In this document: piece after piece, positions 1-64,000 of the stretch
Layout of the letters: each line of letters opens with the position of its first letter
How positions within the stretch are numbered: the first letter of the stretch is position 1
Virus record (IMG/VR): IMGVR_UViG_3300012930_000012
Coordinates: 1-64,000 of that record
Reading direction: 5' to 3' (one strand)
Length of the DNA stretch: 64,000 nt
Source of the DNA: a virus
Made by a program: the position numbers and the translations under genes
The notes under the pieces: generated by a model
Told to the model about the DNA's origin: nothing
Database searches by the model: none
Seen by the model: the letters and a program-made list of their open reading frames with translations, nothing else

Positions 1-17
1 AATGCGAACTGCGTCAC
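1..17 (-). CDS. 5' end of next late gene (cut by window edge)
   Basis: A GTG codon overlaps the stop of the upstream gene in a GTGA junction, the coupling used throughout this arm. Only about five codons are inside the window, so nothing can be said of the product; by position it should be a baseplate or tail gene. Confidence 0.35.
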
Positions 18-754
18 TGTTGCAAGCTCCCGGTGCCCGGGGAAAAGCCAAACGGCGCCGCGGCGTTCGATCCAGACGGACTCTGGGCGGCCGGCACCGT
101 GACACCTGTGGCCAGCGATGGGGGTAGGCCGACCGTGGGTTCGCCTCCGGACCAGGCCGGCTGGCTCTTAAAGGCGGTGGCCGCCGTTATCTTGTTCATG
201 AGGTTGTTCTGGGATTGCACAGCCTGTGACAACGTCAGCAACGGCTGGATGAAATCCCAGCGCCATTCCGACTGAGCCTGGGCCGGACCCGCCGACGTTT
301 GCTTCAATAGCTTAAGCAAGCAATCGGTGAAGATGAAGGAAGGCGTGGCTATCGTGTACGTGCCGCCGGACAGGTTGTGCTTCGTGAGCTGCGCCTGGAG
401 GTTGGTCATCGTTGCCAGCAACAGCGAATAACCCCCTGATTCACGCACCGGGCATATCATCCGCAAGGACACCGCCAGAGGGTTTTCAATAACGGCATTG
501 GCCGCGACCGATTGGTTGGCGTACGGGTACAGCGCGGCATCCTGATCCGCGAGCGATGCATCCAGCGGTATGTACTGGGCAAAGAAATCATCCAAGCCCA
601 AGTCACCGGCATTGGACAAAAGGCCGCCCGAAAAATTGTCGGGATTGGTGAGACTGATGATGGGGAGCATACCGCCCTCAACATTCTCGGCTAACCCATG
701 CGTTAGCATGATTGGGCAAACCTGGTAGTTGAGCTGGAAGCTGGCGCGATCCAT
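14..754 (-). CDS. Putative tail/baseplate structural protein
   Basis: A 246-residue protein encoded directly after the tape measure gene, one base beyond its stop. No motif identifies it. The first ~170 residues are mixed and probably globular; the C-terminal ~60 are rich in Gly, Pro, Ser and Ala and look disordered. There is no membrane segment or signal peptide. In contractile-tail phages this slot usually holds a tail-tip, hub or baseplate component, which is the basis for the call. Function is inferred from synteny only. Confidence 0.55.
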   Translation of the reverse strand: MDRASFQLNYQVCPIMLTHGLAENVEGGMLPIISLTNPDNFSGGLLSNAGDLGLDDFFAQYIPLDASLADQDAALYPYANQSVAANAVIENPLAVSLRMICPVRESGGYSLLLATMTNLQAQLTKHNLSGGTYTIATPSFIFTDCLLKLLKQTSAGPAQAQSEWRWDFIQPLLTLSQAVQSQNNLMNKITAATAFKSQPAWSGGEPTVGLPPSLATGVTVPAAQSPSGSNAAAPFGFSPGTGSLQQ

Positions 755-755
755 G

Positions 756-2465
756 TCACTGCACCGCGAGCTGGCTGGTGGTGACGATGGCGCTGCCGCC
801 CGTGTTGTTAAGAATAGTAATCACGACTTTCGGGCTGATGTTCGACTTAGAATTTTCCTGCTTGGTCATGGCGGAAATGAGCGTTGATAGCACACCCTTG
901 TCCTGTAGGTTCAAGGCTTGGTCTGGCCCAAAGCCGGTGCGATTGGATATATTTTTGATGCTAGTAGCCGTGTCATTTTCGCTGTTGGGCGAGTACTTGG
1001 AGACAAATTGCCTAATGGTGTTCAACTTGTCCCGGTCCTGGTACAGCCGCAACTGGTCGGCCATAGCCTGGATGCCCGCCTCCATGGTGGGGAACTGAGC
1101 AAACCCACCCACGGTGGGCATGTTACGCCACCGCCGAAGATTGCCCGGATTATTAAGGGCAGAGCCAGGGGGTTTGTTGCGGCTACCCTCCAGGACGCCA
1201 AAACCTTGCGGCACCACGCGGCCCCTATCTAGTCCAAGATCGGGGACCACGTGCCAGCGTTGAAGGAGTGATTTCTTTTGCGGGACGAAGGTGGTGTTGG
1301 GCGGGAGAGGAGTAAACGGGCCGGAACCACCACCAACCCCTAGCCACTGCAGCGCGCTGTGGATGGCGTGCGCGAGCGCGGCGATGTCCTCGACAAATGT
1401 GCGCGTATCCTGTTGGAACTTATCCGAGGCTATGTAGTTGGCGAAGCCTTCCAACCCTTTCGCCAGGTCGCCCATCCATTCTTGGAGCTTGGGGCTGGAG
1501 GAGAAGGTCTTAACGGCGTTCGCAAATCCGTCGGATAGTTTATCCAAGACACCTGACTTAATGAGCGGGTCTAGGCCCGTGATGAACGCTGATTGAATCT
1601 TCTTGCCGGCAAGCTCGAGCTGGTAGTTGAAGTCTTGCCAACGCTTAAGCGTGCGGTCATCAAAATCTAGGGCCTGTGCGCGCCCGCCAAAGCTGCGCGT
1701 CTGTTCTGATAATTCATCTTGCGACGTGTTGCGCAAGCGCCGGAAATCTTCCAGCGAAAGGAACTGCCCGGCACCCGTCGCCTGCATCACCTGGGCTAGC
1801 TGGTCGGCCGGTGTGCGGTCGGCAAGTGACTTAAGGCGCTGAAGGGCGCGGACCGATACCTGGGCAGTATCCCCCTGTTGTTCGGCGCCAGTGAGCCCTA
1901 TGCCACCCAGGAACGCGCGCTTGCTCTGGTCCGATAAGGCTTCCGCCACCGAGCTTAGAAAGCTGTTGGGGTCCACGAAGCGTCCAAAGTTGACACCGAA
2001 CGCTTGCTGGGCACCGTAACCCACACCCAGGCCCAGCGCGGAGCGCCTGCCGGCGCCCACGGCACCCGCCAGGCGGTCCAGGCCGAACAAGCTCCCCGCG
2101 CCAACCAAGCCGGTGGCTATGCTACCAAGGGCCGTCCAGCGGAGGAGGTTTCGCGTTATGTCCGCGGCGCTCCGTGCTGTGTTTTTGGACCACTCGGAAA
2201 TGCGCCGCCATGACTTCTCAAACTTGGAGAGGGAGTCGGCTTCCTTGTTCTCGCTTTTTTCCCGCTTCTTGGAAAGCTCGGCTTGCGCCAGCATGGCCGC
2301 AACTATGGACTCGAAGCCCGTGCGCTGGGTGGCCACGGCCTTGTTCACCTTAGCCCAGTCGGCCGGCATCTTGCCCAGCGCCGTTTGGTATTTGGTCCAA
2401 AGCGCGTGGAAGCGGGTAAAAGCCGCATCGTTGATGTCGATGTCGATTGTGCTTTTTACTGTCAC
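756..2465 (-). CDS. Tail tape measure protein with C-terminal P5-like muralytic domain
   Basis: This 569-residue protein sets tail length and is ejected on infection. The N-terminal ~110 residues are helical and charged; residues ~110-150 form a glycine/alanine-rich hydrophobic stretch typical of tape measures. Near residue 440 begins an NNPGNLR segment followed by GGFAQFPTMEAGIQAM and ENDT, a pattern I recognise from the PRD1 P5-like/peptidoglycan-degrading domain carried by many virion proteins. That suggests local cell-wall cutting during DNA entry. The GTG start overlaps the stop of the -1 chaperone frame (GTGA), supporting both calls. It is short for a tape measure, implying a short contractile tail. 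Confidence 0.8.
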   Translation of the reverse strand: MTVKSTIDIDINDAAFTRFHALWTKYQTALGKMPADWAKVNKAVATQRTGFESIVAAMLAQAELSKKREKSENKEADSLSKFEKSWRRISEWSKNTARSAADITRNLLRWTALGSIATGLVGAGSLFGLDRLAGAVGAGRRSALGLGVGYGAQQAFGVNFGRFVDPNSFLSSVAEALSDQSKRAFLGGIGLTGAEQQGDTAQVSVRALQRLKSLADRTPADQLAQVMQATGAGQFLSLEDFRRLRNTSQDELSEQTRSFGGRAQALDFDDRTLKRWQDFNYQLELAGKKIQSAFITGLDPLIKSGVLDKLSDGFANAVKTFSSSPKLQEWMGDLAKGLEGFANYIASDKFQQDTRTFVEDIAALAHAIHSALQWLGVGGGSGPFTPLPPNTTFVPQKKSLLQRWHVVPDLGLDRGRVVPQGFGVLEGSRNKPPGSALNNPGNLRRWRNMPTVGGFAQFPTMEAGIQAMADQLRLYQDRDKLNTIRQFVSKYSPNSENDTATSIKNISNRTGFGPDQALNLQDKGVLSTLISAMTKQENSKSNISPKVVITILNNTGGSAIVTTSQLAVQ

Positions 2466-2761
2466 GGCCGGAACCTCACAAGGAGTGCCTGCAACAGGTG
2501 ACGCTGCCGGTACTCAAGAACATCCGAGTACCGAAGGTCATACTGATCAAAGAACTGGGAAAAGCCCACGCCGGTTACCCAGTCGAGCGCAGTGGCGGCG
2601 AGGTTTGGTTCTTCTCTCCAGAATTCGCGTCCTCGGTCGATGTCGTCAAAGAGTTCGCGTACGCCGTAGAGTTTAACGACGTTGTGGACCCACCCCATAG
2701 CTTCGACCCCTCCAACGATGCGTCGAGGTCCTTCCCCCTCATCATCGAGGAGACTACAGTA
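2462..2761 (-). CDS. -1 frame extension of tail assembly chaperone (GT-type product)
   Basis: This frame is open from the T7 slippery run to a TGA that overlaps the tape measure start. A -1 slip at 2761-2767 would join 139 residues of the upstream frame to 99 residues here, giving 238 residues. The extension includes the segment MGWVHNVVKLYGVRELFDDI and is hydrophobic and acidic, as lambda T-type extensions are. Tail chaperones of dsDNA phages are classically made as a short and a frameshifted long form just upstream of the tape measure gene, exactly the arrangement here. Confidence 0.7.
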   Translation of the reverse strand, partial: YCSLLDDEGEGPRRIVGGVEAMGWVHNVVKLYGVRELFDDIDRGREFWREEPNLAATALDWVTGVGFSQFFDQYDLRYSDVLEYRQRHLLQALLVRFRP

Positions 2762-3177
2762 AAAAAAGCGAGGGCGTTGTCCACCTCCGCCGCATCGTCC
2801 GCCGAGATGACCCCGCGCTTGACGGCCTCATCATAAGGCACCAGTTCCCACCCCTTGGTGGAGCCGGGCATAAGGATACTCGTCAGGCGATGTATCTCAC
2901 CGAACAGCCCGGTTTGCACGGCCTCCCAGGCCGCGGCACGAGCCTCATCCGTTGGGGGCGCCAACCGCTCTGTTTCTTGCCGAAGCATGAGCGCGGCCAC
3001 CCGGGGACCCGATATGCGCCCAACGCCATCTTCGAATATGGCCGTAAGGGTGCACGCAATAACCTTGTAGAAGCGTTCAAACACCTCCCGTCCTATGGGC
3101 ATGGAGTGAACGTGCACAATGCCCGCGGTCTCTGTCTCCACGGGTATAACCAAATTGAGCTTCCTATTGATTTTCAT
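2575..3177 (-). CDS. Tail assembly chaperone, short form (lambda G analogue)
   Basis: A 200-residue protein between tube and tape measure, the invariant place of the tail assembly chaperone that coats the tape measure before tube polymerisation. It starts MKINRKLNLVIPVE after a strong GGAGGGGA ribosome site. The segment after the T7 run is Ser/Thr/Gly-rich and low in complexity, as expected of a region whose alternative frame is the functional one. Position and the frameshift signal are stronger evidence than sequence similarity. Confidence 0.75.
   Translation of the reverse strand: MKINRKLNLVIPVETETAGIVHVHSMPIGREVFERFYKVIACTLTAIFEDGVGRISGPRVAALMLRQETERLAPPTDEARAAAWEAVQTGLFGEIHRLTSILMPGSTKGWELVPYDEAVKRGVISADDAAEVDNALAFFTVVSSMMRGKDLDASLEGSKLWGGSTTSLNSTAYANSLTTSTEDANSGEKNQTSPPLRSTG
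2761..2767 (-). promoter_or_regulatory. Slippery heptamer T TTT TTT for programmed -1 frameshift
   Basis: On the minus strand the zero frame reads GCT TTT TTT ACT, giving the X XXY YYZ form T TTT TTT. After slipping, the -1 frame continues without a stop through to 2462. No other heptamer in the overlap fits as well. Slippage on a U7 run could also go other ways. Confidence 0.6.
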
Positions 3178-3211
3178 CCGTCCCCTCCTGGTGGGCCGGA
3201 CCCCTTAAGAC

Positions 3212-3652
3212 TTACTGGTCCCAGAGGTCGTTGTTGATTTCGTAATAGCCGCCAATGCGCACGCGGTAGCCGGGATCTGAGCCATCCATGTTGACCTCGT
3301 CCACCCCCTGGATGGAACAGTTGACAAAGTTGTACACCGGGAAGGCCCTGGTGTCCGGGCGCACCGTGATGGGGCCAATACGGGAGTCCGATTCCATCTG
3401 AGCCTTGTAGAGGCCCGATAAAAACTGGGTTTTGAGAAGGTGTATGGACACAGACACCCGCATGTACGGGTTGGGTGAGGGAACACCTCCCGTCTGCGTA
3501 TCAATAAAGTCCGTCGCATCGCCGGCCAGCGCCGCACGGATGGCCTCCTTCCCAAGAAAGCCCACGGTAACGTTCAGCTCCGGGAAGTTGGGTATGACCA
3601 CGCTGGCGATAAGCCGGTTGAGCGTACCCTGGTCGATTAGGGGATTCGGCAT
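3212..3652 (-). CDS. Tail tube protein
   Basis: This 146-residue protein follows the sheath gene, the normal sheath-tube order in myoviruses. It begins MPNPLIDQGTLNRLIASVV and ends in a strand-rich segment (YRVRIGGYYEINNDLWD), fitting the all-beta fold of tube subunits; length is typical. A GAGGAG ribosome site precedes the ATG. It would form the inner tail channel around the tape measure protein. Confidence 0.78.
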   Translation of the reverse strand: MPNPLIDQGTLNRLIASVVIPNFPELNVTVGFLGKEAIRAALAGDATDFIDTQTGGVPSPNPYMRVSVSIHLLKTQFLSGLYKAQMESDSRIGPITVRPDTRAFPVYNFVNCSIQGVDEVNMDGSDPGYRVRIGGYYEINNDLWDQ

Positions 3653-3665
3653 CTAAAGCTCTCCT

Positions 3666-5297
3666 CTACGGGGCGATGAAGTTGCTCACGTTGATGTTGA
3701 AGATAATGTGCTTGAATCCACGGTTGGGCACATAGGCAACCGATAGGCCAGCGTACTTGCCTATCTTAAAGTCGCCTGGGTTGGCCTTGGCGTACGGGAT
3801 GAACGGCACCGCATTGATAACCGTTTTGCCGGTGTACAAGCCGGAGTTGACGTTATTGACGAACGTCTGCTGATCCAAGTCAGTCACCACAATGTTTCCC
3901 AGCACAAGGCCGGCGGTGATACCCGATGCCATTGTGCTAACAGCCACCGCCTGGAGCCGGTTGATGCCGTCCTGGTTGTAGTAAAGCGGGTTCTGCGGGT
4001 TGTTGCTGCCGTTGATGACGGCATTGGAAATATTCAGATCCGCGTTGATTTGCACCCAGTCAACGGAGTACCAGAACGTAAAATCGTTGCCATCCTCCGT
4101 GGTACCCCAGAACAGCACGGCGTTGGATATGCCACCTTCCGCCCCGGTACCCACCACGTTCACGTTGGCCGTTTCCAGCAACGATAGAAGTGACCCCTGC
4201 CCCAGCAACGTGAAGGGCGTAACATCGAACAAATAGGAGAACGCGAACGGTGTGACCCTCGTCGCCGGCCCAGGATCATAATTAAGCGCCACCCGGAACG
4301 GAGCCGCCAAGCTGAACTCTGATGTTGGAATGCCAGCCGCCGCGTATGTGCTGGCCACAAGCGTACCGAGCACCGTCTCAACGCCTGGGTTGGTGGCCAA
4401 GCTGTAAACCAACGTCGAGCCTGTCGTGCCTGGCAGAGCTTGCCAGGTGCCGTTGTAGCCCGTTGGCGTGACCCCCAGGATGGTGAAGAACTGTCCAACC
4501 TGAACCAGGTGAGGCGTCGTCGTGGTGCCAGTCACCACACCCCCGGACCACGATATGGCCGTCAGCGCGTTGGCCGGGTAAGCCCCGTACTGCGGATTTT
4601 CGATGAGCGTGATCACATCCTTAAACAAATCCGTGTACAACGGATAATTGGTGAGGTTGGTTGTGACCCAGAAATAAGTCTTAGCCGTAAGACTCTCAAA
4701 CTGCGCTATGAGCGCCAGGAACGACGCCACACCATCCCAGCTCCGCGGTATAAGGTAGCTGTAGAATTGGTTCGGCACCGCAGTAATAAATGTGGAGAGC
4801 GCCGCCACACCGGCCGCCGGCTCACCCGCACCCAGCTCAAGAACGTACACACCCTGGTTGGCCCCCTGGGCAAAAAAGTCGTTATTCATGGCCACCAGTT
4901 CAGCCACATTACGCTGCGTGTAGGTACCGGGCACGGTCTCCGCCCCAGGGTTGAGCGTAAGCAAGTAGGTGAAGGTCGTGCCGGAGGCCACCGTGGCCAT
5001 GTACGTGCCGTTGTAACCCGCTGGCACAGCCCCGACTATGGTGGTGAGGAATTGATCCCCCGTGGTCATGCCGTGCGCGGCCACGGTGGCCGTCACCACA
5101 CCACTGGCCCAAGCGAGGGTTGTGATAGCGTGCGCCGCGGGGAGCAGGGGGGTAAGGTCAGACGGTTGTGTCAGGAAGGAAAACGTGCCGGCCGACAGAA
5201 TGCTGCCACCCTGACTAATAAACGCCCCGCGCTTCTGGAGCGTGTTGGGTGTGGGCGCGACCGTCTGGGTCACATTTACGGCGACTATGGGGTTCAT
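3666..5297 (-). CDS. Tail sheath protein (DUF3383-type) with two inserted beta-modules
   Basis: A 543-residue contractile sheath subunit. The N-terminal PNTLQKRGAFISQGG and the later NNDFFAQGANQGVYVLELG and FYSYLIPRSWDG segments match what I know of the DUF3383 sheath family. Two related ~72-residue insertions, at about residues 56-127 and 243-314, each carry G-D/Q-F...GYNGT followed by a Thr/Gly-rich strand and NPG-ETV-GT. They interrupt the family core and are probably surface-exposed decoration domains on the sheath. Related modules occur in genes at 10281 and 62206. Confidence 0.85.
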   Translation of the reverse strand: MNPIVAVNVTQTVAPTPNTLQKRGAFISQGGSILSAGTFSFLTQPSDLTPLLPAAHAITTLAWASGVVTATVAAHGMTTGDQFLTTIVGAVPAGYNGTYMATVASGTTFTYLLTLNPGAETVPGTYTQRNVAELVAMNNDFFAQGANQGVYVLELGAGEPAAGVAALSTFITAVPNQFYSYLIPRSWDGVASFLALIAQFESLTAKTYFWVTTNLTNYPLYTDLFKDVITLIENPQYGAYPANALTAISWSGGVVTGTTTTPHLVQVGQFFTILGVTPTGYNGTWQALPGTTGSTLVYSLATNPGVETVLGTLVASTYAAAGIPTSEFSLAAPFRVALNYDPGPATRVTPFAFSYLFDVTPFTLLGQGSLLSLLETANVNVVGTGAEGGISNAVLFWGTTEDGNDFTFWYSVDWVQINADLNISNAVINGSNNPQNPLYYNQDGINRLQAVAVSTMASGITAGLVLGNIVVTDLDQQTFVNNVNSGLYTGKTVINAVPFIPYAKANPGDFKIGKYAGLSVAYVPNRGFKHIIFNINVSNFIAP

Positions 5298-5321
5298 TTG
5301 AAGTCTGCCTTTCTTAGACTA

Positions 5322-5639
5322 TCACGTAACGTTGACGGTGATCGCCTGATCATCAAGCCCAAATGCGTTCGCCGCTCTGACGGTCACCGCATAGCTGCCG
5401 GCAATCGATGCAACTTTGAACGATAGGACTCCCGTTACCGAATCAATCTGGAACAGAGCCGCATTGGCCCCGCCAACGATTGAATAGGATATCACTGTCG
5501 TCCCGGTTGCAACGACCGTGGTGACGGCTGTCGCGGGAGCCGTCACCGGAATTGTCGCCGTCGGTCCACCGCCGTTCGACGTTATCGTCGGCGGGACCTC
5601 GGCGCCATGGCTTGAAGCCACGACCCCTGGAATCATCAT
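5322..5639 (-). CDS. Small cadherin-like/Ig-fold virion protein
   Basis: A 105-residue protein that is almost entirely one beta-domain: ITSNGGGPTATIPV, then YSIVGGANAALFQIDSVTG and YAVTVRAANAFG. This is the signature of cadherin-like repeats common in surface adhesins. A near copy forms the C-terminus of the 6012-7271 product. The ATG overlaps the upstream stop (ATGA). It probably decorates the tail; its receptor is unknown. Confidence 0.6.
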   Translation of the reverse strand: MMIPGVVASSHGAEVPPTITSNGGGPTATIPVTAPATAVTTVVATGTTVISYSIVGGANAALFQIDSVTGVLSFKVASIAGSYAVTVRAANAFGLDDQAITVNVT

Positions 5640-5995
5640 GCCAGGTTACCGAACAGCGACCACGTGTTCGCCGCAACCTTGACGGCCGACCACACCGCGT
5701 ACTGCGCCGCGGTAGCGAGCTTGCCCCCGGCGCTTTGAACGGTTGCGCCCGCGCCCGCGGAAAACGTGACCGTACCGACGCCGGCCTGGCGCCCGGTGAG
5801 CACGGTTGAGATGGGGAAACTAACGACGTTGTCGGCCGGCAAGATGGCGGCCTGGCCGGAGCCGCTATTGAATTCCAGCCACTTGCCCACATCGGCAAGG
5901 GCCATCGTCCGCGATGCGGCTGTGATGGGTTTGATTGAACCTGACCGGCGTGCGGTCGTGGCGGAGAAATTTAAGGCTATGGCGTTCTGAGGCAT
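5636..5995 (-). CDS. Small beta-structured tail/fibre-associated protein
   Basis: The start chosen is the internal ATG at 5995 (MPQNAIALNFSATT) after AAGGAGAAG, giving 119 residues. The rest fits a domain I know from ends of phage fibres: DVGKWLEFNSGSG, then GVGTVTFSAGAGATVQSAGGK, closing with ANTWSLFGNLA. It is likely a small adhesin or decoration subunit encoded between the cadherin-like genes. No enzyme motif is present. Confidence 0.6.
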   Translation of the reverse strand: MPQNAIALNFSATTARRSGSIKPITAASRTMALADVGKWLEFNSGSGQAAILPADNVVSFPISTVLTGRQAGVGTVTFSAGAGATVQSAGGKLATAAQYAVWSAVKVAANTWSLFGNLA

Positions 5996-6011
5996 GGAGG
6001 CTTCTCCTTGG

Positions 6012-7271
6012 TTAAGAAACAACGACGGTGATTGTTTGTGTTACCTGGCCGTAAAGGTTGCCCGCCCTAACCGCGACAACGTACGTGCCAGGCACCGGGG
6101 GAGTGTTGAATACGAGCACACCCAAAGTAGTGATGCGGAACCATTCCGCGTTAACCCCTGAGAGCGCGAATGTGATGCCGGCCATACTGGACACCACCAC
6201 AACCGTTACCTGAGTCTCCGGCGCCGTGATGGCTATTGTGGCCGTGGGGCCGCCACCGTTGGAGGTGATAACCGGGGGTGCGGAACCCAAGAAGTAGTTG
6301 ACGATGATTGTCTTTATAAGCTGGCGCGCTGCGTTGCGTGCATCCGTCTGGTAGTAACTGACCTCGTAGTCGATGCTTTTGCGCTGGGCGAGCGTGTTGA
6401 ACTCCACCTGGGTACGCTTATCATCGCGCATGGCCGGCATGTTCATAACGCCCAGCAGGTCCGTGTTAACGGAAAACTGGTTCACGAAGTCCACAAACTC
6501 CATGGCATCCGAATTTCGGACGCCATATAGCGTCACCCGGACCATGTCACGCATAAGCTGGGAGTGGCTGAGCTTTGCGTCCAGGTTGGGCGCCGCGGCC
6601 AGCGCCATGGTGCCCCCTGGCTCCACGTGCACTGTGCCATACGGTGGCACCTGGTTCTGGGGTGCCAGGAACGATGGATAAAGGGTGAAGACCGGCCCGG
6701 CAAAATCCTCGTAGTCGGGCTTCACGTAGTTGTTCATGGACAACCAGATGGGCAACGAATTTGACACCACGACATTGTCGGTGTCAATTTGAGTCGGGTC
6801 GTCGATGATCTGGGTCGCCACCACGGAATAAACGGCGTGCCCAACGTAGTGGAAGATGTCCGCCTGGCGGTAGAAGCTACCCCGCGATCCAAAGGCGAAC
6901 CTAATGCCCTCGTGCTCGCCTATGTACATGACGGCGGGGTCCACGATGTTTAGGTCCACGACCTCGGTGATGCTTGTAAACACCACCCGGTTCGTGGCGA
7001 ACGACTCGGCCTCTTCCTGGCTTAAGTCAGTTGCGTAGTGGAACGATCCCTGAGCGGTAAGTGAGAGCTTACCCTCCTTGGCCTTGGGCACCTGGGAGGG
7101 GTTTATTAAGTCTGCCCGCACCCAAAACACGGTCCCATCCACTGGCATAACAAGGCGCACATAACGAAAAAACTCGACCTCGCCATCGTAAGAGATCATC
7201 TCCAGCCCCGCCGCTAGGGCGGCGTTGAGCGGGGTATTTTGCTGGGCGACTGTTTCGTCTACGCTGACCAC
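6012..7271 (-). CDS. Tail structural protein with C-terminal cadherin-like domain
   Basis: The 419-residue product starts at a GTG immediately after the upstream TAA. Residues 1-~330 form an unrecognised virion domain with repeated aromatic strands. The last ~90 residues (PPVITSNGGGPTATIAIT to QTITVVVS) are a cadherin-like module closely resembling the whole of the 5322-5639 product. It lies between head-completion genes and the sheath, so a neck, terminator or collar role is likely. Confidence 0.55.
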   Translation of the reverse strand: MVSVDETVAQQNTPLNAALAAGLEMISYDGEVEFFRYVRLVMPVDGTVFWVRADLINPSQVPKAKEGKLSLTAQGSFHYATDLSQEEAESFATNRVVFTSITEVVDLNIVDPAVMYIGEHEGIRFAFGSRGSFYRQADIFHYVGHAVYSVVATQIIDDPTQIDTDNVVVSNSLPIWLSMNNYVKPDYEDFAGPVFTLYPSFLAPQNQVPPYGTVHVEPGGTMALAAAPNLDAKLSHSQLMRDMVRVTLYGVRNSDAMEFVDFVNQFSVNTDLLGVMNMPAMRDDKRTQVEFNTLAQRKSIDYEVSYYQTDARNAARQLIKTIIVNYFLGSAPPVITSNGGGPTATIAITAPETQVTVVVVSSMAGITFALSGVNAEWFRITTLGVLVFNTPPVPGTYVVAVRAGNLYGQVTQTITVVVS

Positions 7272-7625
7272 TTATCTCTCCACGAAGACGCCATCTTCAA
7301 GAAACCCGTGCCAGTGGTAACCTCCAGCCTTAAGCCGGCCAAAGCCTATCGAAGGTGCAAGCGTGACCTTTGGCCACTCTCCCGTCACGTCCCATTCGTG
7401 ATCCGGATTTCTACCAGAGCCGTTCATGCTTCCATCACGGAACCAGATGCACCCTTGCATCCCGCAGCCGCACGGGCAGGCGTGCCCTATGCCGAGTCTG
7501 TCAGTGGTCTGGACCCACGGTTTCTGAGATGTGTCCAGCTTGTACATGAACCAGTACGCGCCAGCTTCCTTGGCGCGCGGGTCAATGCCACTGGGCACCT
7601 CGAAGGCTACGGCGTTGCGGGCCAC
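7272..7625 (-). CDS. Small Cys-rich protein with CPCGCG motif (DUF6527-like)
   Basis: The reading frame is open further upstream, but there it lies wholly within the previous gene; the GTG at 7625, just past that gene's stop, gives 117 residues. The core HACPCGCGMQGCIWF, a Trp-containing linker, KVTLAPSIGF and HWHGFLEDGVF resemble the DUF6527 family as I know it, a probable metal-binding fold also found as a peptidase-like component in some bacterial ubiquitin-like operons. Here it sits among head-tail joining genes, so a structural or assembly role is equally possible. Family assignment is tentative. Confidence 0.5.
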   Translation of the reverse strand: MARNAVAFEVPSGIDPRAKEAGAYWFMYKLDTSQKPWVQTTDRLGIGHACPCGCGMQGCIWFRDGSMNGSGRNPDHEWDVTGEWPKVTLAPSIGFGRLKAGGYHWHGFLEDGVFVER

Positions 7626-7626
7626 C

Positions 7627-8073
7627 CTAGTCGACCCATGCCTTGAAGCTGCTTTGGTACAGGCCAGTGTCGATGAAGCTGGGCCGCCGGCCGCTACGGC
7701 GCTTCTTGAAGCGCGAGCTGATGCCGGCCAACGCCGCCTGGGTGGGCACACCGGGATAGCCTATGCGCTCAATTTCGGACCGCGACAGAAACTGCTTGAA
7801 GCGATCTTCAATTCGCGAGGCGCCAGATGCAAAGGCATTGGTGGGGGGAGGTGCGCCTGTAAGGAGCGCCTCCAAAGAATCCTTAAGACCGTTTTCCAGA
7901 TCCTTGGCAATAAGTTCCTTCTTGACTTCAAAGAAGTTGCGCATCACGTGATACTTGTTTTCAAGAAAGCCGGCCACGTCCCCGGTCGTAACCGTAGCAC
8001 TCTTCCTAACACGCTTCTTTGATGGAGGCGTGTGCGAATACGGGATGTCTATGACGCCAAGGTGCAGGATCAA
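7627..8073 (-). CDS. Putative head-tail joining / tail completion protein
   Basis: A TTG at 8073 overlaps the upstream TGA (TTGA) after GGGGG, and is preferred to the ATG at 8133, which would overlap the neighbour by over 60 bases. This gives 148 residues. The basic C-terminus SSRFKKRRSGRRPSFIDTGLY...SFKAWV resembles the DTGxL-type end of HK97 gp10-like completion proteins. Position between capsid and tail genes agrees. Confidence 0.5.
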   Translation of the reverse strand: MILHLGVIDIPYSHTPPSKKRVRKSATVTTGDVAGFLENKYHVMRNFFEVKKELIAKDLENGLKDSLEALLTGAPPPTNAFASGASRIEDRFKQFLSRSEIERIGYPGVPTQAALAGISSRFKKRRSGRRPSFIDTGLYQSSFKAWVD

Positions 8074-8519
8074 TTTAGCCCCCAGATCGTGGGTCCGTAG
8101 CTCTGCGCAATGGACAGGTATTGCCGGCCCCACGGCGTCTTGAGGTTTTGCAAGTTGCCAAGGGTGAAGTTCTTGGCGGCCTCGATGACCTCGAGCTGGC
8201 TTGTACTTTCATCCGATGACGAGGACACCACGCCGGCTGTGAACTGGAGTATCTTCAAGCTCTTGCGCAGGTCCTCAAAGAACGTGCAACCGTTCTGGTC
8301 CGGCGCATAGGTGACCAAATTGTCCCCCGCCAGACCATACACCGCCTGCTGGTACATGAGCGGCGATGCTTGCTGGATGGCAAGGTTGACCAGTTCAATG
8401 GCAATGGTAAACGCCATTGTAATGACCGGCGCACCATCCGGCAGATCCTTGGCTTTAATGCCCATGGTCTGCCGGATGTAGATAAGAAACCCCGCCACTG
8501 TTGGCGTATAGTCAGGCAT
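8070..8519 (-). CDS. Putative head completion / neck protein
   Basis: A 149-residue mostly helical protein starting MPDYTPTVAGFLIYIRQTMG. Its place after the capsid genes and before the completion protein is that of connector or adaptor proteins. Residues 36-60 (FTIAIELVNLAIQQASPLMY) form an amphipathic helix. No family is recognised with certainty. Confidence 0.45.
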   Translation of the reverse strand: MPDYTPTVAGFLIYIRQTMGIKAKDLPDGAPVITMAFTIAIELVNLAIQQASPLMYQQAVYGLAGDNLVTYAPDQNGCTFFEDLRKSLKILQFTAGVVSSSSDESTSQLEVIEAAKNFTLGNLQNLKTPWGRQYLSIAQSYGPTIWGLN

Positions 8520-8522
8520 GTT

Positions 8523-9062
8523 CTAAGCCGCGAACTTGCGGCCACCCTTGCGGCGCCCACGTGGCGGCTCACTCTCATCGCGCGTGACCCGCAAGGCTTC
8601 AGCAACCGGCGCACCTTCCTCCCCGGTCGGATTCTTACGGTCATCCTCGACGATCGTCACGTCCGTGTGGTCAAGGTTGCCCGGGATACCGCTCTCCGTG
8701 AGGCTGCGCTCCAGCATGTTGTTGGCCGCCACCGCAACGCGCTCCCGGTTGGCCTTACCCCGGTCCAGCAAGACCGTGGTGTTGCTGTGCAGCGCCATCT
8801 CAATGCCAGCCGCGGCAACCGACTTATCCACGGAGTATGCCAGCCCGGCGAACCCCTTCTTATTCTTGATTTCCTCCGCCGGGATCATGCCGTACTTACG
8901 GTGCTGCTCGATAATGGAATCGACGTCCGCGTTCGACAGCTCACCGGAGATGCGGATCTGGGCGCCAATGGGGATGTGCTGGGTGCGAACACCCGTGCTT
9001 TCAGGGAGGCGATAGGCAAACTCGACGTTTTGCCTGGTAAGGTTGGCGATGTAGAGTTTCAT
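8523..9062 (-). CDS. Hypothetical structural protein near capsid gene
   Basis: A 179-residue soluble protein starting MKLYIANLTRQNVEFAYRLP after AGGAG. The N-terminal half reads as a small mixed domain; the C-terminal ~50 residues are charged and end in PPRGRRKGGRKFAA, a basic tail suited to nucleic acid or capsid contacts. It follows the major capsid gene, separated by a 137-base gap. A capsid-associated or connector role is plausible but unproven. Confidence 0.45.
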   Translation of the reverse strand: MKLYIANLTRQNVEFAYRLPESTGVRTQHIPIGAQIRISGELSNADVDSIIEQHRKYGMIPAEEIKNKKGFAGLAYSVDKSVAAAGIEMALHSNTTVLLDRGKANRERVAVAANNMLERSLTESGIPGNLDHTDVTIVEDDRKNPTGEEGAPVAEALRVTRDESEPPRGRRKGGRKFAA

Positions 9063-9199
9063 ATTGGTTGCTCCTGGGTTTAAGGCTACGGCAGTTTCTC
9101 TCCCACTGCCAAAGTCACGCTACTGAATTCTCCAAATCAATCGTCCAGGAGTGGCCGCATGAATTGGAAGGGACCAGCACGTTCTGTCCCCAGTCACGT

Positions 9200-10219
9200 T
9201 TAGCTGTATTGCATCGTCACCAGATCGATAGCCTCGGGACGGATGCCCCACCCGGAGGTGGAACGAAGTTCCGAAAGGATGTCGATGGCCCCGCCGGCAA
9301 TGGGTGTGGGTATTTCCCGCGGCGCCACCATGTCACAGAGCTGGAGCGTACAGGCCTCGAGCCCCGGCGACAGTTCAGCAAACTTGTTGGTATTGATCTT
9401 GCCGCCCGTAGGCTTCTCCACCTCGGGCATGTCGATGATGACAAGGTCATTGCCGCCGGCACCCGCGCCAATGAGGGTATCGTCGTAGCACCACAAGATG
9501 TCATCCTCGTTGATCTCGGCGACATCCTTGGTAACACCGGCCGTGCTCGTCGTGCCCGCCCCCTGGCGCTGGAACTGCACGAGCTGGACCACGTTGTATT
9601 CGAACGTGCCCAGCACCCGCTGCGGCCCCAGGATGGTGAACTTGCGCCCGATGCCAAGCTGGTTGGTGCGCGTCTTGATGGCGAGCAACCGGCTGAGCAA
9701 GAAGAACGCCATCTCACCGTTGTCGTACGTGACTACGGTGCTATTGCCGTTGGAGTCAGGGGGCAAGTTTATCGACGTTGCCCCGTTGGTGTTGACGATA
9801 CCCTCGCCGTTCGCCGGGTTCATCCCGTACAGCACGAGATCCCGGAGGAACTGGTAGTGCGCTTGCTGCATGGCGAGGCGCTGTGCCTCCACGATGCTCA
9901 CGCCCCACCGGCTCATCGCGTTGGTGTCGTGGTGATCGTACTCCGCGCGCACCCGGATGAGGTAGCTGGGTGTGCTGAGCATGGACATGGCGATGCCACA
10001 AGAAGGCAGTTCGTTGTAGCTGGACTGTCCAGCCGCAACCTTGGTGCGCACATCCGCACGGCGGATGTAGGCGGCGAGATCATCTTCGCCAAGGCGGACG
10101 AGGGGTTCCCCGCCACCCAGCAAGTCGAACGCACCCGAGGCTTGGCTGTAGGGCAGCAAGATCTCGGGCATCATGTATGACGGATGAAGCAGAACAAAGG
10201 CGGGCGCGAGATTGCCCAT
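9200..10219 (-). CDS. Major capsid protein (DUF2184-type)
   Basis: The 339-residue product has features I associate with the DUF2184 capsid family: a start reading ELPSCGIAMSMLSTPSYLIRVRAEYDHHD, a middle QQAHYQFLRDLVLYGMNP, then a Thr/Asn-rich loop and FTILGPQRVLGTFEYN. Length is normal for an HK97-fold major capsid protein. The gene lies downstream of the protease/scaffold fusion, the expected capsid module order. It would form the icosahedral shell. Confidence 0.75.
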   Translation of the reverse strand: MGNLAPAFVLLHPSYMMPEILLPYSQASGAFDLLGGGEPLVRLGEDDLAAYIRRADVRTKVAAGQSSYNELPSCGIAMSMLSTPSYLIRVRAEYDHHDTNAMSRWGVSIVEAQRLAMQQAHYQFLRDLVLYGMNPANGEGIVNTNGATSINLPPDSNGNSTVVTYDNGEMAFFLLSRLLAIKTRTNQLGIGRKFTILGPQRVLGTFEYNVVQLVQFQRQGAGTTSTAGVTKDVAEINEDDILWCYDDTLIGAGAGGNDLVIIDMPEVEKPTGGKINTNKFAELSPGLEACTLQLCDMVAPREIPTPIAGGAIDILSELRSTSGWGIRPEAIDLVTMQYS

Positions 10220-10280
10220 GGTGTTGTCTCCTTAACTTTAGAGGTCGGGATGCGCCCGGACCTTTTGGGTTGCCGGCGTC

Positions 10281-11177
10281 CTAGCCGAGTTGAATGAGCG
10301 CCGCGGAGCCGGTGCGGTTCCACGTCGCAAAACCCGTCACCGGATCGAAGACGACGGTCATGCTGTTGCCGATGTTGATGTTGAGCACCTTGACGCCCTT
10401 CGTTGCCAGATCGGAAGAGGCGCCCGATCCCAGCGTGAGCGACCCGCCGGTAATCGTTGCCGCACCGAAACCGGAGCCGGCATTGTAGGTCACCGTGGTC
10501 CCCGTCGCGGAGAGAGCGGTGAACGTGCCGTTCAAGCTGGCGAACGCGCCCGTGCCCGTAAGGCCGCTTACGATGATGGCATCGCCCGCGTTGAACGTAA
10601 CCGGCGCCGACATGGTCAACGTGACCAAGCCCGTGCCGCTCACGTACGTGCCCGAGGAGATGGTAAGCGTCCCCAGGAACGGGATGAGGCGCTGATTGAC
10701 GAAGTCCCACGAGAAGCTGCTCGGCAAGTTGATGACCGAACCCTCCTGGCTCACAAGGGCTTGGTCCATTGCCACCGCGAGCCTGGCCTGGGAGCCCAGC
10801 CGGTAGAAGTTGACCTGGCCACCGGACGCCGCCAACGGCACGGGTGACTGGGGCGTATTGATCATGGCATGAGCCTGATCGAACACGCTGAAGCCAGTCA
10901 AGCCGCCGGCTCCGGCCGTAAGCGTCGTGGCACGGGAGATGTTGCCACCCGTTTCCCCGCCGGCAGGACCGCCCGTGACCGGGCTGGTGGTCTCGCTAAT
11001 ACCCACCCCACCCCACATGGGCTTGGTCTCGGCCGCTGCCAGCACACCGCCGGCAAGCCGGTAGCGCGCGGAAGGATCGTCCATGGCCTGGCCCTGGATG
11101 TAGCCACGCGTCTGGACGTTGAAAGACCCCGCCCCATTGGTGGTGAGGAAGGGGTTGATGGTCACATTGGCATTCAT
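10281..11177 (-). CDS. Capsid-associated or decoration protein with beta-module
   Basis: This 298-residue protein is encoded between the scaffold fusion and the capsid gene. The first ~170 residues are a virion-type domain; about residues 174-250 form a Gly/Thr/Ser-rich beta-module (NAGDAIIVSG, FASLNGTF, TTVTYNAGSGFG) related to those in the sheath and in the 62206 gene. It closes with FDPVTGFATWNRTG. The position fits a decoration or minor head protein. Confidence 0.55.
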   Translation of the reverse strand: MNANVTINPFLTTNGAGSFNVQTRGYIQGQAMDDPSARYRLAGGVLAAAETKPMWGGVGISETTSPVTGGPAGGETGGNISRATTLTAGAGGLTGFSVFDQAHAMINTPQSPVPLAASGGQVNFYRLGSQARLAVAMDQALVSQEGSVINLPSSFSWDFVNQRLIPFLGTLTISSGTYVSGTGLVTLTMSAPVTFNAGDAIIVSGLTGTGAFASLNGTFTALSATGTTVTYNAGSGFGAATITGGSLTLGSGASSDLATKGVKVLNINIGNSMTVVFDPVTGFATWNRTGSAALIQLG

Positions 11178-11225
11178 TGGAATGTGTCTCCTTGTTTAGA
11201 AGGGTTGTACGACCAGGTGGCGGTG

Positions 11226-12182
11226 CTATGCCGATTGCCTGCCCTTAATGAGGAAGCGAGTCACGCGTCCACGGGGCGCCCGCTTAAACTGGCGGACGAA
11301 GCTGTTGCGGCCATGCGCCGTCGTCATGCGCACGCCCGTCTGGTGGTCCGTGCGCGTGATGTAACGGATCTCACCTTCTTTGAGATCGGCCGGCATGGAG
11401 GCCGCGGACTGAGCATCGGCATAGATTTGACGCTCGATGGGGCCAAAGGCGGCATCATCCGCAATGGAAGCGATGTCAACATCCTTCCACGTGGACGAAT
11501 GCACCTTGAGCTGGGTGGCCAGCCGGCGCCGGTACTGGTTGAGCGACTCCCCATCCTGGGGCCGGGAGGCTGAATCCCCGAACGCCTGAAAGACGCGGTC
11601 GGCGCCGGCCTGGGCCAGGGCCAACGCACGCCGTTCCTCCTCGCTTACCTGGCGGGGGAGGCGGCGCTTGATTTCGTCGATGTCGGCGCGGGTGACCTGG
11701 GAGTCCTTGCGGGCCTTGCGGTCGGCGTACGCCTTTGCTTCCTTCTCGTCGGCGTCCTTGCGGTGCTTCTTGGCCTTATCGGCGGCAACCTCCTTGGCCT
11801 CGCCCTTGGCCATGCGCTCCTTGGCTTCGCTCTCTTCCTCGGCGTCGTGGCGCTTTTTGAAGGTGTCGTCGTCGTCATCGTCCTTGCGCTCGGAGTACTT
11901 GGCCACCGACTCATCGTCGTCCTTCTTGGCCCGGGCGGCGTCATCATCGTCCTTGCGCTTGCGGGCGTCATCATCGTCCTTGCGCTTCTTGGCGTCGTCA
12001 TCGCGAGACTTCTTCAGCTCCGCGATTTCCGCGTCCTGCTTGGTCATACGCTCGGCGATTGAATCCAGACCGGTCAAGAGCTTGTCGAGCTTTTGGCCGG
12101 ACTCCGCGTCCGCCCGTGCACGGGCATCTTCGGCATCTTTGCGGGCCTTGGCTTCAGCGGCCCTCTTTTCCTCTTCAGTCAT
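11226..12182 (-). CDS. Possible separately initiated scaffold (in-frame internal start)
   Basis: An ATG at 12182 begins MTEEEKRAAEAKARKD exactly where the protease-like region ends and the charged scaffold region begins. AAGGA lies ten bases upstream. This would make a 318-residue scaffold alone, like lambda Nu3 nested in C. The internal start is an inference from position and ribosome site. Confidence 0.45.
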   Translation of the reverse strand: MTEEEKRAAEAKARKDAEDARARADAESGQKLDKLLTGLDSIAERMTKQDAEIAELKKSRDDDAKKRKDDDDARKRKDDDDAARAKKDDDESVAKYSERKDDDDDDTFKKRHDAEEESEAKERMAKGEAKEVAADKAKKHRKDADEKEAKAYADRKARKDSQVTRADIDEIKRRLPRQVSEEERRALALAQAGADRVFQAFGDSASRPQDGESLNQYRRRLATQLKVHSSTWKDVDIASIADDAAFGPIERQIYADAQSAASMPADLKEGEIRYITRTDHQTGVRMTTAHGRNSFVRQFKRAPRGRVTRFLIKGRQSA

Positions 12183-13169
12183 GTCAGTCTGGTCCTTTCC
12201 TGAGTTCAAGACCCCTGTGGGCTCGCCGCCTTTATCCCAAACACCGTGCTCGCAGATGGCGAGGTGATCCAACAAGCTCGGTTTACCTTCGATGAGCAGC
12301 TTTTCACCGCTCTCCAATTCCACTTTAACGTTGACATCGGGGTCGCGGAACACCACGGCCGGCGACGTGCTCATTTGCCCATCGGTCATCATCTTGATGG
12401 CCGCATCATCGTAAATCTTGGCTATGCCCCACACCTCATTAGCCTCGGGCTTCAGGTACGGGAGCAAGATCATACCCACGATGCGGTCCGCGAACTCATC
12501 GCTATCGATGGTGGGCTTTTTTTCCGGGTGCATCATGATGACGGGGAGGCCATTACACCTGGCCAAGAACTCATCGTTCATGTAGAGCGAGGGATCGCGC
12601 CAAACGTACTCTTTCCACTTCGTACGGTAGGCGGCACCCGTGCCGGTGATGCGGAGAGCGAACAGCGTCACATTTTCGTATCGCTGGGGGCTGGCAAGCC
12701 GGCCATCAGCTATGGCACGGGCCACGCCCAGTTCGTCCATGCCAAAGCGGTCCAAAGCCACGGCGCACCCAGGATGCAGCGGCTGGGGGGCCTGGTCAGC
12801 CGGCGCCCAGGCGTAGCCCACATGCTCGGCGTCCGGCACCGGCACAAACGGCTGGGGCACCTGGACCACGAAGGTGGTGTAGTCAACTTCCTCGCCCGCA
12901 GCGGGCTCGCCCGGCAATGTCTGAAGGGTGGCACCGCCATAAGGCGCCACCTGGCGGGTCCAGGGGGTGGGCGTGCCTGGCACCTTGACGCCGGTCTCTT
13001 CTTCGGCTTCGCGGATGGCGCACTCGATGATGGTCTCGTCGCCTTCCTGGCGCCCACCCGGGAAGCACCAGTAGCCGGGGTAGTCGCTACCCGGCCCGCG
13101 CTTTAGGTAGAGCGCCTGGTTCTTGGGGGCGAGGAAGAGTATGCCGGCGGCGCGGATCATTTGCCCCAC
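11226..13169 (-). CDS. Nudix hydrolase - prohead protease - scaffold fusion protein
   Basis: Three parts are visible in 647 residues. (1) Residues 1-~150 are a Nudix domain with a complete box: G39, E45 and REAEEETGV at 53-61. (2) Residues ~165-330 resemble the DUF2213/herpesvirus-type prohead protease, with H214 in MMHPEKK and serines 267/269 in QMSTSPAVV as candidate catalytic residues. (3) Residues ~330-500 are extremely charged, with DDD/KRKDDDD runs, as in scaffolds, followed by a ~140-residue C-terminal domain ending in basic residues. Proteases and scaffolds are often nested in one frame; an appended Nudix domain is unusual. Nudix enzymes hydrolyse nucleoside-diphosphate-X; its substrate here is unknown. 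Confidence 0.75.
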   Translation of the reverse strand: MGQMIRAAGILFLAPKNQALYLKRGPGSDYPGYWCFPGGRQEGDETIIECAIREAEEETGVKVPGTPTPWTRQVAPYGGATLQTLPGEPAAGEEVDYTTFVVQVPQPFVPVPDAEHVGYAWAPADQAPQPLHPGCAVALDRFGMDELGVARAIADGRLASPQRYENVTLFALRITGTGAAYRTKWKEYVWRDPSLYMNDEFLARCNGLPVIMMHPEKKPTIDSDEFADRIVGMILLPYLKPEANEVWGIAKIYDDAAIKMMTDGQMSTSPAVVFRDPDVNVKVELESGEKLLIEGKPSLLDHLAICEHGVWDKGGEPTGVLNSGKDQTDMTEEEKRAAEAKARKDAEDARARADAESGQKLDKLLTGLDSIAERMTKQDAEIAELKKSRDDDAKKRKDDDDARKRKDDDDAARAKKDDDESVAKYSERKDDDDDDTFKKRHDAEEESEAKERMAKGEAKEVAADKAKKHRKDADEKEAKAYADRKARKDSQVTRADIDEIKRRLPRQVSEEERRALALAQAGADRVFQAFGDSASRPQDGESLNQYRRRLATQLKVHSSTWKDVDIASIADDAAFGPIERQIYADAQSAASMPADLKEGEIRYITRTDHQTGVRMTTAHGRNSFVRQFKRAPRGRVTRFLIKGRQSA

Positions 13170-14122
13170 TTGGCTTTGGCTTTGGTGATGGCATCCCGTT
13201 CGCTACTTGCACCTTCAACAACCATTTGCTCGTTGTCTGGTTTACGACGCACAGCCCAGCCATTGGCCACGCGCCAGGCTTCGTACGTGTATTCCCCAGC
13301 GTCAATAACATCCGCCCGCATGACCTCCCGGTCCGACGGGCTGTACAAGATGATGTCCGAGCACGACTCATCACCCTTGCACGTGTTAAAGAAAGCCTCC
13401 GCGCGCTGTCGATTTTCGAATCGGGATACCTTGGCTTTGTTGCCTTCTCGATACTCCACTTCCCATGTGCCGGAGACAGCATCTGATCGTAAAACCAGCC
13501 CGGTTCGAGGGCTAAACAGAGCAATATCCGAGCATGATGGATCACTCTTGCATGAGTTGAAAAAATCCAACGCGCGCTGCCTATTTTCAAATTGGGCCAC
13601 CTTGGCACGGTTGTTCTCGCGATACTCAACTTCCCAGTCGCCCTTTGCATCCGCCCGCAAGGCATCCATCTTGGCACACGCCTCATCCAAGGCCGGCAAG
13701 CCAACGCGCTTGGTTATGCGCCTGTGCTCGGCCTCGGTGATTTCATCCATAATGGCGCACGCATCATCAATGGTTAAGTCGTCCTTCATTTGCATGGCCG
13801 CGGATTCGGCACGCTCGGCACGAATTTCCTGGACCACGGCCTTGGCCTTTTGACTAGTGGCGTAGTTGGCCGCGGCAGACTCCCAAAAGTCGGCTGCCTC
13901 TTGGAACGCCACGCGCTTGGCCCGGCTCTTGGCGCGGTTGGCCATGCGCTCGCACTCCAGCGCCTTGTCCCTGGCCTTGGTGGCGTCCGGGGGGAGGTCG
14001 GCGTCCACACCGGAGATGGTGCCGGCGTTCTTGGAGGCATAGAACACCTCCTCACCCTTCTCGGCGCCATATTCCTTTTTCATTGACGCCTTTATTTCTT
14101 CACCCTTGGCGGTGAGCGGCAT
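13157..14122 (-). CDS. Head-region protein with tandem WEVEYRE repeat domain
   Basis: Start placed at ATG 14122 (MPLTAKGEEIKASMKKEYG), because everything upstream in this frame underlies other genes; length 321. The N-terminus resembles small phage proteins of the type KGxEIxxSMxKxYGxxKGExVFYASxNxGxI. Then come helices and two ~53-residue copies of WEVEYRE-N/G-N-x-AKV-x-x-FENRQRA...C-K-x-D-x-SCSDI, and a third, weaker YEAWRVANGW-AVRR unit. Each main copy has two cysteines. Function unknown; it overlaps the 11226 gene by 13 bases. Confidence 0.55.
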   Translation of the reverse strand: MPLTAKGEEIKASMKKEYGAEKGEEVFYASKNAGTISGVDADLPPDATKARDKALECERMANRAKSRAKRVAFQEAADFWESAAANYATSQKAKAVVQEIRAERAESAAMQMKDDLTIDDACAIMDEITEAEHRRITKRVGLPALDEACAKMDALRADAKGDWEVEYRENNRAKVAQFENRQRALDFFNSCKSDPSCSDIALFSPRTGLVLRSDAVSGTWEVEYREGNKAKVSRFENRQRAEAFFNTCKGDESCSDIILYSPSDREVMRADVIDAGEYTYEAWRVANGWAVRRKPDNEQMVVEGASSERDAITKAKAKWGK

Positions 14123-14133
14123 GTTGGCGGCCC

Positions 14134-14475
14134 CTATTGGAGGATGGCTGCGTGGGTAACGACGGCCGGCGAGCCCGAGGCGTTGGCGATGGTTATCTTG
14201 AAATACGTGAACAGCTTGCCATCGTTGATGACCTTGTTGGTCACCGTGTTGGCCGTGATGGTGCCTTCGTTGGTGTCCTGGACCACAAAGTTGCCGGCGG
14301 GGTCGGCGTACTGGATGATGTGCAGCGTCACATTCTGGGTTAATTGAAGCCACACCGAGATGTTGGCCCCCTGTGACTGAATGATACCGCTGTCGTATGT
14401 GGCGCCGTTGGCTATGGACGTCGGGAAGGGCGTTACTGGAGGGACGTTCCGACCGGCGTTTGGGTAGGGCGTCAT
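14134..14475 (-). CDS. Small beta-rich virion protein
   Basis: A 113-residue protein of alternating strands (SVWLQLTQNVTLHIIQYAD; LFTYFKITIANASGSPAVV), without Cys or membrane segments. The ATG overlaps the stop of a 58-codon gene (ATGA). It looks like a capsid decoration or fibre-type sandwich domain. No family recognised. Confidence 0.5.
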   Translation of the reverse strand: MTPYPNAGRNVPPVTPFPTSIANGATYDSGIIQSQGANISVWLQLTQNVTLHIIQYADPAGNFVVQDTNEGTITANTVTNKVINDGKLFTYFKITIANASGSPAVVTHAAILQ

Positions 14476-14648
14476 GGACGCGGCTCCTTTTGCGGATATT
14501 TATCAATTTGGTAGCGCGGCACAAGCTGGCGCTGCTTATCCTTTGGCTTGCCGGCGTTCAGTTCCACCTCCAGGTTGCGCAGCAACGGGTAGCTTTGCAC
14601 CACGTAACCCGCCTTGAGTCCGGCGGTGAACTTCTTAACGTTGCTCAT
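14472..14648 (-). CDS. Small hypothetical protein (58 aa)
   Basis: Begins MSNVKKFTAGLKAGYVVQSY and ends in a basic KYPQKEPRP tail. Both ends use ATGA overlaps with neighbours, strong evidence that this frame is translated. Its presence also shows that the upstream part of the 13157 frame is not coding. Head-module location; function unknown. Confidence 0.6.
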   Translation of the reverse strand: MSNVKKFTAGLKAGYVVQSYPLLRNLEVELNAGKPKDKQRQLVPRYQIDKYPQKEPRP

Positions 14649-15466
14649 GCCGCCATCTCCCTGCGCGCATCGGTCAGCACAGCCTCGCCCTTCTTAGTCA
14701 ACATGGCGCGCGGCATCTTGCCCAGCGCGTAAATGTACACCGCGTAGCACCGGCAATAGGGTTCCTCAGCCACGGCCGTTATCTGATCGTAATAGCCGTC
14801 CGGGCCAGCCTTAACAAAGCCCTTCTGTTGCGCCCAGTTGTCACGAATGAGGTACACCTGGCCATCGCGTTCCTTGTGATCTTCACGATAGTTGTAGCCG
14901 GCCTGGCGCCAGTTGCTCCGCCACATAAGGGCTATGGCCCCGCCATCCACGGCCACAATGTTGTTCAACGATGCTGTGAGCTTGTGCCCCTGATCAATGA
15001 GCACCCGACGTTCAACAAAGGGCAAGCTCCGTAGCGACTTCTTGATGTCCTTGCGGGCCTTGGCACCTGATTCACCACTCACCCCGCCTCGGGGGATGCT
15101 GGTGCTCCACCCGCTAAAACGCTGGAGCGTCTTGTTGATGGCTTCCTGGCGGTTGAGCTTTATAAGATTGGCCGAGGCCAAGATGCGGCGGTCAAGCTCA
15201 GCACGGAGCTGATGCCTGACCTTATCAATGGTGTACCGCGCGACATCGGGGTGGTAACGAACGATCTGACCCTTCTCCACCATGCGCCGGTAAACGGCCG
15301 TCATGGCATCACGGAGCATTTGCTCCATGACATGCTCGGGCTTCATTTGAGTCGCCGCGGCATCCCGTATCTTGCGCTCCCAGGCGGCCACGCGCTCAAC
15401 GCTGTCGTACCCGTGGGTGGCCAGATCCTCGACCGCCTCGTTTACGATGTCGAAGAAAGTGTCCAT
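14645..15466 (-). CDS. Mu F-like minor head / head morphogenesis protein
   Basis: A 273-residue protein of N-terminal helices followed by a conserved-looking core: REDHKERDGQVYLIRDNW, then YCRCYAVYIYALG. The pattern H/D-x-x-RDG ... CRC is the mark of the phage Mu gpF head morphogenesis domain (PF04233 as I recall). Such proteins sit near the portal and may enter the cell with DNA. Encoded downstream of terminase and portal, as expected. Confidence 0.65.
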   Translation of the reverse strand: MDTFFDIVNEAVEDLATHGYDSVERVAAWERKIRDAAATQMKPEHVMEQMLRDAMTAVYRRMVEKGQIVRYHPDVARYTIDKVRHQLRAELDRRILASANLIKLNRQEAINKTLQRFSGWSTSIPRGGVSGESGAKARKDIKKSLRSLPFVERRVLIDQGHKLTASLNNIVAVDGGAIALMWRSNWRQAGYNYREDHKERDGQVYLIRDNWAQQKGFVKAGPDGYYDQITAVAEEPYCRCYAVYIYALGKMPRAMLTKKGEAVLTDARREMAA

Positions 15467-15738
15467 CAGTTGGCCATGCGGTTGATGGGTTTAAAGGCGG
15501 CATCGTTGCGCCAGCCCATCAGCACCACACCGCTTTCATGATAGGTGCACCCATCCGTGCACATAACGCTGGGGGTGACATTGCCATTCACATCGATGGT
15601 ATGTTCCTCGAGAGTCCCCCTAACCCCGCAATCGGGGCAGCCCACAACGGCCGTGGTCTTACCTTCCTTAAAGCGTGGCGCCCACTGGCCCTTGCCAGGC
15701 CAACCCCCCACGCACCGGGTGAATTGGTTGCGCATCAT
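15466..15738 (-). CDS. Small protein with possible zinc-binding cysteines
   Basis: 90 residues. CPDCGVRGTLEEH and later MCTDGCTYHESG provide CxxC and CxxxC pairs spaced like a small zinc ribbon. ATGA overlap with the gene upstream, and abutment with the MuF-like gene downstream. A DNA- or protein-binding role in head assembly is possible; nothing more can be said. Confidence 0.5.
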   Translation of the reverse strand: MMRNQFTRCVGGWPGKGQWAPRFKEGKTTAVVGCPDCGVRGTLEEHTIDVNGNVTPSVMCTDGCTYHESGVVLMGWRNDAAFKPINRMAN

Positions 15739-15950
15739 TTCCAGAAGAATTTATCCCGTTCGCCCGTGCTGTAATGGGGCACCGATGAGTAACTCTCCAC
15801 CGCACCGGCAACATCGATACAAAGAAGGTTGACCCACGTGTCCGGCGTTTGCTGCCCCACGTGTGTCACCAGAGCGTGACGTTCCTTGCCAAAAGAATCC
15901 ACAAAGATGACCGCATTGCCCAAGATGGGCGGGTGGGGGTTGGATGACAT
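15735..15950 (-). CDS. Small hypothetical protein (71 aa)
   Basis: The start chosen is ATG 15950 (MSSNPHPPILGNAVIFVDSF) rather than 16013, because a preceding small membrane gene ends at 15961. Residues 10-45 look like a small beta-barrel (AVIFVDSFGKERHALVTHVG). It overlaps its downstream neighbour by ATGA. Function unknown. Confidence 0.5.
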   Translation of the reverse strand: MSSNPHPPILGNAVIFVDSFGKERHALVTHVGQQTPDTWVNLLCIDVAGAVESYSSVPHYSTGERDKFFWK

Positions 15951-15960
15951 TTGCGTTCTC

Positions 15961-16107
15961 TCAGAATGGTCGTCTTGGACCGTGTACAGGGGGTACGCCC
16001 GATAGCATTTCAAGGCGTCGCCGCGGGGGCCGCTCCCGCGGCATGGCGCCGGAACCTACCAGCACGCCACCCAGGAACGCCAGCGTTATGATGAGATACG
16101 CGGTCAC
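15961..16107 (-). CDS. Small single-pass membrane protein (48 aa)
   Basis: Starts at GTG overlapping the upstream stop (GTGA). Residues 3-21 (AYLIITLAFLGGVLVGSGA) are a clear membrane helix, followed by a basic Arg/Pro-rich tail. It could be an inner-membrane or lysis-related peptide, but the head-gene context gives no clue. Confidence 0.45.
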   Translation of the reverse strand: MTAYLIITLAFLGGVLVGSGAMPRERPPRRRLEMLSGVPPVHGPRRPF

Positions 16108-16316
16108 GGCTTATGCTCCGTGGCAGCAATTTCCTTGGTTGCCGCCAGCATGGAGTCCATGTAGCTCTCAAAGTTTGCGGATGCGATGAGCTGGGCCTTG
16201 GATGCGGCCTCAAAGTCCCTTCGTTCCAGCGCACCCTGAAACTCCATCAAGGCGCCATTCATGTTGCGCCAGGCTGTGCTCCCTGTGTTCAGGTGCCGTG
16301 CGATAACCGCGTTCAT
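16104..16316 (-). CDS. Small helical protein (70 aa)
   Basis: Starts MNAVIARHLNTGSTAWRNMN and is almost entirely helical, with heptad-like spacing of Leu, Phe and Ala, so a short coiled coil is likely. ATGA overlap with the portal gene. Could be a portal-associated assembly factor; this is only inferred from position. Confidence 0.5.
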   Translation of the reverse strand: MNAVIARHLNTGSTAWRNMNGALMEFQGALERRDFEAASKAQLIASANFESYMDSMLAATKEIAATEHKP

Positions 16317-17803
16317 GCCACCACCCGGGTTAGGCGCCGCTGGCGCAGCACATCGGCTATGCGCCGCACGCCACCACTATCGCCGAAGCTCGTCTTTGGC
16401 CGCGGCTCTTCTTGCTCCTCCCCAAACCCGCCCGCGCCGGGCATGATGGGCTCGAAGGTGGCAATGGCCTCATAATCTAGCTCGAGCGGGTCGCTAAACA
16501 GCAATTCAAGCTCGTTGAAGTTGTCGGCCGCCCATTGGATAAGAGTCGCCTTGTTCCCTTGGTCGAGCTGTGGAATTAGCGCCTCCACCAGCGCCACAAT
16601 GGCCTCGAGCCGTATTTCATCGACCTTGACCTTTTCGCTCTCGGGCTCGGTCAGCATGTTGGGCCATGCCGCCGTGTAGCTGTTCACCCAATCGTAGAAG
16701 CACGTGTCGTAGTCGGGTAGGTCCGGGAAGTCGTTCTTGAGTGTTTCATGGAACGCCTTGTTCCAGGCACGGTGCTGCACGATGGGGGTGAAGAAGTCGT
16801 AGCCCGGCTGGAGCCACTCGCGCACGCCATCGATGTAGTTGACGATGATCTTGGCGTCCTCTTTGCCTTCGCCAAAGCCCTCGGTGAGGGTTTCATTCTC
16901 CAACATCACGGCCGGCATGTCCGCGCTCGTGGCAATGTTCTTAAGCACGTTGGTCCGCACCACCTTGTACGGACCTTCGGCGTTCTGGAAGTTGAGCGAC
17001 TCGATGTCCTCGCCCGGCCCAACCGAAAGCACGTTGCCTGTGGCGGCGTCCTTGAGCAGCTGGCGCTTAAGCGCGAACAGCTTGCTCATGAGGTTATCCA
17101 CGACCGAGCCCGGTTGCTTAATCTTGGCCACCAGCACGCCCAGCTTGACCGTGATAAGATCGTCCGTGAGCATGGTCTGGAGGAACGTCTTAAGCGGGAA
17201 CAGCGCCCGCTGGTACACGCTCCGGCCCACAAAGCCAAAGGCGCTGGCGGTATAGGCAATGTAGATGGGCTCTTCGTTTAGGAGCACGCACGCACGGGAG
17301 CGGTGGTAGGACTTACCGCCCACGCTAATGTTGCGCACCTTCATGAAGTCCATGTCGTTGGTGTTCTGGTTGAGCACCAATGACCCGGCGGTGTTAAGCG
17401 GGTCGTACACGTTGAACGAAATGGTCTTATCGGCGAGCTTGCTGTAGTCCACCGGCACCTCAGTCTTGACCCCATCCACCAACAGCGCCACGGAGGCTAT
17501 GCCGTAGATGCGGGCCAGCCGGCCCAGGTTGAAGATGTGCTTTTCAGCACCCAGCTTCTTCCACTCGTCCTTAAAGGCCCGCACCACACGGTCCCCCGGG
17601 CTGTTGGGCACGCTAATGATACGCCCCTGGCTCTGGGCTTTCTTAACTGGGCTCTCGGCCATCTTGGCCCCCAGTGGGTGGTAAAGGTAGATGAGCTTGC
17701 ACAGCTGATAACTGGGGTCGCTACCGGCTTCAATATCGTCCGCGCCAAGGATGGCCTGCAGTTGCGTGCCGACCGTGGAGCCGTTGATGGTAATTTGAGC
17801 CAA
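16313..17803 (-). CDS. Portal protein (DUF1073-like)
   Basis: The dodecameric portal through which DNA is packaged. The family look is clear: DPSYQLCKLIYLYHPLGAKM at the start, an internal YGIASVALLVDG, RSRACVLLNEEP, then NIATSADMPAVMLENETLTEGFGEG and a long helical stretch IIVNYIDGVREWLQPG. A TTG at 17803 follows the terminase stop with GGAGG nine bases upstream; a GTG at 17824 is the alternative and adds seven residues. Length ~496 is normal. The N-terminal DUF1073 region is the one sometimes named Acb1-like in databases; I see no reason to assume anti-CBASS activity. Confidence 0.75.
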   Translation of the reverse strand: MAQITINGSTVGTQLQAILGADDIEAGSDPSYQLCKLIYLYHPLGAKMAESPVKKAQSQGRIISVPNSPGDRVVRAFKDEWKKLGAEKHIFNLGRLARIYGIASVALLVDGVKTEVPVDYSKLADKTISFNVYDPLNTAGSLVLNQNTNDMDFMKVRNISVGGKSYHRSRACVLLNEEPIYIAYTASAFGFVGRSVYQRALFPLKTFLQTMLTDDLITVKLGVLVAKIKQPGSVVDNLMSKLFALKRQLLKDAATGNVLSVGPGEDIESLNFQNAEGPYKVVRTNVLKNIATSADMPAVMLENETLTEGFGEGKEDAKIIVNYIDGVREWLQPGYDFFTPIVQHRAWNKAFHETLKNDFPDLPDYDTCFYDWVNSYTAAWPNMLTEPESEKVKVDEIRLEAIVALVEALIPQLDQGNKATLIQWAADNFNELELLFSDPLELDYEAIATFEPIMPGAGGFGEEQEEPRPKTSFGDSGGVRRIADVLRQRRLTRVVA

Positions 17804-17804
17804 G

Positions 17805-19181
17805 CTACACGCCCTCCGAGTCACCCAATGCTATGGCAATGCCGTAGCAATAACAGTCCAGCAAGTCATCCGCGCGCCGGGCCGCGTCCTTATCACCCAA
17901 CCTAAAGCCCGTGACCTGGGCAATCAAGTGATTGCGCGTGGCGCCCTTGTAGGTTGAGACCTTGTCATAGGCTTGCCGGGTTAGGCCCACCTCACCGCGG
18001 TAATGGGCACCAGAGGCGTTGAGCCCCCGCTCATCCTTGCCCATGGCGGTGAGCTTTGAGTCTATGGCTTGCGCCGGCCAGCCCTTGTTGTAAGCCTGTT
18101 GAATGAGCACCGAGCCGCTGGATTTGTCTTCAATGAACGCACCCAGGCTCCCCATGCGCGCCCGGTATTGCCTGGCAAATCCCTCAAGGTTCTGAAATAC
18201 CGTAGGGAGCCAAAGCTCGAGCGAAGCGCCCTCAAGCTGGAACAGCTCGTAGTCCAGTATGTGCAACTTACGAGCTGATTGCTTGTTGTAGCCAAAGTAG
18301 ATGCAGCCCGTGCCATCATTTTCAGTCTTGGCCTTAACGGCCGTGTCAATGATGGCAAACACACTGTCAATGGGTAAAGGCGGCACACAAGGCTGGCCAT
18401 TGTCCAACAACTTGGGCAAGTCAAAGAACGCCACCCCGGTCCAGTCCACGAACTCAGCCAGGTACTCCTGGCGGTAGACCAATGGATGATTGTCGGCCTT
18501 AAGCTGATCAAACACCGCGATCCGGCGCAATGCGTATGTTATATCATCCTCGCCCGGCAACCTGGCCGGGATGTAAGGATTGTTCATCGTGGGGGCGTGA
18601 AATTCTTTAAACCCAAGCTCCGGCTGATTGCAGATCTTCCAGAAGAAATTTTCCGGGTCCACACCCTTGGGGTTGCTGGGCACCAGCGCCTCGCCCCCAT
18701 AATCCAGCAACGTGGGGAGTATGCTCTGCTCCCAGATGTTAATCATGTTGGGCTTGGTGAACGCCCCTTCATCAATGACCACCAGGTGGTACTTGCGCGA
18801 ACGGCCCGCGCGCTCGTTGTCCAGCGTCCAGAAGTCCATGCGCCCACCCGTGGTGGTGCGTATAAGCCCCTCAATCTTGGATGAGGTCTTCTTAACCGGG
18901 TCCAAGATGTCAACGATGTCGTTGTACGCTTCGCTGGATATCTTGTAGTCAGGCGCAAACCAGCCAACGCTCTTGGCCTTGATAATGGCGTCGCACGAAA
19001 TAACCTTGGCCAAGTCCGTCTTGCCCCAGCGCCGGCCACACCGGATAGCCTTAAAGCGCCCAGGCATTTCGTAGGCCCGCACCTGGTCCGGATGCAGCAC
19101 AGGCATCTTGACAACAATTTCGTCATCGGTGCCCGGTATTGAAGCCTCACCCACGTCCAGCTCGAGGAAATCCTCATCCAT
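17805..19181 (-). CDS. Terminase large subunit
   Basis: ATPase-nuclease motor that packages DNA. The Walker A-like motif is CGRRWGKTD (residues 48-56), Walker B is LVVIDEGAF (~132-140), and a later WEQSILPTLLDYGG...SNPKG region fits the coupling motif. The nuclease part has VFAIIDTAVKAKTENDGTG, AFIEDKSSGS and DDLLDCYCYGIAIALG, giving the acidic residues of the RNase H-like fold. The 458-residue length is usual. It overlaps the small subunit gene by eight bases. Confidence 0.9.
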   Translation of the reverse strand: MDEDFLELDVGEASIPGTDDEIVVKMPVLHPDQVRAYEMPGRFKAIRCGRRWGKTDLAKVISCDAIIKAKSVGWFAPDYKISSEAYNDIVDILDPVKKTSSKIEGLIRTTTGGRMDFWTLDNERAGRSRKYHLVVIDEGAFTKPNMINIWEQSILPTLLDYGGEALVPSNPKGVDPENFFWKICNQPELGFKEFHAPTMNNPYIPARLPGEDDITYALRRIAVFDQLKADNHPLVYRQEYLAEFVDWTGVAFFDLPKLLDNGQPCVPPLPIDSVFAIIDTAVKAKTENDGTGCIYFGYNKQSARKLHILDYELFQLEGASLELWLPTVFQNLEGFARQYRARMGSLGAFIEDKSSGSVLIQQAYNKGWPAQAIDSKLTAMGKDERGLNASGAHYRGEVGLTRQAYDKVSTYKGATRNHLIAQVTGFRLGDKDAARRADDLLDCYCYGIAIALGDSEGV

Positions 19182-19632
19182 CTGTGGTGGCCGGTGGGGC
19201 AGGGGGTGGGTCGGGTGCCGGCAACGGCTTGGGTGGTAGCCCGCCTATGATGCGGATGCGGCGCTGAACGTCTTTTTCCACTGTGATGGCCGCCAGCTTG
19301 GGGTGGATGTATGGGGCGGCGTCGGTGGCACACTTTTCACTCATGTCGCGTGCGCGAAGGAAATGCCCAAGCATCTCGCGTATTCGTTGTAAACCATCAA
19401 CGTCTAATAGCTGGGCGCCACCGCCGGCTAGACTTCGTTCGTAGTCTGTGACAAACTCATTAAGGCGCGTACCCAGCCGCACGGCTTCTTGATGCCAGAA
19501 GAGCATGTTCTCGTACATGACCTGGAGCGGCGTTAGCCCTTGCTCCTGGTAACGTCTAACTTCTTCAATTCTGGCCAGGGTCCGCTTGTTGAGCTGGCCC
19601 TTTTTGCGTCCGGCTCCTTCTGGCCGGGGCAC
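19174..19632 (-). CDS. Terminase small subunit
   Basis: A 152-residue DNA-recognition subunit. The N-terminal basic GAGRKKGQLNKRT followed by a helical domain is typical of small terminases. Starts at GTG with GGGAAGG upstream and lies directly before the large subunit. The proline-rich end (PPKPLPAPDPPPAPP) may form a flexible link. It would bind the pac or cos site. Confidence 0.7.
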   Translation of the reverse strand: MPRPEGAGRKKGQLNKRTLARIEEVRRYQEQGLTPLQVMYENMLFWHQEAVRLGTRLNEFVTDYERSLAGGGAQLLDVDGLQRIREMLGHFLRARDMSEKCATDAAPYIHPKLAAITVEKDVQRRIRIIGGLPPKPLPAPDPPPAPPATTDG

Positions 19633-19636
19633 CGGA

Positions 19637-20233
19637 TTAACCTTCCCTTATTCTTTTGGAGTGCATTGCTGGCCCTGGCGTGGCTACCGCACGGCGGCCC
19701 TCGCGGAGCACCTCACCGGCAACTTCAACGCAATCTCTTGGAAGCCGGGTCCTACGCTGAGCGCCGGCAAACCAAAGAAGAACGTCGATACGCGCGCCAC
19801 GGTCCGCTTCTGCTATCGCATTCCGGTCGCGGTAGGGGCCAAGTAAGACCCGGAGCAAGGTGCCCGGTTCGATGTACTTTGGCCGACTTGCGGTAAGGGT
19901 GACCACCCCGCCGTGCTCCGCCAGGCGCGCGAACAGCGCGTCCATCTCGATTAGCGGCACGGGCGTAGGGAGGTCCCTCTCTGTCTGATAACCCAACAAT
20001 CCCCTGATTCCGTAGGTGTAGCAAACCTGCTTCCAGGGATCGGTCTGGGGGTCGAACTGCACAAACACGTAGCCGGTGAACAACGGGCGCACCACCTCCA
20101 CAAGGAGGCCGTCGGCACGCCGTACTTCCATACGGGCCAGGGGGAGCGATGTTGTCCAGCTTTTTGATAGCTCGCGGGCCGCGCGCTGTTCTTGTGAGTG
20201 ATGCGCCGTTGCGACGTACCAGTTGCAAGTCAC
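19637..20233 (-). CDS. NusG/RfaH-like transcription factor
   Basis: Start placed at GTG 20233 after GAGAGGGG; the frame is open to 20353 but the added part has no NGN pattern. The 198-residue product has an NGN-type domain: NWYVATAHHSQEQRAAREL at 4-22, PLFTGYVFVQF at 50-60 and YGIRGLLGYQ at 74-83, followed by a KOW-like domain (IEPGTLLRVLLGPY, residues 121-134). NusG paralogues bind RNA polymerase and raise processivity or resist termination, some at dedicated operons. Being the first gene of the long leftward late operon, it is a good candidate for a late antiterminator. Distinct from host NusG in its divergent linker. Confidence 0.75.
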   Translation of the reverse strand: MTCNWYVATAHHSQEQRAARELSKSWTTSLPLARMEVRRADGLLVEVVRPLFTGYVFVQFDPQTDPWKQVCYTYGIRGLLGYQTERDLPTPVPLIEMDALFARLAEHGGVVTLTASRPKYIEPGTLLRVLLGPYRDRNAIAEADRGARIDVLLWFAGAQRRTRLPRDCVEVAGEVLREGRRAVATPGPAMHSKRIREG

Positions 20234-20849
20234 GAGCCCCTCTCTCGAATAAGCCTGGCTGCCTAGAGCTTGCCGGCGCTGGTGTAAAGGCCCCAGCCGC
20301 GGCCGGCGGCATGGAAATGGCGGCCCCTCTCGGCTGGCCCTCCGCCACCCCACTCCTTTAGAACAGCTATTGGCTTTATTACCTATATTGTGTTGGGGGA
20401 GAAATTCGTGTTTTTATTTTTAATTTTTCGCAAAATTATTGGCAACTGCAGCTACATCCTTGAATATACATAACAAAATACAAAAGTTCGAGCTAATAAG
20501 AGAAAATAATCATATAGCTGTGCTAATTTTCTCCTACCTATTCCACAGAAATAAAAACGTACAAGGGTGGACGGACGATTAACTTCACGTAATCTACACA
20601 AGGTATAGGGGGTACATCTTAATGTACACTGCTATCCGCCCCGCGACCTTCAAAACACGGTTTTAAAATAATTTTTGGAATTTCGTCCCCAACGCAATAT
20701 AGGCAATAAGCCAATACCCTCCCGGTCACCGCCGGCACCCACCACATTTACCCCCTGTCTCTCCCACCAAGCCGCTTGCGCCCACCCCGGGTGCCGTGCA
20801 AGCCTGTCCGTGTTGGGTCGCACCCCAGCAGTAGAGCTAAGAGAACCCA
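20234..20849. other. AT-rich divergent intergenic region
   Basis: About 616 bases between the leftward late arm and the rightward early arm with no convincing gene. Bases ~20360-20680 are strikingly AT-rich against the GC-rich genome, with T and A runs (TTTTTATTTTTAATTTTT). This is the natural place for divergent promoters and possibly a replication origin. No clear DnaA boxes or iterons were found. The right third (20690-20849) is GC-richer and may be leader RNA. Confidence 0.6.
20419..20447 (-). promoter_or_regulatory. Candidate sigma-70-like promoter for late arm
   Basis: On the minus strand TTGCCA (20447-20442) is followed after 17 bases by TAAAAA (20424-20419): 5/6 and 4/6 matches to consensus, in AT-rich DNA about 190 bases before the NusG-like gene. 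Not unique in such AT-rich sequence, so the call is tentative. Confidence 0.35.
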
Positions 20850-22463
20850 ATGCAACCATCGGACTACCTGCCCAAACGGAATCCGCGCGCCAAGCAACTC
20901 GAGGCCTTTACCAAGTCCGCGGAGGTGGTGAACTACGCACTGTTGATGGAACAACGCACGGGCAAGACCAAGGTCATCCTTGATACGGTCGCCTACCAAT
21001 ACGAGCGCAACCTTGCCAACAGCCAGGAGGGCATCACTGCTCTCCTGGTCGTTGCCAACCCCGGCCGCGTGCACCGCAACTGGGTGGTCAAGGAAATACC
21101 CCAGGACTTACCCGACCGCATCCCGCGCATGTGCTTGGTGTGGGACGCCGGCCGCATAGCCTATGACAAAAAGAAACGCCGGTTCGTGGGGCCACTAGCC
21201 ACAGAGCTTGAAGCTTTGCTTCAATTCCGTGGCTTGGCTGTGCTGGCTGTAAACGGCGGCGCTGTAATAACGGAATCATTCCGCCGCTACGCGCTCAAGT
21301 TCTTGCTGGCACGTAAGCGGGTACTTGCCGCGGCGGATGAGTTCACCCTTTTGCTTAAAACACCCAACGCCAAGACCACCAAGGTGCTCTGGCATATGGG
21401 CGAGCACAAGGCTGTGGTAATGAGGAGAATACTCGATGGAACCCCCGTTGGAAACGGGGGTCCCCTCGACCTTTACGGACCCTTCCGCTTTCTTGACTGG
21501 CGTATCTTAGGGCACCAAACCAATGCCAGTTACAAGGCCCACTTCGCCAAGTGGGAAACAGCGGTGGTGCACCGCGCCGGCAAAGAAGAAACTTATCCGG
21601 CTCTCATGAGAGAGCCGGACGGCACGCCCATGTACCAAAACCTGGATGACCTAGCCACCCGCATGGCGCCGGTATCGTTTAGGGTCCTTCGTTCAGAATG
21701 CTGGGACGCGCCGGCTAAGGTGTACCAGGTGTACCCATTCCAGCTATCGCCAGAGCAACGCAAAGTTTACGATAGCCTCCGCGACGAATACGAAGCCGAG
21801 CTTCATGATGGTTACCATGCCTCGGCCACCCATGCGTTGACACGCATGATGCGCTTGCAACAGGTGGCAAGTAATTACTGGCCGCCGGAAAAGATTGGCT
21901 TAGTCCACGTGGCTTGCAAAGGAGAGGGATGTCTTGAATGCGATGACTTAGGTGTCATCCCATCCAAGACGCCCCTCCGCCGCATCGATCCCAAACGCAA
22001 TCCCCGCGTGGATGCAGCGCGAGAGATTTTCGCGCTGAATCCTGGGCCTGGTATTGTGTGGTGCCGCTTCCACGAGGATGTGGACAATGTGCTCCAACTG
22101 GCCAGTCAAATGGATCGCCTGGCCTACAGGTATGATGGACGATCCACGGACCAGGAAAAGGATCTAGCTGAGGACTCCTTTCAGACAACGGTCGCCGGCT
22201 TGCTGGTGGGTAATCCGGCATCCGGCGGTCGCGGCCTACGCCTCGATAACGCCGGCTGGATATTAAACTACTCAAATCAGTTCAGTTTGCTCACCCGCCT
22301 ACAGGGCGAGGACCGCGCGGAAGCCGAGGGCAAGCTCGCCGGCACCGGCATAATTGACTTGGTAGCCGAGGACACTGTCGACGAAACCATCGTTGATTCT
22401 TTGCGTGCCAACAAAAGCATCGCCGACTTCGTCTTGCGGGAACGGGGCGGCAAATGGTTGTGA
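20850..22463 (+). CDS. SNF2/DEAD-box family helicase
   Basis: A 537-residue superfamily 2 ATPase. Walker A is EQRTGKT at 34-40, motif II is DEFT (in AAADEFT), motif III region GTPVGN, and the C-terminal half has IVWCRF, GLLVGNPASGGRGLRLD and RLQGEDRAEA, corresponding to motifs IV-VI. A small CKGEGCLEC cluster may bind zinc. First gene of the early arm. Phage SNF2 helicases are thought to remodel replication or recombination intermediates. The coding DNA contains several perfect hairpins (9-bp arms 21441-21461; 10-bp 21596-21619). Confidence 0.8.
   Translation: MQPSDYLPKRNPRAKQLEAFTKSAEVVNYALLMEQRTGKTKVILDTVAYQYERNLANSQEGITALLVVANPGRVHRNWVVKEIPQDLPDRIPRMCLVWDAGRIAYDKKKRRFVGPLATELEALLQFRGLAVLAVNGGAVITESFRRYALKFLLARKRVLAAADEFTLLLKTPNAKTTKVLWHMGEHKAVVMRRILDGTPVGNGGPLDLYGPFRFLDWRILGHQTNASYKAHFAKWETAVVHRAGKEETYPALMREPDGTPMYQNLDDLATRMAPVSFRVLRSECWDAPAKVYQVYPFQLSPEQRKVYDSLRDEYEAELHDGYHASATHALTRMMRLQQVASNYWPPEKIGLVHVACKGEGCLECDDLGVIPSKTPLRRIDPKRNPRVDAAREIFALNPGPGIVWCRFHEDVDNVLQLASQMDRLAYRYDGRSTDQEKDLAEDSFQTTVAGLLVGNPASGGRGLRLDNAGWILNYSNQFSLLTRLQGEDRAEAEGKLAGTGIIDLVAEDTVDETIVDSLRANKSIADFVLRERGGKWL
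21441..21461. repeat. In-gene perfect hairpin, 9-bp arms
   Basis: ACCCCCGTT and AACGGGGGT around loop GGA, in the SNF2 helicase gene. One of a set of perfect hairpins in the early arm. Confidence 0.8.
21596..21619. repeat. In-gene perfect hairpin, 10-bp arms
   Basis: TCCGGCTCTC and GAGAGCCGGA around loop ATGA, in the SNF2 helicase gene. Perfect pairing. Confidence 0.8.
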
Positions 22464-22591
22464 CCGCGGCCAGGCGGGGGTACGCCCCCGGGCATCGATC
22501 CGAAGAGCCGGTGGTTAATGAGCCGGCCTTTGAAACCTTTCGGGGAGCCTGGGTGACACGGCCCCCGCTTGCGGGGCGTGAGCGGCTATGA
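22460..22591 (+). CDS. Small hypothetical protein (43 aa)
   Basis: GTG start overlapping the helicase stop (GTGA) and a TGA overlapping the next ATG (ATGA) make this short frame a likely translated link in the operon. The product is Arg/Pro/Glu-rich (ending RPPLAGRERL) with no motif. Several short GC hairpins lie in the same DNA. Confidence 0.4.
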   Translation: MTAARRGYAPGHRSEEPVVNEPAFETFRGAWVTRPPLAGRERL

Positions 22592-22803
22592 ACTGGGCGC
22601 CCATCTATTGCTTGCTGTGCCGCAAGGAAATAACATCCCTTAATCCAGGGCTTGTGCTGGCAGGAAACTTTTTTCATTCATCGTGCATCCCTGAACCCAA
22701 GTTCACCGTGGATGACGTCGACCTAATGGCTGACACCCGGGCACGCCCCGCTATGAGCGACATCGAGTGGCGTCGTATGTACCTAAATGAGTATAAACCA
22801 TGA
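22588..22803 (+). CDS. Small protein with CxxC / HxxxC cluster (71 aa)
   Basis: YCLLCRKE near residue 8 and FHSSC near residue 29 give a four-ligand zinc-like set; the rest is acidic. ATGA coupling to both neighbours. Function unknown. Confidence 0.55.
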   Translation: MNWAPIYCLLCRKEITSLNPGLVLAGNFFHSSCIPEPKFTVDDVDLMADTRARPAMSDIEWRRMYLNEYKP

Positions 22804-23003
22804 AAGACACTGAGATTCGCGTCTTTGATGGTGGCACGCCCGTGTGCACGTGCACCGTATCTGAACTCCCTTCACCATTGCTTTTGCGCATCCTGGGCAA
22901 CTTGAAGGGGATACGGGTGCTGAGCGGAGACGGCACATTGGAGGAAGGGCTCGAGCGCCTTCGCATTGAAGTTGTGGCCCGGCAACTGGAGGGGCGGCTA
23001 TGA
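22800..23003 (+). CDS. Hypothetical protein (67 aa)
   Basis: Starts MKDTEIRVFDGGTPVCTCTV; a mixed alpha/beta soluble protein with an amphipathic C-terminal helix. Coupled to neighbours by 4-base overlaps. No family recognised. Confidence 0.5.
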   Translation: MKDTEIRVFDGGTPVCTCTVSELPSPLLLRILGNLKGIRVLSGDGTLEEGLERLRIEVVARQLEGRL

Positions 23004-23191
23004 TAGAGATAATCATTATCAGCGACCCCGGGATCGTGGCCGGCGACTACATAACCGTGGGCAACACACACCTCCGCGTTATATCGCGGGACGGCTGCGC
23101 CCTTCGTGTGGAGCGCACGTGGCGCTGCGTATGGTTTGATTTTTGCGCACGGGTGCTTGACGCCTGGTCGCGCATTGGAGGCTTACTTTGA
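23000..23191 (+). CDS. Hypothetical protein (63 aa)
   Basis: Starts MIEIIIISDPGIVAGDYITVG; a short beta-rich protein, possibly a small barrel, followed by an aromatic helix (CVWFDFCARVLDAW). ATGA upstream and TTGA downstream overlaps. Function unknown. Confidence 0.5.
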   Translation: MIEIIIISDPGIVAGDYITVGNTHLRVISRDGCALRVERTWRCVWFDFCARVLDAWSRIGGLL

Positions 23192-23574
23192 GCAACATGC
23201 CCCGCGTGTTTGTAGTCAACGAGCCACTAAAACTCGATGAAGCCACCGGAAACTGGGTTCGCTATCTAAACCTCCGTCGTGCCACGGATCACGGCGAACT
23301 AGTCTATTTGCTGCCCGGCGGCCCGCTGGCCGACGACCCCCGTCCCTCCATTGCGGCGCTCACCGCCGGCTTAGCCGACTTCACATCAGAGGATTTCTTG
23401 CTGCTGGTGGGTGACCCCCGTGCCATAGCCTGGGCCGCAGCCATTGCGGCTGACCGCACGGGCGGCCCGTTGCGCTTGCTCCAGTGGAAGCGCGAGCAAA
23501 AACGCTACGACCCGGTGGTTGTTGACGTATTCCCTGAATCCTACGAGGCCCTAGCCCCGGTGGAGGATGTATGA
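23188..23574 (+). CDS. Conserved phage protein of unknown function
   Basis: TTG at 23188 overlaps the upstream stop; ATG 23197 is the alternative. The 128-residue product has the layout of a small protein I have seen in many phages: RVFVVNEPL start, GELVYLLPGG, then DFLLLVGDPRAIAWAAAIAA and a closing YDPVVVDVFP. It is usually encoded with the next gene and near SSB or replication genes. No biochemical role is known to me. Confidence 0.6.
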   Translation: MSNMPRVFVVNEPLKLDEATGNWVRYLNLRRATDHGELVYLLPGGPLADDPRPSIAALTAGLADFTSEDFLLLVGDPRAIAWAAAIAADRTGGPLRLLQWKREQKRYDPVVVDVFPESYEALAPVEDV

Positions 23575-23906
23575 AGAAACTAATGCCCATACTAGAACGC
23601 AGCGCGATAGTGGCCTATGTACCGTGGTCTCTGTTCGCACCTAATGACGAAGTATGGGCACAGCAAAATCACCAACAATCCCTTGCCCGACTCCGGGAAC
23701 GAAGTGGCTTAGGGATTTGTGAACTTGTTGCCATTCTGGATGGACGCCCTTGGCGCCACATGCCCTTATCAGACGTGGACCAGGGGGAGTTCGCCACCAG
23801 GCCCCATCGGGATCACGCTTGCCAGGCGTGTGGCTTTGTCTGGCGCCCTGCGCTGGTGAATACGGTGGGTGTGCAGTTTTTGCCTGGTTACAAGGACGCG
23901 CCCTGA
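23571..23906 (+). CDS. Conserved phage protein with C-terminal CxxC (111 aa)
   Basis: The C-terminus HACQACGFVWRPALVNTVGV...FLPGYKD is a recurring phage motif; CxxC with the His may hold a metal. The N-terminal half is helical (LARLRERSGLGICELVAIL). Encoded with the preceding gene in an ATGA pair. Unknown role. Confidence 0.6.
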   Translation: MKKLMPILERSAIVAYVPWSLFAPNDEVWAQQNHQQSLARLRERSGLGICELVAILDGRPWRHMPLSDVDQGEFATRPHRDHACQACGFVWRPALVNTVGVQFLPGYKDAP

Positions 23907-24247
23907 TGCCACTCACATTTGACCGCAGCATAGATGATTTGCGTGACTACATCCGTAGCATGCCAAAGCCAACGGATGATATGGTGCGCATTGGCGAGGC
24001 CGCCTTGGATGACTACTACGCCGGCACCAAGGATGCACCCATCGAAGGTTCCTTTGTGCACGTATACCAGGCCATGGCGGCCTTGGCGCCTAACCGCGAG
24101 GAGGATGCGCACAACGTGGCATTGGCCGCGGCTTTGTTACGCTCCAAGGACTATGAAGTAATGGCCAAGCGATTAGATGTTGTGGCGGAGCGTTTGTGGC
24201 CAAAGCTGTTGGAAGATCTAGCCCAATCGCAGAGAGAAAACCAATGA
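23906..24247 (+). CDS. Hypothetical helical protein (113 aa)
   Basis: The ATG at 23906 overlaps the upstream stop (TGATG) and is preferred to an earlier start lying inside the neighbour. All-helical, soluble (LRDYIRSMPKPTDDMVRIGE; ALAAALLRSKDYEVMAKRL). No motif. Operon member. Confidence 0.5.
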   Translation: MPLTFDRSIDDLRDYIRSMPKPTDDMVRIGEAALDDYYAGTKDAPIEGSFVHVYQAMAALAPNREEDAHNVALAAALLRSKDYEVMAKRLDVVAERLWPKLLEDLAQSQRENQ

Positions 24248-24453
24248 CCTCTGATTGGCAACCAGCGGCGACCGCACCCGTGGGCGTTTGGTTGCGGACC
24301 AAACGCGAAGGCGAAGACGGGGAAAATGTAAGCGCTCGAGCGCCCAGCCAACCCGGAGAAAATGACGCCGTAGAATGGATTGAACGAGACGGCGGACACA
24401 CAACCATAACGCATTCTACGTTTCTGCCGCCAACCCATTGGAGGTATCTGTGA
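24244..24453 (+). CDS. DUF551-like small protein (69 aa)
   Basis: Starts MTSDWQPAATAPVGVWLRTK by ATGA overlap. The pattern W-x-P-x-x-TAP-x-GVWLRTKREGE...THSTFLPPTHW resembles the small DUF551-like proteins common in phages. A 9-bp hairpin (24284-24306) and a 12-base palindrome (24332-24343) lie within it. Function unknown. Confidence 0.5.
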   Translation: MTSDWQPAATAPVGVWLRTKREGEDGENVSARAPSQPGENDAVEWIERDGGHTTITHSTFLPPTHWRYL

Positions 24454-24818
24454 CCCCCGACCAGCGCCGCCAGTTTGCAGCCAATGCCAGCACGGGTGCT
24501 GACCTATCCCCCGGTGACCCGGTGGACGCCGCGGCGTTGGACCACATCTTCTTACTTGAGCGTGCCCGGGACACGTTGTTTGACGCTATTGTTCACGGTG
24601 ACGCGGAGCATAAAGCATGGCTTAAGACCGCTATTGATGCACATTTCGCCGGTGAGCCTGTGCCCCCGGTGGCTGGTGCCGGCAACAAAGAAGCACGTAT
24701 AGCCACGCTTGAAGACGCCTTGCGCCGTGTACGGGTGGAGGCGGAGCGGTCCAGCCGGCAATTCGTGTGCATGAGCGAGACGCTGATTAAGAAGATTATT
24801 AAGGAGGTGCTGCCATGA
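24450..24818 (+). CDS. Hypothetical coiled-coil protein (122 aa)
   Basis: GTG at 24450 after GGAGG and overlapping the upstream TGA. The C-terminal ~50 residues (IATLEDALRRVRVEAERSSR) form a predicted coiled coil ending in basic helices. No family recognised. Confidence 0.5.
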   Translation: MTPDQRRQFAANASTGADLSPGDPVDAAALDHIFLLERARDTLFDAIVHGDAEHKAWLKTAIDAHFAGEPVPPVAGAGNKEARIATLEDALRRVRVEAERSSRQFVCMSETLIKKIIKEVLP

Positions 24819-25000
24819 GCCTTGCCACGCTTGAAAATGCAATCGTCGAGGAAGCCTCCAGCATTAAAAAGCGTAAGCTCAAGAAGAAAGACCTCATGGA
24901 ATGGTCAACAACACCTATTGAAGCAAAACCAGGAGAATTCCTTGTGCGTTGCCCTAAGATTGGCGCGTACGCCGCCTTTAAGGAGACTATGAAGAAGTAA
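24815..25000 (+). CDS. Small basic protein (61 aa)
   Basis: Lys-rich segment SSIKKRKLKKKDLMEW in a 61-residue protein; may bind nucleic acid. ATGA overlap upstream; a 20-base gap with AGAGCCAGGAGAGCCAC ribosome site follows before the next gene. Unknown role. Confidence 0.5.
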   Translation: MSLATLENAIVEEASSIKKRKLKKKDLMEWSTTPIEAKPGEFLVRCPKIGAYAAFKETMKK

Positions 25001-25020
25001 CCCAGAGCCAGGAGAGCCAC

Positions 25021-25659
25021 ATGAACAAGTTACGCAACGCCCAGCACGAAGATGAAATGCTTATGCCCGACCCGGAGGTGGAAGCCGCCCCGGTGCCCGA
25101 TGCCGCGGACCTAAAGCAAGTGGCTGATGTGGCCAAACGCTACGTCGAGCTTGAAACGGACATTGCCACGCTGGAGGAACAGCTTGCCGCAAAGAAGGCC
25201 GCGCTAAAGGCAGTTCGAGAAGCCGAACTGCCTTTAGCGATGACTACCGTGGGGTTGGAATCCTTTCAGCTGGTGGGTGGGGGCAAAATAGAGCTTAAGA
25301 AGCTTACGGCCGCCAGCATTACCGACGCCAATAAGGACGCCGCCCACAAGGCGCTTGAAAAAGCCGGCTACGGCTCCATCATCAAGCACGAGATCAAAAT
25401 ACTATTCGGCCGCGGTGAGGAAGCCTGGGCCGCCAAGTTCTTGCGTGACATGGCCCAGCGTAAAAAGCCGATACCATTCACCCGCAAGGACTTCGTCGAG
25501 TACCAGACGCTGCAAAAGCAAGCGCGTGAGATGGTGGAGCAAGCTCGCGCCCAAGGGCTCGAGCCGTCGGAAGCCATCCCCAATGACCTCCACCGTTTGC
25601 TGGGTATTTACGAGATGCGCTACGCCGACTTAAAGCTCCCCAAGGAGCAAAAGCCATGA
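25021..25659 (+). CDS. Conserved coiled-coil protein upstream of SSB-like gene
   Basis: A 212-residue protein with a coiled coil at ~40-75 (VELETDIATLEEQLAAKKAA) followed by a small alpha/beta domain (AMTTVGLESFQLVGGGKIEL; GYGSIIKHEIKILFGRGEE). I have seen this layout in replication clusters of other phages without a known function. The DNA contains an unusually long perfect hairpin, 16-bp arms at 25202-25217 and 25224-25239, in the AALKAVREAELPLAM region. Confidence 0.6.
   Translation: MNKLRNAQHEDEMLMPDPEVEAAPVPDAADLKQVADVAKRYVELETDIATLEEQLAAKKAALKAVREAELPLAMTTVGLESFQLVGGGKIELKKLTAASITDANKDAAHKALEKAGYGSIIKHEIKILFGRGEEAWAAKFLRDMAQRKKPIPFTRKDFVEYQTLQKQAREMVEQARAQGLEPSEAIPNDLHRLLGIYEMRYADLKLPKEQKP
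25202..25239. repeat. In-gene perfect hairpin, 16-bp arms
   Basis: CGCTAAAGGCAGTTCG and its exact complement around loop AGAAGC, inside the 212-residue coiled-coil gene. The longest uninterrupted stem seen in the window. Confidence 0.85.
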
Positions 25660-25949
25660 AGACGGAAGTGTGCGACCACGATTGCTTTGCTGAGGCGGCC
25701 ACAGAATCACAGGCCATGCCAGGCCGGGTGGGCTGGTTCATCTACGTGGCCAACGATGACGACTCTCACACCCATTTCCGCGGCAACACGGCGTTCGCCG
25801 GCAGGGCGCTGGCGGAGCTAGCCCAGAAGGTTATTGCCGGGCACGAGAACACCGGCTGTGTGCAATGTGACACCACGGCCTTGGCTCTTGCGAATGCTTT
25901 GAAGGTTTACCAGGCCACCATGGCATACGCCCGGGGACCAAAATGCTAA
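25656..25949 (+). CDS. Hypothetical protein (97 aa)
   Basis: Starts MKTEVCDHDCFAEAATESQA; four cysteines (CDHDC near the start, CVQC near residue 68) could bind a metal. Overlaps its neighbours. Encoded just before the predicted base-modification enzyme, but no link can be shown. Confidence 0.5.
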   Translation: MKTEVCDHDCFAEAATESQAMPGRVGWFIYVANDDDSHTHFRGNTAFAGRALAELAQKVIAGHENTGCVQCDTTALALANALKVYQATMAYARGPKC

Positions 25950-26833
25950 CCCCCTTGGGCGCCCTTGTGCATTGGGTGAGAGAACGCGAATTGATTCGCG
26001 TTCAGAAAGACCGCGGTGAACCTTTCCCGTGGACCGACGATAAGATCCTTCGCACCTATCGCTTTTGCAACGTGCGCCGCGAGGATGACCGGGTCACCGT
26101 ATGGATCGCGAAGAACATTCGCGAGCCATACGCGGACCACCATCACCTCTGGTTCATGCTGTGCACGGCCAGAATGATAAACTGGCCGCACACGTTGGGC
26201 CTCCTTATAGGAGACCCAACACGCCCCCCAGAAGAGCGCATCTACCCCAACGCCTGGCCGGACTCAGCGTCCTTCTCACCCTCCGCCATGGCCGATGGGC
26301 TCGAGGACGTAGCGTCCATGGGCAAGGCGTTCACGGGCGCCTACATCATCCCATCGCCCGGCAAGGGGGAAAAGAAGCCACGCTGGATGGCCCAATGGGT
26401 GCTGGGTAACCTGTGGAAGGCCCGCGCCAGGTTTGAAACCCACTTTTCCCGCAATCCGTCGCTGCGGAGCACGCACAACCTTTTGACGACATTTGATTGC
26501 TGGGGCAACTTCTTAGCCTACCAGGCCATCATCGACATGCGCCACACGAGCTTGCTCTCAGAGGTCCCTGATCGGAACACCTGGTGCGCGGCCGGGCCAG
26601 GGACGATAAGAGGTCTGAATCGCCTTGCGGGCAGACCTCTTATCGCCCCCCTGACCCAGGAGCGAGCGCTCCTTGAAATTCAGTCACTCCAGCCCGTGGT
26701 GTGTCGGGAAACTGGCATGGACTTTGAACTGTACGAAATAACCGGCATCCTCTGTGAGACCGACAAATACCTCCGGGTAATGAACGGTGAGGGGGAGCCG
26801 CGGGCACGCTACGTGCCGGGGAGGGGGGCGTGA
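25943..26833 (+). CDS. Alpha-glutamyl/putrescinyl-thymine pyrophosphorylase-like DNA modification enzyme
   Basis: The 296-residue protein has a distinctive motif set: WVRERELIRVQ at 11-21, PWTDDKIL, FCNVRREDDRVTVWI at 41-55, AGPGTIRGLNRLAGRP near 218-232, and LCETDKYLRVMNGEGEPRARY near the end. From memory these match the DNA-glycosylase-fold family that Iyer, Aravind and colleagues predicted to make hypermodified thymines (aGPT-PPlase, clade 3). Such enzymes would replace an activated group on 5-hydroxymethyl-dU in DNA by an amine-bearing adduct. No 5-hmdU DNA kinase was seen in this window. Two perfect hairpins lie within the gene (25982-26003; 26604-26645). Confidence 0.65.
   Translation: MLTPLGALVHWVRERELIRVQKDRGEPFPWTDDKILRTYRFCNVRREDDRVTVWIAKNIREPYADHHHLWFMLCTARMINWPHTLGLLIGDPTRPPEERIYPNAWPDSASFSPSAMADGLEDVASMGKAFTGAYIIPSPGKGEKKPRWMAQWVLGNLWKARARFETHFSRNPSLRSTHNLLTTFDCWGNFLAYQAIIDMRHTSLLSEVPDRNTWCAAGPGTIRGLNRLAGRPLIAPLTQERALLEIQSLQPVVCRETGMDFELYEITGILCETDKYLRVMNGEGEPRARYVPGRGA
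26595..26656. repeat. In-gene long hairpin, 14-bp perfect core
   Basis: Core arms CGATAAGAGGTCTG (26604-26617) and CAGACCTCTTATCG (26632-26645), 14-base loop; beyond one mismatch the arms continue as GG/CC, with further partial pairing (CAGG/CCTG). Lies in the predicted base-modification enzyme gene. Confidence 0.8.
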
Positions 26834-27183
26834 CCGAATTCCTTCAGATGAGCGATGTGCCCGGTGTCAAAGGCGGGAGAATTAAGGGTGCTTGGGCCGT
26901 CTCCGTGACGGATTGCATGAATAAACTAAGGCGATACCGTTGCGTCACGAGCGCGGGGACAAATGGTGCCATAAACGTGTGGAGAGCTGATGGAGGAAAA
27001 TATCGCTGTACATTCTGCGTCTACCGTGTGGCCAGAAGTGAGCCCATTTACCGCACCAAAAAAGAAGTGAAAGCGTGGCTAAAAATTTGGTTCCCTAGAC
27101 AATACAGAACCTCGCCTGGGGGCACCGGGCACGCCGTTCGCCGGCAGCGGCTACAAACCGCCGGCAATAGGAGAAGACCATGA
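26830..27183 (+). CDS. Hypothetical basic protein (117 aa)
   Basis: GTG start in a GTGA overlap. Basic and Cys-containing (YRCTFCVYRVARSE), with a Arg-rich C-terminus (VRRQRLQTAGNRRRP). Could bind nucleic acid. Lies between the modification enzyme and the SSB-like gene. No family recognised. Confidence 0.45.
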   Translation: MTEFLQMSDVPGVKGGRIKGAWAVSVTDCMNKLRRYRCVTSAGTNGAINVWRADGGKYRCTFCVYRVARSEPIYRTKKEVKAWLKIWFPRQYRTSPGGTGHAVRRQRLQTAGNRRRP

Positions 27184-28031
27184 CTGAAGAAGTGAAGAGT
27201 GGGCAAGAAAATCCGTTACCTCCTACCCCGCAAGCGGGCCAGGAGGTAACCGTTTACGACCCTGGCAGCGATGCCGGGGCGGGCATGGAAAATGTCACCC
27301 GTGATGAATACGCCATACCATTCATCCGCATCCTTGACGCCAAGAGCCCACAAGTATCCCCGCCGGCAGCCGGTGGCATACCGGGCGCCAAGCCGGGGTC
27401 CATTTTTAACGTCTCGACCAACGAGGTCTACGACGGGGATAAGGGTGTAGAATTTATCCCCGTGCACCGCGACCACCACTTCGTGGAATGGATTCCAAAG
27501 AAGGAGGACGGCTCCGGTGGCGGCTTTGTCGGCATCCGGGCGGTGGACGATCCTTTGGTCACGGAGCTGCGGGCCAAGCACGGCCAGTTCGGTAAGCTCC
27601 CCACGAGCGACGGCCACGAGCTGGCGGAAACCTATTACCTGTACGGCTTGCTGGTGGTGGAGGGCATGGCCACCCCGGTGCTCATTGGTTTTTCCAGCAC
27701 GCAGATAAAAAAGTACCGCAACTTCATCACCCGGGTCATGGGCATCACGTACCAGGGGGAGAAGACGGCCGCCAATCCCAACGGGATCATACGACCTCCT
27801 ATGTGGGCGCACCGCTGGCGCTTTCAAACGGTCTTCGAGAAGAAGGGAACGTTTTCCTGGTACGGCTGGCGCATTGGCTTGGTGGAGGACCCACCGCTCA
27901 AAAGCCGGCTTAAAACCACGGACCCGTTCTACATCCAGGGTCGGGAACTTTACAACACCATCAAAGAAGGGCGCGTCGTGGTGAAACACGACACCGAAAA
28001 GCAGCCCGTGGACGAAGAAATACCGTTCTAA
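27180..28031 (+). CDS. Single-stranded DNA-binding protein-like
   Basis: A 283-residue protein with an extended disordered N-terminus, a beta-rich core (VEFIPVHRDHHFVEWIPKK; WRFQTVFEKKGTFSWYGWRI) and an acidic end PVDEEIPF like the protein-interaction tail of SSBs. Located with primase and helicases. I judge it an SSB of the type found in diverse phages; direct fold evidence is lacking. A 10-bp stem around an inner 5-bp stem lies at 27215-27250. Confidence 0.55.
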   Translation: MTEEVKSGQENPLPPTPQAGQEVTVYDPGSDAGAGMENVTRDEYAIPFIRILDAKSPQVSPPAAGGIPGAKPGSIFNVSTNEVYDGDKGVEFIPVHRDHHFVEWIPKKEDGSGGGFVGIRAVDDPLVTELRAKHGQFGKLPTSDGHELAETYYLYGLLVVEGMATPVLIGFSSTQIKKYRNFITRVMGITYQGEKTAANPNGIIRPPMWAHRWRFQTVFEKKGTFSWYGWRIGLVEDPPLKSRLKTTDPFYIQGRELYNTIKEGRVVVKHDTEKQPVDEEIPF

Positions 28032-28093
28032 GGACGTAACGTAAGGTTGGCGGCGCCGCTCCGCAAAGGGCGGCGTTGCCGCCTGGGGGTTAC

Positions 28094-29623
28094 ATGTCAC
28101 TTGCCGGTGATTTCAAACGCCTGTTCGATGGGCTAGACCGCTCTTACGGCCGCTATGTCGTGCCGACCGGCGCGCGTCCAAACGATAAGGGCAAGCTCCA
28201 CGACCCATCCTGGGCACGCACCGTGCACGGGGAGGTAACGCTTGAGCTTTGGGAACAGCACCTTGAAGGACGCTTTGGGCTAGGGATCGTTCCCATTAGG
28301 GACGATGCCACGTGTGTCTTTGGCGCCATAGACGTTGACATCTATCCGTTGGATCTTATAGACCTTGTAGCCTACGTTAAAAAGATGGAACTCCCCTTGG
28401 TGGTGTGCCGCACCAAATCTGGCGGCGCCCACCTGTACTTGTTTCTCACAGCCCCCGCCTCGGCGGAGCTTGTGAGAAGCAAGCTAATGGAATGGGCCGT
28501 GGTGCTGGGCTACCCCGGCGTTGAAGTATTCCCCAAGCAAACCAGGCTAGCCTCCGAAAAAGATGATGGTTCCTGGATCAATGCACCCTACAACGGTGGC
28601 AAACGATCAACCAGGTACGCGCTTAAACCCGACGGTGCCGCCATGTCGTCGGAGGAGTTTGTCATCGCTGCGCAACGCTCAGCCATAACCCCGCAAAAAC
28701 TGGCCGACTTTGAAATCCCCGCCGATGAAACCTCCGGCGACCTATTCTTAGGCGGCCCCCCTTGCCTCCAGACGCTATCCCGTAAGGGGTTTGGAGATTG
28801 GCAGAACAATGGGCTGTTCAACGTGGCGGTCTACCTCCGTAAGCGATGGGGCGACGGTTGGGAGGACAGGCTCGACGCTTACAATCATAAGTACATGAAC
28901 CCGCCGGTCTCCTCGAAAGATTTAGCCAACATCATCAAGTCGGTTAAGAAAAAAGCGTACTCGTATATGTGCAAGCAAGAGCCCATCTGCGGCGTGTGCA
29001 ACCGCCAGGTTTGCCTCACTCGGGACTTTGGTGTGGGCGGCCTTGGCGACGACCCCGGCGCCGTGCTGGGGGAGCTGTTGAAGCTCGAGACCGACCCGCC
29101 CACCTATATTTGGGACGTGGATGCGGCCCGTATTGAACTTACAGTCGATGACCTCATGGACCAGCGGCGCTTCCACAAGCTGGTGGTACAGCGCCTTAAC
29201 AAGTGGCCCAACATGGTCAAGCCATCTGTGTGGCAAACCATCGTCCGGGATCGGCTGGCCCGGGTTGAGGTGGTTGAAGTGCCCGAAGACGCCACGCGAG
29301 AGGGTCAGTTCTGGGTGCACGTGCAACGGTTTTGCACCTCCAAGGTTCGCGGCCGGAGCATGGATGAGCTATTGCTGGGAAAGCCTTTCACCGAGGATGG
29401 CCGCACCTACTTTTGCTCGACCGACCTCATCCAGTATTTGAACCAGCACCGTTTTAACGGAGTCACCGATAAGGAGGTTTACAAGTGGATGCGTAAACGC
29501 GGGGTGACGCACCACTCAGGCAACCTCAAGGGCAAGTTCGTCAACTACTGGAGCTTGCCGGCATTTCCAGAGCAAACCGTGGACCACGATGTACCGCACG
29601 CGGCCCCGGTGGAGCGTATGTAA
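28094..29623 (+). CDS. Archaeo-eukaryotic-type primase (AEP)
   Basis: Start placed at ATG 28094 (MSLAGDFKRLFDGLDRSYGR). In 509 residues the AEP core is readable: AIDVDIY with D80 and D82 as catalytic acids, RTKSGGAHLYLF at 106-117 and VEVFPKQ. A CKQEPICGVCNRQVC cluster near residue 300 resembles a zinc element of PriCT-type regions. The C-terminal half is helical. It would make primers for the family A polymerase. It ends in a TAATG overlap with the ParB-like gene. Confidence 0.7.
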   Translation: MSLAGDFKRLFDGLDRSYGRYVVPTGARPNDKGKLHDPSWARTVHGEVTLELWEQHLEGRFGLGIVPIRDDATCVFGAIDVDIYPLDLIDLVAYVKKMELPLVVCRTKSGGAHLYLFLTAPASAELVRSKLMEWAVVLGYPGVEVFPKQTRLASEKDDGSWINAPYNGGKRSTRYALKPDGAAMSSEEFVIAAQRSAITPQKLADFEIPADETSGDLFLGGPPCLQTLSRKGFGDWQNNGLFNVAVYLRKRWGDGWEDRLDAYNHKYMNPPVSSKDLANIIKSVKKKAYSYMCKQEPICGVCNRQVCLTRDFGVGGLGDDPGAVLGELLKLETDPPTYIWDVDAARIELTVDDLMDQRRFHKLVVQRLNKWPNMVKPSVWQTIVRDRLARVEVVEVPEDATREGQFWVHVQRFCTSKVRGRSMDELLLGKPFTEDGRTYFCSTDLIQYLNQHRFNGVTDKEVYKWMRKRGVTHHSGNLKGKFVNYWSLPAFPEQTVDHDVPHAAPVERM

Positions 29624-30765
29624 TGGACCTCAAACCCCTAAGCCCAGTAACCATTGACCGCGAGCGAACAAAGCTGGGCAAACGCGGTGAGCTACGCTGG
29701 CTGCACGTAAGACAGCTGGTCGTGGACCCTCGATACCAGCGGGCGGTTGGCCTTAAAGGCACAGACAATATCAAAAAGATCGCGAAGGAATTCTCCTGGA
29801 GCTTCTTTTCCCCGGTCATCGTCTCCCCACGAAAGAGCGGCCAATACGCAATAATAGACGGGCAACACCGCGCCACGGCGGCCGTATCGCGTGGGGATAT
29901 CGAGGAAATCCCGTGCCTGGTGCTGGCGGCAACACCAGAGGAAGAGGCAATGGCCTTCGCCAAGATCAACGGTACCGTAACAAAAGTCTCGCCGCTGGCC
30001 ATCTTCCGCGCCGAGTTTATGGCGGCCAAGCCAGACGTGATGCGCCTAACCGAAATTGTCTTCCGCGCCGATGTTGTAATCTTGGGCTATCCCAAAACCA
30101 AAGACAAGATGCTGGTCGGGGAAACCATGTCTGTTGTGTCAATTAAAGATTGCCTACGCAAGTTTGGGGAAAAGGTTTTGGTGGCGGCCTTGCGGACCAT
30201 TACCAAAACGGGGAATGGGAACCCTGGAATGCTAAAGGAAGAGGTTATATCCGGCACGTGCGACATATTGTCCAATCACCCCCATTGGTGGGTAGATGAA
30301 CCAAAGCTCTTAGCAACCGTGAATGCGGTTGGCATAGTGGAACTCCACAGGCGAGCATCCATAGCCAAAGGTGCCGCCGGAAAAGGCAGCTATCGCGAGC
30401 ACTACGCCTCCGCGTTTCTATCAGCCGTAGCACCGGCCTTTAAACCCACCCAGGTAGCCGTGGGTGTCCATGCCCCCCTGGCTTCGCTACCTACACTACA
30501 AAAACCTGTCAACCACGATCGTGCTCTCATTGAGGCGGCCTTGGCCGCCGGCAAGGTACGACGGTTTGACACCTCAGATTCCAGTGAGTTTTGGGTGCTA
30601 GCGGAATACATGCTCCATCGCACTGGTAAGGAATACAAACTTCTTAAGCGCAAGCCATCGCTGGATGGCCGAATCCTTGATTGGGACAAGTTCTATGAAC
30701 TTGTAAACCGCGAACGTGTCAAGGAAAAGAAACCGCCTATAACCCCCAAGCAAGGAGCAAAATGA
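29623..30765 (+). CDS. ParB/Srx-superfamily protein
   Basis: 380 residues. The N-terminal third has the ParB-like core: LRWLHVRQLVVDPRYQR, SPVIVSPRKSGQYAIIDGQHR and AAVSRGDIEEIPCLVL; IDGQHR is the nucleotide-site signature of this superfamily. The rest is helical, without a known DNA-binding domain. It probably belongs to the phage families of ParB-like proteins of uncertain role rather than to partition proteins, since there is no ParA. Coupled to the primase and to a small gene at 30762. Confidence 0.65.
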   Translation: MDLKPLSPVTIDRERTKLGKRGELRWLHVRQLVVDPRYQRAVGLKGTDNIKKIAKEFSWSFFSPVIVSPRKSGQYAIIDGQHRATAAVSRGDIEEIPCLVLAATPEEEAMAFAKINGTVTKVSPLAIFRAEFMAAKPDVMRLTEIVFRADVVILGYPKTKDKMLVGETMSVVSIKDCLRKFGEKVLVAALRTITKTGNGNPGMLKEEVISGTCDILSNHPHWWVDEPKLLATVNAVGIVELHRRASIAKGAAGKGSYREHYASAFLSAVAPAFKPTQVAVGVHAPLASLPTLQKPVNHDRALIEAALAAGKVRRFDTSDSSEFWVLAEYMLHRTGKEYKLLKRKPSLDGRILDWDKFYELVNRERVKEKKPPITPKQGAK

Positions 30766-30932
30766 TGGACGAGGATGAGCGCTACAGACGCACTCGGGAG
30801 CGGCTAGGCATAGGCAACTTGCCCCCTGACCAAAGAATGAAAGAACGCAATTCAACAAACCAGGCGGCCAACCCAACCAAGGGCAGCAACCAAAGGAGCA
30901 TTCACAATGGGACCCCAGACCAAAGCAGCTGA
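30762..30932 (+). CDS. Small hydrophilic protein (56 aa)
   Basis: Starts MMDEDERYRRTRERLGIGNL by ATGA overlap with the ParB-like gene and overlaps the start of the RNR gene by 26 bases. Asn/Gln/Arg-rich and probably disordered. It could simply be a leader frame for the RNR. Confidence 0.35.
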   Translation: MMDEDERYRRTRERLGIGNLPPDQRMKERNSTNQAANPTKGSNQRSIHNGTPDQSS

Positions 30933-32649
30933 CGACCTCCACGCCATGAAGTACCGTAGCCGGAACGAGGATTTCCGCGAGGCCATGAATCGGGTGGCTT
31001 TTGGCCTCAAGGATTCTGACGCCCACTACCACGAGTTCCGCGAGATATTATTGGAGCAACGCTTCCTTCCCGGGGGGCGGGTCCAGGGGGCGGTGGGGGC
31101 GACTAGGCACACCACGGCATTCAACTGTTATGTCTCCGGTACCATCGTGGATTCTTTTACTGATGGGCCTGGTAGCATTATGGCCCGGGCGCACGAGGCC
31201 GCGGCCACCATGCGGATGGGGGGTGGTATTGGCTATGACTTTTCCACATTACGCCCGCGCGGTGCATTGGTGCGCCGGCTCCAAAGTTCCTCGAGCGGCC
31301 CCATCAACTTCATGCGCATCTTCAATGAAATTTGCTTGTGCACGGCATCCAGCGGCCACCGTCGTGGTGCCCAAATGGGTGTCATGCGGGTGGATCATCC
31401 CGACATAGAGGAGTTCATCCTCGCCAAGCAAAACGCGGACAAGCTCACGGGCTTCAACGTGTCCGTGGCGGTCACCGATGAGTTCATGGAAGCGGCGCTG
31501 GCCGGCAAGGACTTTGATTTGAAGTTCAATGGCGAAGTGCACCGCACGGTGCAAGCGGATTACCTCTGGGAGCGCATCATGCGGTCCACGTGGGACTTTG
31601 CCGAGCCTGGCGTGCTTTTTATCGACCGGGTGAATTCCATGAATAACCTCTACTACGGCGAGGTTATCGCGGCCACTAACCCGTGTGGGGAGCAGCCCTT
31701 GCCGCCGTTTGGGGCGTGCTTGTTGGGATCGTTCAACCTGGTCAAGTACCTCAATAAAAGCGCGTCCGTTGTGCGCACCGACCAGGGTAAGGCTGTTGGT
31801 GTTGACATATTGGGCTATAGCTTTGACTGGGACCAGTTCCACCACGATATCCCTATCGTGGTGAGGGCAATGGATAACGTAACCGATAGGACACGCTACC
31901 CATTAGCGGAGCAGCGTGCGGAGGCTGTGTCAAAGCGGCGCATGGGCTTGGGTGTAACTGGCCTTGCCAACGCGGCGGAGGCCCTGGGGCACCCTTATGG
32001 AAGCCCTGCGTTCCGTGGCTTTGAGGAAGATGTTTTGGGTCACTTGCTGCGTTTGGCCTATATCGCATCCACGGATCTAGCCAAGGAAAAGGGTCCTTTC
32101 CCACTATTCGATGCGGAGCGCTTCCTCGCCGGCAAATTTGCGCAAACGCTGGATTCAGTGGTCAAGCAAGCCATACACGACAAGGGACTCCGCAACAGCC
32201 ATTTGACAAGTATCGCGCCAACCGGGACCATCTCGATGTGCGCGGACAATGTGTCCTCGAGCATTGAGCCGGTGTTCGCCTACCAGACCCAGCGGCCGGT
32301 GAACACCCCGGACGGCCAGCAAGTCATGACCATCGATGACTATGGTGCCAGTATTCTTAGCGTCAAGGGCCGGTTAGCCGCGGAGGTGACGGCGGCCGAG
32401 CATGTGGCGGTGCTTACCACGGCCCAGAAGTATGTTGACTCAGCGGTGAGCAAGACGGTCAACATGGATGGGCGCACCATGCCCTGGGCGGAGTTCAAGG
32501 ATCTGTACAAGCGGGCATGGGAGGGTGGCGCCAAGGGCTGCACCACATTCAACGTGGCTGGTTTGCGCGGTGCCTTGCTCTCCGATGCAACCGAGGGCAC
32601 GGCGGCGTGCGCCATTGACGGGGAAACCGGGCGGAGGGAGTGTGCATGA
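30907..32649 (+). CDS. nrdJ: Class II (B12-dependent) ribonucleotide reductase
   Basis: Reduces ribonucleotides to deoxyribonucleotides in the cytoplasm. The 580-residue length and the motifs NCYVSGTIVDSF, GGGIGYDFSTLRPRG, NPCGEQPLPPFGACLLGSFN and the C-terminal CAIDGETGRRECA (redox-active pair) are those of short adenosylcobalamin-dependent NrdJ enzymes. No NrdB or NrdD is nearby, so the phage relies on host-derived or salvaged B12. AAAGGAG lies before the ATG. Its products feed replication. Confidence 0.85.
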   Translation: MGPQTKAADDLHAMKYRSRNEDFREAMNRVAFGLKDSDAHYHEFREILLEQRFLPGGRVQGAVGATRHTTAFNCYVSGTIVDSFTDGPGSIMARAHEAAATMRMGGGIGYDFSTLRPRGALVRRLQSSSSGPINFMRIFNEICLCTASSGHRRGAQMGVMRVDHPDIEEFILAKQNADKLTGFNVSVAVTDEFMEAALAGKDFDLKFNGEVHRTVQADYLWERIMRSTWDFAEPGVLFIDRVNSMNNLYYGEVIAATNPCGEQPLPPFGACLLGSFNLVKYLNKSASVVRTDQGKAVGVDILGYSFDWDQFHHDIPIVVRAMDNVTDRTRYPLAEQRAEAVSKRRMGLGVTGLANAAEALGHPYGSPAFRGFEEDVLGHLLRLAYIASTDLAKEKGPFPLFDAERFLAGKFAQTLDSVVKQAIHDKGLRNSHLTSIAPTGTISMCADNVSSSIEPVFAYQTQRPVNTPDGQQVMTIDDYGASILSVKGRLAAEVTAAEHVAVLTTAQKYVDSAVSKTVNMDGRTMPWAEFKDLYKRAWEGGAKGCTTFNVAGLRGALLSDATEGTAACAIDGETGRRECA

Positions 32650-33161
32650 GTACGCACGCGCTAAAGCCAAGCATAGCCGTGAAGCCGGTTTGTGTCTTTC
32701 AGGACTGGCTGTTCGCTCTTACAATGCAGCAACAGTCTGTTTTGGTATTGGCGTGTCGTGGGCCTGATGGGGTGGCTAAGTTTCATCCGGTCAAGCCAAT
32801 CGTAGCACGTTACCGCGCAACCGTACTCAAAGCTGCTTATCTTGGCCGGGCGATGCGTGTGGACGAAGGTGATGACACTACCTTCATGACACTGATAGAT
32901 TTTAGCAATGATGAGCACTGGATAGCCATGTGCCAAAGCTTCTTTGACAATGTCGATGAGGCACCCCACCACTACTACATGCACTTGTTACACGGGGCTC
33001 AGATAATTGGTTACAAGCACCCTATGGAAACGTTCCGCCATCGTTGGGGTGAATTTTATGCAAGGTGCTGCCGCGACCTTCACCTGTACCCAGAAAGTGA
33101 AGAACAAATGGATAAACGACTGGGAGACTGGAATCGTAAACACTGGGATGTACTCAAATGA
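32646..33161 (+). CDS. Conserved phage protein with HHYYMHLLHGAQIIGYKHP motif
   Basis: ATG 32646 (ATGA overlap with RNR) is preferred to GTG 32640. The 171-residue protein carries QQSVLVLACRGPDG, a long helical middle, PHHYYMHLLHGAQIIGYKHP and HLYPESEEQMDKRL, features I know from an uncharacterised phage family often encoded near RNR or polymerase. The His-rich helix suggests a metal site. Role unknown. Confidence 0.6.
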   Translation: MSTHALKPSIAVKPVCVFQDWLFALTMQQQSVLVLACRGPDGVAKFHPVKPIVARYRATVLKAAYLGRAMRVDEGDDTTFMTLIDFSNDEHWIAMCQSFFDNVDEAPHHYYMHLLHGAQIIGYKHPMETFRHRWGEFYARCCRDLHLYPESEEQMDKRLGDWNRKHWDVLK

Positions 33162-33355
33162 CATTTTTGACGGTTTACTTGCTGATTGGAACCCTACTGG
33201 GTTTTATGGTCTTGTCAGAACGCGAACACAGAGTCTGGCAGCAGTGGCTCCTCTACCCGGTGCTTTTCGCTCTCCTAGGCGGCTTTTTTCTCTTGTTCCG
33301 CATAATGGCAAACAACGCCCGGGACATAGCCGAAGACCTGGATGCGAAAGAATGA
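33158..33355 (+). CDS. Small membrane protein with two transmembrane helices (65 aa)
   Basis: Residues 2-19 (TFLTVYLLIGTLLGFMVL) and 31-48 (LLYPVLFALLGGFFLLFR) are strong membrane segments; the end is charged. Lies among replication genes. A membrane anchor, holin-like or superinfection-related role is possible; unproven. Confidence 0.55.
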   Translation: MTFLTVYLLIGTLLGFMVLSEREHRVWQQWLLYPVLFALLGGFFLLFRIMANNARDIAEDLDAKE

Positions 33356-33525
33356 CACCGGGCCAACACGCTGACCGCGCTTTAACCTTGGTCAACCAGG
33401 CCAGTGGGTCGTTGGGTTATATGGTCATCAAGCGCAAGCTCCAGCGGTGGCGGCTGGCTGAGGTGGTGCGCAAGCTAGAAAGCGCCTTGGCTGACCTAAA
33501 ACGTGCCACGGGGGAGGATTTGTGA
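33352..33525 (+). CDS. Small helical protein (57 aa)
   Basis: ATG 33352 gives MTPGQHADRALTLVNQASGS with ATGA overlaps on both sides. Amphipathic, basic helices follow (MVIKRKLQRWRLAEVVRKL). Unknown. Confidence 0.5.
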   Translation: MTPGQHADRALTLVNQASGSLGYMVIKRKLQRWRLAEVVRKLESALADLKRATGEDL

Positions 33526-34976
33526 AACGCACACTCGTCCTCGGTGGCCCTGGCGCCGGCAAGACCCGCCGGCTCCTGGGTGTCATGGAGGAGGCACTCG
33601 ACCAGGGAATCCCACCCGGTCGAGTAGCATTTGTGTCATTCACCAAGGCGGCTGTCAATGAAGCCCGCACCCGCGCGTGCGAACGCTTTGGGCTCCAACC
33701 ACGAGACCTACCCTATTTCCGCACCTTGCACAGCCTGGCCTTCCGCGAGCTTGGCCTTCAACGCCATGACATCGTCGGTGAGGAGCACCTGGCCGAGCTT
33801 GCTCTCACCACGGGCGAGCTGTTCACCGGAGACGCCACCACGGAAGGCCCAGCCGCCGGCCGCAACGCCGACCCGTTGCTAACGCTAGACCATTACGCCC
33901 GCACCACCATGACAAGCCTTCGCGACGCATGGCAAGACCACGGCGGAGAGGTTGAATGGTTCCGGCTTAAGCGGTTTAGCGATGCTTACCACGACTACAA
34001 ACGCGAACGCGAAATAATGGACTTCACAGACTTACTCATCGCCTACGTGGATTCCGCCTTGCCACCCGTTGGCGTGGATGTGGCCGTGGTTGATGAAGTC
34101 CAGGACCTAACGCTGCGCCAGCACGCCGTGGTGGATAAAGCCTTTGCCAATGCAAAGGCTTTGTGGTGGGCCGGCGACGATGATCAAAGCATCCACCGCT
34201 GGGCCGGCGCCGCCGAGGACCGCCTCTACGCGCTGGAATGCGACCGCGAAGTCCTCCCCCTGTCCCACCGCTTGCCGAGCGAAATTTTTAATCTCTCTCA
34301 GCAAGTCGTTCGCCGCATTGGCCGGCGCTTTGCAAAAGACCAGGGGGCGGTGCGTACGGGTGGCCGGGTGGAGTGGGTTTCCGGTGCCGATGAGGTGGAT
34401 CTTTCTTCTGGTACATGGTTGTTGCTCGCGAGGACTCGCGCTCAGCTGGACCATCACGTGCAGCTGGCCCGGGAGCAAGGCGTGGTCTACCGGCTCAAGG
34501 GGGAAACAAGCGTCAAGGCGGAGCACGTGCGGGCCATACTGGCGTACGAGAATCTGCGTGCCGGGAGGCGTGTGGATGGCCTAATGGTGGCGGATGCGCT
34601 CCGGGCCGCCGGGGTGCGCAAGAATATCGATGAGGGTTCCTCCTATACCGCGGATGAACTTGGTTTTGATACGAAACCCATCTGGCATGATGCGCTGGTG
34701 CGCATACCGCTCGAGGATCGTGAATACTACCTGACGTGCCTCCGACGAGGGGAAAAGCTCACCGAGCCGCCCCGGGTGCGGGTTGAAACCATCCATGGCG
34801 CCAAAGGGCTTGAATCTGAGAGCACGCTGCTTATCACAGACATGACCTACCGTACTCACAGGGGCTACGAATTAGACCCTGATTCTGAGATGAGGGTTCT
34901 TTATGTTGGGCTAACCCGGGCATCCGATAACCTGGTGCTGGTGGCGCCCCAAACGGCGTACGGATATTCTTTTTGA
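33522..34976 (+). CDS. UvrD/Rep-type superfamily 1 helicase (first copy)
   Basis: 484 residues, GTG start. All main motifs are present: Walker A GPGAGKT at 9-15, FTKAAVNEARTR (motif Ia), VVDEVQDLT (II), GDDDQSIHRWAGA (III), LSHRLPS (IV), ETIHGAKGLE (V) and YVGLTRASDNLVL (VI). A 3'-5' translocase for replication or repair. Shorter than full UvrD; parts of the 1B/2B domains are missing. An 11-bp perfect hairpin lies at 34137-34162. Ends just before a promoter-like element. Confidence 0.85.
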   Translation: MKRTLVLGGPGAGKTRRLLGVMEEALDQGIPPGRVAFVSFTKAAVNEARTRACERFGLQPRDLPYFRTLHSLAFRELGLQRHDIVGEEHLAELALTTGELFTGDATTEGPAAGRNADPLLTLDHYARTTMTSLRDAWQDHGGEVEWFRLKRFSDAYHDYKREREIMDFTDLLIAYVDSALPPVGVDVAVVDEVQDLTLRQHAVVDKAFANAKALWWAGDDDQSIHRWAGAAEDRLYALECDREVLPLSHRLPSEIFNLSQQVVRRIGRRFAKDQGAVRTGGRVEWVSGADEVDLSSGTWLLLARTRAQLDHHVQLAREQGVVYRLKGETSVKAEHVRAILAYENLRAGRRVDGLMVADALRAAGVRKNIDEGSSYTADELGFDTKPIWHDALVRIPLEDREYYLTCLRRGEKLTEPPRVRVETIHGAKGLESESTLLITDMTYRTHRGYELDPDSEMRVLYVGLTRASDNLVLVAPQTAYGYSF

Positions 34977-34980
34977 GAGG

Positions 34981-35036
34981 GGGTTTACTTTTGCCTAAAC
35001 GTTCTTTATGGGTGGCGACAGAGCAAGGAGAACCAC
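34981..35036 (+). promoter_or_regulatory. Promoter-like element TTTACT-N17-TATGGG and strong RBS
   Basis: Directly after the helicase stop: TTTACTTTTGCCTAAAC with TTTACT at 34984 and TATGGG 17 bases later, then AGAGCAAGGAGAACCAC as ribosome site. The TTTACTYTTGC core recurs at 47788 and 49511, each in a gap between plus-strand gene groups. Confidence 0.5.
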
Positions 35037-35222
35037 ATGCAAACCTTCGAAGTTGATCGTGAGATCTTCCATCAGATGATGAGGCAGTTGGCCGGCGGAA
35101 CCTTTCGCGGTGAGCCCATGAGTGCTAACGCCATAAACGAGATGCACCTTGTGGCGGAAAAGCTGGCGCACGCCACGGCCATCAAGCAAAACGGCGCGAC
35201 CGTGGAAGTGGTTGTGCCGTGA
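35037..35222 (+). CDS. Hypothetical protein (61 aa)
   Basis: Starts MQTFEVDREIFHQMMRQLAG after a strong ribosome site; first gene of a new transcription group. Helical N-terminus, short strand at the end. No motif. Confidence 0.55.
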   Translation: MQTFEVDREIFHQMMRQLAGGTFRGEPMSANAINEMHLVAEKLAHATAIKQNGATVEVVVP

Positions 35223-35455
35223 CCGTTTCCAAGGAGCTGGCCGCACACGAGGCTTGGGTGCGCGACAATGCCGCCTACTACTCGGCGGTTATCTTCCGCG
35301 GCCGGGGACAATTCTACCGCAAGGAGGCCCCCACGCTGGAGGGTATCCGTGCGCTGGCACGCGAGATGCTTGTGGAGGTGGGCGGCTTGCGCCCGGCCGG
35401 CATCTACGCGGTGCGGGACGCCTACGAGGTTCATGTGGAGAACGTGATACCATGA
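35219..35455 (+). CDS. Hypothetical protein (78 aa)
   Basis: GTG start by GTGA overlap. Mixed alpha/beta (YYSAVIFRGRGQFYRKEAPT; ARALAREM-type helix; GIYAVRDAYEVHVENV). Resembles small phage proteins that fold as a ferredoxin-like unit, but this is only an impression. Confidence 0.5.
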   Translation: MTVSKELAAHEAWVRDNAAYYSAVIFRGRGQFYRKEAPTLEGIRALAREMLVEVGGLRPAGIYAVRDAYEVHVENVIP

Positions 35456-36087
35456 GCGTGTACCTCATTACCTACCGTAACTACTTGGAGCGTGTGCGGG
35501 TGTACCGCTATGAGACGATACAGGATGCGGATCGGGCGCTGGCGCTGCCGGACGCCGACCAGGCGGTAAGCGGCTTTGTTGCCTCCGTGCCGCACAACAG
35601 TGTGAATACGAGCACCACGCTCCTCCAGGATTTGCTTGACCAGTGGCGCAAGCCAGATGAACCTGAACATGATCTTGGAACCCACGGCAAGGTGAAGCAA
35701 CGCTTCTTTACCGTGCTTGAATCAACTTACGGCCACATTCCTCTGAGTGTGGCACCAGCCTTGCCGGCACCTGGCGCACCGGCCGCTGAAACCAACCCCG
35801 CGCCAACAATGGAGACTGCAATGGCAAAGAAGGCAAAAAAGACACCGAAGGCGAAAAAGGAAGCCAACGGCCCAAAGGCGCCCCGCGCATTGAAGCAGGG
35901 CATGGTGTTCGCGCTCAAGGGCTTCGTGCTCAAGAACCCGGGCATCACGGACGAAGACTTGATGGCGAAGCTCAAGGGCGACGGCTTCAAGCCGGCCGAA
36001 TCCTCGGTGGCCACGTTCCGCCAGGACTTTGTGCACTCCCTGAGGTTTCTCAACCTCCAGGGCTACAAGGTGCCGGAACCCGGCTAA
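35452..36087 (+). CDS. Two-part protein with Lys-rich histone-like C-terminus
   Basis: 211 residues from ATG 35452. Residues 1-~85 form a mixed domain (VYLITYRNYLERVRVYRYET); a Pro/Ala linker ends in MAKKAKKTPKAKKEANGPK, then a winged-helix-like domain (MVFALKGFVLKNPGITDEDL...GFKPAESSVATFRQDF). A second ATG at 35821 with GGAG five bases upstream could make an 88-residue basic DNA-binding protein alone. A nucleoid or transcription role is plausible. Confidence 0.5.
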   Translation: MSVYLITYRNYLERVRVYRYETIQDADRALALPDADQAVSGFVASVPHNSVNTSTTLLQDLLDQWRKPDEPEHDLGTHGKVKQRFFTVLESTYGHIPLSVAPALPAPGAPAAETNPAPTMETAMAKKAKKTPKAKKEANGPKAPRALKQGMVFALKGFVLKNPGITDEDLMAKLKGDGFKPAESSVATFRQDFVHSLRFLNLQGYKVPEPG

Positions 36088-36863
36088 TGTTGGACATACA
36101 CACCTTCGCGTACTTGGATTCACCTACGCCGGTTCAGGTGCGCGAAGGTGTGTTCCTAAAGCGGGACGATTTATTTCTCGCAGCTGGAGCACCGGGTGGC
36201 AAGGCCAGGACTTGCTGGCACCTGTCACAAGGCGCAAAGGGCCTTGTGACAGCGTCCAGCCGGGCATCGCCACAAATGAACATTGTGGCCCGCATTGCCG
36301 CCCACCTGGGCATCCCAGCCAGGCTCCATTGCCCCCAGGGTGCTTTCACACCGGAGATGAACGAGGCCCGCTCCTTTGGAGCGGTCATCGTTCAGCATCG
36401 CGCCGGCTACAACTCGGTCATAAAGGCCCGCGCCAAGGCCGACGCTTTGACACTTGGTTGGACCCACATACCGTTTGGGATGGAATGCCAGGAGGCCGTG
36501 AAGCAAACGGCCACACAAGTGGCACATCTTCCGGCGGAAATACGCCGCGTGGTCATGGCCGTTGGTAGCGGCATGTCGCTGGCCGGCGTGCTCAATGGGC
36601 TCACCCAGCACCGGCTAAACATCCCCATCCTAGGTGTCGTGGTGGGCGCCGACCCCACGGCCAGGCTCACCCAGTACGCCCCACTATTCTGGCGCACTGT
36701 GGTGGAATTGGTGCAGCCCGGCATCGATTATCACAAACCCGCACCATTGACGGACATCGGAGATGTCCATCTTGACCCCATCTACGAGGCCAAGTGTTTG
36801 CCATATCTTAAAGAGGATGACCTCTTTTGGCTGGTGGGCATACGGGCGAGTGCCATGCAATGA
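36087..36863 (+). CDS. PLP-dependent enzyme, fold type II (ACC deaminase/tryptophan synthase-beta-like)
   Basis: 258 residues. FLKRDDLFLAAGAPGGKAR (23-41) carries the probable PLP lysine K39, as in GxKxR of ACC deaminase and D-cysteine desulfhydrase; SRASPQMNIVARIA supplies the SxxN-type substrate loop and VGSGMSLAGVLNG the phosphate-binding glycines. It is shorter than bacterial members (about 330) and begins TAATG. It ends in an ATGA overlap with a DNA methyltransferase-like gene, so the two are probably co-translated. I infer a role in supplying or transferring an amino-acid-derived group for base modification. A 12-bp perfect hairpin lies at 36222-36252. Confidence 0.65.
   Translation: MLDIHTFAYLDSPTPVQVREGVFLKRDDLFLAAGAPGGKARTCWHLSQGAKGLVTASSRASPQMNIVARIAAHLGIPARLHCPQGAFTPEMNEARSFGAVIVQHRAGYNSVIKARAKADALTLGWTHIPFGMECQEAVKQTATQVAHLPAEIRRVVMAVGSGMSLAGVLNGLTQHRLNIPILGVVVGADPTARLTQYAPLFWRTVVELVQPGIDYHKPAPLTDIGDVHLDPIYEAKCLPYLKEDDLFWLVGIRASAMQ
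36222..36252. repeat. In-gene perfect hairpin, 12-bp arms
   Basis: CTGTCACAAGGC and GCCTTGTGACAG around GCAAAGG, in the PLP enzyme gene just after the PLP-lysine segment. Confidence 0.8.
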
Positions 36864-37633
36864 CTGACGACCTCCTCTTTAGCAAGAAGAGTCAAAACCG
36901 CCTCAACGAAATCATGAGCGGAACGGAGGATGGTGGATTTTCAACCGGCACCTCGATCTTCGACCCCGTGCTGTGTGAACTGGTGTACCGTTGGTTCTGC
37001 CCAGGGGGGGGACAGATCATTGATCCCTTTGCCGGCGGGTCCGTGCGCGGCATCGTGGCCGCCAAGTTAGGCTATGCCTACACAGGTATTGACTTATCTA
37101 GCAGACAGCTGGAAGCAAACCGCATCCAGGCCGCCACCATTTGCAAGGATGGGCCAACGCCAACCTGGGTGGACGGCAACAGCCTGGAAATTGAAGCCTT
37201 ACTGGAAGACGTGCGTGCGGACCTTGTATTTTCCTGCCCACCATACGCTGATTTAGAAATTTATTCGGATGACGAGCGGGACCTCTCAACCATGCCGTAT
37301 GAAGAATTCCGTTCGGTGTACACAGAAATCATCGCCGCGTGCGTGCGGATGCTTAAACCCAACCGCTTCGCCTGTTTCGTGGTGGGGGACATCCGCGATA
37401 AAGACGGCTTTTACCGCGGGTTCCCATGGCATACGGTCCAAGCGTTCCAAGATGCAGGTGCCCGGCTGTACAACGAGGCCATCCTTGTTACGGCCGTGGG
37501 GAGCTTGCCGGTGCGCATCACCCGGCAATTTTCAGGCGGGCGCAAGCTAGGCAAGACGCATCAGAACTTATTTGTCTTTTGCAAGGGAGATCCCATGTTA
37601 GCGGCGAGGGCGTGCGGAGCCAAAGATGACTAG
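36860..37633 (+). CDS. SAM-dependent DNA methyltransferase-like protein (SCPPY type)
   Basis: Start at ATG 36860 (MTDDLLFSKKSQNRLNEIMS), 257 residues. Motif I is DPFAGGSVRG (55-64) with acidic GIDLS, and motif IV is FSCPPYADLEIYSDDERDLS (124 onward); (S/D)PPY is the mark of amino-methyltransferases acting on adenine N6 or cytosine N4. The closing SLPVRITRQFSGGRKLGKTHQNL is family-specific. No target-recognition domain or restriction enzyme is nearby. Because it is coupled to a PLP enzyme, its product may be more than a methyl group; this is inference. Confidence 0.75.
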   Translation: MTDDLLFSKKSQNRLNEIMSGTEDGGFSTGTSIFDPVLCELVYRWFCPGGGQIIDPFAGGSVRGIVAAKLGYAYTGIDLSSRQLEANRIQAATICKDGPTPTWVDGNSLEIEALLEDVRADLVFSCPPYADLEIYSDDERDLSTMPYEEFRSVYTEIIAACVRMLKPNRFACFVVGDIRDKDGFYRGFPWHTVQAFQDAGARLYNEAILVTAVGSLPVRITRQFSGGRKLGKTHQNLFVFCKGDPMLAARACGAKDD

Positions 37634-37871
37634 TCTACCCATTGACTATCGACGCCGGCCCTGGAAGGCCAAGTACATAGACACCGAGTGTCTAGCAACA
37701 AATCGCTGGTGCATCTTGGGAGAATATCAAGATGGCACTGTTAGCATCACAGACGGAACAGACGATATAATGGAACACGTGCCAAAAGACGTGGCTCAAA
37801 ACATCGTTGATGCCCGTAACACCTTTGTTGACACCCTCATGAAGCACATTGGCTATGCACGAAACGATTAA
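37626..37871 (+). CDS. Hypothetical protein (81 aa)
   Basis: Starts MTSLPIDYRRRPWKAKYIDT inside the end of the MTase gene. Mixed alpha/beta; VSITDGTDDIMEHVPKDVAQ is the best-formed segment. Function unknown. Confidence 0.5.
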   Translation: MTSLPIDYRRRPWKAKYIDTECLATNRWCILGEYQDGTVSITDGTDDIMEHVPKDVAQNIVDARNTFVDTLMKHIGYARND

Positions 37872-38811
37872 CTTCCTAAAACGCGCACTATCCCGCGCCC
37901 CTAATGCCGGCATGTTCGGCTGCTACCACGTGAGCGAAGGCTACATGTTCGCCCAGAACGAAAGCCTCCAGGCCGTGGTCCCGCTTGAATCATCCGATAG
38001 CTTTTCCGTGCCCGGCGAGGAGCTTGAAGCCATGCTGGCGCGGATGCACAGCGACCCACACGTGGAAATAGGCGACGGCGAGCTACGCATCAAGAGCGGT
38101 AGGCTCCGCGGCAACATCCCGTGCGTGCCCGGCACCCCACCCAGCATATTCACCCGCGACGTCGACTGGCTCCCCCTGCCCGACGCCCTGGTGCCGGCGT
38201 TGCAAAAGGCCACCCAGTTCCTCGTGGGCACCAGCCTCATCGGGTGGACAGGGGGCGTGCGGCTCATGGACGGGCGATTGACGACCGTCAATAATCTGTG
38301 CGGCATTGACTTGGCGGTGCCGGGTTGGCAATCCACGCCATCAATTCTCACAAAGGATGGGGCGGAGTTTTTGATGGCAGATCCGCCGTGCGATTACGCG
38401 GCCAAGGCTGGGGCTTTGTTGTTCCGCTGGCCCGATGACCGCTCGGTCCAGTGCCAGCTTATTGACCAGGTGATGCCTGAGCTGGTGGACGACATCTTTG
38501 CCAAGGCTGGCCAGGATGCGCCCGTGGAAATAACCGCCGAGTGGCGCGATGCCTTCGCGGATGCCGCAGCCATATCAGATGAGACGGTCGAGCTACATGC
38601 GGGTCATCTCAAGGTGGGTAAAGGCTCATCCAAGGTCACCCTAGAGGTTTCCACGGCTGTGCCGGCGGACCACGTGTCGTACTGGAACACCAAGGTGCTG
38701 GCTCCGATGGTAGCGGTGGCCACCCATTGGAATCCGCTGGCGCACCCCAAGCCGGCGCTGTTCCGTGGACCGGGGCTGTACGGCGTTGTGATGGGAGTGA
38801 TGCGGCGATGA
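37855..38811 (+). CDS. DNA sliding clamp-like protein (putative beta clamp)
   Basis: ATG 37855 (MHETINFLKRALSRAPNAGM) is preferred to TTG 37849; 318 residues. Repeated strand-helix units (YMFAQNESLQAVVPL; VEIGDGELRIKSGRLRGNIP; LMDGRLTTVNNLCGIDLAVP) resemble the three-domain phage clamp-like proteins encoded before family A polymerases. No catalytic motif. Its place immediately upstream of the polymerase (ATGA) supports a processivity role, but the fold assignment is by eye. Confidence 0.5.
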   Translation: MHETINFLKRALSRAPNAGMFGCYHVSEGYMFAQNESLQAVVPLESSDSFSVPGEELEAMLARMHSDPHVEIGDGELRIKSGRLRGNIPCVPGTPPSIFTRDVDWLPLPDALVPALQKATQFLVGTSLIGWTGGVRLMDGRLTTVNNLCGIDLAVPGWQSTPSILTKDGAEFLMADPPCDYAAKAGALLFRWPDDRSVQCQLIDQVMPELVDDIFAKAGQDAPVEITAEWRDAFADAAAISDETVELHAGHLKVGKGSSKVTLEVSTAVPADHVSYWNTKVLAPMVAVATHWNPLAHPKPALFRGPGLYGVVMGVMRR

Positions 38812-41231
38812 GTGACAAGAAAGAAACCCCATCGCTCGCGGGTGGGCTAACGTTTGGGATGACCAGCGGCCCATACGATGGCCGCGAGGAGCGTCGTAAG
38901 AATAAGGCAAAGGTCGATAGTGCGTTGTACGGGGACGGGCTATTGGGGGATTCGCTTGCGCCCAAACGTAGCGGCGAGCTGGCCAACAAGTTCATGATAC
39001 CGCCGTTCACCGTGTTCAACGCGCGTGAGGGTTGGTGGCAGGATCGCAAGGCAGCCTGGCTGGCGCTGGGCATCCAGAGCGAGCTAGGGCGCGGTGGGGA
39101 TGAAATTGCCGTGGCGGATGCCGCGGCGCTGGACAGCGCCCGCGCTCGAAGCAAGGCCAGTAGCCAGGCGGTAGTCGGCGGCCGTGGTACGGCCATGTCA
39201 AACGCTCTGGCACCCCGAAAACGCAACACCATCCATCGCGCAGACCCCAGCATAACCGTGGTGCATAACCCACCCCCATTGATGGAGCGGGCGGCACCGT
39301 GGGTGGCCCCGTCAGAACTCCCATCACTTCGCGGCGTGAAACGATTATGCGCCGATGTTGAGACCAGGGATGAGCAACTGCTTGAAATAGGCCCCGGTTT
39401 CCACAGGGGGACCTCCTACATCGTGGGGCTCGGCATAGGCACCAACGATGGTCGGCGTTTCTACTTCCCCACCAGACACGAGGGTGGCGGTAACTTAGAT
39501 GAGGGCGTGGTCCAAAAATGGGCGCGCGAGGAGCTAAACGCTTATGATGGCGAGCTGGTTGGCGCCCATAACATCTACGATCTCGAGGCGCTAGGCACCT
39601 GGGGGGTCACGTTTCCTAACGTTAAGGTCCACCACGATATCCAGGTATGTGAACCCTTGCTGGATGAGTGGCGCAACTCGTACACACTGGAAGCCATCGC
39701 CCAGGACTACCTTGGCGAGGGCAAAGTGGAGGGTACGCTCCGGGAAGCCGCGGCGTTGCACGGCGCCACCACCAATTCTCAAATCAAAAAGATCTTATGG
39801 AAATTGCCGGCCGGGTACGTGGGAGCTTACGCGGAGGGGGATGTCGATCTCCCTCTGCGCATTCTCCCGCTCCAGCTAAAGCGCCTCACGGAAGAAAACC
39901 TCGATGAAGTTTACACCGTGGAGCGCAAGCTCATCCCCATCTTGCTCGCCATGCGCCAGCGCGGGATACCCGTCAACACCGACCAGGCGGAGTACGTGCG
40001 GGAACAGCTCACTTTCACCCGCGATGCGGCGCTTAAGCGGGTACGGGATATCGCTGGCCCACAGGCGGAGCTTATGGCCCCGGAGAGCTTTGCCCAGGCG
40101 TTTGTGGACCGCGGGCTGACACCACCTCTAACACCTAGTTCGGGCAAGCCACGGAGCGGCGGAGGTTTTAACCCAGACAAGTTTTCCATCACCAAGGACT
40201 GGCTCAAGGCGCACCAGAACGACGAGCTGGCCGCAGCGCTGTTAGAGGGCCGCGGGGTAGAGCACATCATCAACACCTACATCAACGGCCATATCCTAAC
40301 GCACTCGGTCAACGGCCGGGTGCATTGTGAATTTAACCAGTTAAAATCAGAGGATGAAAAGGGAACCATAGCCCGTTTCTCATCCTCCAACCCCAACATG
40401 CAAAATTTACCTATGCGGGAGGAAGAGCTGGCCGCCATGATCCGCGGCATGTTCCGCCCCGAGGATGGTGAGACCTGGGTGCGGCACGACCTCTCCCAAA
40501 TTGAATATCGGCTACTGGCTCACTTTGCCGTTGGGCCGGGGTCTGAGGAGTGCCGGCGCCAGTACCGCGAGGACCCCAAGACCGACTACCACAAGCTGGT
40601 GGCCACCTGGCTTGGGATTGATCCCGGCGACAAGCACCGCCGAGTCCAGGTTAAAGGCATCAACTTCGCCAAGGGCTATGGTGCTGGGGCACGCAAGCTG
40701 GCCTACCTCATCGGTTGTTCGTTATCGGAGGCCGAGGAGTTCGTTGCCCTTTACGAACAAAAGTTACCGTTCGCCAAGAGCACCTACGATGCCGCCATGC
40801 GATGGGCGGAAAAGCAAGGATACGTGACGACGATCCTTGGCCGCCGGCAGCGCTTCCTCCTTTGGGAACCCTTTGACAACTACCAGCGCGAGAATCCTCC
40901 GTTACGGCACGAAGCCGCGCTTAAGGAGTACGGCCAGCGCATCAAACGCTTCAAGAGTTACGCCGCGCTCAACCGCAAGCTTCAAGGGTCCGGCGCCGAC
41001 GTCATCAAGAAAGGCATGGTGGATGCTTACGAGGCCGGCACGTTTGCCGTACTCGGCGCCCCCCTGGTCACGGTGCACGACGAGCTAGGATGGTCGGTAC
41101 CGAACACGCCTCAAGGTACTGAGGCGTGTTCAGTAGCCCATCGTTGCCTGGAAAAGGCAGTGACGCTCAAGGTGCCGGTGTACGTGGATGAAGGACGTGG
41201 CAAGGATTGGGGGGAGGCCAGCGCGGGATGA
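38808..41231 (+). CDS. Family A DNA polymerase with 3'-5' exonuclease and extra N-terminal domain
   Basis: 807 residues from ATG 38808. The C-terminal polymerase has motif A RHDLSQIEYRLLA, motif B KGINFAKGYGAG and motif C TVHDELGW. The exonuclease has CADVETRDE, AHNIYDLEALG and YAEGDVDLPLRIL. The first ~170 residues are extra: they include IPPFTVFNAREGWWQDRKAA (64-83) and WLALGIQSELGR, a segment I know from ParB-like and methyltransferase-type phage proteins rather than polymerases. The main replicative enzyme. A 12-bp perfect hairpin lies at 41102-41131. Confidence 0.88.
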   Translation: MSDKKETPSLAGGLTFGMTSGPYDGREERRKNKAKVDSALYGDGLLGDSLAPKRSGELANKFMIPPFTVFNAREGWWQDRKAAWLALGIQSELGRGGDEIAVADAAALDSARARSKASSQAVVGGRGTAMSNALAPRKRNTIHRADPSITVVHNPPPLMERAAPWVAPSELPSLRGVKRLCADVETRDEQLLEIGPGFHRGTSYIVGLGIGTNDGRRFYFPTRHEGGGNLDEGVVQKWAREELNAYDGELVGAHNIYDLEALGTWGVTFPNVKVHHDIQVCEPLLDEWRNSYTLEAIAQDYLGEGKVEGTLREAAALHGATTNSQIKKILWKLPAGYVGAYAEGDVDLPLRILPLQLKRLTEENLDEVYTVERKLIPILLAMRQRGIPVNTDQAEYVREQLTFTRDAALKRVRDIAGPQAELMAPESFAQAFVDRGLTPPLTPSSGKPRSGGGFNPDKFSITKDWLKAHQNDELAAALLEGRGVEHIINTYINGHILTHSVNGRVHCEFNQLKSEDEKGTIARFSSSNPNMQNLPMREEELAAMIRGMFRPEDGETWVRHDLSQIEYRLLAHFAVGPGSEECRRQYREDPKTDYHKLVATWLGIDPGDKHRRVQVKGINFAKGYGAGARKLAYLIGCSLSEAEEFVALYEQKLPFAKSTYDAAMRWAEKQGYVTTILGRRQRFLLWEPFDNYQRENPPLRHEAALKEYGQRIKRFKSYAALNRKLQGSGADVIKKGMVDAYEAGTFAVLGAPLVTVHDELGWSVPNTPQGTEACSVAHRCLEKAVTLKVPVYVDEGRGKDWGEASAG
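41102..41131. repeat. In-gene perfect hairpin, 12-bp arms
   Basis: GAACACGCCTCA and TGAGGCGTGTTC around AGGTAC, 3' of polymerase motif C. Others of the set: 34137-34162 (11 bp), 41553-41580 (12 bp, one wobble), 45147-45176 (11 bp), 46207-46241 (15 bp, one wobble). Confidence 0.8.
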
Positions 41232-41701
41232 TACTCTCACTTCAAACCATCAGGGATGCGGGCATCATATCGCCATGGTGTGAACGCAGCGAGTTCAAAG
41301 GCCGCCATGGGGTGCTCACCTACGGGGCCTCCAGCGCCGGGTACGACATCCGCGCTGAGTTTGATTCAAAGGAGCGCCTTGCGTTCGTGGAGCTGCGCCC
41401 AGGGGGGTTCAGGCTGGCGTCCACGGTGGAGCGTTTTACCATGCCGACCGACGTGGTGGGCATTGTCCATGATAAAAGCTCGTGGGCTCGCCGCGGCCTG
41501 TGCGTGCAGAACACGGTCATAGAACCCGGGTGGTGCGGATACCTCACTCTGGAACTAACCAACCATGGGGTTGGTTGGTTGCATCTAGAGCGCGGGGTAC
41601 CGCTGGCTCAAGTGGTGTTCCACCGGCTGGATAAGCCATCGGAACGGCCCTACACCGGCAAGTACCAGGACCAGGCCCGTGGGCCGCAGGAGGCAAAGTG
41701 A
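41228..41701 (+). CDS. dcd: dCTP deaminase / dUTPase-family enzyme
   Basis: Start at ATG 41228, 157 residues. SSAGYDIRAEF, HDKSSWARRGLCVQNTVIEP and GWCGYLTLELTNHG are the trimeric dUTPase/Dcd signatures; the S-x-x-R-R-G segment and late GKYQDQARGPQEAK favour dCTP deaminase. It makes dUTP, and thus dUMP, the substrate for thymidylate-type synthases such as the ThyX-like protein two genes downstream. Coupled to the polymerase by ATGA. Confidence 0.8.
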   Translation: MILSLQTIRDAGIISPWCERSEFKGRHGVLTYGASSAGYDIRAEFDSKERLAFVELRPGGFRLASTVERFTMPTDVVGIVHDKSSWARRGLCVQNTVIEPGWCGYLTLELTNHGVGWLHLERGVPLAQVVFHRLDKPSERPYTGKYQDQARGPQEAK

Positions 41702-41892
41702 ACTGGGAACGGGTCACAAAGGACAATCCTCCGGACAATAGGTTGGTATTGGCCAGCGATGGCGTGGGCCGGTGGTTAGATACACGATCCTCGTGGTGTC
41801 GCTCGTTGGTTTGCTACTTAGGTGGGCAGCGTCGAGTAGCAACTCATTTCATCCTACTAACCAATGACATGCCGCCCAAGGAGAGACCGTGA
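41698..41892 (+). CDS. DUF551-like small protein (64 aa)
   Basis: GTG start by GTGA overlap. NPPDNRLVLASDGVGRWLDT...ATHFILLTND-MPP follows the layout of small DUF551 proteins, common in phages, unknown in function. Confidence 0.5.
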   Translation: MNWERVTKDNPPDNRLVLASDGVGRWLDTRSSWCRSLVCYLGGQRRVATHFILLTNDMPPKERP

Positions 41893-42332
41893 ACCTCAAG
41901 GATAAGGTGTTTGCCGCGCTCGAGAATGCCCTGGCCAACGGCTACAACATGCGCGCGGACCCTGTTGACTCAGTGTGCGTGGACCTGTGCACCTACGACG
42001 CCGATCTCGAGGATTACGATCCCGGGGAGTTGCGGGTGCACGTAACAGAATGGCAAATGGAGAAAAAACACATGCAGACCTTAGATTTAACAACACCAGA
42101 CACCGATGGGTATATCCCCGACCTGAGGCTCTTTGGGTCCAAGTGGCGGCACGCCGGGAACGGGCTCACGTACGAGATCACGGGGTTCGTGTTCTTCGGC
42201 GATGAGGACCGTTGGGCGGTTATACATCGACGTGATGGCGCCCCGGTCATGTTTTCGCGGACCGTCCGTAACTTCTTTGGGCAACGCGGCAATGAGCCAC
42301 GGTACACCGTTGTGAATAAGGTGCCGCGATGA
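41889..42332 (+). CDS. Hypothetical protein (147 aa)
   Basis: GTG start overlapping upstream TGA. Residues 1-55 are acidic and helical; from ~60 onward a beta domain follows (GSKWRHAGNGLTYEITGFVF; RWAVIHRRDGAPVMFSRTV) similar to small DUF1653-like barrels. Could be two fused small proteins. Lies between Dcd and ThyX-like genes. Confidence 0.5.
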   Translation: MNLKDKVFAALENALANGYNMRADPVDSVCVDLCTYDADLEDYDPGELRVHVTEWQMEKKHMQTLDLTTPDTDGYIPDLRLFGSKWRHAGNGLTYEITGFVFFGDEDRWAVIHRRDGAPVMFSRTVRNFFGQRGNEPRYTVVNKVPR

Positions 42333-43264
42333 TAGCCGCTCAGGTCGTTTGCGACAGCATTAGCGTGCAGGAACATCGCCCGCTGACGTTCAAACTGCGA
42401 TACCCGAAGTTCATCCATGGCGAGTTCATGACCCACCGCCTCATCAGCCGCAACGCGAGTTCGTCCCGTGCGATCCCGACGAGCAAGCTCATCGAGGAGG
42501 TGCGGTCGGACGCGCTCCGGGCCGGGCCGGTGTTCTGGGGCGCAAACCAGAAGGGAATGCAAGCAGTAGAAGAACTAAGCGATGACCATTACCAAGGCAC
42601 TCGTTTATCCCCCCGAATGCTAGCGCAAAATTATTGGAAGGATGCCGCACTCGAAGCGATGCGGATCGCTGAAGTTATGGTTGAGATTGGCGTTCACAAG
42701 CAGATCGTCAACCGCCTTCTCGAGCCGTTCTCCCACATTAACGTGGTGGCCACCGCCACCGAGTGGGACAACTTCTTCGGCCTCCGCCTGCACCGCGACG
42801 CCCAGCCCGAGATGCGGGCGCTGGCCGTGGCCATGTGGGAGGCGCGCAAGGCGAGCACGCCCCGTCTGCTGAGGCCCGGCGAGTGGCACCTGCCGTTCGT
42901 CGACGGAGACGATGGGAAGGGCCATCCGATAACGTGGGACGAGAAGCTGGACGACATACAAGTCGCTATAAAAGTCTCCGTCGCCCGCTGCGCAAGAGTT
43001 TCTTACGAGAGCTTCGAGACCGGCAAGCGGTCCACCGTCGAGGAGGACCTGCGGCTGTATGATCGGCTCCTGGGCGCGCAGCCGCTCCACGCGAGCCCGG
43101 CTGAGCACCAGGCGACGCCGGACATCCAAGAATGGGTAACGGCTAATGAATTAGGACCGCAATGGCTTCATCTTGGAGAGCACGGTAATCTCGTCGGCTG
43201 GCGTCAGTACCGTAAGATGCTGCCGAACGAGGCCGTCGCGCCGCTGCCGGAGGGTTATTCGTGA
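42329..43264 (+). CDS. ThyX-like flavin-dependent thymidylate synthase family protein
   Basis: 311 residues. FKLRYPKFIHGEFMTHRLIS and RNASSSRAIP match the ThyX signature RHRxxSxNxxSxR with Thr for the first Arg (residues 35-50); VNRLLEPFSHINVVATATEW and a late WVTANELGPQWLHLGEHGN follow. True ThyX makes dTMP from dUMP with FAD and folate. Phage homologues of this longer kind may instead make 5-hydroxymethyl-dUMP; given the base-modification enzyme at 25943, either is possible. Codon use appears rather different from neighbours (more CGC/GAG/ATC), hinting at separate acquisition. Confidence 0.7.
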   Translation: MIAAQVVCDSISVQEHRPLTFKLRYPKFIHGEFMTHRLISRNASSSRAIPTSKLIEEVRSDALRAGPVFWGANQKGMQAVEELSDDHYQGTRLSPRMLAQNYWKDAALEAMRIAEVMVEIGVHKQIVNRLLEPFSHINVVATATEWDNFFGLRLHRDAQPEMRALAVAMWEARKASTPRLLRPGEWHLPFVDGDDGKGHPITWDEKLDDIQVAIKVSVARCARVSYESFETGKRSTVEEDLRLYDRLLGAQPLHASPAEHQATPDIQEWVTANELGPQWLHLGEHGNLVGWRQYRKMLPNEAVAPLPEGYS

Positions 43265-43743
43265 ACTCGCGTACCATCTACGTCGATCTTGACGGTACGC
43301 TGGCGGATTTTGATCGCCACTATCTATCCACCATAGGAGGGTTGTTGCCGCCCAAGTGGCGCCACCCCGACAACGCCCAAGATGTCGATTGGGAACGAAT
43401 TGACGCCATCAACTTTTACGCCACCATGCCGCCCATGGATGACCACCGCTTGCTTTGGGACTACATAACGCCGCACGGCCCGATCATTCTCACCGGGTGC
43501 CCCAAGATTGGCCGGGAGGGTGCCGAGCGTAATAAGCGGGAATGGGTAGCCCGGCACCTGGGGCCAACGGTGCCGGTCATAACCTGCTTTTCAAGAGAGA
43601 AGGCACGCTACGCCAGCCCCGGCGCCATCCTTATTGACGATTGGGAGAAGTACAAGCACCTCTGGCTGGCTGCCGGCGGCGTGTGGGTGACCCACACCAG
43701 CGCCACGGCGACCATTGCATTGCTGAGGAGTCATGGAATTTAG
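43261..43743 (+). CDS. HAD-family 5'(3')-deoxyribonucleotidase-like protein
   Basis: 160 residues from GTG 43261. TIYVDLDGTLADFDRHY provides the DxDGT nucleophile/acid pair, LTGCPKIGREGAERNKREWV the second and third motif area and ILIDDWEKYKHLW the DD pair. It dephosphorylates deoxynucleoside monophosphates. Next to Dcd and ThyX-like genes, it may remove dTMP or another dNMP to favour a modified nucleotide pool. Confidence 0.75.
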   Translation: MNSRTIYVDLDGTLADFDRHYLSTIGGLLPPKWRHPDNAQDVDWERIDAINFYATMPPMDDHRLLWDYITPHGPIILTGCPKIGREGAERNKREWVARHLGPTVPVITCFSREKARYASPGAILIDDWEKYKHLWLAAGGVWVTHTSATATIALLRSHGI

Positions 43744-43759
43744 AGCAAGGAGAACCACA

Positions 43760-44434
43760 ATGTACGACCCTGTGAAGGCCCGTGCCAACCTAGCCACCCA
43801 CCAGCTTGTTAAAACCGGCGACCCTGACGCCATGGGCGCCATAGTAGACCGGAACGGCGAGGTCGTCCTCGGCTATTGCCGGCGGTGCCACGGCGGCGAA
43901 GCTGAGCTTGAAGATCAAAGCTGCCTAGAGCGTCTTGTTGCGATGTCGATTGCACACGAAAAAGCAATGACATCAATTCAGCGGGCGGTGTCCCATGCCC
44001 AGGCCCGACGCTCGTGGGTCATTGGGGAGATGATGCTGACTTACCTAGACCTCCGTCGCGAGGATGCATTGGCCCGCTATAATGAGATGCTGCCAGAGGG
44101 CGCCTTGCTGGCGGAGTTTGAGAGCCGCAACTCGGCCGAGCACGTGGCGGCCGACGGCACCGTGCGCAAAAGCCACTACGGCCCCGGGCGCCAGCCCTGG
44201 GATGATATTATGGCCGCCGGCTGGGGCGCACCGTTCGCGGCATCCTGTGTGCTCCGCTATCTCCGCCGTGATAAGGAACCCGAGCACAGCATCAAGAGCG
44301 CCCGCTGGTACTACACCAGGCTGAACGAGATGGTTGCCGCCAGCCGCCGTGTGCCCATGAGCTGGGAGGGCGAGGTACTAGCCAAGCTGAACCATCTTTT
44401 GAGCGATGAGGAGAAGGCGAGGTTGGTGCCATGA
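43760..44434 (+). CDS. DUF3310-type nucleotide-pool protein (putative)
   Basis: ATG 43760 follows AGCAAGGAGAACCAC. The 224-residue protein is acidic and helical for ~130 residues, then has HYGPGRQPWDDIMAAGWGAP and SCVLRYLRRDKEPEHSIKSA followed by WYYTRL, the DUF3310 layout (HYxxGxQPxDxI ... KYLxRxKxKxxxxDLxKAxWYL). Such domains accompany phage nucleotide metabolism, function uncertain. Confidence 0.55.
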   Translation: MYDPVKARANLATHQLVKTGDPDAMGAIVDRNGEVVLGYCRRCHGGEAELEDQSCLERLVAMSIAHEKAMTSIQRAVSHAQARRSWVIGEMMLTYLDLRREDALARYNEMLPEGALLAEFESRNSAEHVAADGTVRKSHYGPGRQPWDDIMAAGWGAPFAASCVLRYLRRDKEPEHSIKSARWYYTRLNEMVAASRRVPMSWEGEVLAKLNHLLSDEEKARLVP

Positions 44435-44655
44435 AACGTTTCATCGTAATGCGTACGGCCAAGAACGACACCTACGAGCACGTGGTGGGGCATGTGGCGG
44501 AAGGGCACAATTCCCACGCCCAAGCGGAAGTGGTTGCCGCAACCATGGCACGCCGTTTCCCCGCCTCCACGTTTGTTGTCTTTGAGCGCATCGTATCACG
44601 CTCCATGGTGCTTGAGGAACGCTCGACCGTTGACAAGCCGCGGGTGGGGTCGTGA
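44431..44655 (+). CDS. Hypothetical protein (74 aa)
   Basis: Starts MKRFIVMRTAKNDTYEHVVG; a likely small alpha/beta unit (AEVVAATMARRFPASTFVVF). ATGA and GTGA overlaps at both ends. Unknown. Confidence 0.5.
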   Translation: MKRFIVMRTAKNDTYEHVVGHVAEGHNSHAQAEVVAATMARRFPASTFVVFERIVSRSMVLEERSTVDKPRVGS

Positions 44656-44813
44656 CCATCCGTTGGAAAACCGGCAAGAAGCCCACAGAGAAAGAGGTGC
44701 GCCAAGTCATATTTAACTCCGTGCACCATTTTAATTTAAATCGTCCAGATGTGGAAGCCATTGCCGAAGCTATAGTCAAATTCTATGAAGATCGTGTGGA
44801 GGGAAAAAGATGA
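44652..44813 (+). CDS. Small hypothetical protein (53 aa)
   Basis: GTG start overlapping the upstream TGA and TGA overlapping the exonuclease ATG. Begins VTIRWKTGKKPTEKEVRQVI, with a helix pair ending AIVKFYEDRVEGKR. The double overlap supports real translation. Confidence 0.5.
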   Translation: MTIRWKTGKKPTEKEVRQVIFNSVHHFNLNRPDVEAIAEAIVKFYEDRVEGKR

Positions 44814-45454
44814 TTTTGTTTTTGGATACAGAGACATCTGGCTTGGTTCAAGACAGCCTACCCCACGACCACCCCTCCCAGCCACACCTGGTACAGCTTG
44901 GCTGCGTGCTTGCCGACGATGACGGTTGTACACGTGCAACCGTCGACATGATCGTAAAACCCGAAGGATATCAGATACCAAAAACAGCTTCGGATGTGCA
45001 CGGCATCACAACGGAAACCGCACTCCGCTGCGGACTCCCCCTGGTCTTGGTCGTGGGCGTCTTTGTCAACCTCCGTGCTAAGGCGGACATTATTGTGGCC
45101 CACAACCTCCCGTTCGATGAGCGTGTCATGGCCACCGCCATTCACCGAACGGGCAGGAAAGTTTCCCTGCCCGTTCCTGTACAACGATTCTGCACCATGG
45201 AGATGGCGGAACCCATTTTAAAGATACCTGCGACCCCACGCATGGTGGCCGCCGGCAGAGCAAACCAGTTTAAGAAGCCCAACCTCAAGGAGTGCTACAA
45301 GTTCTTCTTTGATGAGGAGCTTGCAGGCGCCCACAACGCCATCATCGATGCCGGCGCCTGTGCCAAGGTGTACTTTCAAATGAAGCGCACCGGGGCACGG
45401 TCGGAAAAGAAGACCTGGTTCCAGCGGTTTGTTGACTACTACCAGTGGAGCTGA
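44810..45454 (+). CDS. DnaQ-like 3'-5' exonuclease (DEDDh)
   Basis: 214 residues. LFLDTETSGLVQD (Exo I), IIVAHNLPFDERVMA (Exo II) and GAHNAIIDAGACAKV (Exo III, H-x5-D type: HNAIID then D) are present. A proofreading-type or RNA/DNA-trimming exonuclease, here separate from the polymerase, which has its own exonuclease domain. An 11-bp hairpin lies at 45147-45176. Confidence 0.75.
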   Translation: MILFLDTETSGLVQDSLPHDHPSQPHLVQLGCVLADDDGCTRATVDMIVKPEGYQIPKTASDVHGITTETALRCGLPLVLVVGVFVNLRAKADIIVAHNLPFDERVMATAIHRTGRKVSLPVPVQRFCTMEMAEPILKIPATPRMVAAGRANQFKKPNLKECYKFFFDEELAGAHNAIIDAGACAKVYFQMKRTGARSEKKTWFQRFVDYYQWS

Positions 45455-45750
45455 TGATGGGGTCCGTATTGTGGGACAAGGTTGTGACAGCACGGACGTG
45501 GCACCATTGCGACCAATGCCAAAGGCGCATCACCAGGGGGGAACGGTATCGGCGGCAGGTGCACACGTTTGATGGTTTTCAGGTCTACCGTGCCCACGAG
45601 GACTGTGATCAGGCGGCTTCGGAACTGCACGCCAACGGCAATCTCATGAGCGATGAATATGTCACCCTTAGCGAAGACGCTGATCGTCCCGCGGATGAAC
45701 AATGGATACGAGAAAAATATCCGGCCGTGGCTAAGAGGCTGTGGGCATAA
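45454..45750 (+). CDS. Zinc-binding small protein (98 aa)
   Basis: ATG 45454 in a TGATG overlap. HHCDQCQRRITRGERYRRQV and VYRAHEDC give a CxxC ... HxxC zinc site; the layout occurs in many small phage proteins. Role unknown. Confidence 0.55.
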   Translation: MMGSVLWDKVVTARTWHHCDQCQRRITRGERYRRQVHTFDGFQVYRAHEDCDQAASELHANGNLMSDEYVTLSEDADRPADEQWIREKYPAVAKRLWA

Positions 45751-46118
45751 TGCCGCTCGAGCGTCGCAAATTCATCACCCGGGATATGCTCCGCGCCGAG
45801 CCTAACGTGCTCTTCGTGTTCGGCGACAATCTCGCGCGTTGGGGACGCGGTGGCCAGGCCGCGGAAATGAGGGGCGAGCCCAACGCGGTTGGCCTACCTA
45901 CCAAGCGGTCTCCACACCTGTATCTCACAGATACAGATCTGCGTGAAGTTATGCTAGACTCACTCGCCGAGCGGGATCGGCTCATCCAACATATCTGTGA
46001 CGGCGGCACGGTAGTGTGGCCAGCCGATGGCATTGGTACCGGGTTGGCTCGGTTGTGCGAGTGTGCGCCGGCCATCGCGGACTTTTATAATAGGCTTCTT
46101 ATGGCGCTGGAGGTTTGA
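45750..46118 (+). CDS. Conserved protein with FVFGDNLARWGRGGQAAEMRGEPN motif region (DUF7831-like)
   Basis: ATG 45750 in TAATG overlap; 122 residues. The N-terminus ITRDMLRAEPNVLFVFGDN then GRGGQA and RGEPNAVGLPTK follow a family with an apparent macro-domain-like phosphate loop. If related to macro or NADAR domains it could bind ADP-ribose or NAD derivatives, of interest because many anti-phage systems use such signals. Assignment is by motif memory. Confidence 0.5.
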   Translation: MPLERRKFITRDMLRAEPNVLFVFGDNLARWGRGGQAAEMRGEPNAVGLPTKRSPHLYLTDTDLREVMLDSLAERDRLIQHICDGGTVVWPADGIGTGLARLCECAPAIADFYNRLLMALEV

Positions 46119-46534
46119 TGAAACTCAAGGATTTTTTACTCCTCAAAAAATTGATGCAACTCACCACCAGCGAAAGCGATGCCGAGGCATTACAAGCTCT
46201 CCGCCGAGCCAATGCTATTCTTTCACAGAATAGCGTTGGCTGGGAGCGCGTGTTTGACCGCCTGGTAACCGTGGTGGCCGATGTGGAGCCGGCGCCGGTC
46301 GACGATCTATCTACGGAGGCGGAGCGCCGGGCGGAGAACTCCGAGATACTTGCGGCGTTCGAAATTGTGGAGGCCACCAACCCCAAGGGGGACTTCGGCG
46401 ATTTCATCCAAAGTCTGCGCGAACAATGGGATGCTAAAAAGTCATTGTCGCCCAAGCAACGGGACGCGTTGCGCAAGGCCGCGCAACGAGTCAACGAAGA
46501 CCGCGACAATTTCAGAGGTGGGAGATTTCGATGA
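46118..46534 (+). CDS. DUF2786-like protein (138 aa)
   Basis: ATG 46118 overlaps the upstream stop. The N-terminal LKKLMQLTTSESDAEALQAL followed by RRANAIL resembles DUF2786 (K-x-x-x-L-LAL...S-x-x-H/D-EA-x-x-AL-x-x-A), and the C-terminal LSPKQRDALRKAAQRV is a common phage tail motif. A stem of 15 bp with one wobble lies at 46207-46241. Function unknown. Confidence 0.5.
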   Translation: MKLKDFLLLKKLMQLTTSESDAEALQALRRANAILSQNSVGWERVFDRLVTVVADVEPAPVDDLSTEAERRAENSEILAAFEIVEATNPKGDFGDFIQSLREQWDAKKSLSPKQRDALRKAAQRVNEDRDNFRGGRFR

Positions 46535-46731
46535 GAATAAAAACGGACAACAGGCTTGGCCGAGGATCAGTCATGGGCTTCCGTGATGGGGCTGTGGTTT
46601 GGTACGGACCAATAGAAAAATACCCGCCCAACCGCGCCTTGGATGAGGTTGCCTTAAACAGCGCCGACGTGGAAAGCTTCCGCCGGCAACTAAACGAAGA
46701 TCCGCGCAGTAAGGGACTGCTAAGCCCATGA
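46531..46731 (+). CDS. Hypothetical protein (66 aa)
   Basis: Starts MRIKTDNRLGRGSVMGFRDG; small mixed protein. ATGA overlaps. No motif. Confidence 0.5.
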   Translation: MRIKTDNRLGRGSVMGFRDGAVVWYGPIEKYPPNRALDEVALNSADVESFRRQLNEDPRSKGLLSP

Positions 46732-46976
46732 GGCCCGCACTGGAGGCCGCCATCGAGCGCAACATTGCCGCGGGCGTGCTGGGGCCGGAGCTTGATGTTG
46801 CGCTCGCGGTATTGGATGAAATGGACGGCGACTCTGACTTTGAATCTCCGGATGATGAGCCCGATGATCTCGAGGACGGCTGTCCGGACAACATTCCGCT
46901 CCTTTGCGTGTGCACGTGCGGGCACCGTCACAGCCTCGGCACCTGGCCAGATATTGAGAGGATCGATGTGGCATGA
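46728..46976 (+). CDS. Acidic protein with Cys cluster (82 aa)
   Basis: Contains an Asp/Glu-rich middle (EMDGDSDFESPDDEPDDLED) and CPDN...CVCTCGHRHS, which could bind zinc. Acidic DNA mimicry is conceivable but no more than that. ATGA overlaps both sides. Confidence 0.5.
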   Translation: MRPALEAAIERNIAAGVLGPELDVALAVLDEMDGDSDFESPDDEPDDLEDGCPDNIPLLCVCTCGHRHSLGTWPDIERIDVA

Positions 46977-47413
46977 GCGAACCCTCTCTCTGGCAACGCA
47001 CCCGTGACAATCTTAAACCCTTTGGCAGACTGGTGCGGGTGGAAAATCCCATCGACCCCGGCACGCCGGATGTGTGCTACTGCCTGCGCCGTCTACCCAC
47101 CATGCCCAAAGGTGCCACCGGCTGGATAGAACTGAAGCACGTGCACAAGTGGCCCGTGCGCTCCGCCACGGCCCTTGTCATCAACGAACTCACACGCGAG
47201 CAAGTCGATTGGCACACATTCTGGGCACTCGCGGGGGGCACCAGTTGGTGCCTTCTGCAAGTGGATAGAACCATCTTGCTCCTGGACCACCATGCCATCG
47301 CCCAGGTGTTCGCCCGGGCACACACGCGAACCAGCCTATCCGCGTCCGCTGCCGTCGTCAGCGAAAACGTATTCCCCACCGCGGAGCTTGTAAAATGCCT
47401 GACAAGGACTTAA
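46973..47413 (+). CDS. VRR-NUC/PD-(D/E)XK-like nuclease
   Basis: 146 residues. SLWQRTRDNLKPFGRLVRVE followed by NPIDPGTPDVCYCLR and GWIELKHVHKWP gives the PD-(D/E)XK set: E, PD, ExK. ELTREQVDWHTFWALAGGTSW then LLQVDR completes the family layout. A Holliday-junction-like or structure-specific nuclease for replication intermediates. Overlaps the next gene by 19 bases. Confidence 0.65.
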   Translation: MSEPSLWQRTRDNLKPFGRLVRVENPIDPGTPDVCYCLRRLPTMPKGATGWIELKHVHKWPVRSATALVINELTREQVDWHTFWALAGGTSWCLLQVDRTILLLDHHAIAQVFARAHTRTSLSASAAVVSENVFPTAELVKCLTRT

Positions 47414-47763
47414 CCCACCGCACCCCCGCCGAGGAGCTGTGGCTCAACCGTATGCGGGCGGGGTTGTCCCAGACCGCCTACGCGGCCCGGCTAGGTGTGT
47501 CACGCAACACCCTAGCCAATGCCGAGCGAAACGGCCCCAGCAACCGCCTGCGCGCGGCTGCCGCCCGGAAAACCACCGCGACTACCCCCCTGCTCCTTGC
47601 CCTGGCCCGGCGCCGGCATGGGCTTTCGCTCCGGGCCACCGCCGTGCTGGTGGGGACGAGCCACACCACCTTGCTCGACTGGGAGGTTAGGGGGGCGGTG
47701 ACTCTGGTATCTTGGTGGGAGCGGAGGGGGTGGCATTTTGGGGCGCAGCGCGCGCTAAAATAG
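47395..47763 (+). CDS. Putative DNA-binding protein with two helix-turn-helix units
   Basis: 122 residues. LNRMRAGLSQTAYAARLGVS then RNTLANAERN is an XRE-type HTH; LALARRRHGLSLRATAVLVG then TSHTTLLDWE is a second HTH-like unit with the same layout. A single-chain pseudo-dimer binding an inverted or direct site is plausible. It is the last gene before the 47788 promoter-like element and could be its regulator; this is inference. Confidence 0.6.
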   Translation: MPDKDLTHRTPAEELWLNRMRAGLSQTAYAARLGVSRNTLANAERNGPSNRLRAAAARKTTATTPLLLALARRRHGLSLRATAVLVGTSHTTLLDWEVRGAVTLVSWWERRGWHFGAQRALK

Positions 47764-47780
47764 TTGAACTATTTTTGTTC

Positions 47781-47932
47781 GAGGGGCTTTACTCTTGCAC
47801 AAGCACCTTCTAAAGTGATCTTTGGGAGGTTACCCAATACCAGCGGCTCCAGCTAAGTGCCAGCTCCTCGAGAGCGACCAGGGTAGAGCGCCAGCGAAAG
47901 AAGGTAACCTCTCGTAGAACCAGGAGAACCAA
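47781..47932 (+). promoter_or_regulatory. Promoter-like element TTTACT-N17-TAAAGT and leader
   Basis: GAGGGGCTTTACTCTTGCACAA begins the gap; TTTACT (47788) and TAAAGT (47811) are 17 bases apart. The rest of the 169-base gap is leader with no gene, ending in ACCAGGAGAACCAA as ribosome site. Same core as elements at 34984 and 49511. Confidence 0.5.
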
Positions 47933-48031
47933 ATGAGCTACAAAGCAACAATCGAGGCACCATCGCGCACCACCCGCCGGGACAACCGCCACGGCGTAGG
48001 CGGCCGAGTTCCCGGGAATGTATTGACATGA
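47933..48031 (+). CDS. Small basic peptide (32 aa)
   Basis: ATG 47933 behind a strong AGGAG site reads MSYKATIEAPSRTTRRDNRH and stops in an ATGA overlap with the next gene. Could be a leader peptide or small nucleic-acid binder. Confidence 0.45.
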   Translation: MSYKATIEAPSRTTRRDNRHGVGGRVPGNVLT

Positions 48032-48486
48032 CCAGACTCCGCCCCCTGCCCATCGGCAACTTCTACTGCGGCCCATCGGCCGTGGCCACCGTGACCGGCG
48101 AACACCCCAAGGGCCGCGTGCGCGCGCTCATCAACGAGCGCCGCGGCCGGCCCGCGAACCAGGGGGTGTGCAACTCAAGCTCCCGGGATTTGCAGTTCGC
48201 TTTGCGCTACCTGGGCTACTACACCGACTGGTACAGCCAGGGTGACATCGAGCGCATGTACGGGGTACAGCGCCCAACGCTGCGCGCGTGGGCGGACGAC
48301 CAGGATGGGGACGATGATTGCCTTTTCCTGGTGAACGTCACTGGCCATTGGGTGGCGTACGACGCCAAGACGAAGGAGGCTTGCGACAATCACTCGCGAA
48401 TAGCCAGACCTATTGGGCTATTCCCTGGCAACCGCAAGCTGGTCAAGGGTTACATCAAAATCTTCGGACAAATAAAGGGAGCCTAA
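48028..48486 (+). CDS. Cysteine-peptidase-like protein (papain-like, C39-type)
   Basis: 152 residues. FYCGPSAVATVTGEH (C14) and VNVTGHWVAYDAKT (H107) give the Cys and His-x-D-like pair of papain-fold/C39-type enzymes; the region between is about the right length. No signal peptide. It may cut a host or phage protein, or be an inactive relative. A short hairpin (48398-48423) lies in the gene. Confidence 0.5.
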   Translation: MTRLRPLPIGNFYCGPSAVATVTGEHPKGRVRALINERRGRPANQGVCNSSSRDLQFALRYLGYYTDWYSQGDIERMYGVQRPTLRAWADDQDGDDDCLFLVNVTGHWVAYDAKTKEACDNHSRIARPIGLFPGNRKLVKGYIKIFGQIKGA

Positions 48487-48487
48487 G

Positions 48488-48853
48488 ATGCAACTGGGAC
48501 GAGAGACGGCCAATGTCATGAGCCACATCATGACTGAATCAAAACAGCCGGAGCCCAAGGTGGGCGATGGCGCCACCGTGTGTTGGTACACGGACCGTAG
48601 CCCGGGTACTATCATCGAGGTGGGCACGAAGCAACGCCGCCCCATGGTGGTGGTGCAGGAGGATCACGCCACCCGCACCGACAGCAATGGGGTAAGCGAT
48701 TCCCAGGACTACGCCTACGCGCCCAACACCGCCGGCCGCAAATGGACTTTCACTTTGCGCAAGGACGGCCGCTGGCGGGAGCTGGGGCGTAGCGCCTCAT
48801 CGCTGGGCCTGGCTATTGGCTTCAGGCGCAAGTACCACGACTTTTCATTCTAA
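48488..48853 (+). CDS. Conserved phage protein of unknown function (121 aa)
   Basis: PEPKVGDGATVCWYTDRSPG followed by TIIEV, then QEDHATRTDSNGVSDSQDYA and a final GLAIGFRRKYHDFSF form a layout I have seen in many phages. A small beta-barrel is likely. No known role. Confidence 0.6.
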   Translation: MQLGRETANVMSHIMTESKQPEPKVGDGATVCWYTDRSPGTIIEVGTKQRRPMVVVQEDHATRTDSNGVSDSQDYAYAPNTAGRKWTFTLRKDGRWRELGRSASSLGLAIGFRRKYHDFSF

Positions 48854-48871
48854 GGAGGCGACAATGGCTTG

Positions 48872-49222
48872 ATGGACACCTACCAAGGCTACCGAAAAGG
48901 AAACGGTGGGATTGGCACATGCGTGGTGACGGTAGGCCCGCTTAACGGCAAGCGGCGCCGCCTACCGCTCCACACGAAGATATTCAACCACAGCCCCACG
49001 GGGTTCGAATGGGGCTACGGCGGGAGCGGCCCCGCCCAGCTTGCCTTGGCCATCTTGGCCGATGCCACCGGGGACGAGGAATTAGCCGCACGGCACCACC
49101 AGCAATACAAGTGGGATGTCATCTCGCGGCTTGATACCGCCAAGCCATGGACCATTGCCAAGGAGGATGTGTTAGCCGCGGTGGAGCGATACAAGGTTGC
49201 AGTGGCCAGCGGAGAAGGCTGA
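48872..49222 (+). CDS. DUF6166-like protein (116 aa)
   Basis: Starts MDTYQGYRKGNGGIGTC (ATG 48872, TTG 48869 possible). NHSPTGFEWGYGGSGPAQLA with LAILAD is the hallmark of DUF6166 as I know it; function unknown. Oddly, a perfect AAGGAGG site fits instead a two-codon frame ATG GCT TGA (48864) whose stop overlaps the TTG/ATG start. Confidence 0.6.
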   Translation: MDTYQGYRKGNGGIGTCVVTVGPLNGKRRRLPLHTKIFNHSPTGFEWGYGGSGPAQLALAILADATGDEELAARHHQQYKWDVISRLDTAKPWTIAKEDVLAAVERYKVAVASGEG

Positions 49223-49233
49223 CCGCAGCTGGG

Positions 49234-49272
49234 AGGGCACTGGGGACCAGCGTATCGCCGGCCCAGTGCCCT
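49234..49272. repeat. Intergenic inverted repeat, 11-bp arms
   Basis: Arms AGGGCACTGGG (49234-49244) and CCCAGTGCCCT (49262-49272) around a 17-base loop, just after the DUF6166-like gene. No T run follows, so it is not a classical terminator; it may stabilise or process RNA, or be an operator. Confidence 0.55.
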
Positions 49273-49300
49273 AACAGGTACGATTAGGAGTGTGTAGGCC

Positions 49301-49498
49301 ATGAAGAAGGTCGGTTTAGTGCTAGATTCTGTTGCCGAGGCGGTTGCCCTGGCTGGCACCGAGGGAGTTTCCGGAGGAACGCTTTATGCCATCCTCATGG
49401 GGTATGGCTGTTCCTACAATATGTTTGAAGCTTTGATGGACACCCTTGTTCGCGAAGGCAAAGTCAAGAAACGAGGGCAAAGTTATTTTACAGAATAA
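49301..49498 (+). CDS. Small winged-helix-like protein (65 aa)
   Basis: Starts MKKVGLVLDSVAEAVALAGT. Layout helix, GVSGGTLYAILMGYGCSYNM, helix and VREGKVKKRGQSYF wing looks like a minimal winged helix. Immediately followed by the 49511 promoter-like element. Confidence 0.55.
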   Translation: MKKVGLVLDSVAEAVALAGTEGVSGGTLYAILMGYGCSYNMFEALMDTLVREGKVKKRGQSYFTE

Positions 49499-49503
49499 TG
49501 AAC

Positions 49504-49598
49504 TCAGGAGTTTACTTTTGCCCAAATAGGTTTACCGTGCGTGCGTTCCGGCGGTGATGCGACACGGCGCCTCGGAACATAGAGCCAGGAGAGATAAA
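49504..49598 (+). promoter_or_regulatory. Promoter-like element TTTACTTTTGCCCAAA and leader
   Basis: CAGGAGTTTACTTTTGCC at 49505-49522, third copy of the TTTACTYTTGC core; here no good -10 hexamer lies 17 bases on, so the conserved block itself may be what is recognised. The leader ends AGAGCCAGGAGAGATAAA. Confidence 0.45.
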
Positions 49599-49838
49599 AT
49601 GCTAAGAGCCATTGAATACACAGACACCACCAGCAAGGAACCAGCAGCCAAGGAAATTTTCTCCTGGCTCCAGACCCAGGTGGACTACCTAGGCGGGCGC
49701 ATACTGGAACCCTCGCCGGCGAAGCCCGGCTGGAGGGTGCAGGTTATCTTCCAGGATTGCGGACACGATCTTCCGCTCCCGGATGGCTGCCGCCGCGTAT
49801 TTTGCCCCAGCTCCTTCCTCCACACGTTGGGGGTGTGA
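49599..49838 (+). CDS. Hypothetical protein (79 aa)
   Basis: ATG 49599 after GCCAGGAGAG; starts MLRAIEYTDTTSKEPAAKEI. Helix then beta strands (GWRVQVIFQDCGHDLPLPDG). First gene of its group. Unknown. Confidence 0.5.
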   Translation: MLRAIEYTDTTSKEPAAKEIFSWLQTQVDYLGGRILEPSPAKPGWRVQVIFQDCGHDLPLPDGCRRVFCPSSFLHTLGV

Positions 49839-49839
49839 C

Positions 49840-51420
49840 ATGAGCAAAACCTTCACCCCCTCCGCGTACCAACAAGCCATCTTCGACTGGGTTGCAGATG
49901 GAACCGGCTCGGCCATCGTTAAGGCGGTGGCAGGTAGTGGAAAGACAACCACCGTGAAACGATGTTTGCCTTTCATCCCCGAGCACAAGAGCGTGCAATT
50001 GCTCGCCTTCAACAACTCGGCCGCCAAGAGCCTCAAGGAGGCCATCGCGATGCTCGTTCAAGAGAGCCGCGATGGACGCCAGTACAAGGGCGTGCGGGCC
50101 AACACCTTCCACTCACTCGGCTACGGCGCCATCCTAAAGCGCCTGGCATTGAAGCCCGAGCAGATTACCACCACCGACAAAAAGATACGCAACGTGGCCA
50201 AGAGCCTGTTGGGCGATCTGGAATACGATGTTTACGCCGATTTCTGCGTGCACCTGGTTGGCTTAGCCAAGGGCGCCGGCATTGGCCCCCTGACTCCTGA
50301 CGTGGCCGATGCCTGGTACACGCTTATTTCCCACCACGACCTTTACCTGGATGATGTGGAAGCCACCGAAGAACGTGCCATTGTTATAGCGCGGGATCTT
50401 CTTCGCGAGAGCAACAGGCTGGCCGAAATACGACCCGGCTCCGCACCCATCATCGACTACGATGACATGCTTTATTTGCCTCTCCTTTGGAGATGCAAAT
50501 TGTGGCAAAACGATTGGGTTTTTGTTGATGAAGCCCAGGATACAAGCCCCGCGCGCCGTGCGCTAGCCAAACTTGCACTGCGGCCAGGGGGCCGGCTGGT
50601 GGCGGTAGGTGACGACCGACAAGCCATCTATGGCTTCACCGGCGCCTCGGCTGATGCGATGGACCTCATCCGCGAGGAGTTTCGTTGCGTGGAACTTCCC
50701 CTCACCGTTAGCTACAGGTGCCCCAAGGCGGTTGCCGTTAAGGTGCGTGACTTAGTGCCGTACTTTGAGGTGCCGGAGTCCGCCATTGAAGGCGAAGTGA
50801 AATCGTGCACGCTGGCTGATGCCATGACGGTGCTGGGGCCTCAGGACGCCATCTTATGCCGGCAGACCGCCCCGCTGGTGGAGCTGTGCTTCAATCTCAT
50901 TGGACGCGGCAAGCCCTGCGCGGTGCTGGGCAAGGATATCGCCACGGGGTTAGTTAGCCTCATCAATCGCCAAAAGGCTAAGGGCCTGGATGCGCTCATC
51001 GCGAAGCTGGAAGACTACAGAGACCGCGAAGTGGCCAAGCACATGGCCAAGGGCGAGGAAGGCAAGGCGGAAGCCGTATCGGATCGTGTTGCTTGCATCT
51101 TGACCATCGCATCGCACCTCAACGAGCGGGAGCGCACGGTGCCGGCGCTGGTGCGCAAGATTGAGGACATGTTTACCGAAGGCAACGACGTGCTCTCGCT
51201 GGCCACCATCCACAAGGTTAAGGGCCGCGAGTACCGCCGGGTTGCCATCTTGATGCCCGAGTTAATGCCATCCAAGTGGGCACGCCAGGAGCACCAGTAC
51301 CAGCAAGAACTGAACCTTCAATATGTGGGCTGGACGCGGGCCATGGAAACGCTCATGGAACTCACCACCAACACATTGCCGGAGCCGCGCAAGGTGGCCC
51401 CGGCGGAGGTGGTGGCATGA
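49840..51420 (+). CDS. UvrD/Rep-type superfamily 1 helicase (second copy)
   Basis: ATG 49840 (MSKTFTPSAYQQAIFDWVAD), 526 residues. Motifs: AVAGSGKTTTVKR (I), AFNNSAAKSLKE (Ia), VDEAQDTSPARRAL (II), VAVGDDRQAIYGFTGA (III), LPLTVSYRCPKA (IV), TIHKVKGREYRRV (V), LQYVGWTRAMETL (VI). Distinct from the 33522 helicase in sequence and in its YQ-x-x-I-type Q motif, so they probably do different jobs, for example replication and recombination. Confidence 0.88.
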   Translation: MSKTFTPSAYQQAIFDWVADGTGSAIVKAVAGSGKTTTVKRCLPFIPEHKSVQLLAFNNSAAKSLKEAIAMLVQESRDGRQYKGVRANTFHSLGYGAILKRLALKPEQITTTDKKIRNVAKSLLGDLEYDVYADFCVHLVGLAKGAGIGPLTPDVADAWYTLISHHDLYLDDVEATEERAIVIARDLLRESNRLAEIRPGSAPIIDYDDMLYLPLLWRCKLWQNDWVFVDEAQDTSPARRALAKLALRPGGRLVAVGDDRQAIYGFTGASADAMDLIREEFRCVELPLTVSYRCPKAVAVKVRDLVPYFEVPESAIEGEVKSCTLADAMTVLGPQDAILCRQTAPLVELCFNLIGRGKPCAVLGKDIATGLVSLINRQKAKGLDALIAKLEDYRDREVAKHMAKGEEGKAEAVSDRVACILTIASHLNERERTVPALVRKIEDMFTEGNDVLSLATIHKVKGREYRRVAILMPELMPSKWARQEHQYQQELNLQYVGWTRAMETLMELTTNTLPEPRKVAPAEVVA

Positions 51421-51611
51421 GGACCTTCCACACACCTGAGCACGTGCGGGTGCTCAATGAATCAGTGGCCGCTCACCTAGACCCGCACACGGCCGTGGCC
51501 GCCTGGTTCAACGACGTGTCCTACGATGCTGTGACGCGCGAGCAACGCATCCAGGCCAAGAACGCAAACTACATCTACCTGTATTCAAACTCTAGCAAGC
51601 TGGGGGCATAA
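51417..51611 (+). CDS. Hypothetical protein (64 aa)
   Basis: ATG 51417 (ATGA) gives MRTFHTPEHVRVLNESVAAH. Helical, His-rich start; no motif. Sits between the helicase and the Toprim gene. Confidence 0.5.
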   Translation: MRTFHTPEHVRVLNESVAAHLDPHTAVAAWFNDVSYDAVTREQRIQAKNANYIYLYSNSSKLGA

Positions 51612-52523
51612 ATGCCGCACATGACCTATAAGACCAAACGCTTCTCGCCGGAGAGTGAGAGCATCATCGACAAGGCCGAGGAGATTTGTACCGAGTACAT
51701 GGGCCAAGGCTACACGTTGACCTTGCGCCAGCTCTACTACCAGTTCGTGGCCCGGGGCTTGCTGGCCAACAACGACAAGAACTACGACAGGCTTGGGTCC
51801 ATCATAAACGATGCCCGGCTAGCCGGCCGCATTGACTGGGCTGCTATTGAGGACCGCACGCGCCACCTCCGTAAGCTGGCATCGTGGGACTCGCCCAAGG
51901 ACATTCTGGAAGCCAGCGCCGCCCAGTTCCGCTACGACCGCTGGGGCAGCCAGCCTACGCGCGTAGAGGTGTGGATTGAAAAAGACGCCTTGATTGGCGT
52001 TATTGAGCCCACGTGCAACGAGTGGCGGGTACCCTACTTCGCTTGTCGCGGCTACTCCAGCCAATCAGAGCAGTGGCGTGCCGGCCGGCGCTTCCTGGGA
52101 CACCGAGAGAACGGCCAGCACGTGCTGGTGCTCCACTTGGGCGATCATGACCCCAGCGGCATCGACATGACCCGCGACAACGACGAGCGCCTAGCCATGT
52201 TCGCCGGCACCGAGGACGGCGAGGACCTGGACCTCGAGTATGACCTGACCATTAAGCGCATCGCGCTCAACATGAACCAGGTGCGCCAGTACAACCCACC
52301 ACCCAACCCCGCCAAGCTCTCGGACTCCCGGGCCGCGGATTACATCAAGCGATTCGGGAACGAAAGTTGGGAGTTAGATGCACTGGACCCCAAGGTTATC
52401 GCCGCCATGCTTCGCCGGGAATTTGAGGCTGTGCTGGATGACGACGCCTGGGCTGAGGCCATCGCAAAGGAGAAGACAGCCCGCACCCGCATCGCCGAGA
52501 TGGCCAAGAAGTGGAAGGATTGA
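51612..52523 (+). CDS. Toprim/Spo11-TopoVI-A-like protein
   Basis: 303 residues. TLTLRQLYYQFVARGLLANN and NDARLAGRIDWAAIEDRTRH form an N-terminal domain like the winged helix of topoisomerase VI A/Spo11; VEVWIEKDALIGVIEP and LVLHLGDHDPSGIDMTRDN give the Toprim E and DxD-like residues; YNPPPNPAKLSDSRAADYI is family-specific. The catalytic Tyr could be in RQLYYQF. Phages carry this family widely without known function; DNA cutting or recombination is the natural guess. Confidence 0.6.
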   Translation: MPHMTYKTKRFSPESESIIDKAEEICTEYMGQGYTLTLRQLYYQFVARGLLANNDKNYDRLGSIINDARLAGRIDWAAIEDRTRHLRKLASWDSPKDILEASAAQFRYDRWGSQPTRVEVWIEKDALIGVIEPTCNEWRVPYFACRGYSSQSEQWRAGRRFLGHRENGQHVLVLHLGDHDPSGIDMTRDNDERLAMFAGTEDGEDLDLEYDLTIKRIALNMNQVRQYNPPPNPAKLSDSRAADYIKRFGNESWELDALDPKVIAAMLRREFEAVLDDDAWAEAIAKEKTARTRIAEMAKKWKD

Positions 52524-52527
52524 GGCC

Positions 52528-52770
52528 GTGACTACGATCCAGCTCCACCGCATCAACGCCACCACCTACACGGTTGTGAACACCCCGCTCATCATACGCC
52601 GGGTGGACCCGCAATTTAGCGGCCAGCCAGCCGCCACCTGGGACCTTGCCAGCACCAGCGGAGCAATGATTGAATCAGAGCTAGCCACACTGGCCCAAGC
52701 CAGATACCAGGCCGGCAAGTTTATCACGGAAACTCTCCAAGCTGAAATCAACGCATGGGATCAAGCATGA
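52528..52770 (+). CDS. Hypothetical protein (80 aa)
   Basis: GTG 52528 with GGATTGAGG upstream; starts VTTIQLHRINATTYTVVNTP. A short beta unit then a helix (ELATLAQARYQAGKFI). Unknown. Confidence 0.5.
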   Translation: MTTIQLHRINATTYTVVNTPLIIRRVDPQFSGQPAATWDLASTSGAMIESELATLAQARYQAGKFITETLQAEINAWDQA

Positions 52771-53672
52771 CCCTCATGCTCCCCCACCTCATTGACGATC
52801 TTGAAGGCCGGGTCAAGCATTCAACTTTAATCAAGATACCTGGCAGCGAGCACAGCGTGGATAACTTCCTCGTGCTCGTCAAACAAGCCGAAAAGTTCTC
52901 CTTTGGCGAGATACCACTCGAGCGTAACCCAAACCCCAAGGAAGCCATCGCCGGCATACCCGTGTGGATGCAGCCAGAGATCACAGAGGTAGAACAAGAA
53001 GCCTGGGATCTGGGATTAATTCCATTACCGGCGCCCATTTGCTGGTACGAATACATCCTCGGCGGGGAACCCAGCGGCTGCCTGGTTATCGGCACCGGAG
53101 GAGAAATCCGTGTGCAGCGAGTGGATTACAACGCCAAGCAGCGCAAAGGGGTTTTTAGCGGCGTGTTCGTGGAAAAGGAATCCCCCGGACAATACATCGC
53201 CCACGGCCCAAAACCGGCCACGGATTTCATCCGCAACTTACACAAAGCCGGCAAACGAGTGATGAACTTATCAGCCGATCATTACCTGGTCACCTACTTG
53301 ACTCTTATGCTATCATCCCTCACCACCGACATCCATGTGGTGCCCGCACCACATCGCTTAAACAAGTCTCGCATGAAAGCCGGCAACGCCCCCCTGCCTC
53401 CGCACCGGGTGGTGACCATCGTGCCGGACCGCTACGTGGACCGGGGGCCAAGCCAGGGGGGCACGCACCGTAGCCCGCGGCTGCACTGGCGGCGCTCCCA
53501 CAAGCGGCACCACGAACACCGCACACCCTCCGCGGTTTACTCCCCACACGAGGTTCACAAAGGGCTAACGGGGTGGTGGATCACGCTCATCGCCCGCCAG
53601 CTTGTGGGGAAGAAGGAAGCGGGTGAGGTTAGCCACGAATACTTCGTTCGCGATAAGGAGACGATGTCATGA
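52767..53672 (+). CDS. Conserved phage protein of unknown function (301 aa)
   Basis: ATG 52767 (MTLMLPHLIDDLEGRVKHST). N-terminal ~200 residues are mixed; the basic C-terminal part HRSPRLHWRRSHKRHH...WWITLIARQLVGKKEAGEVSHE then YFV is a recurring phage motif, with the His/Arg-rich segment perhaps binding nucleic acid or metal. Role unknown. Confidence 0.55.
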   Translation: MTLMLPHLIDDLEGRVKHSTLIKIPGSEHSVDNFLVLVKQAEKFSFGEIPLERNPNPKEAIAGIPVWMQPEITEVEQEAWDLGLIPLPAPICWYEYILGGEPSGCLVIGTGGEIRVQRVDYNAKQRKGVFSGVFVEKESPGQYIAHGPKPATDFIRNLHKAGKRVMNLSADHYLVTYLTLMLSSLTTDIHVVPAPHRLNKSRMKAGNAPLPPHRVVTIVPDRYVDRGPSQGGTHRSPRLHWRRSHKRHHEHRTPSAVYSPHEVHKGLTGWWITLIARQLVGKKEAGEVSHEYFVRDKETMS

Positions 53673-53922
53673 AGGAACTTATCTCACACACGGCCATGAA
53701 GCCCGGCGTGCCCATCTTGCTGGTAGCTCGTTTGAGTACCATCCAGTGCATGGTGCTCCAGTTGGGTAGGATGGATCGCCGATTCGAGGGTATCATCAAG
53801 GTGGCAAGTGTGTCTGGCTAAATGATGGCCGGCGCGTGGAGTTTGAAACCACCGGGGATGGTGGTTTTATCGGAACGCTCTCGAAAGAACCGGACCCGCT
53901 GTACCCGGGGAGGGAGACATGA
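53669..53922 (+). pseudogene. Frameshifted gene (or frameshift-dependent gene)
   Basis: Frame 0 starts by ATGA overlap (MKELISHTAMKPGVPILLVA) and stops at 53819-53821 after 50 codons. The -1 frame is open from 53770 to a TGA at 53922 that itself overlaps the next ATG, and reads as good protein (GYHQGGKCVWLNDGRRVEFE; FIGTLSKEPDPLYPGRE), but it has no start codon and a TAG just upstream (53767-53769). Both ends use the genome's usual coupling, so one gene seems broken by an indel, or there is a sequencing error. I saw no slippery site in the overlap. Confidence 0.55.
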
Positions 53923-54242
53923 GCCTGGACAACCACCTCAAGAAGGTTACAGCCACCCACTGGGTGACCAAAGACGGACGGCGACTGACACCCGCCCAGA
54001 TGGGCACAAACCACCTCCGCAACACGGTGAATTTGCTCAAGCGTTGGGGTTGGCACGAGAAGCTGCGGCGAGAACTTCAGCTGTGCATGGTCAATCCAAA
54101 CACCACCGGGGACGGGGCGTTTGATGCGGTGATGAGCGAAATGTACGCGCTCGAGCGCCAGACGGTGGACGACTTCCTGTGCTGGGTGGTACCCACCTAC
54201 CGGGCACTGGTTACTGAACTGAGGTTGAGGGCTTATGGATGA
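53919..54242 (+). CDS. Conserved small phage protein (107 aa)
   Basis: HWVTKDGRRLTPAQMGTNHL then RNTVNLLKRWGW is a layout found in other phage small proteins (W-x-T-x-DG-x-x-x-x-P-x-x-M-x-x-x-HLxN). Helical C-terminus. ATGA overlaps. Function unknown. Confidence 0.55.
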   Translation: MSLDNHLKKVTATHWVTKDGRRLTPAQMGTNHLRNTVNLLKRWGWHEKLRRELQLCMVNPNTTGDGAFDAVMSEMYALERQTVDDFLCWVVPTYRALVTELRLRAYG

Positions 54243-54421
54243 GCAACGGCCATAATGCGCAAGCGCGTAAGGGTCTAGAGACCGAGAAGGTCAACCGCCG
54301 GCACATGCACGCCCGACGCAAGAACAAGAAGGATTCCTGGGAGGCCAAGCACCGCGGAAGCAAAAGACAGTACGCCCGCGAATACCATGAAATGGAGGAA
54401 GACGATGCCCGCGATGACTAG
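54239..54421 (+). CDS. Small highly charged protein (60 aa)
   Basis: Starts MSNGHNAQARKGLETEKVNR; Arg/Lys-rich (RRHMHARRKNKKDSW) then acidic end (YHEMEEDDARDD). Probably a disordered nucleic-acid-associated peptide. Overlaps the next small gene. Confidence 0.5.
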   Translation: MSNGHNAQARKGLETEKVNRRHMHARRKNKKDSWEAKHRGSKRQYAREYHEMEEDDARDD

Positions 54422-54488
54422 GTTTTTAGGGTTGGTGGTTTTGGGGCTGGTATGGGCTGTGGCGCTCATGCTCGTTTATGTAGCGTGA
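54405..54488 (+). CDS. Tiny single-pass membrane protein (27 aa)
   Basis: ATG 54405 after GGAGGAA: MPAMTRFLGLVVLGLVWAVA and four more residues, almost all hydrophobic. One of three consecutive membrane peptides. Ends in GTGA overlap. A role at the inner membrane is certain only in the sense of hydrophobicity. Confidence 0.5.
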   Translation: MPAMTRFLGLVVLGLVWAVALMLVYVA

Positions 54489-54631
54489 GCGCGCACGTGC
54501 CGGCGCCCTGGCGCCCTACCATGTGGGACCGTGCTCTAGCATGGGCGGCCGTAACCGCCATTGGCCTGGCCGTTACAGGCTGGTGGGTGTGGATGGCCTG
54601 GACCCTGGACGGGCTGCTATGTGCAAACTGA
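54485..54631 (+). CDS. Small membrane protein (48 aa)
   Basis: GTG 54485 by GTGA overlap; MWDRALAWAAVTAIGLAVTG followed by WWVWMAW forms one Trp-rich membrane segment. Second of three membrane peptides before the terminator. Confidence 0.5.
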   Translation: MSAHVPAPWRPTMWDRALAWAAVTAIGLAVTGWWVWMAWTLDGLLCAN

Positions 54632-54702
54632 TTAACGGAGCCTTGTGCCTCGTGGGCGCGCTCGTGTGGCTCTGGGTGTGGGTTGTTTACTTCCAGGACT
54701 AA
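54619..54702 (+). CDS. Tiny membrane protein with lipoprotein-like start (27 aa)
   Basis: MCKLINGALCLVGALVWLWV then WVVYFQD: one hydrophobic segment. It overlaps the previous gene by 13 bases. Its stop codon TAA runs into the A9 tract of the terminator. Confidence 0.45.
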   Translation: MCKLINGALCLVGALVWLWVWVVYFQD

Positions 54703-54726
54703 AAAAAAAGGCCCCAACCGGGGCCT
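54701..54726 (-). terminator. Intrinsic terminator for leftward (late) transcription
   Basis: On the minus strand a 7-bp stem AGGCCCC/GGGGCCT with loop GGTT is followed by nine T residues (plus-strand A run 54701-54709). This is a textbook intrinsic terminator pointing left, where the late transcript from the fibre genes would end. On the plus strand the hairpin has no T run and lies just before the ribosome site of the 54740 gene. Confidence 0.75.
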
Positions 54727-54739
54727 AGGAGGCATTTAA

Positions 54740-55069
54740 ATGAGATGGAAATGGCTGGAACGGTTAGCCGAGCGTTGGCTCAATCACGAGCGAAGCTTCG
54801 TTGGGGTTGCCTTTGGCACGCTTGACACCAAGGGTGATTTCGTCATCATGGCTGAGCACGATGTTCAGGTTGTCGTGTTCAACGGCGTGGTTTTTAACGC
54901 GAAGTACGAAATCTTCACAGCCACACGGGTTTTTTTGGTCACCCACTTCGCCTGGAGAACAGCCGAGGGGACTTTGGCGGTGCGTCCTGCGGATGAACGG
55001 GTGCAGATGGTTGCCAACGACAGCATCGGTCTAAGACGGGAGAAATTCAAGCTGGCCTTAAAGGATTAG
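54740..55069 (+). CDS. Hypothetical protein, last early-arm gene (109 aa)
   Basis: ATG after TAGGAGGCATTTAA. Starts MRWKWLERLAERWLNHERSF, then beta-rich (HDVQVVVFNGVVFNAKYEIF). It converges on the leftward fibre operon, overlapping by four bases, so readthrough from either side makes antisense RNA. Unknown role. Confidence 0.55.
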   Translation: MRWKWLERLAERWLNHERSFVGVAFGTLDTKGDFVIMAEHDVQVVVFNGVVFNAKYEIFTATRVFLVTHFAWRTAEGTLAVRPADERVQMVANDSIGLRREKFKLALKD

Positions 55070-55386
55070 CAGGCCGGATTATCCACCTTGAATAAGAACG
55101 GGGTCGAGATAAGCTTCACGCTCGGACCGGATTCGTAAGTCAAGAAGACCTCCCAGTCGCCGGCCTGGTCAATATCGCCGGCGACAAACGTGTACTGGAC
55201 GTATTGATTAGCCAAGAACGTTCCCAGCGACGTCGGCACGGTGGTGGCTCCAAGAGACACGGCCGGGTTTGTCTTGATTAGGAAACTTTCATCGGGCTTC
55301 GTAAATGTCAACGTTAGCGCCGTCCATGCGCTCATGTCGTAGTTGGCATCAAACCTAAACAACACGCCGTACTCGCCAATCTTCAT
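55066..55386 (-). CDS. Small beta-sandwich virion protein (106 aa)
   Basis: Strand-rich (ALTLTFTKPDESFLIKTNPA; YVQYTFVAGDIDQAGDWEVF; KLISTPFLFKV). The layout resembles the N-terminal baseplate-adapter domain of BppU-like proteins. Last gene of the leftward late operon, coupled to the repeat fibre by ATGA. Probably a fibre adapter. Confidence 0.5.
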   Translation of the reverse strand: MKIGEYGVLFRFDANYDMSAWTALTLTFTKPDESFLIKTNPAVSLGATTVPTSLGTFLANQYVQYTFVAGDIDQAGDWEVFLTYESGPSVKLISTPFLFKVDNPAC

Positions 55387-56549
55387 GGGAATCTTCCCCT
55401 CGCATTGAAAGTGATGGGAGGCACTGGCGGGCCGACTCGTGTGCGTAAAGAAGCCACAGCACGGGCCAGCGCAAAGAGGCTTACGCCCACGAACCGGGAT
55501 GCCATCCCTACCACGCCCGCCGCTGCTGTAATATTCTTACCAACTTGACTCAGTCTGCTGGCCATGGGCGCGCTCTCCGCCTGAAGTGATTTGCCAACAG
55601 AGGTGATATCCAAGGTTGCCGCCGGGGCGGTCTGCGCTGAGGCGCCCACCGGTCGTCCCTGTGTTAAGGTGGCCAGAACCGAACCCAACGCCGGCAGCGC
55701 AACGGCGACCTGTTTCCCCAGAGAACCGATCGTGCTCCCCACCACCGTAATCACCTTACCCACCACGTTTCCTAGCTGAGCCATCGATACCGCTGACGCG
55801 CCCCTGAGCAAGCCCGACAGCCGCGAAACCGTCGCAACCGGCGTGGTGGTAGCGGCTAAGGGGACAGTGGCTCCCTTAGCCGCTGTAGCCGCTGGCGCCG
55901 TCGCAACGGCCAGGGGGGCGGTAGTCTGGCGGGCGGCTTGGGCTGTGGGGGCGGTTTGCGCCTGGACAGGAACGGAGGTGGCCCTGGTTGTGGAAGCCAC
56001 CTGGGTGGCTAAGGCTAAAAGCGCCTTGGCAACTGACTCCAAGGCGGTGGCCGTCGTGGTGGCTAAGGCTAGCGCGACTTTGTTGTTGGCTCGAAAAAGC
56101 GTTGCCGAGGGATTCGTGGACGCCGCTGCCGGCTTGCCGGTTTGCCGAACGTCCGTGGCCACGGGTGCCGTGCTCGCGGCAAGCGGCTTGCCGGTTTGAT
56201 TTGTGCGGGTGGCTGATGGTGACGTGCTTGCCTGGAATAATTTGGACAGAGATCGTACAAGGGAAGCAAGCGGTGAAGTTGACGCTTGTAGAGATTTTGC
56301 GGTCAGATTATCCAGTGAAGCGGTGGGCGAACTTGAGGCATTAACTGGCTTGGAGGTGGCATTATCTAACGAAGCACTAGGGGAACTTGAGGCGCTGAGC
56401 GGCTTTGTAGTGGCATTGGCCAATGAAGCGCCTGGCGAACTGGTTGCCTGAAGGGAGCTTGTGTTTGAGTTCGGCGTCGCCTGGGGCCGGAGCCGCACGT
56501 CCGGCGGGCTCGCCTCCCCCGCATAGAGCTTCTGGATGTCAAAAGTCAT
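55383..56549 (-). CDS. Fibre protein built of ~19 tandem 18-residue repeats
   Basis: ATG 56549 (MTFDIQKLYAGEASPPDVRL) overlaps the upstream stop. From residue ~35 almost to the end the protein is a chain of 18-residue units of the type K-P-L-x-A-S-T-S-P-x-A-S-L-x-N-x-T, e.g. GKPLAASTAPVATDVRQT, drifting toward the C-terminus. The phase is kept for ~340 residues. Such regular Ala/Ser/Thr/Val units suggest a beta-helix or triple-beta-spiral shaft. Likely a long tail fibre shaft. Confidence 0.65.
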   Translation of the reverse strand: MTFDIQKLYAGEASPPDVRLRPQATPNSNTSSLQATSSPGASLANATTKPLSASSSPSASLDNATSKPVNASSSPTASLDNLTAKSLQASTSPLASLVRSLSKLFQASTSPSATRTNQTGKPLAASTAPVATDVRQTGKPAAASTNPSATLFRANNKVALALATTTATALESVAKALLALATQVASTTRATSVPVQAQTAPTAQAARQTTAPLAVATAPAATAAKGATVPLAATTTPVATVSRLSGLLRGASAVSMAQLGNVVGKVITVVGSTIGSLGKQVAVALPALGSVLATLTQGRPVGASAQTAPAATLDITSVGKSLQAESAPMASRLSQVGKNITAAAGVVGMASRFVGVSLFALARAVASLRTRVGPPVPPITFNARGRFP

Positions 56550-56845
56550 GACGCCGTGAGGGTGTTGGTGGATGTGCCGAAGATGTCGGGGGCGCCGGTT
56601 AAGTAATCCACGGTGAAGAAAGTCAAGCTGCGATCCCCAGCAATCTCTACCGCATACAAGCCATTTGCATCGGATATGGCTCTTCCCCGCCACGCCTTTG
56701 ATACCGTTTCGAACACATCCACCGTGCAAAAGCCCAAGGCGGCGCCGTTAAGGTCCCTGGTTACCCCAGATACGGTATAGCGGGACGTTTGCTCCGGGGA
56801 AACGAAGAACCTTCCGGCGTTGCTGATCCCAATTGCTCCCGGCAT
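56546..56845 (-). CDS. Carboxypeptidase-regulatory-like beta domain protein (99 aa)
   Basis: ATG 56845 in a TGATG overlap. RYTVSGVTRDLNGAALGFCT, AWRGRAISDANGLYAVEIAG then LTFFTVDYLTGAPDIFGTST: a small beta-sandwich common in phage fibres. No peptidase residues. A receptor-binding or structural module. Confidence 0.55.
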   Translation of the reverse strand: MPGAIGISNAGRFFVSPEQTSRYTVSGVTRDLNGAALGFCTVDVFETVSKAWRGRAISDANGLYAVEIAGDRSLTFFTVDYLTGAPDIFGTSTNTLTAS

Positions 56846-57537
56846 CAGTTTAGCGACTGAATAGCCGCGAACTGCGTCGTGATGGATCCCGCGGTCGTGC
56901 CCCAAATGATTGACACACCGATGCCCGTAGCAATGCCTACATCGACTGTAGCGACCGACGTACCACCCATCGTGAGAACAAACGGCGCGGACCCGGTTGT
57001 AAGCAAGCCCTGAGTCTTGAATTCGCCCCAACCGATAAAGGTCGAGTTCGCACCGGCCGTTGCCGAGACAGCGCGACAGAGGACATAAAGATCAAGAAGC
57101 CATGGACGGTTGGTTGTGGCGCCGGGCGAGAAGAGCGCACCGGAGGCGCCAAGTGACGAGCTAGTGACGAGAAGACCCACACGTGGCGTGAGGGTTATAG
57201 AGCCAGTGGAGGCCGGCAATGTGATGATGCCACCCGCCGTTATTTTGTAGACCTTCCCCGGTTGGGCATCATTGGCGTTGATTGGTGTGTTAATGGCAAC
57301 GGGCCAGAGGAGAGCTTCTGTCGTCACCGTCGAGTAGGTAAGCAAATCAGCCAAAATTGGCGGCTGGATTAAGTCCATGAAATTTTGCCGGGACATCATA
57401 GCCCAGGCGGAATCCGGCACTATCGACCGAATGATAGCCGGAGACTTGGGAACGAACGGAGCCCGCAAACGGACGGCGCTTACATCGATCTTTTTGATCC
57501 GATCATGGTCAGCTGGTTTGAGTATCATGGCAATCAC
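56845..57537 (-). CDS. Tail fibre/appendage protein (230 aa)
   Basis: GTG 57537 overlaps upstream stop. After ~80 mixed residues (ILKPADHDRIKKIDVSAVRL), a jelly-roll-like beta domain follows (GKVYKITAGGIITLPASTGS; WLLDLYVLCRAVSATAGANS; FIGWGEFKTQG). Such domains occur at tips of phage fibres. Probable receptor-binding subunit. Confidence 0.55.
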   Translation of the reverse strand: MIAMILKPADHDRIKKIDVSAVRLRAPFVPKSPAIIRSIVPDSAWAMMSRQNFMDLIQPPILADLLTYSTVTTEALLWPVAINTPINANDAQPGKVYKITAGGIITLPASTGSITLTPRVGLLVTSSSLGASGALFSPGATTNRPWLLDLYVLCRAVSATAGANSTFIGWGEFKTQGLLTTGSAPFVLTMGGTSVATVDVGIATGIGVSIIWGTTAGSITTQFAAIQSLN

Positions 57538-57989
57538 CCTGGGACAAACTTAAGACCGAACGTGAAGGCAATGCTGTCGGCGGACACCACGTTGACTGCG
57601 GAAAATACCGAGCGGATGAGCATATTGCCCGCCGATACCGCATCAAAGAGCCCAGCCTCAGTAATAGCGAGGGTAGAGCCCGCCGTTACCGTGCCAGCCA
57701 CCTGGTAGTTATCATTGGTGTTGGTCACGGTCGTGCGCGATTCGGTGCCCACAGTGCGCCCACCGGCCGTGGTGGGAGCACTCTCTGTTTGAAGCGCCGT
57801 ATCGGTGACCGCCGCGGCGTTGGTGCCGATGCCCCAGCCAATATTCTTGGGTGCCGTACCGGCTTGGATGATGCGGTTGGTCACAATGGCTGCGCCCGCG
57901 TTGGTAAACACGGTCGCCAATAAGATGATGCCGCCGGCAATGGCGCCGCGCAGCGCCCCTTTAAGGGAACCCAATGCTCTGGTGTTCAA
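57534..57989 (-). CDS. Tail fibre domain protein (151 aa)
   Basis: The N-terminal hydrophobic LRGAIAGGIILLATVFTNAG is not a clear signal peptide. IGWGIGTNAAAVTDTALQTE, SRTTVTNTNDNYQVAGTVTA and AITEAGLFDAVSAGNMLIRS then VFSAVNV match a phage fibre domain I know well from many tail fibres. Likely structural part of the receptor-binding complex. Confidence 0.65.
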   Translation of the reverse strand: MNTRALGSLKGALRGAIAGGIILLATVFTNAGAAIVTNRIIQAGTAPKNIGWGIGTNAAAVTDTALQTESAPTTAGGRTVGTESRTTVTNTNDNYQVAGTVTAGSTLAITEAGLFDAVSAGNMLIRSVFSAVNVVSADSIAFTFGLKFVPG

Positions 57990-58238
57990 TTAAGCCTCCT
58001 TGGTCCAACTGTGGACGACGACCGAGTCTATCGCAAAGACTTCGGCGATGCGCTTGCGATCCTCGGCTGTCGGAGTTAATTCGCGCAGCGTAATGGTGTG
58101 GGTGTCCCGCGGATCGACGGGCACAAGTTCAATAATGGAGCACGGCATGTCTCCCTCGATGTCGTGTCCCTCCGGCGTCTTGGCCGGCACCTTAACGGTG
58201 GTGTCGTGCCGGCTGTGCACTGTGTACTTCTTTCCCAT
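57990..58238 (-). CDS. Small hypothetical protein (82 aa)
   Basis: ATG 58238 (MGKKYTVHSRHDTTVKVPAK) nine bases after GGAG is preferred to upstream ATGs. Beta-rich then helical (ELTPTAEDRKRIAEVFAIDS). Encoded between fibre genes; may be an assembly factor. Confidence 0.5.
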   Translation of the reverse strand: MGKKYTVHSRHDTTVKVPAKTPEGHDIEGDMPCSIIELVPVDPRDTHTITLRELTPTAEDRKRIAEVFAIDSVVVHSWTKEA

Positions 58239-58243
58239 GGGTA

Positions 58244-58510
58244 TCATCTCCTTTCGATGAATTTGGCCAGATCCTTGAGTCTTGCAGCAAACCAAAACAA
58301 GAGCCGAGCTAACGGCGGCACCTCCGCCGTAACCTCAGCTTTGACCAACTGATGGTCCGTCAAGTTGGGCGCCCCCTGTCCGCACGCCGGGCACGCTGCC
58401 AGCGCCCGAGGATTGGCGGCGCCGCACGCCGGGCACGCCGGGATACGGACCAAACCCAGCTGAGCCTCGAACCGAACCTCCCGCTCACCTTTCTTGTTGG
58501 TTACGGTCAT
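58244..58510 (-). CDS. Double zinc-ribbon small protein (88 aa)
   Basis: CPACGAANPRALAACPACGQ gives two CxxC pairs 11 residues apart, a classic four-Cys zinc ribbon. The C-terminal LARLLFWFAARLKDLAKFIE is an amphipathic helix that might touch membrane. Sits in the fibre operon; role unknown. Confidence 0.55.
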   Translation of the reverse strand: MTVTNKKGEREVRFEAQLGLVRIPACPACGAANPRALAACPACGQGAPNLTDHQLVKAEVTAEVPPLARLLFWFAARLKDLAKFIERR

Positions 58511-59499
58511 GAAAGAACACCTTCCGCGTCTTGCTCGTTTCTAATAAGTCCACGTGCCGCCAATTGGGGAGATATTACACCGGCACCGAAGAACAGGGGG
58601 GAGGTCGTGGCTGCCCCAGAATCCTTGGGGGATAGTGCTTCGTTTATGAATGCCGCCATGACGGCGCGGGCGCTAAACACATCGAGGGGTTCCAGCGTTT
58701 CCGCTACGTCAGCCTGAAAGAAGAACCCGGCCGTTTGCGCATCTTCTAATGATAGGGTCTCCTGTACAAAGGAAACCATGTGCTGGTTTGCCGACACCTC
58801 ATCAAGAGGGTTAACGACTTCTTCGATGAAAGAGGCAAAAGTTTGGCTAGTTGAGAATGCATCGGTCGGCGTCACGTTTTCTTGTATGGAAGCGCTCGCC
58901 CTTAATGCGGCGGAGAACGTAGCAACAGGCGTTAAGGTTTCTTGAATGGAGGCGCTTGTCAGTAACGCGGCTGAAACTGTGTCAGCAAGCGTTAGGGTTT
59001 CTTGGATGGACGCTATATAGGTGGCGCTGTACTGACTTAATTTCCGACGTTGTAACGGATACGGGCGGCCGGCGTAGTTGTGTAGAATGTAGTCTTGCCG
59101 GGCAAAAGCGACGAGCCGGTCCTTGCCCTTGCCTGGTGGCGGTCCTTTAGGTGGCTTGGGTGGCGGCTTGTGCGGTGGGGGAATAAAAGGCGGTGGTAGA
59201 GGCCCTTCCGATGTTGGCGATGCGCGGAATCTGTGTGGACGTGGAGAAAATCCGTATGGTCCAAAACCATCGTCTTTCTGATAGAATCCAATGGGTGACC
59301 GGGCAGCGGCAATCCACGCTTCCACCGCAACCCTGGTGATGTTAACAGTTGTTGCTGGTGCATCAACGGTAACCCAGGCTTCCACGGCCAGGCGAGTGAC
59401 CCGCGCGAAGTTGCCGGCAGGGCCGGTTTGTATAGTCTCCTGCGGGCGAAATCTCCAAGGTGGAACGCCGAGGAAGCTGGGAGGTCCGATACTGGCCAT
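58507..59499 (-). CDS. Tail fibre with Pro-rich hinge and seven ~22-residue repeats
   Basis: 330 residues in three parts: two copies of R-L/V-AVEAW-(V/I) near the N-terminus; a Pro/Lys/Gly hinge (~95-125, PPHKPPPKPPKGPPPGK); then seven units like ASIQETLTLADTVSAALLTS, with E, L/P and D at fixed places. Repeats of this kind form elongated beta-structures in phage appendages. The C-terminus (FFGAGVISPQLAARGLIRNE) may be the tip. Confidence 0.6.
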   Translation of the reverse strand: MASIGPPSFLGVPPWRFRPQETIQTGPAGNFARVTRLAVEAWVTVDAPATTVNITRVAVEAWIAAARSPIGFYQKDDGFGPYGFSPRPHRFRASPTSEGPLPPPFIPPPHKPPPKPPKGPPPGKGKDRLVAFARQDYILHNYAGRPYPLQRRKLSQYSATYIASIQETLTLADTVSAALLTSASIQETLTPVATFSAALRASASIQENVTPTDAFSTSQTFASFIEEVVNPLDEVSANQHMVSFVQETLSLEDAQTAGFFFQADVAETLEPLDVFSARAVMAAFINEALSPKDSGAATTSPLFFGAGVISPQLAARGLIRNEQDAEGVLS

Positions 59500-59509
59500 T
59501 CATTCACGA

Positions 59510-60169
59510 TCAGTTCAAGCTCTCATACGTAGCTTGCTGAATTTGAATGTTCGTTGGGTTGGTGTTAACGGAGAATTGCGCCGTCACGGAAAGCGCCGTC
59601 GCCGACACGAGATCCAATGTGCCAACCGCGGCCTGGCCCGAGGCAGGGATCAGGTCAACGCGTCCGGTAACCGAGGCCGATAAACCAAGGCAACACCACC
59701 CTGAAACAATAAGCGTGCCGGGGTTTCCCTTCGTCCGGCAAGTAAGCCTAAGCTGTATAATGACTTGAGCATTCGTCTGTGCTACAATGTTCAAAGCAAT
59801 GGCCGCGCTGGCAACCAAGAGCGTGCCGGCGACGCCACCCCAGCGACAACGGAACGTGAGCGTGCCGGGGGTTGTTACCACGTTGCTCATCTTGCCGATG
59901 AGGGTGATCTGAATCGTTCTTCCCTCAACCAAGTAGTTTGCCGGCACGGTGAAATCGGGAACAAGAACCGTCTCGGCCGTACTGTTGCTTATTTGCGTTG
60001 CATCAGTAACCGAGGCGGAGAGGGTTTCCTCCCAGGAATTCGTGGACATTCTGGCATACTGGGATGGACTAACCTTTGATATGATCGCCCGCAAAGGAAC
60101 GTAGCGTGGAAGCTCGACCTTTGATATGATTATAGAGGGGGCTACACCGGACATGAGTTGATGCTTCAT
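59510..60169 (-). CDS. Tail fibre / appendage protein with jelly-roll domain (219 aa)
   Basis: Starts MKHQLMSGVAPSIIISKVEL after AGAGGA. From ~60 a regular beta pattern (AETVLVPDFTVPANYLVEGR; GTLTFRCRWGGVAGTLLVAS; AQVIIQLRLTCRTKG) like the jelly-roll heads of fibres. An internal ATG at residue 41 is an alternative start. Probably an exposed virion protein. Confidence 0.55.
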   Translation of the reverse strand: MKHQLMSGVAPSIIISKVELPRYVPLRAIISKVSPSQYARMSTNSWEETLSASVTDATQISNSTAETVLVPDFTVPANYLVEGRTIQITLIGKMSNVVTTPGTLTFRCRWGGVAGTLLVASAAIALNIVAQTNAQVIIQLRLTCRTKGNPGTLIVSGWCCLGLSASVTGRVDLIPASGQAAVGTLDLVSATALSVTAQFSVNTNPTNIQIQQATYESLN

Positions 60170-60182
60170 TTTGATTTTCCTC

Positions 60183-61706
60183 TTACGATGAAACCTTTGG
60201 CCCTATTTGAAGAGCATTGACGGCGGCCGGTAACCACGCCAAGCCGGTGGCGGGATCAGTGCTCTTGAATGAATTGAACTGCGAGAACGAGGTGGTCAGC
60301 GCGTACTCGGTGCTGTCAAAAGCAACACCCCCAGAGCTGGCCGTGATCTTAAAGCCCCTTGCGGTAGCTTGAGACTTCTGCACCAGTGCCCGCAAGTTAA
60401 CGCCTACCACACTTGCCGGCGTGTACCAGAGCCCAAAGATATTATAGAGGTCCGAGTGGCCAACAACATTGTCTTGGAGGTAGGTGGTGAGCGTATCTTG
60501 AAATTCGTCACTCACGCAACCAGCATTGTTCGCGGTTAGCGTGACTGATATTGTAGGCGATTGGGCTGCCGGCGCCGCCACGTTGAGCCCGGTCAAGGAG
60601 TTGGGGAAGCCAGACACGTAGCTCCCCGTATAAACGAACTCGGTTCCACCGCTGGTCGAGCTTACCGTACAGTTGGTGTCTGTTAGAATGGCGAAGAAGT
60701 ATGAATAACCCTTCATCATCCCAACTGGGTTGGCGAACGTTGCCGTATTGGCCCCAGTGGCCGGGTTGACAATTTCATTTGAGACCGCGATCAGCGTCCC
60801 CGGCTGGTTGTCCGGCACACCCCCCTGAACATTACCATCCGCCAGGTAAAGGGCTATCTTGGCCTTCCCCGTGAACCCCGCATTCATAGCAAAGGTGCAG
60901 GAGGAAAACACACCCCCCTGGGTCACGGAAAATCTAGTGGTCGTCCACAGCTGATTGGCCACAATGGCCCGGGTTGAGTTTGAGGTCGATATGCCAGCAA
61001 CCAAGCTGCCTGTACTTACCCGGGCAAAGGCCGTAGAGATATCCAAAGTCGGCGGGAGCTGAACAGCTCTAACATCCCCAATCCAATCATTGGGCGTGTC
61101 GCTAACGTTGCCGTTATAAAAGAGAAGATCATCGAACCTGGTGAACGATCCCGACTCCTTGCGCAAGCAGACGGCGTTCGCGTAGTTGTTGGCTGTACCG
61201 CCGCGGGTGTTGACGCCCGTGACGACGTACGTGTCCGACGTGGCCCCGTCCTTTCTGATGTGGACCTCGCCGGCCGTGTTGTGAATGATCGCCTTGATCT
61301 GAAACTGGTGCCAATCGTTGGCCACCGGGAGCGCGCCCAGGAAGGTGGCCAGCACGGCCCCGCCCACGGCCCCGGAGTAAACGACGATCGAACCGTTGCC
61401 CTGGAACGCCACCGTGCACTGAGCCGTACCGCCGTCCCTGAAGGCAACCGCTATCATGGCCACCGCGGCTGTGTTCACGGTCGCAACCGCGATGCTGGCG
61501 AACCATGTGGCTTCGTTCGTGCTCCCGGTCTTGGTAAAACAATCTCCGGCAAACCCGGAGTTGTTTATGAGGATGCACTGACCCGTTCCAAAGCGGGTGA
61601 ACGTGGCATCGATGTTGGCCCCAACACCCGAGGTCTCCCAAAAATTGGCCCCGCCATCCGTGACGGCAGCGTACCAATCAAAGCCATCGCCGATGAAATA
61701 CGTCAT
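60183..61706 (-). CDS. Large adhesin/fibre with ConA-like lectin fold (507 aa)
   Basis: The first ~210 residues have the LamG/concanavalin-like pattern: FRDGGTAQCTVAFQGNGSIV, NDWHQFQIKAIIHNTAGEVH and FTRFDDLLFYNGNVSDTPND followed by WIGDVRAVQLPP. Later parts are further beta-domains with Cys pairs. Such proteins bind glycans at the cell surface. The largest fibre gene seen here and a likely host-range determinant. Confidence 0.6.
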   Translation of the reverse strand: MTYFIGDGFDWYAAVTDGGANFWETSGVGANIDATFTRFGTGQCILINNSGFAGDCFTKTGSTNEATWFASIAVATVNTAAVAMIAVAFRDGGTAQCTVAFQGNGSIVVYSGAVGGAVLATFLGALPVANDWHQFQIKAIIHNTAGEVHIRKDGATSDTYVVTGVNTRGGTANNYANAVCLRKESGSFTRFDDLLFYNGNVSDTPNDWIGDVRAVQLPPTLDISTAFARVSTGSLVAGISTSNSTRAIVANQLWTTTRFSVTQGGVFSSCTFAMNAGFTGKAKIALYLADGNVQGGVPDNQPGTLIAVSNEIVNPATGANTATFANPVGMMKGYSYFFAILTDTNCTVSSTSGGTEFVYTGSYVSGFPNSLTGLNVAAPAAQSPTISVTLTANNAGCVSDEFQDTLTTYLQDNVVGHSDLYNIFGLWYTPASVVGVNLRALVQKSQATARGFKITASSGGVAFDSTEYALTTSFSQFNSFKSTDPATGLAWLPAAVNALQIGPKVSS

Positions 61707-62204
61707 TTACCCACGCTCTACGTAATCCAGCCCACCGGAAAGATGCACTGTGCCAGACGGAGCGTTTAACAGCTCAAACACGACCGCCTGCTGCAATGTG
61801 TTGTTGCACGGTATGGGTATTGGCTCTTGCCCCTCCGAGGCGGAGTCGAACCCGGTGTTGACGTAGCAGCTCTGCTCATCCAAAGTTACCGCGGTGCCGT
61901 TCGTCCCGGACTTGGATGTATCGTTCGTGTGCGCCGTACATTTGGCGGCCGAGTCCCCGGGATCCAGGGGGGTGGGCGTTGGGGTTGCGCCGCCGGACCC
62001 TGGCGTGACCGTTGCCGGCAAGAAGCGCAGCCGGAGCGCCATCATCTGGGGCGACGGAACTGCTACATCCGTGGCGCACACCCAATAGCGCACGATGTCG
62101 ATGGCTTTGAAGTTGGCCACGCTTGTGGGAAGCAATAGCGTGACGAGATCCTGGGGTTGCCCGGCGAGTACTTGTTCAAATGGGATTCGATAGAGTCTGG
62201 GCAT
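61707..62204 (-). CDS. Virion protein with Pro/Thr linker (165 aa)
   Basis: Starts MPRLYRIPFEQVLAGQPQDL; the N-terminal half is a beta domain, then GGATPTPTPLDPGDSAAKCT linker and a short Cys-containing end (SCYVNTGFDSASEGQEPIPI). Abuts the lectin-like gene. Probably a fibre-attached structural protein. Confidence 0.5.
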   Translation of the reverse strand: MPRLYRIPFEQVLAGQPQDLVTLLLPTSVANFKAIDIVRYWVCATDVAVPSPQMMALRLRFLPATVTPGSGGATPTPTPLDPGDSAAKCTAHTNDTSKSGTNGTAVTLDEQSCYVNTGFDSASEGQEPIPIPCNNTLQQAVVFELLNAPSGTVHLSGGLDYVERG

Positions 62205-62205
62205 A

Positions 62206-63039
62206 TCACATACTCAACTGCCAAGAGACATTAAGCTGGTCGCCCCCAAACACAGCACGGTCTCCTGTAAGAAATAGCCCGGCGGAAAAAAGTATGCCGG
62301 TGGTGCTGTCGATGGTACTGACGGCACCCGCACCGAATACCAAGAAGGCACCCTTAACCGTGCCGGTGCCGGTGAATGTGAAGTTTACGGCCACGGAGGT
62401 GGCCTTAACCCCGCCGGCCGCGGCGGAGAAGGCAACTGTTCCTCTGGGGGCGGTGTATGTTGGCGGGTTGGCAAGTCCGGCTTCCAGCCAGCCACCGTGC
62501 GCGGTCATAGTGTCGCTGAGCTTGATACCGTAGGTGACGTTGCCGCCCGTAATGGTGCTGGCGCCGAGGCCAATCGTGCCGGTGAAATTGAGCGTCGTGC
62601 CCGTCGTGCCGGCGGTGGCCACCCAGGTACCGTTGAGGCCGGCGAAGCCCCCCGTGCCGGTAAGAGTGTTGAGCGTAAACGAATCGCCGACGGCCAGGTT
62701 GTGGTTGCCGGCGGTGGTGATGTTGACGGCGCCCGTGCCGTTGTTGTAGGTGCCGCTCGTAATCGTCGTGATAGTGGGGCTGTACCCGGTTAAGGCTATG
62801 AGCCCCATGAAGGGTCCGGTCACGCTGTAGGCGGAGCCGGATAATGATTGATCCTCCATCGCGTTCTTGCCAACGGTGACGACGAGATTTGGAAATTCCT
62901 CTCGCCACACAACTTTGCCTTCACGCACAAGCTCGGCTGTGAACACGCCACAGGGTTTCAGCTTTTCAGCAACGCCACAAACTCCGACGAGCGCCGCATC
63001 CACGCTGTCATCTGCATTAAGTGTCTCGCCCATGTTCAC
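62206..63039 (-). CDS. Tail structural protein with shared beta-module
   Basis: GTG 63039 is nine bases from AAGGAG; ATG 63033 is also possible. About 277 residues. EKLKPCGVFTAELVREGKVV and WREEFPNLVVTVGKNAMEDQ begin a phage tail-type domain; an inserted module follows (TTAGNHNLAVGDSFTLNTLT; FAGLNGTWVATAGTTGTTLN; IGLGASTITGGNVTYG) related to those in the sheath and the 10281 gene. The rest (GWLEAGLANPPTYTAPRGTV) resumes the parent domain. Confidence 0.55.
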   Translation of the reverse strand: MNMGETLNADDSVDAALVGVCGVAEKLKPCGVFTAELVREGKVVWREEFPNLVVTVGKNAMEDQSLSGSAYSVTGPFMGLIALTGYSPTITTITSGTYNNGTGAVNITTAGNHNLAVGDSFTLNTLTGTGGFAGLNGTWVATAGTTGTTLNFTGTIGLGASTITGGNVTYGIKLSDTMTAHGGWLEAGLANPPTYTAPRGTVAFSAAAGGVKATSVAVNFTFTGTGTVKGAFLVFGAGAVSTIDSTTGILFSAGLFLTGDRAVFGGDQLNVSWQLSM

Positions 63040-63112
63040 TGTCGTAGTCTCCTTTTGGAGGTATGCGCCCGGCAATGCGCCGGGCGCAGCATCTCATAAA
63101 AGTCGGTACTTT

Positions 63113-63442
63113 TTAAGCGTTGGGAGTGAACGCGATATCGCCGCTGGCCGCCTCGGCCGGGACGACCGTGATGGTGCCCGTGCTCACGATGGTGTCCACG
63201 CCTGGCGTAGGATCGCCCTCGGCCGTGACGGTAACGACAACATCCCCCAGGGCGCCGGCCGCATCCGTGGGCACAAAGTTGGCCGAAAGGCCATCGGGTG
63301 CAACGGTCATATCGAGAACCCCGTCGGTACCCATTGCCCACGTTGGCACGCCAACGATGGCAGCCGGATTGCCTTTCTTATCCTTGTACGACGCCGACGC
63401 GGAAACGCCATTCGAGTCTGATTTGATCGTAATCTGCGACAT
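63113..63442 (-). CDS. Ig-like virion decoration protein (109 aa)
   Basis: ATG 63442 (MSQITIKSDSNGVSASASYK) after AGGAGAAG; an upstream ATG at 63547 with GGGAG would add 35 basic residues. NPAAIVGVPTWAMGTDGVLD and LGDVVVTVTAEGDPTPGVDT follow the Ig-like pattern of small phage decoration proteins. Membrane or enzyme features absent. Confidence 0.5.
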   Translation of the reverse strand: MSQITIKSDSNGVSASASYKDKKGNPAAIVGVPTWAMGTDGVLDMTVAPDGLSANFVPTDAAGALGDVVVTVTAEGDPTPGVDTIVSTGTITVVPAEAASGDIAFTPNA

Positions 63443-63600
63443 GTCTTCTCCTAACGGCGCAAGAAAGAGTTGACCGGACACGGCTCTGTGGCGCTTGCGC
63501 TTTCGCCCTTCACCCCGGCATGTAAAGATATTGAAGACAAGTTTCATCTTTATGACTCCCTTTTCTTTGAGTCACGGCAACACGGCGCTAAGAAAATAGG

Positions 63601-63825
63601 CTAGTAGATGCGAGCAGCGCCCACCTGGCCAAACGGTATGAGCGGCACGCTACCGAGAAGGATGCCGATGCAAAACACACCGGCCGCCACCGTCAAGATG
63701 AGCCACACCAACCACATGAACGGCGCGACGATTGCTACCTTTGATTCAATTACGCCAGCCATCCAGTAAATGACACCGAATACTAGACCATAGATGAACA
63801 GAGTCCAAATAAGGGCGAGCCACAT
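63601..63825 (-). CDS. Small membrane protein, two transmembrane helices (74 aa)
   Basis: Residues 2-24 (WLALIWTLFIYGLVFGVIYW) and 32-58 (IVAPFMWLVWLILTVAAGVF) are long hydrophobic segments. It follows a coiled-coil, possibly spanin-like gene. The pair is suggestive of a lysis cassette with this as holin, but no endolysin is in the window, so the call stays neutral. Confidence 0.5.
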   Translation of the reverse strand: MWLALIWTLFIYGLVFGVIYWMAGVIESKVAIVAPFMWLVWLILTVAAGVFCIGILLGSVPLIPFGQVGAARIY

Positions 63826-63831
63826 GGTTGT

Positions 63832-64000
63832 TCACTCCGGTGTGTTAGGGTCAAAGCGCAACCCGGTGGCGGCCAGCTGAGATTGACACGCCCCAAGTTG
63901 ATTGGTCAACTCTTTGAGCGACACTTGGCTGCTGGTGTATCCAGTCCACCTGGCGGCCTCCTGGAGCCCCGGGATCTTCTCGGTGTGATAGTACCTGGCG
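63832..64000 (-). CDS. 3' end of a coiled-coil, possibly Rz-like spanin gene (cut by window edge)
   Basis: The last 55 codons are visible: ARYYHTEKIPGLQEAARWTG and a helical LKELTNQLGACQSQLAATG before the stop at 63834-63832. The heptad pattern with a single Cys resembles inner-membrane spanins (Rz) near their C-terminus. Only the tail can be seen, so the call is speculative. Confidence 0.35.
   Translation of the reverse strand, partial: ARYYHTEKIPGLQEAARWTGYTSSQVSLKELTNQLGACQSQLAATGLRFDPNTPE

Follow-up and report, generated by a model that had tools for sequence, protein, structure and literature searches.

A PLP enzyme and an SCPPY methyltransferase-like protein, recurrently fused in phages, as a candidate two-step DNA-base hypermodification enzyme

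Within the window, by which we mean the entire 64,000-nucleotide stretch analysed here and drawn from an IMG/VR virus record of 73,467 bases, a gene for a fold-type II PLP enzyme is followed by one for an SCPPY amino-methyltransferase-like protein (MTase), and the two are flanked by a helicase and by a sliding clamp and family A DNA polymerase (PolA) (Table 1). The mechanical open reading frame of the MTase starts upstream of the chosen ATG, at 36827, and the two reading frames share the bases ATGA at 36860-36863. We set this overlap aside as proof of coupling, since four-base overlaps are frequent across the same operon (33158, 33522, 38808, 41698, 41889, 42329, 43261) and the shared ATGA is on its own weak evidence.

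Table 1. Features of the window that bear on the PLP-MTase pair
Feature	Coordinates	Strand	Evidence or location
HMUDK_hel protein (PF18723, 5-hmdU DNA kinase helical domain), stand-alone, without kinase domain	25943-26833		6.3e-43
PLP enzyme, fold type II, 258 aa	36087..36863	+	PF00291, phrog profiles, predicted fold
Schiff-base Lys39, in GGK	36201-36203	+	within PLP enzyme
SCPPY amino-MTase-like protein, 257 aa, ATG start	36860..37633	+	PF01555, phrog profiles, conserved columns
Place of PLP-domain insertion in relatives, MTase residues ~97-102	37148..37166	+	Pam4 and ZS04 alignment
Motif IV S125CPPY	37232-37246	+	MTase
MOD module LANKFMIPPFTVFNAREGWWQDRKAAWLALGIQSELGRG, N-terminus of phage family A DNA polymerase (38808-41231)	38967..39104	+	phrog_15396 4.2e-13, PolA residues 42-131

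The sequence-only reading had assigned the first protein to the fold-type II PLP enzymes, with K39 in a GGK motif, and this is borne out both by a PF00291 match above the cut-off (2.6e-13; 50.4 bits against 35) and by a confidently predicted type II PLP fold (pLDDT 96.3, pTM 0.92). Among phage families, the protein matches phrog_3650 best (2.8e-37, residues 4-192), followed by phrog_7093 (1e-12). Across 68 relatives, the columns of K39, S61-P62-Q63, G160, Y215, and Y233-E234-x-K236 show no variation at the named residues, and because of this invariance the enzyme looks catalytically intact. The nearest solved structures are a D-cysteine desulfhydrase and an ACC-deaminase homologue, with threonine/serine dehydratases also among the closest folds. 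The phage protein shares its fold and catalytic lysine with D-cysteine desulfhydrase and ACC deaminase, but it is 60-100 aa shorter, only ~20% identical, and far under the curated cut-offs, TIGR01275 giving 24.8 bits where 289.4 are required.

For the second protein, the earlier assignment as an amino-MTase-like SCPPY protein overlapping the PLP gene likewise holds: PF01555 is matched at 7.7e-10 (39.5 bits; cut-off 26.7), phrog_12517 at 7.8e-97, and phrog_498 at 2e-73. Its motifs depart from the textbook forms. Instead of the canonical motif IV, [DNS]PP[YFW], a Cys precedes PPY in 95-100% of the members of four groups of the family (conserved columns), and CPPY is conserved across all MTase groups; S125 could serve as the motif IV residue in a possible frame that costs one inserted residue. 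Motif I reads FAGGS (or FAGDT) in place of FxGxG, the SAM loop of the window protein being D55PFAGGSVRG. The window MTase is without the ParB and linker-module (MOD) parts that are present in relatives.

The pairing recurs well beyond this phage. Collection scans used close PLP relatives as the query, distant PLP alignments being too diverse, and recovered 99 relatives from 2.9 million viral contigs, of which 80 were kept; a search of 84,980 prokaryote species added a single locus, giving 81 PLP loci. In 46 of these the PLP domain is inserted within the MTase fold of one ParB-MTase protein, six are C-terminal PLP fusions, four are fusions with partial or broken frames, 18 carry PLP and MTase as separate genes, and seven have no MTase in the stretch compared; many of the contigs are fragments. 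Nine records whose MTase was distant or missing were checked whole: five held a clear family MTase, three (L033, L053, L061) held none, and one (L049) gave a weak match only. The insertion place is constant, with a median at profile column 71-72 (window MTase residue ~99) over 52 proteins, and precedes the strand that leads to SCPPY. Named phages show the same designs by tblastn: in Pam4 (Pseudanabaena) and in R6L and ZS04 (Erythrobacter), the order is ParB, MOD, MTase N-half, PLP, and MTase C-half with SCPPY, while in the mycobacteriophages Vincenzo and AlanGrant the PLP gene is overlapped by a ParB-MTase gene.

Several variants stand beside these main architectures. Some ParB-MTase-PLP fusions are ~190 aa longer (L043:3447-6851, L064:3888-6869, L066:1-2235, L073:3948-6824, L075:3669-6956), and in those that were read, a cysteine-rich domain separates PLP from the C-half of the MTase, with a weak DUF3109 match in L064; this domain is perhaps a third tailoring activity. 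A protein of Microcystis phage Mae-JY30 annotated as a 'DNA modification methylase' (L007:4747-5457) is the PLP enzyme (phrog_7093, PF00291). In Staphylococcus phage Alsa_1 (L006:1846-2832, 3878-4606), a different MTase (TSPPYFNLELY) is followed ~1 kb later by a PLP-family protein, possibly a further variant. Clustering the neighbours of the 81 PLP loci brought out no constant third enzyme, mainly terminase and replication genes, and we dropped the idea of a third conserved partner.

Searching with the MTase alone gave the reciprocal view. A PLP-family ORF was present at 47 of 79 new loci, on the same strand and within 1 kb at 42, a rate that is valid for the window-like clade rather than for the whole family, as the set comprises the best 80 of at least 574 matches. 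The remaining 32 window-like MTases have no PLP partner; on the whole records, 31 gave no match and one a 47-aa scrap. We also dropped a different tailoring enzyme as a companion of these MTases, whose neighbours are mainly terminase small subunits. A second MTase-like protein is common to three PLP-less loci and is also found in HCTV-2; proteins of this kind lie directly downstream of some PLP-less MTases (L136:1026-1646, L139:2341-3024, L140:4738-5358, L177:3326-3967). On a quick tree with many weakly supported branches, the partner state (PLP, SpeD, or none) switches at least 26 times and the fused or separate state 14 times, so the linkage is not a single inherited event.

Random co-occurrence, the pattern against which the sequence-only reading had set its claim of a tight pairing, is not what these loci display, given the PLP share of the MTase-only set and the recurrent fusions, and the pairing thus goes far beyond chance. 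Sequence comparison supports the view that the PLP enzyme and the MTase form a functional unit. The same evidence bears on a simpler account, in which the MTase is an ordinary N6-A or N4-C methylase, the PLP enzyme works separately in metabolism, and modular anti-restriction cassettes produce the linkage. The PF01555 match and the partnerless members agree with that account, as does the frequency of ParB-MTases in phages described in PMC12704722 and PMC6536676. Nevertheless, it sits badly with the 46 cases of PLP inserted in the MTase fold, the several ways in which the two are fused, the repeated regain of the partner, and a conserved alternative partner, and we consider it very unlikely.

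That alternative partner is SAM decarboxylase (SpeD). In the PLP-less named phages ZRG1 and P2559S, SpeD is encoded directly behind the ParB-MTase, and among 80 contigs from a scan with this sister MTase clade, 71 have SpeD immediately after the MTase and not one (0/80) has PLP, SpeD being confirmed by PF02675. The same contig comparison found no SpeD in the PLP sets or in the window-type MTase sets: SpeD is a mutually exclusive alternative to PLP as the partner of the MTase. The SpeD clade (L183-L262, L179, L181) has the motif I FD[CT]FAGDTVFG, and two residues of the SAM loop distinguish it: residue 60 is D in 100% of the SpeD-linked MTases, where the PLP-linked ones have G, and residue 63 is F in 97%, where the PLP-linked ones have R. 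Loss of the Arg and gain of the Asp would suit a donor without the carboxylate but still with the amine. An E. coli speD deletion regains spermidine when supplied with the P2559S enzyme, a true SAM decarboxylase that was read there in terms of polyamine metabolism (PMC9992855).

What PLP enzymes would share with SpeD in such a setting can be stated simply. Both act at the alpha-amine/carboxylate end of SAM or of its adduct, and the simplest common denominator is therefore an MTase that transfers the SAM side chain rather than the methyl group. SAM side-chain transfer is carried out by other SAM enzymes on tRNA and rRNA. It is unlikely, in our view, that the PLP enzyme instead alters free SAM before transfer, by decarboxylation, deamination, or otherwise, leaving the MTase to move the altered group. 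SpeD itself works on free SAM, and insertion of PLP beside the SAM-binding half of the MTase would favour channelling; however, PLP-linked MTases keep the G60 and R63 that most partnerless members also have, as if still binding intact SAM, whereas the SpeD-linked loop is changed, and the PLP relatives of phages M6 and ViI serve pathways with amino acids on DNA. Phage enzymes that consume SAM as an anti-defence measure are known, and both PLP and SpeD could in principle counter restriction by depleting SAM or diverting it; we regard this as extremely improbable, for each is linked to an MTase that depends on SAM, and the PLP enzyme often lies within the same polypeptide.

The kinship of the PLP enzyme points the same way. 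The sequence-only reading saw no evident place for such enzymes in phage replication, a view that the homologs do not bear out, since they occur in the 5-hmdU pathways of ViI-like and M6-like phages. By sequence, the PLP family of the window shares ancestry with the PLP enzymes found in thymidine-hypermodification phages of both types: the PLP of Dickeya phage XF4 (Ackermannviridae) is a full-length member of phrog_3650, the top phrog of the window enzyme, and in Pseudomonas phage M6 the PLP ORF, which fits the PLP profile at 3.6e-21, is a full-length member of phrog_7093, the family that the Mae-JY30 and ZS04 enzymes also match. The same MTase family is therefore joined to both PLP branches, the ViI-like (window and most relatives) and the M6-like (Mae-JY30, ZS04). 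In Glutamicibacter phage Montesquieu, a PLP-family member adjoins a thymine-pyrophosphorylase-type gene; this PLP matches 343 phage records, mostly from Salmonella, Vibrio, Klebsiella, and Dickeya groups, to which ViI-like phages belong. In the ViI-like and M6-like pathways, as reported by Lee et al. in 2021, amino acids are appended to 5-hmdU and trimmed by PLP-dependent decarboxylases, among others. A PLP enzyme is listed among the 5-hmdU transformation genes of Ackermannviridae (PMC6336734) and in the M6/SN1 hypermodification cassette (PMC9476957), and M6 and ViI end up with alkylamine bases, 5-NedU and 5-NeOmdU (PMC6449724). The two groups of enzymes share the catalytic Lys and a C-terminal Y-[ED]-x-K, but the M6-like and ViI-like enzymes act on thymine with a 5-hmdU kinase and alpha-glutamyl/putrescinyl-type transferases, whereas here the constant partner is the SCPPY MTase-like enzyme and hmdU genes are normally absent.

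Given this kinship and the alternative partner SpeD, modification of a DNA base with an amino-acid-derived group is the best reading, and the two proteins very probably work together in DNA-base modification. To that extent the earlier proposal stands; its order of events, with PLP making the group and the MTase then transferring it, is less likely than one in which the MTase attaches the SAM side chain and PLP trims it. A version in which PLP would activate serine, cysteine, or a related amino acid through aminoacrylate chemistry and join it to the base, while the MTase would flip that base or act as the transferase, draws on the desulfhydrase, deaminase, and dehydratase folds and on the invariance of K39 and S61. 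It leaves the SpeD partner and the SAM-loop change unexplained, and in the pathways of the PLP relatives the amino acid is attached by other enzymes; we hold it to be distinctly unlikely.

The reading that we prefer, with a probability of about 0.5, is that the pair forms a two-step DNA-base hypermodification enzyme. The SCPPY MTase-like protein would flip a base, whose exocyclic amine would attack SAM at the 3-amino-3-carboxypropyl (acp) carbon instead of the methyl, leaving the base with an alpha-amino-acid side chain. By homology, the PLP enzyme would then use Lys39 to form a Schiff base with the alpha-amine that the side chain on the DNA carries, and removal of the carboxylate would give an aminopropyl base. 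In the sister clade, SpeD would decarboxylate SAM first and the changed MTase would use the decarboxylated donor, arriving at the same kind of product. The purpose would likely be escape from host nucleases and perhaps charge neutralisation for packaging. The transferred group, the target base, the order of steps, and the decarboxylation by PLP are what we infer, and for this exact chemistry, acp transfer to a base amine followed by PLP decarboxylation, we would put the odds slightly short of even. Several points count against it: the MTase has kept its PPY motif and a PF01555 fold that is still recognisable, and might do no more than methylate; it may act without PLP, as its PLP-less relatives suggest; the solved fold-type II relatives are lyases and deaminases, for which decarboxylation is not typical; and a model of the fused PLP-MTase protein (pTM 0.64) does not settle how the two active sites lie with respect to each other.

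A further point against the preferred reading is local to this phage, where the HMUDK_hel protein (Table 1) raises the prospect that PLP serves thymine hypermodification and that the MTase is a bystander. This protein is 38% identical to a 505-aa M6 ORF over 325 aligned columns, and the PLP enzyme is itself kin to those of M6 and ViI. Of the thymidine-hypermodification set (5-hmdU DNA kinase, amino-acid/amine transferase, dUMP hydroxymethylase), however, the record, which may be incomplete, yielded only this kinase-less protein; no ThyA-type synthase (PF00303) was found in it, and ThyX is encoded at 42329. HMUDK_hel was found in none of the 34 other PLP-bearing records searched, including the nearest relative (L015), and we therefore reject it as part of the general system. 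It may have a local role, but that PLP works with it on thymine seems highly improbable.

The window also places the linker module in an unusual position. Elsewhere MOD lies between ParB and MTase, and in phage records it occurs solely in ParB/MTase proteins; the MOD-PolA fusion is confined to the window and its nearest relative (L015/L274), and we rejected it as a wide rule. On PolA, the module is possibly a docking site, and we may speculate that it brings the modification enzymes to the replication fork. The only ParB-like protein in the window is a DUF6551 protein with weak ParB similarity, 6 kb upstream (29623-30765), possibly a ParB-fold partner.

Two further described systems are close. 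ParB-Tls (ParB-terminase) loci have the same ParB-linker-MTase architecture as most relatives of the pair (Iyer et al. 2013, cited in PMC6536676; PMC12704722). In many of those relatives, ParB is fused or adjacent and next to terminase, whereas the window has no ParB next to the pair and carries its linker module on PolA; the excerpted texts of PMC12704722 and PMC6536676 make no mention of a PLP or SpeD partner. The CmoA/CmoX/CmoY system makes 5-carboxymethylcytosine through a C5-cytosine MTase that uses carboxy-SAM (PMC12783734). As proposed for our pair, a DNA MTase homolog there transfers a non-methyl group, a phage enzyme remodels SAM, tailoring follows, and ParB is often present, but the MTase class and the partners differ and PLP is not mentioned (PMC12783734). 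In the part of the literature that we covered, no description was found of a phage MTase with PLP, of one with SpeD, or of acp-DNA.

If the preferred reading is true, the pair would represent a second use of SAM in DNA modification, through its side chain rather than its methyl, and the fused forms would be a compact single-polypeptide enzyme that places primary amines on DNA. Tentatively, and with the balance leaning somewhat against so broad a claim, a widespread family of phage 'methyltransferases' may be aminocarboxypropyl/aminopropyl transferases. They would arrive at N-(3-aminopropyl) bases along two convergent routes, one in which acp is transferred and then decarboxylated by PLP in cis, the other in which SpeD decarboxylates SAM ahead of transfer; no earlier DNA modification would then have been made from the amino-acid part of SAM. 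One testable chemistry would then link many proteins now annotated as ParB, methylase, ACC deaminase, or hypothetical, and would explain why a phage SAM decarboxylase lies beside a DNA methylase. It also leads one to expect new bases of defined exact mass in phages that can be cultured: Mycobacterium phage Vincenzo, Pam4, R6L/ZS04, Croceibacter phage P2559S, and Pseudomonas phage ZRG1.
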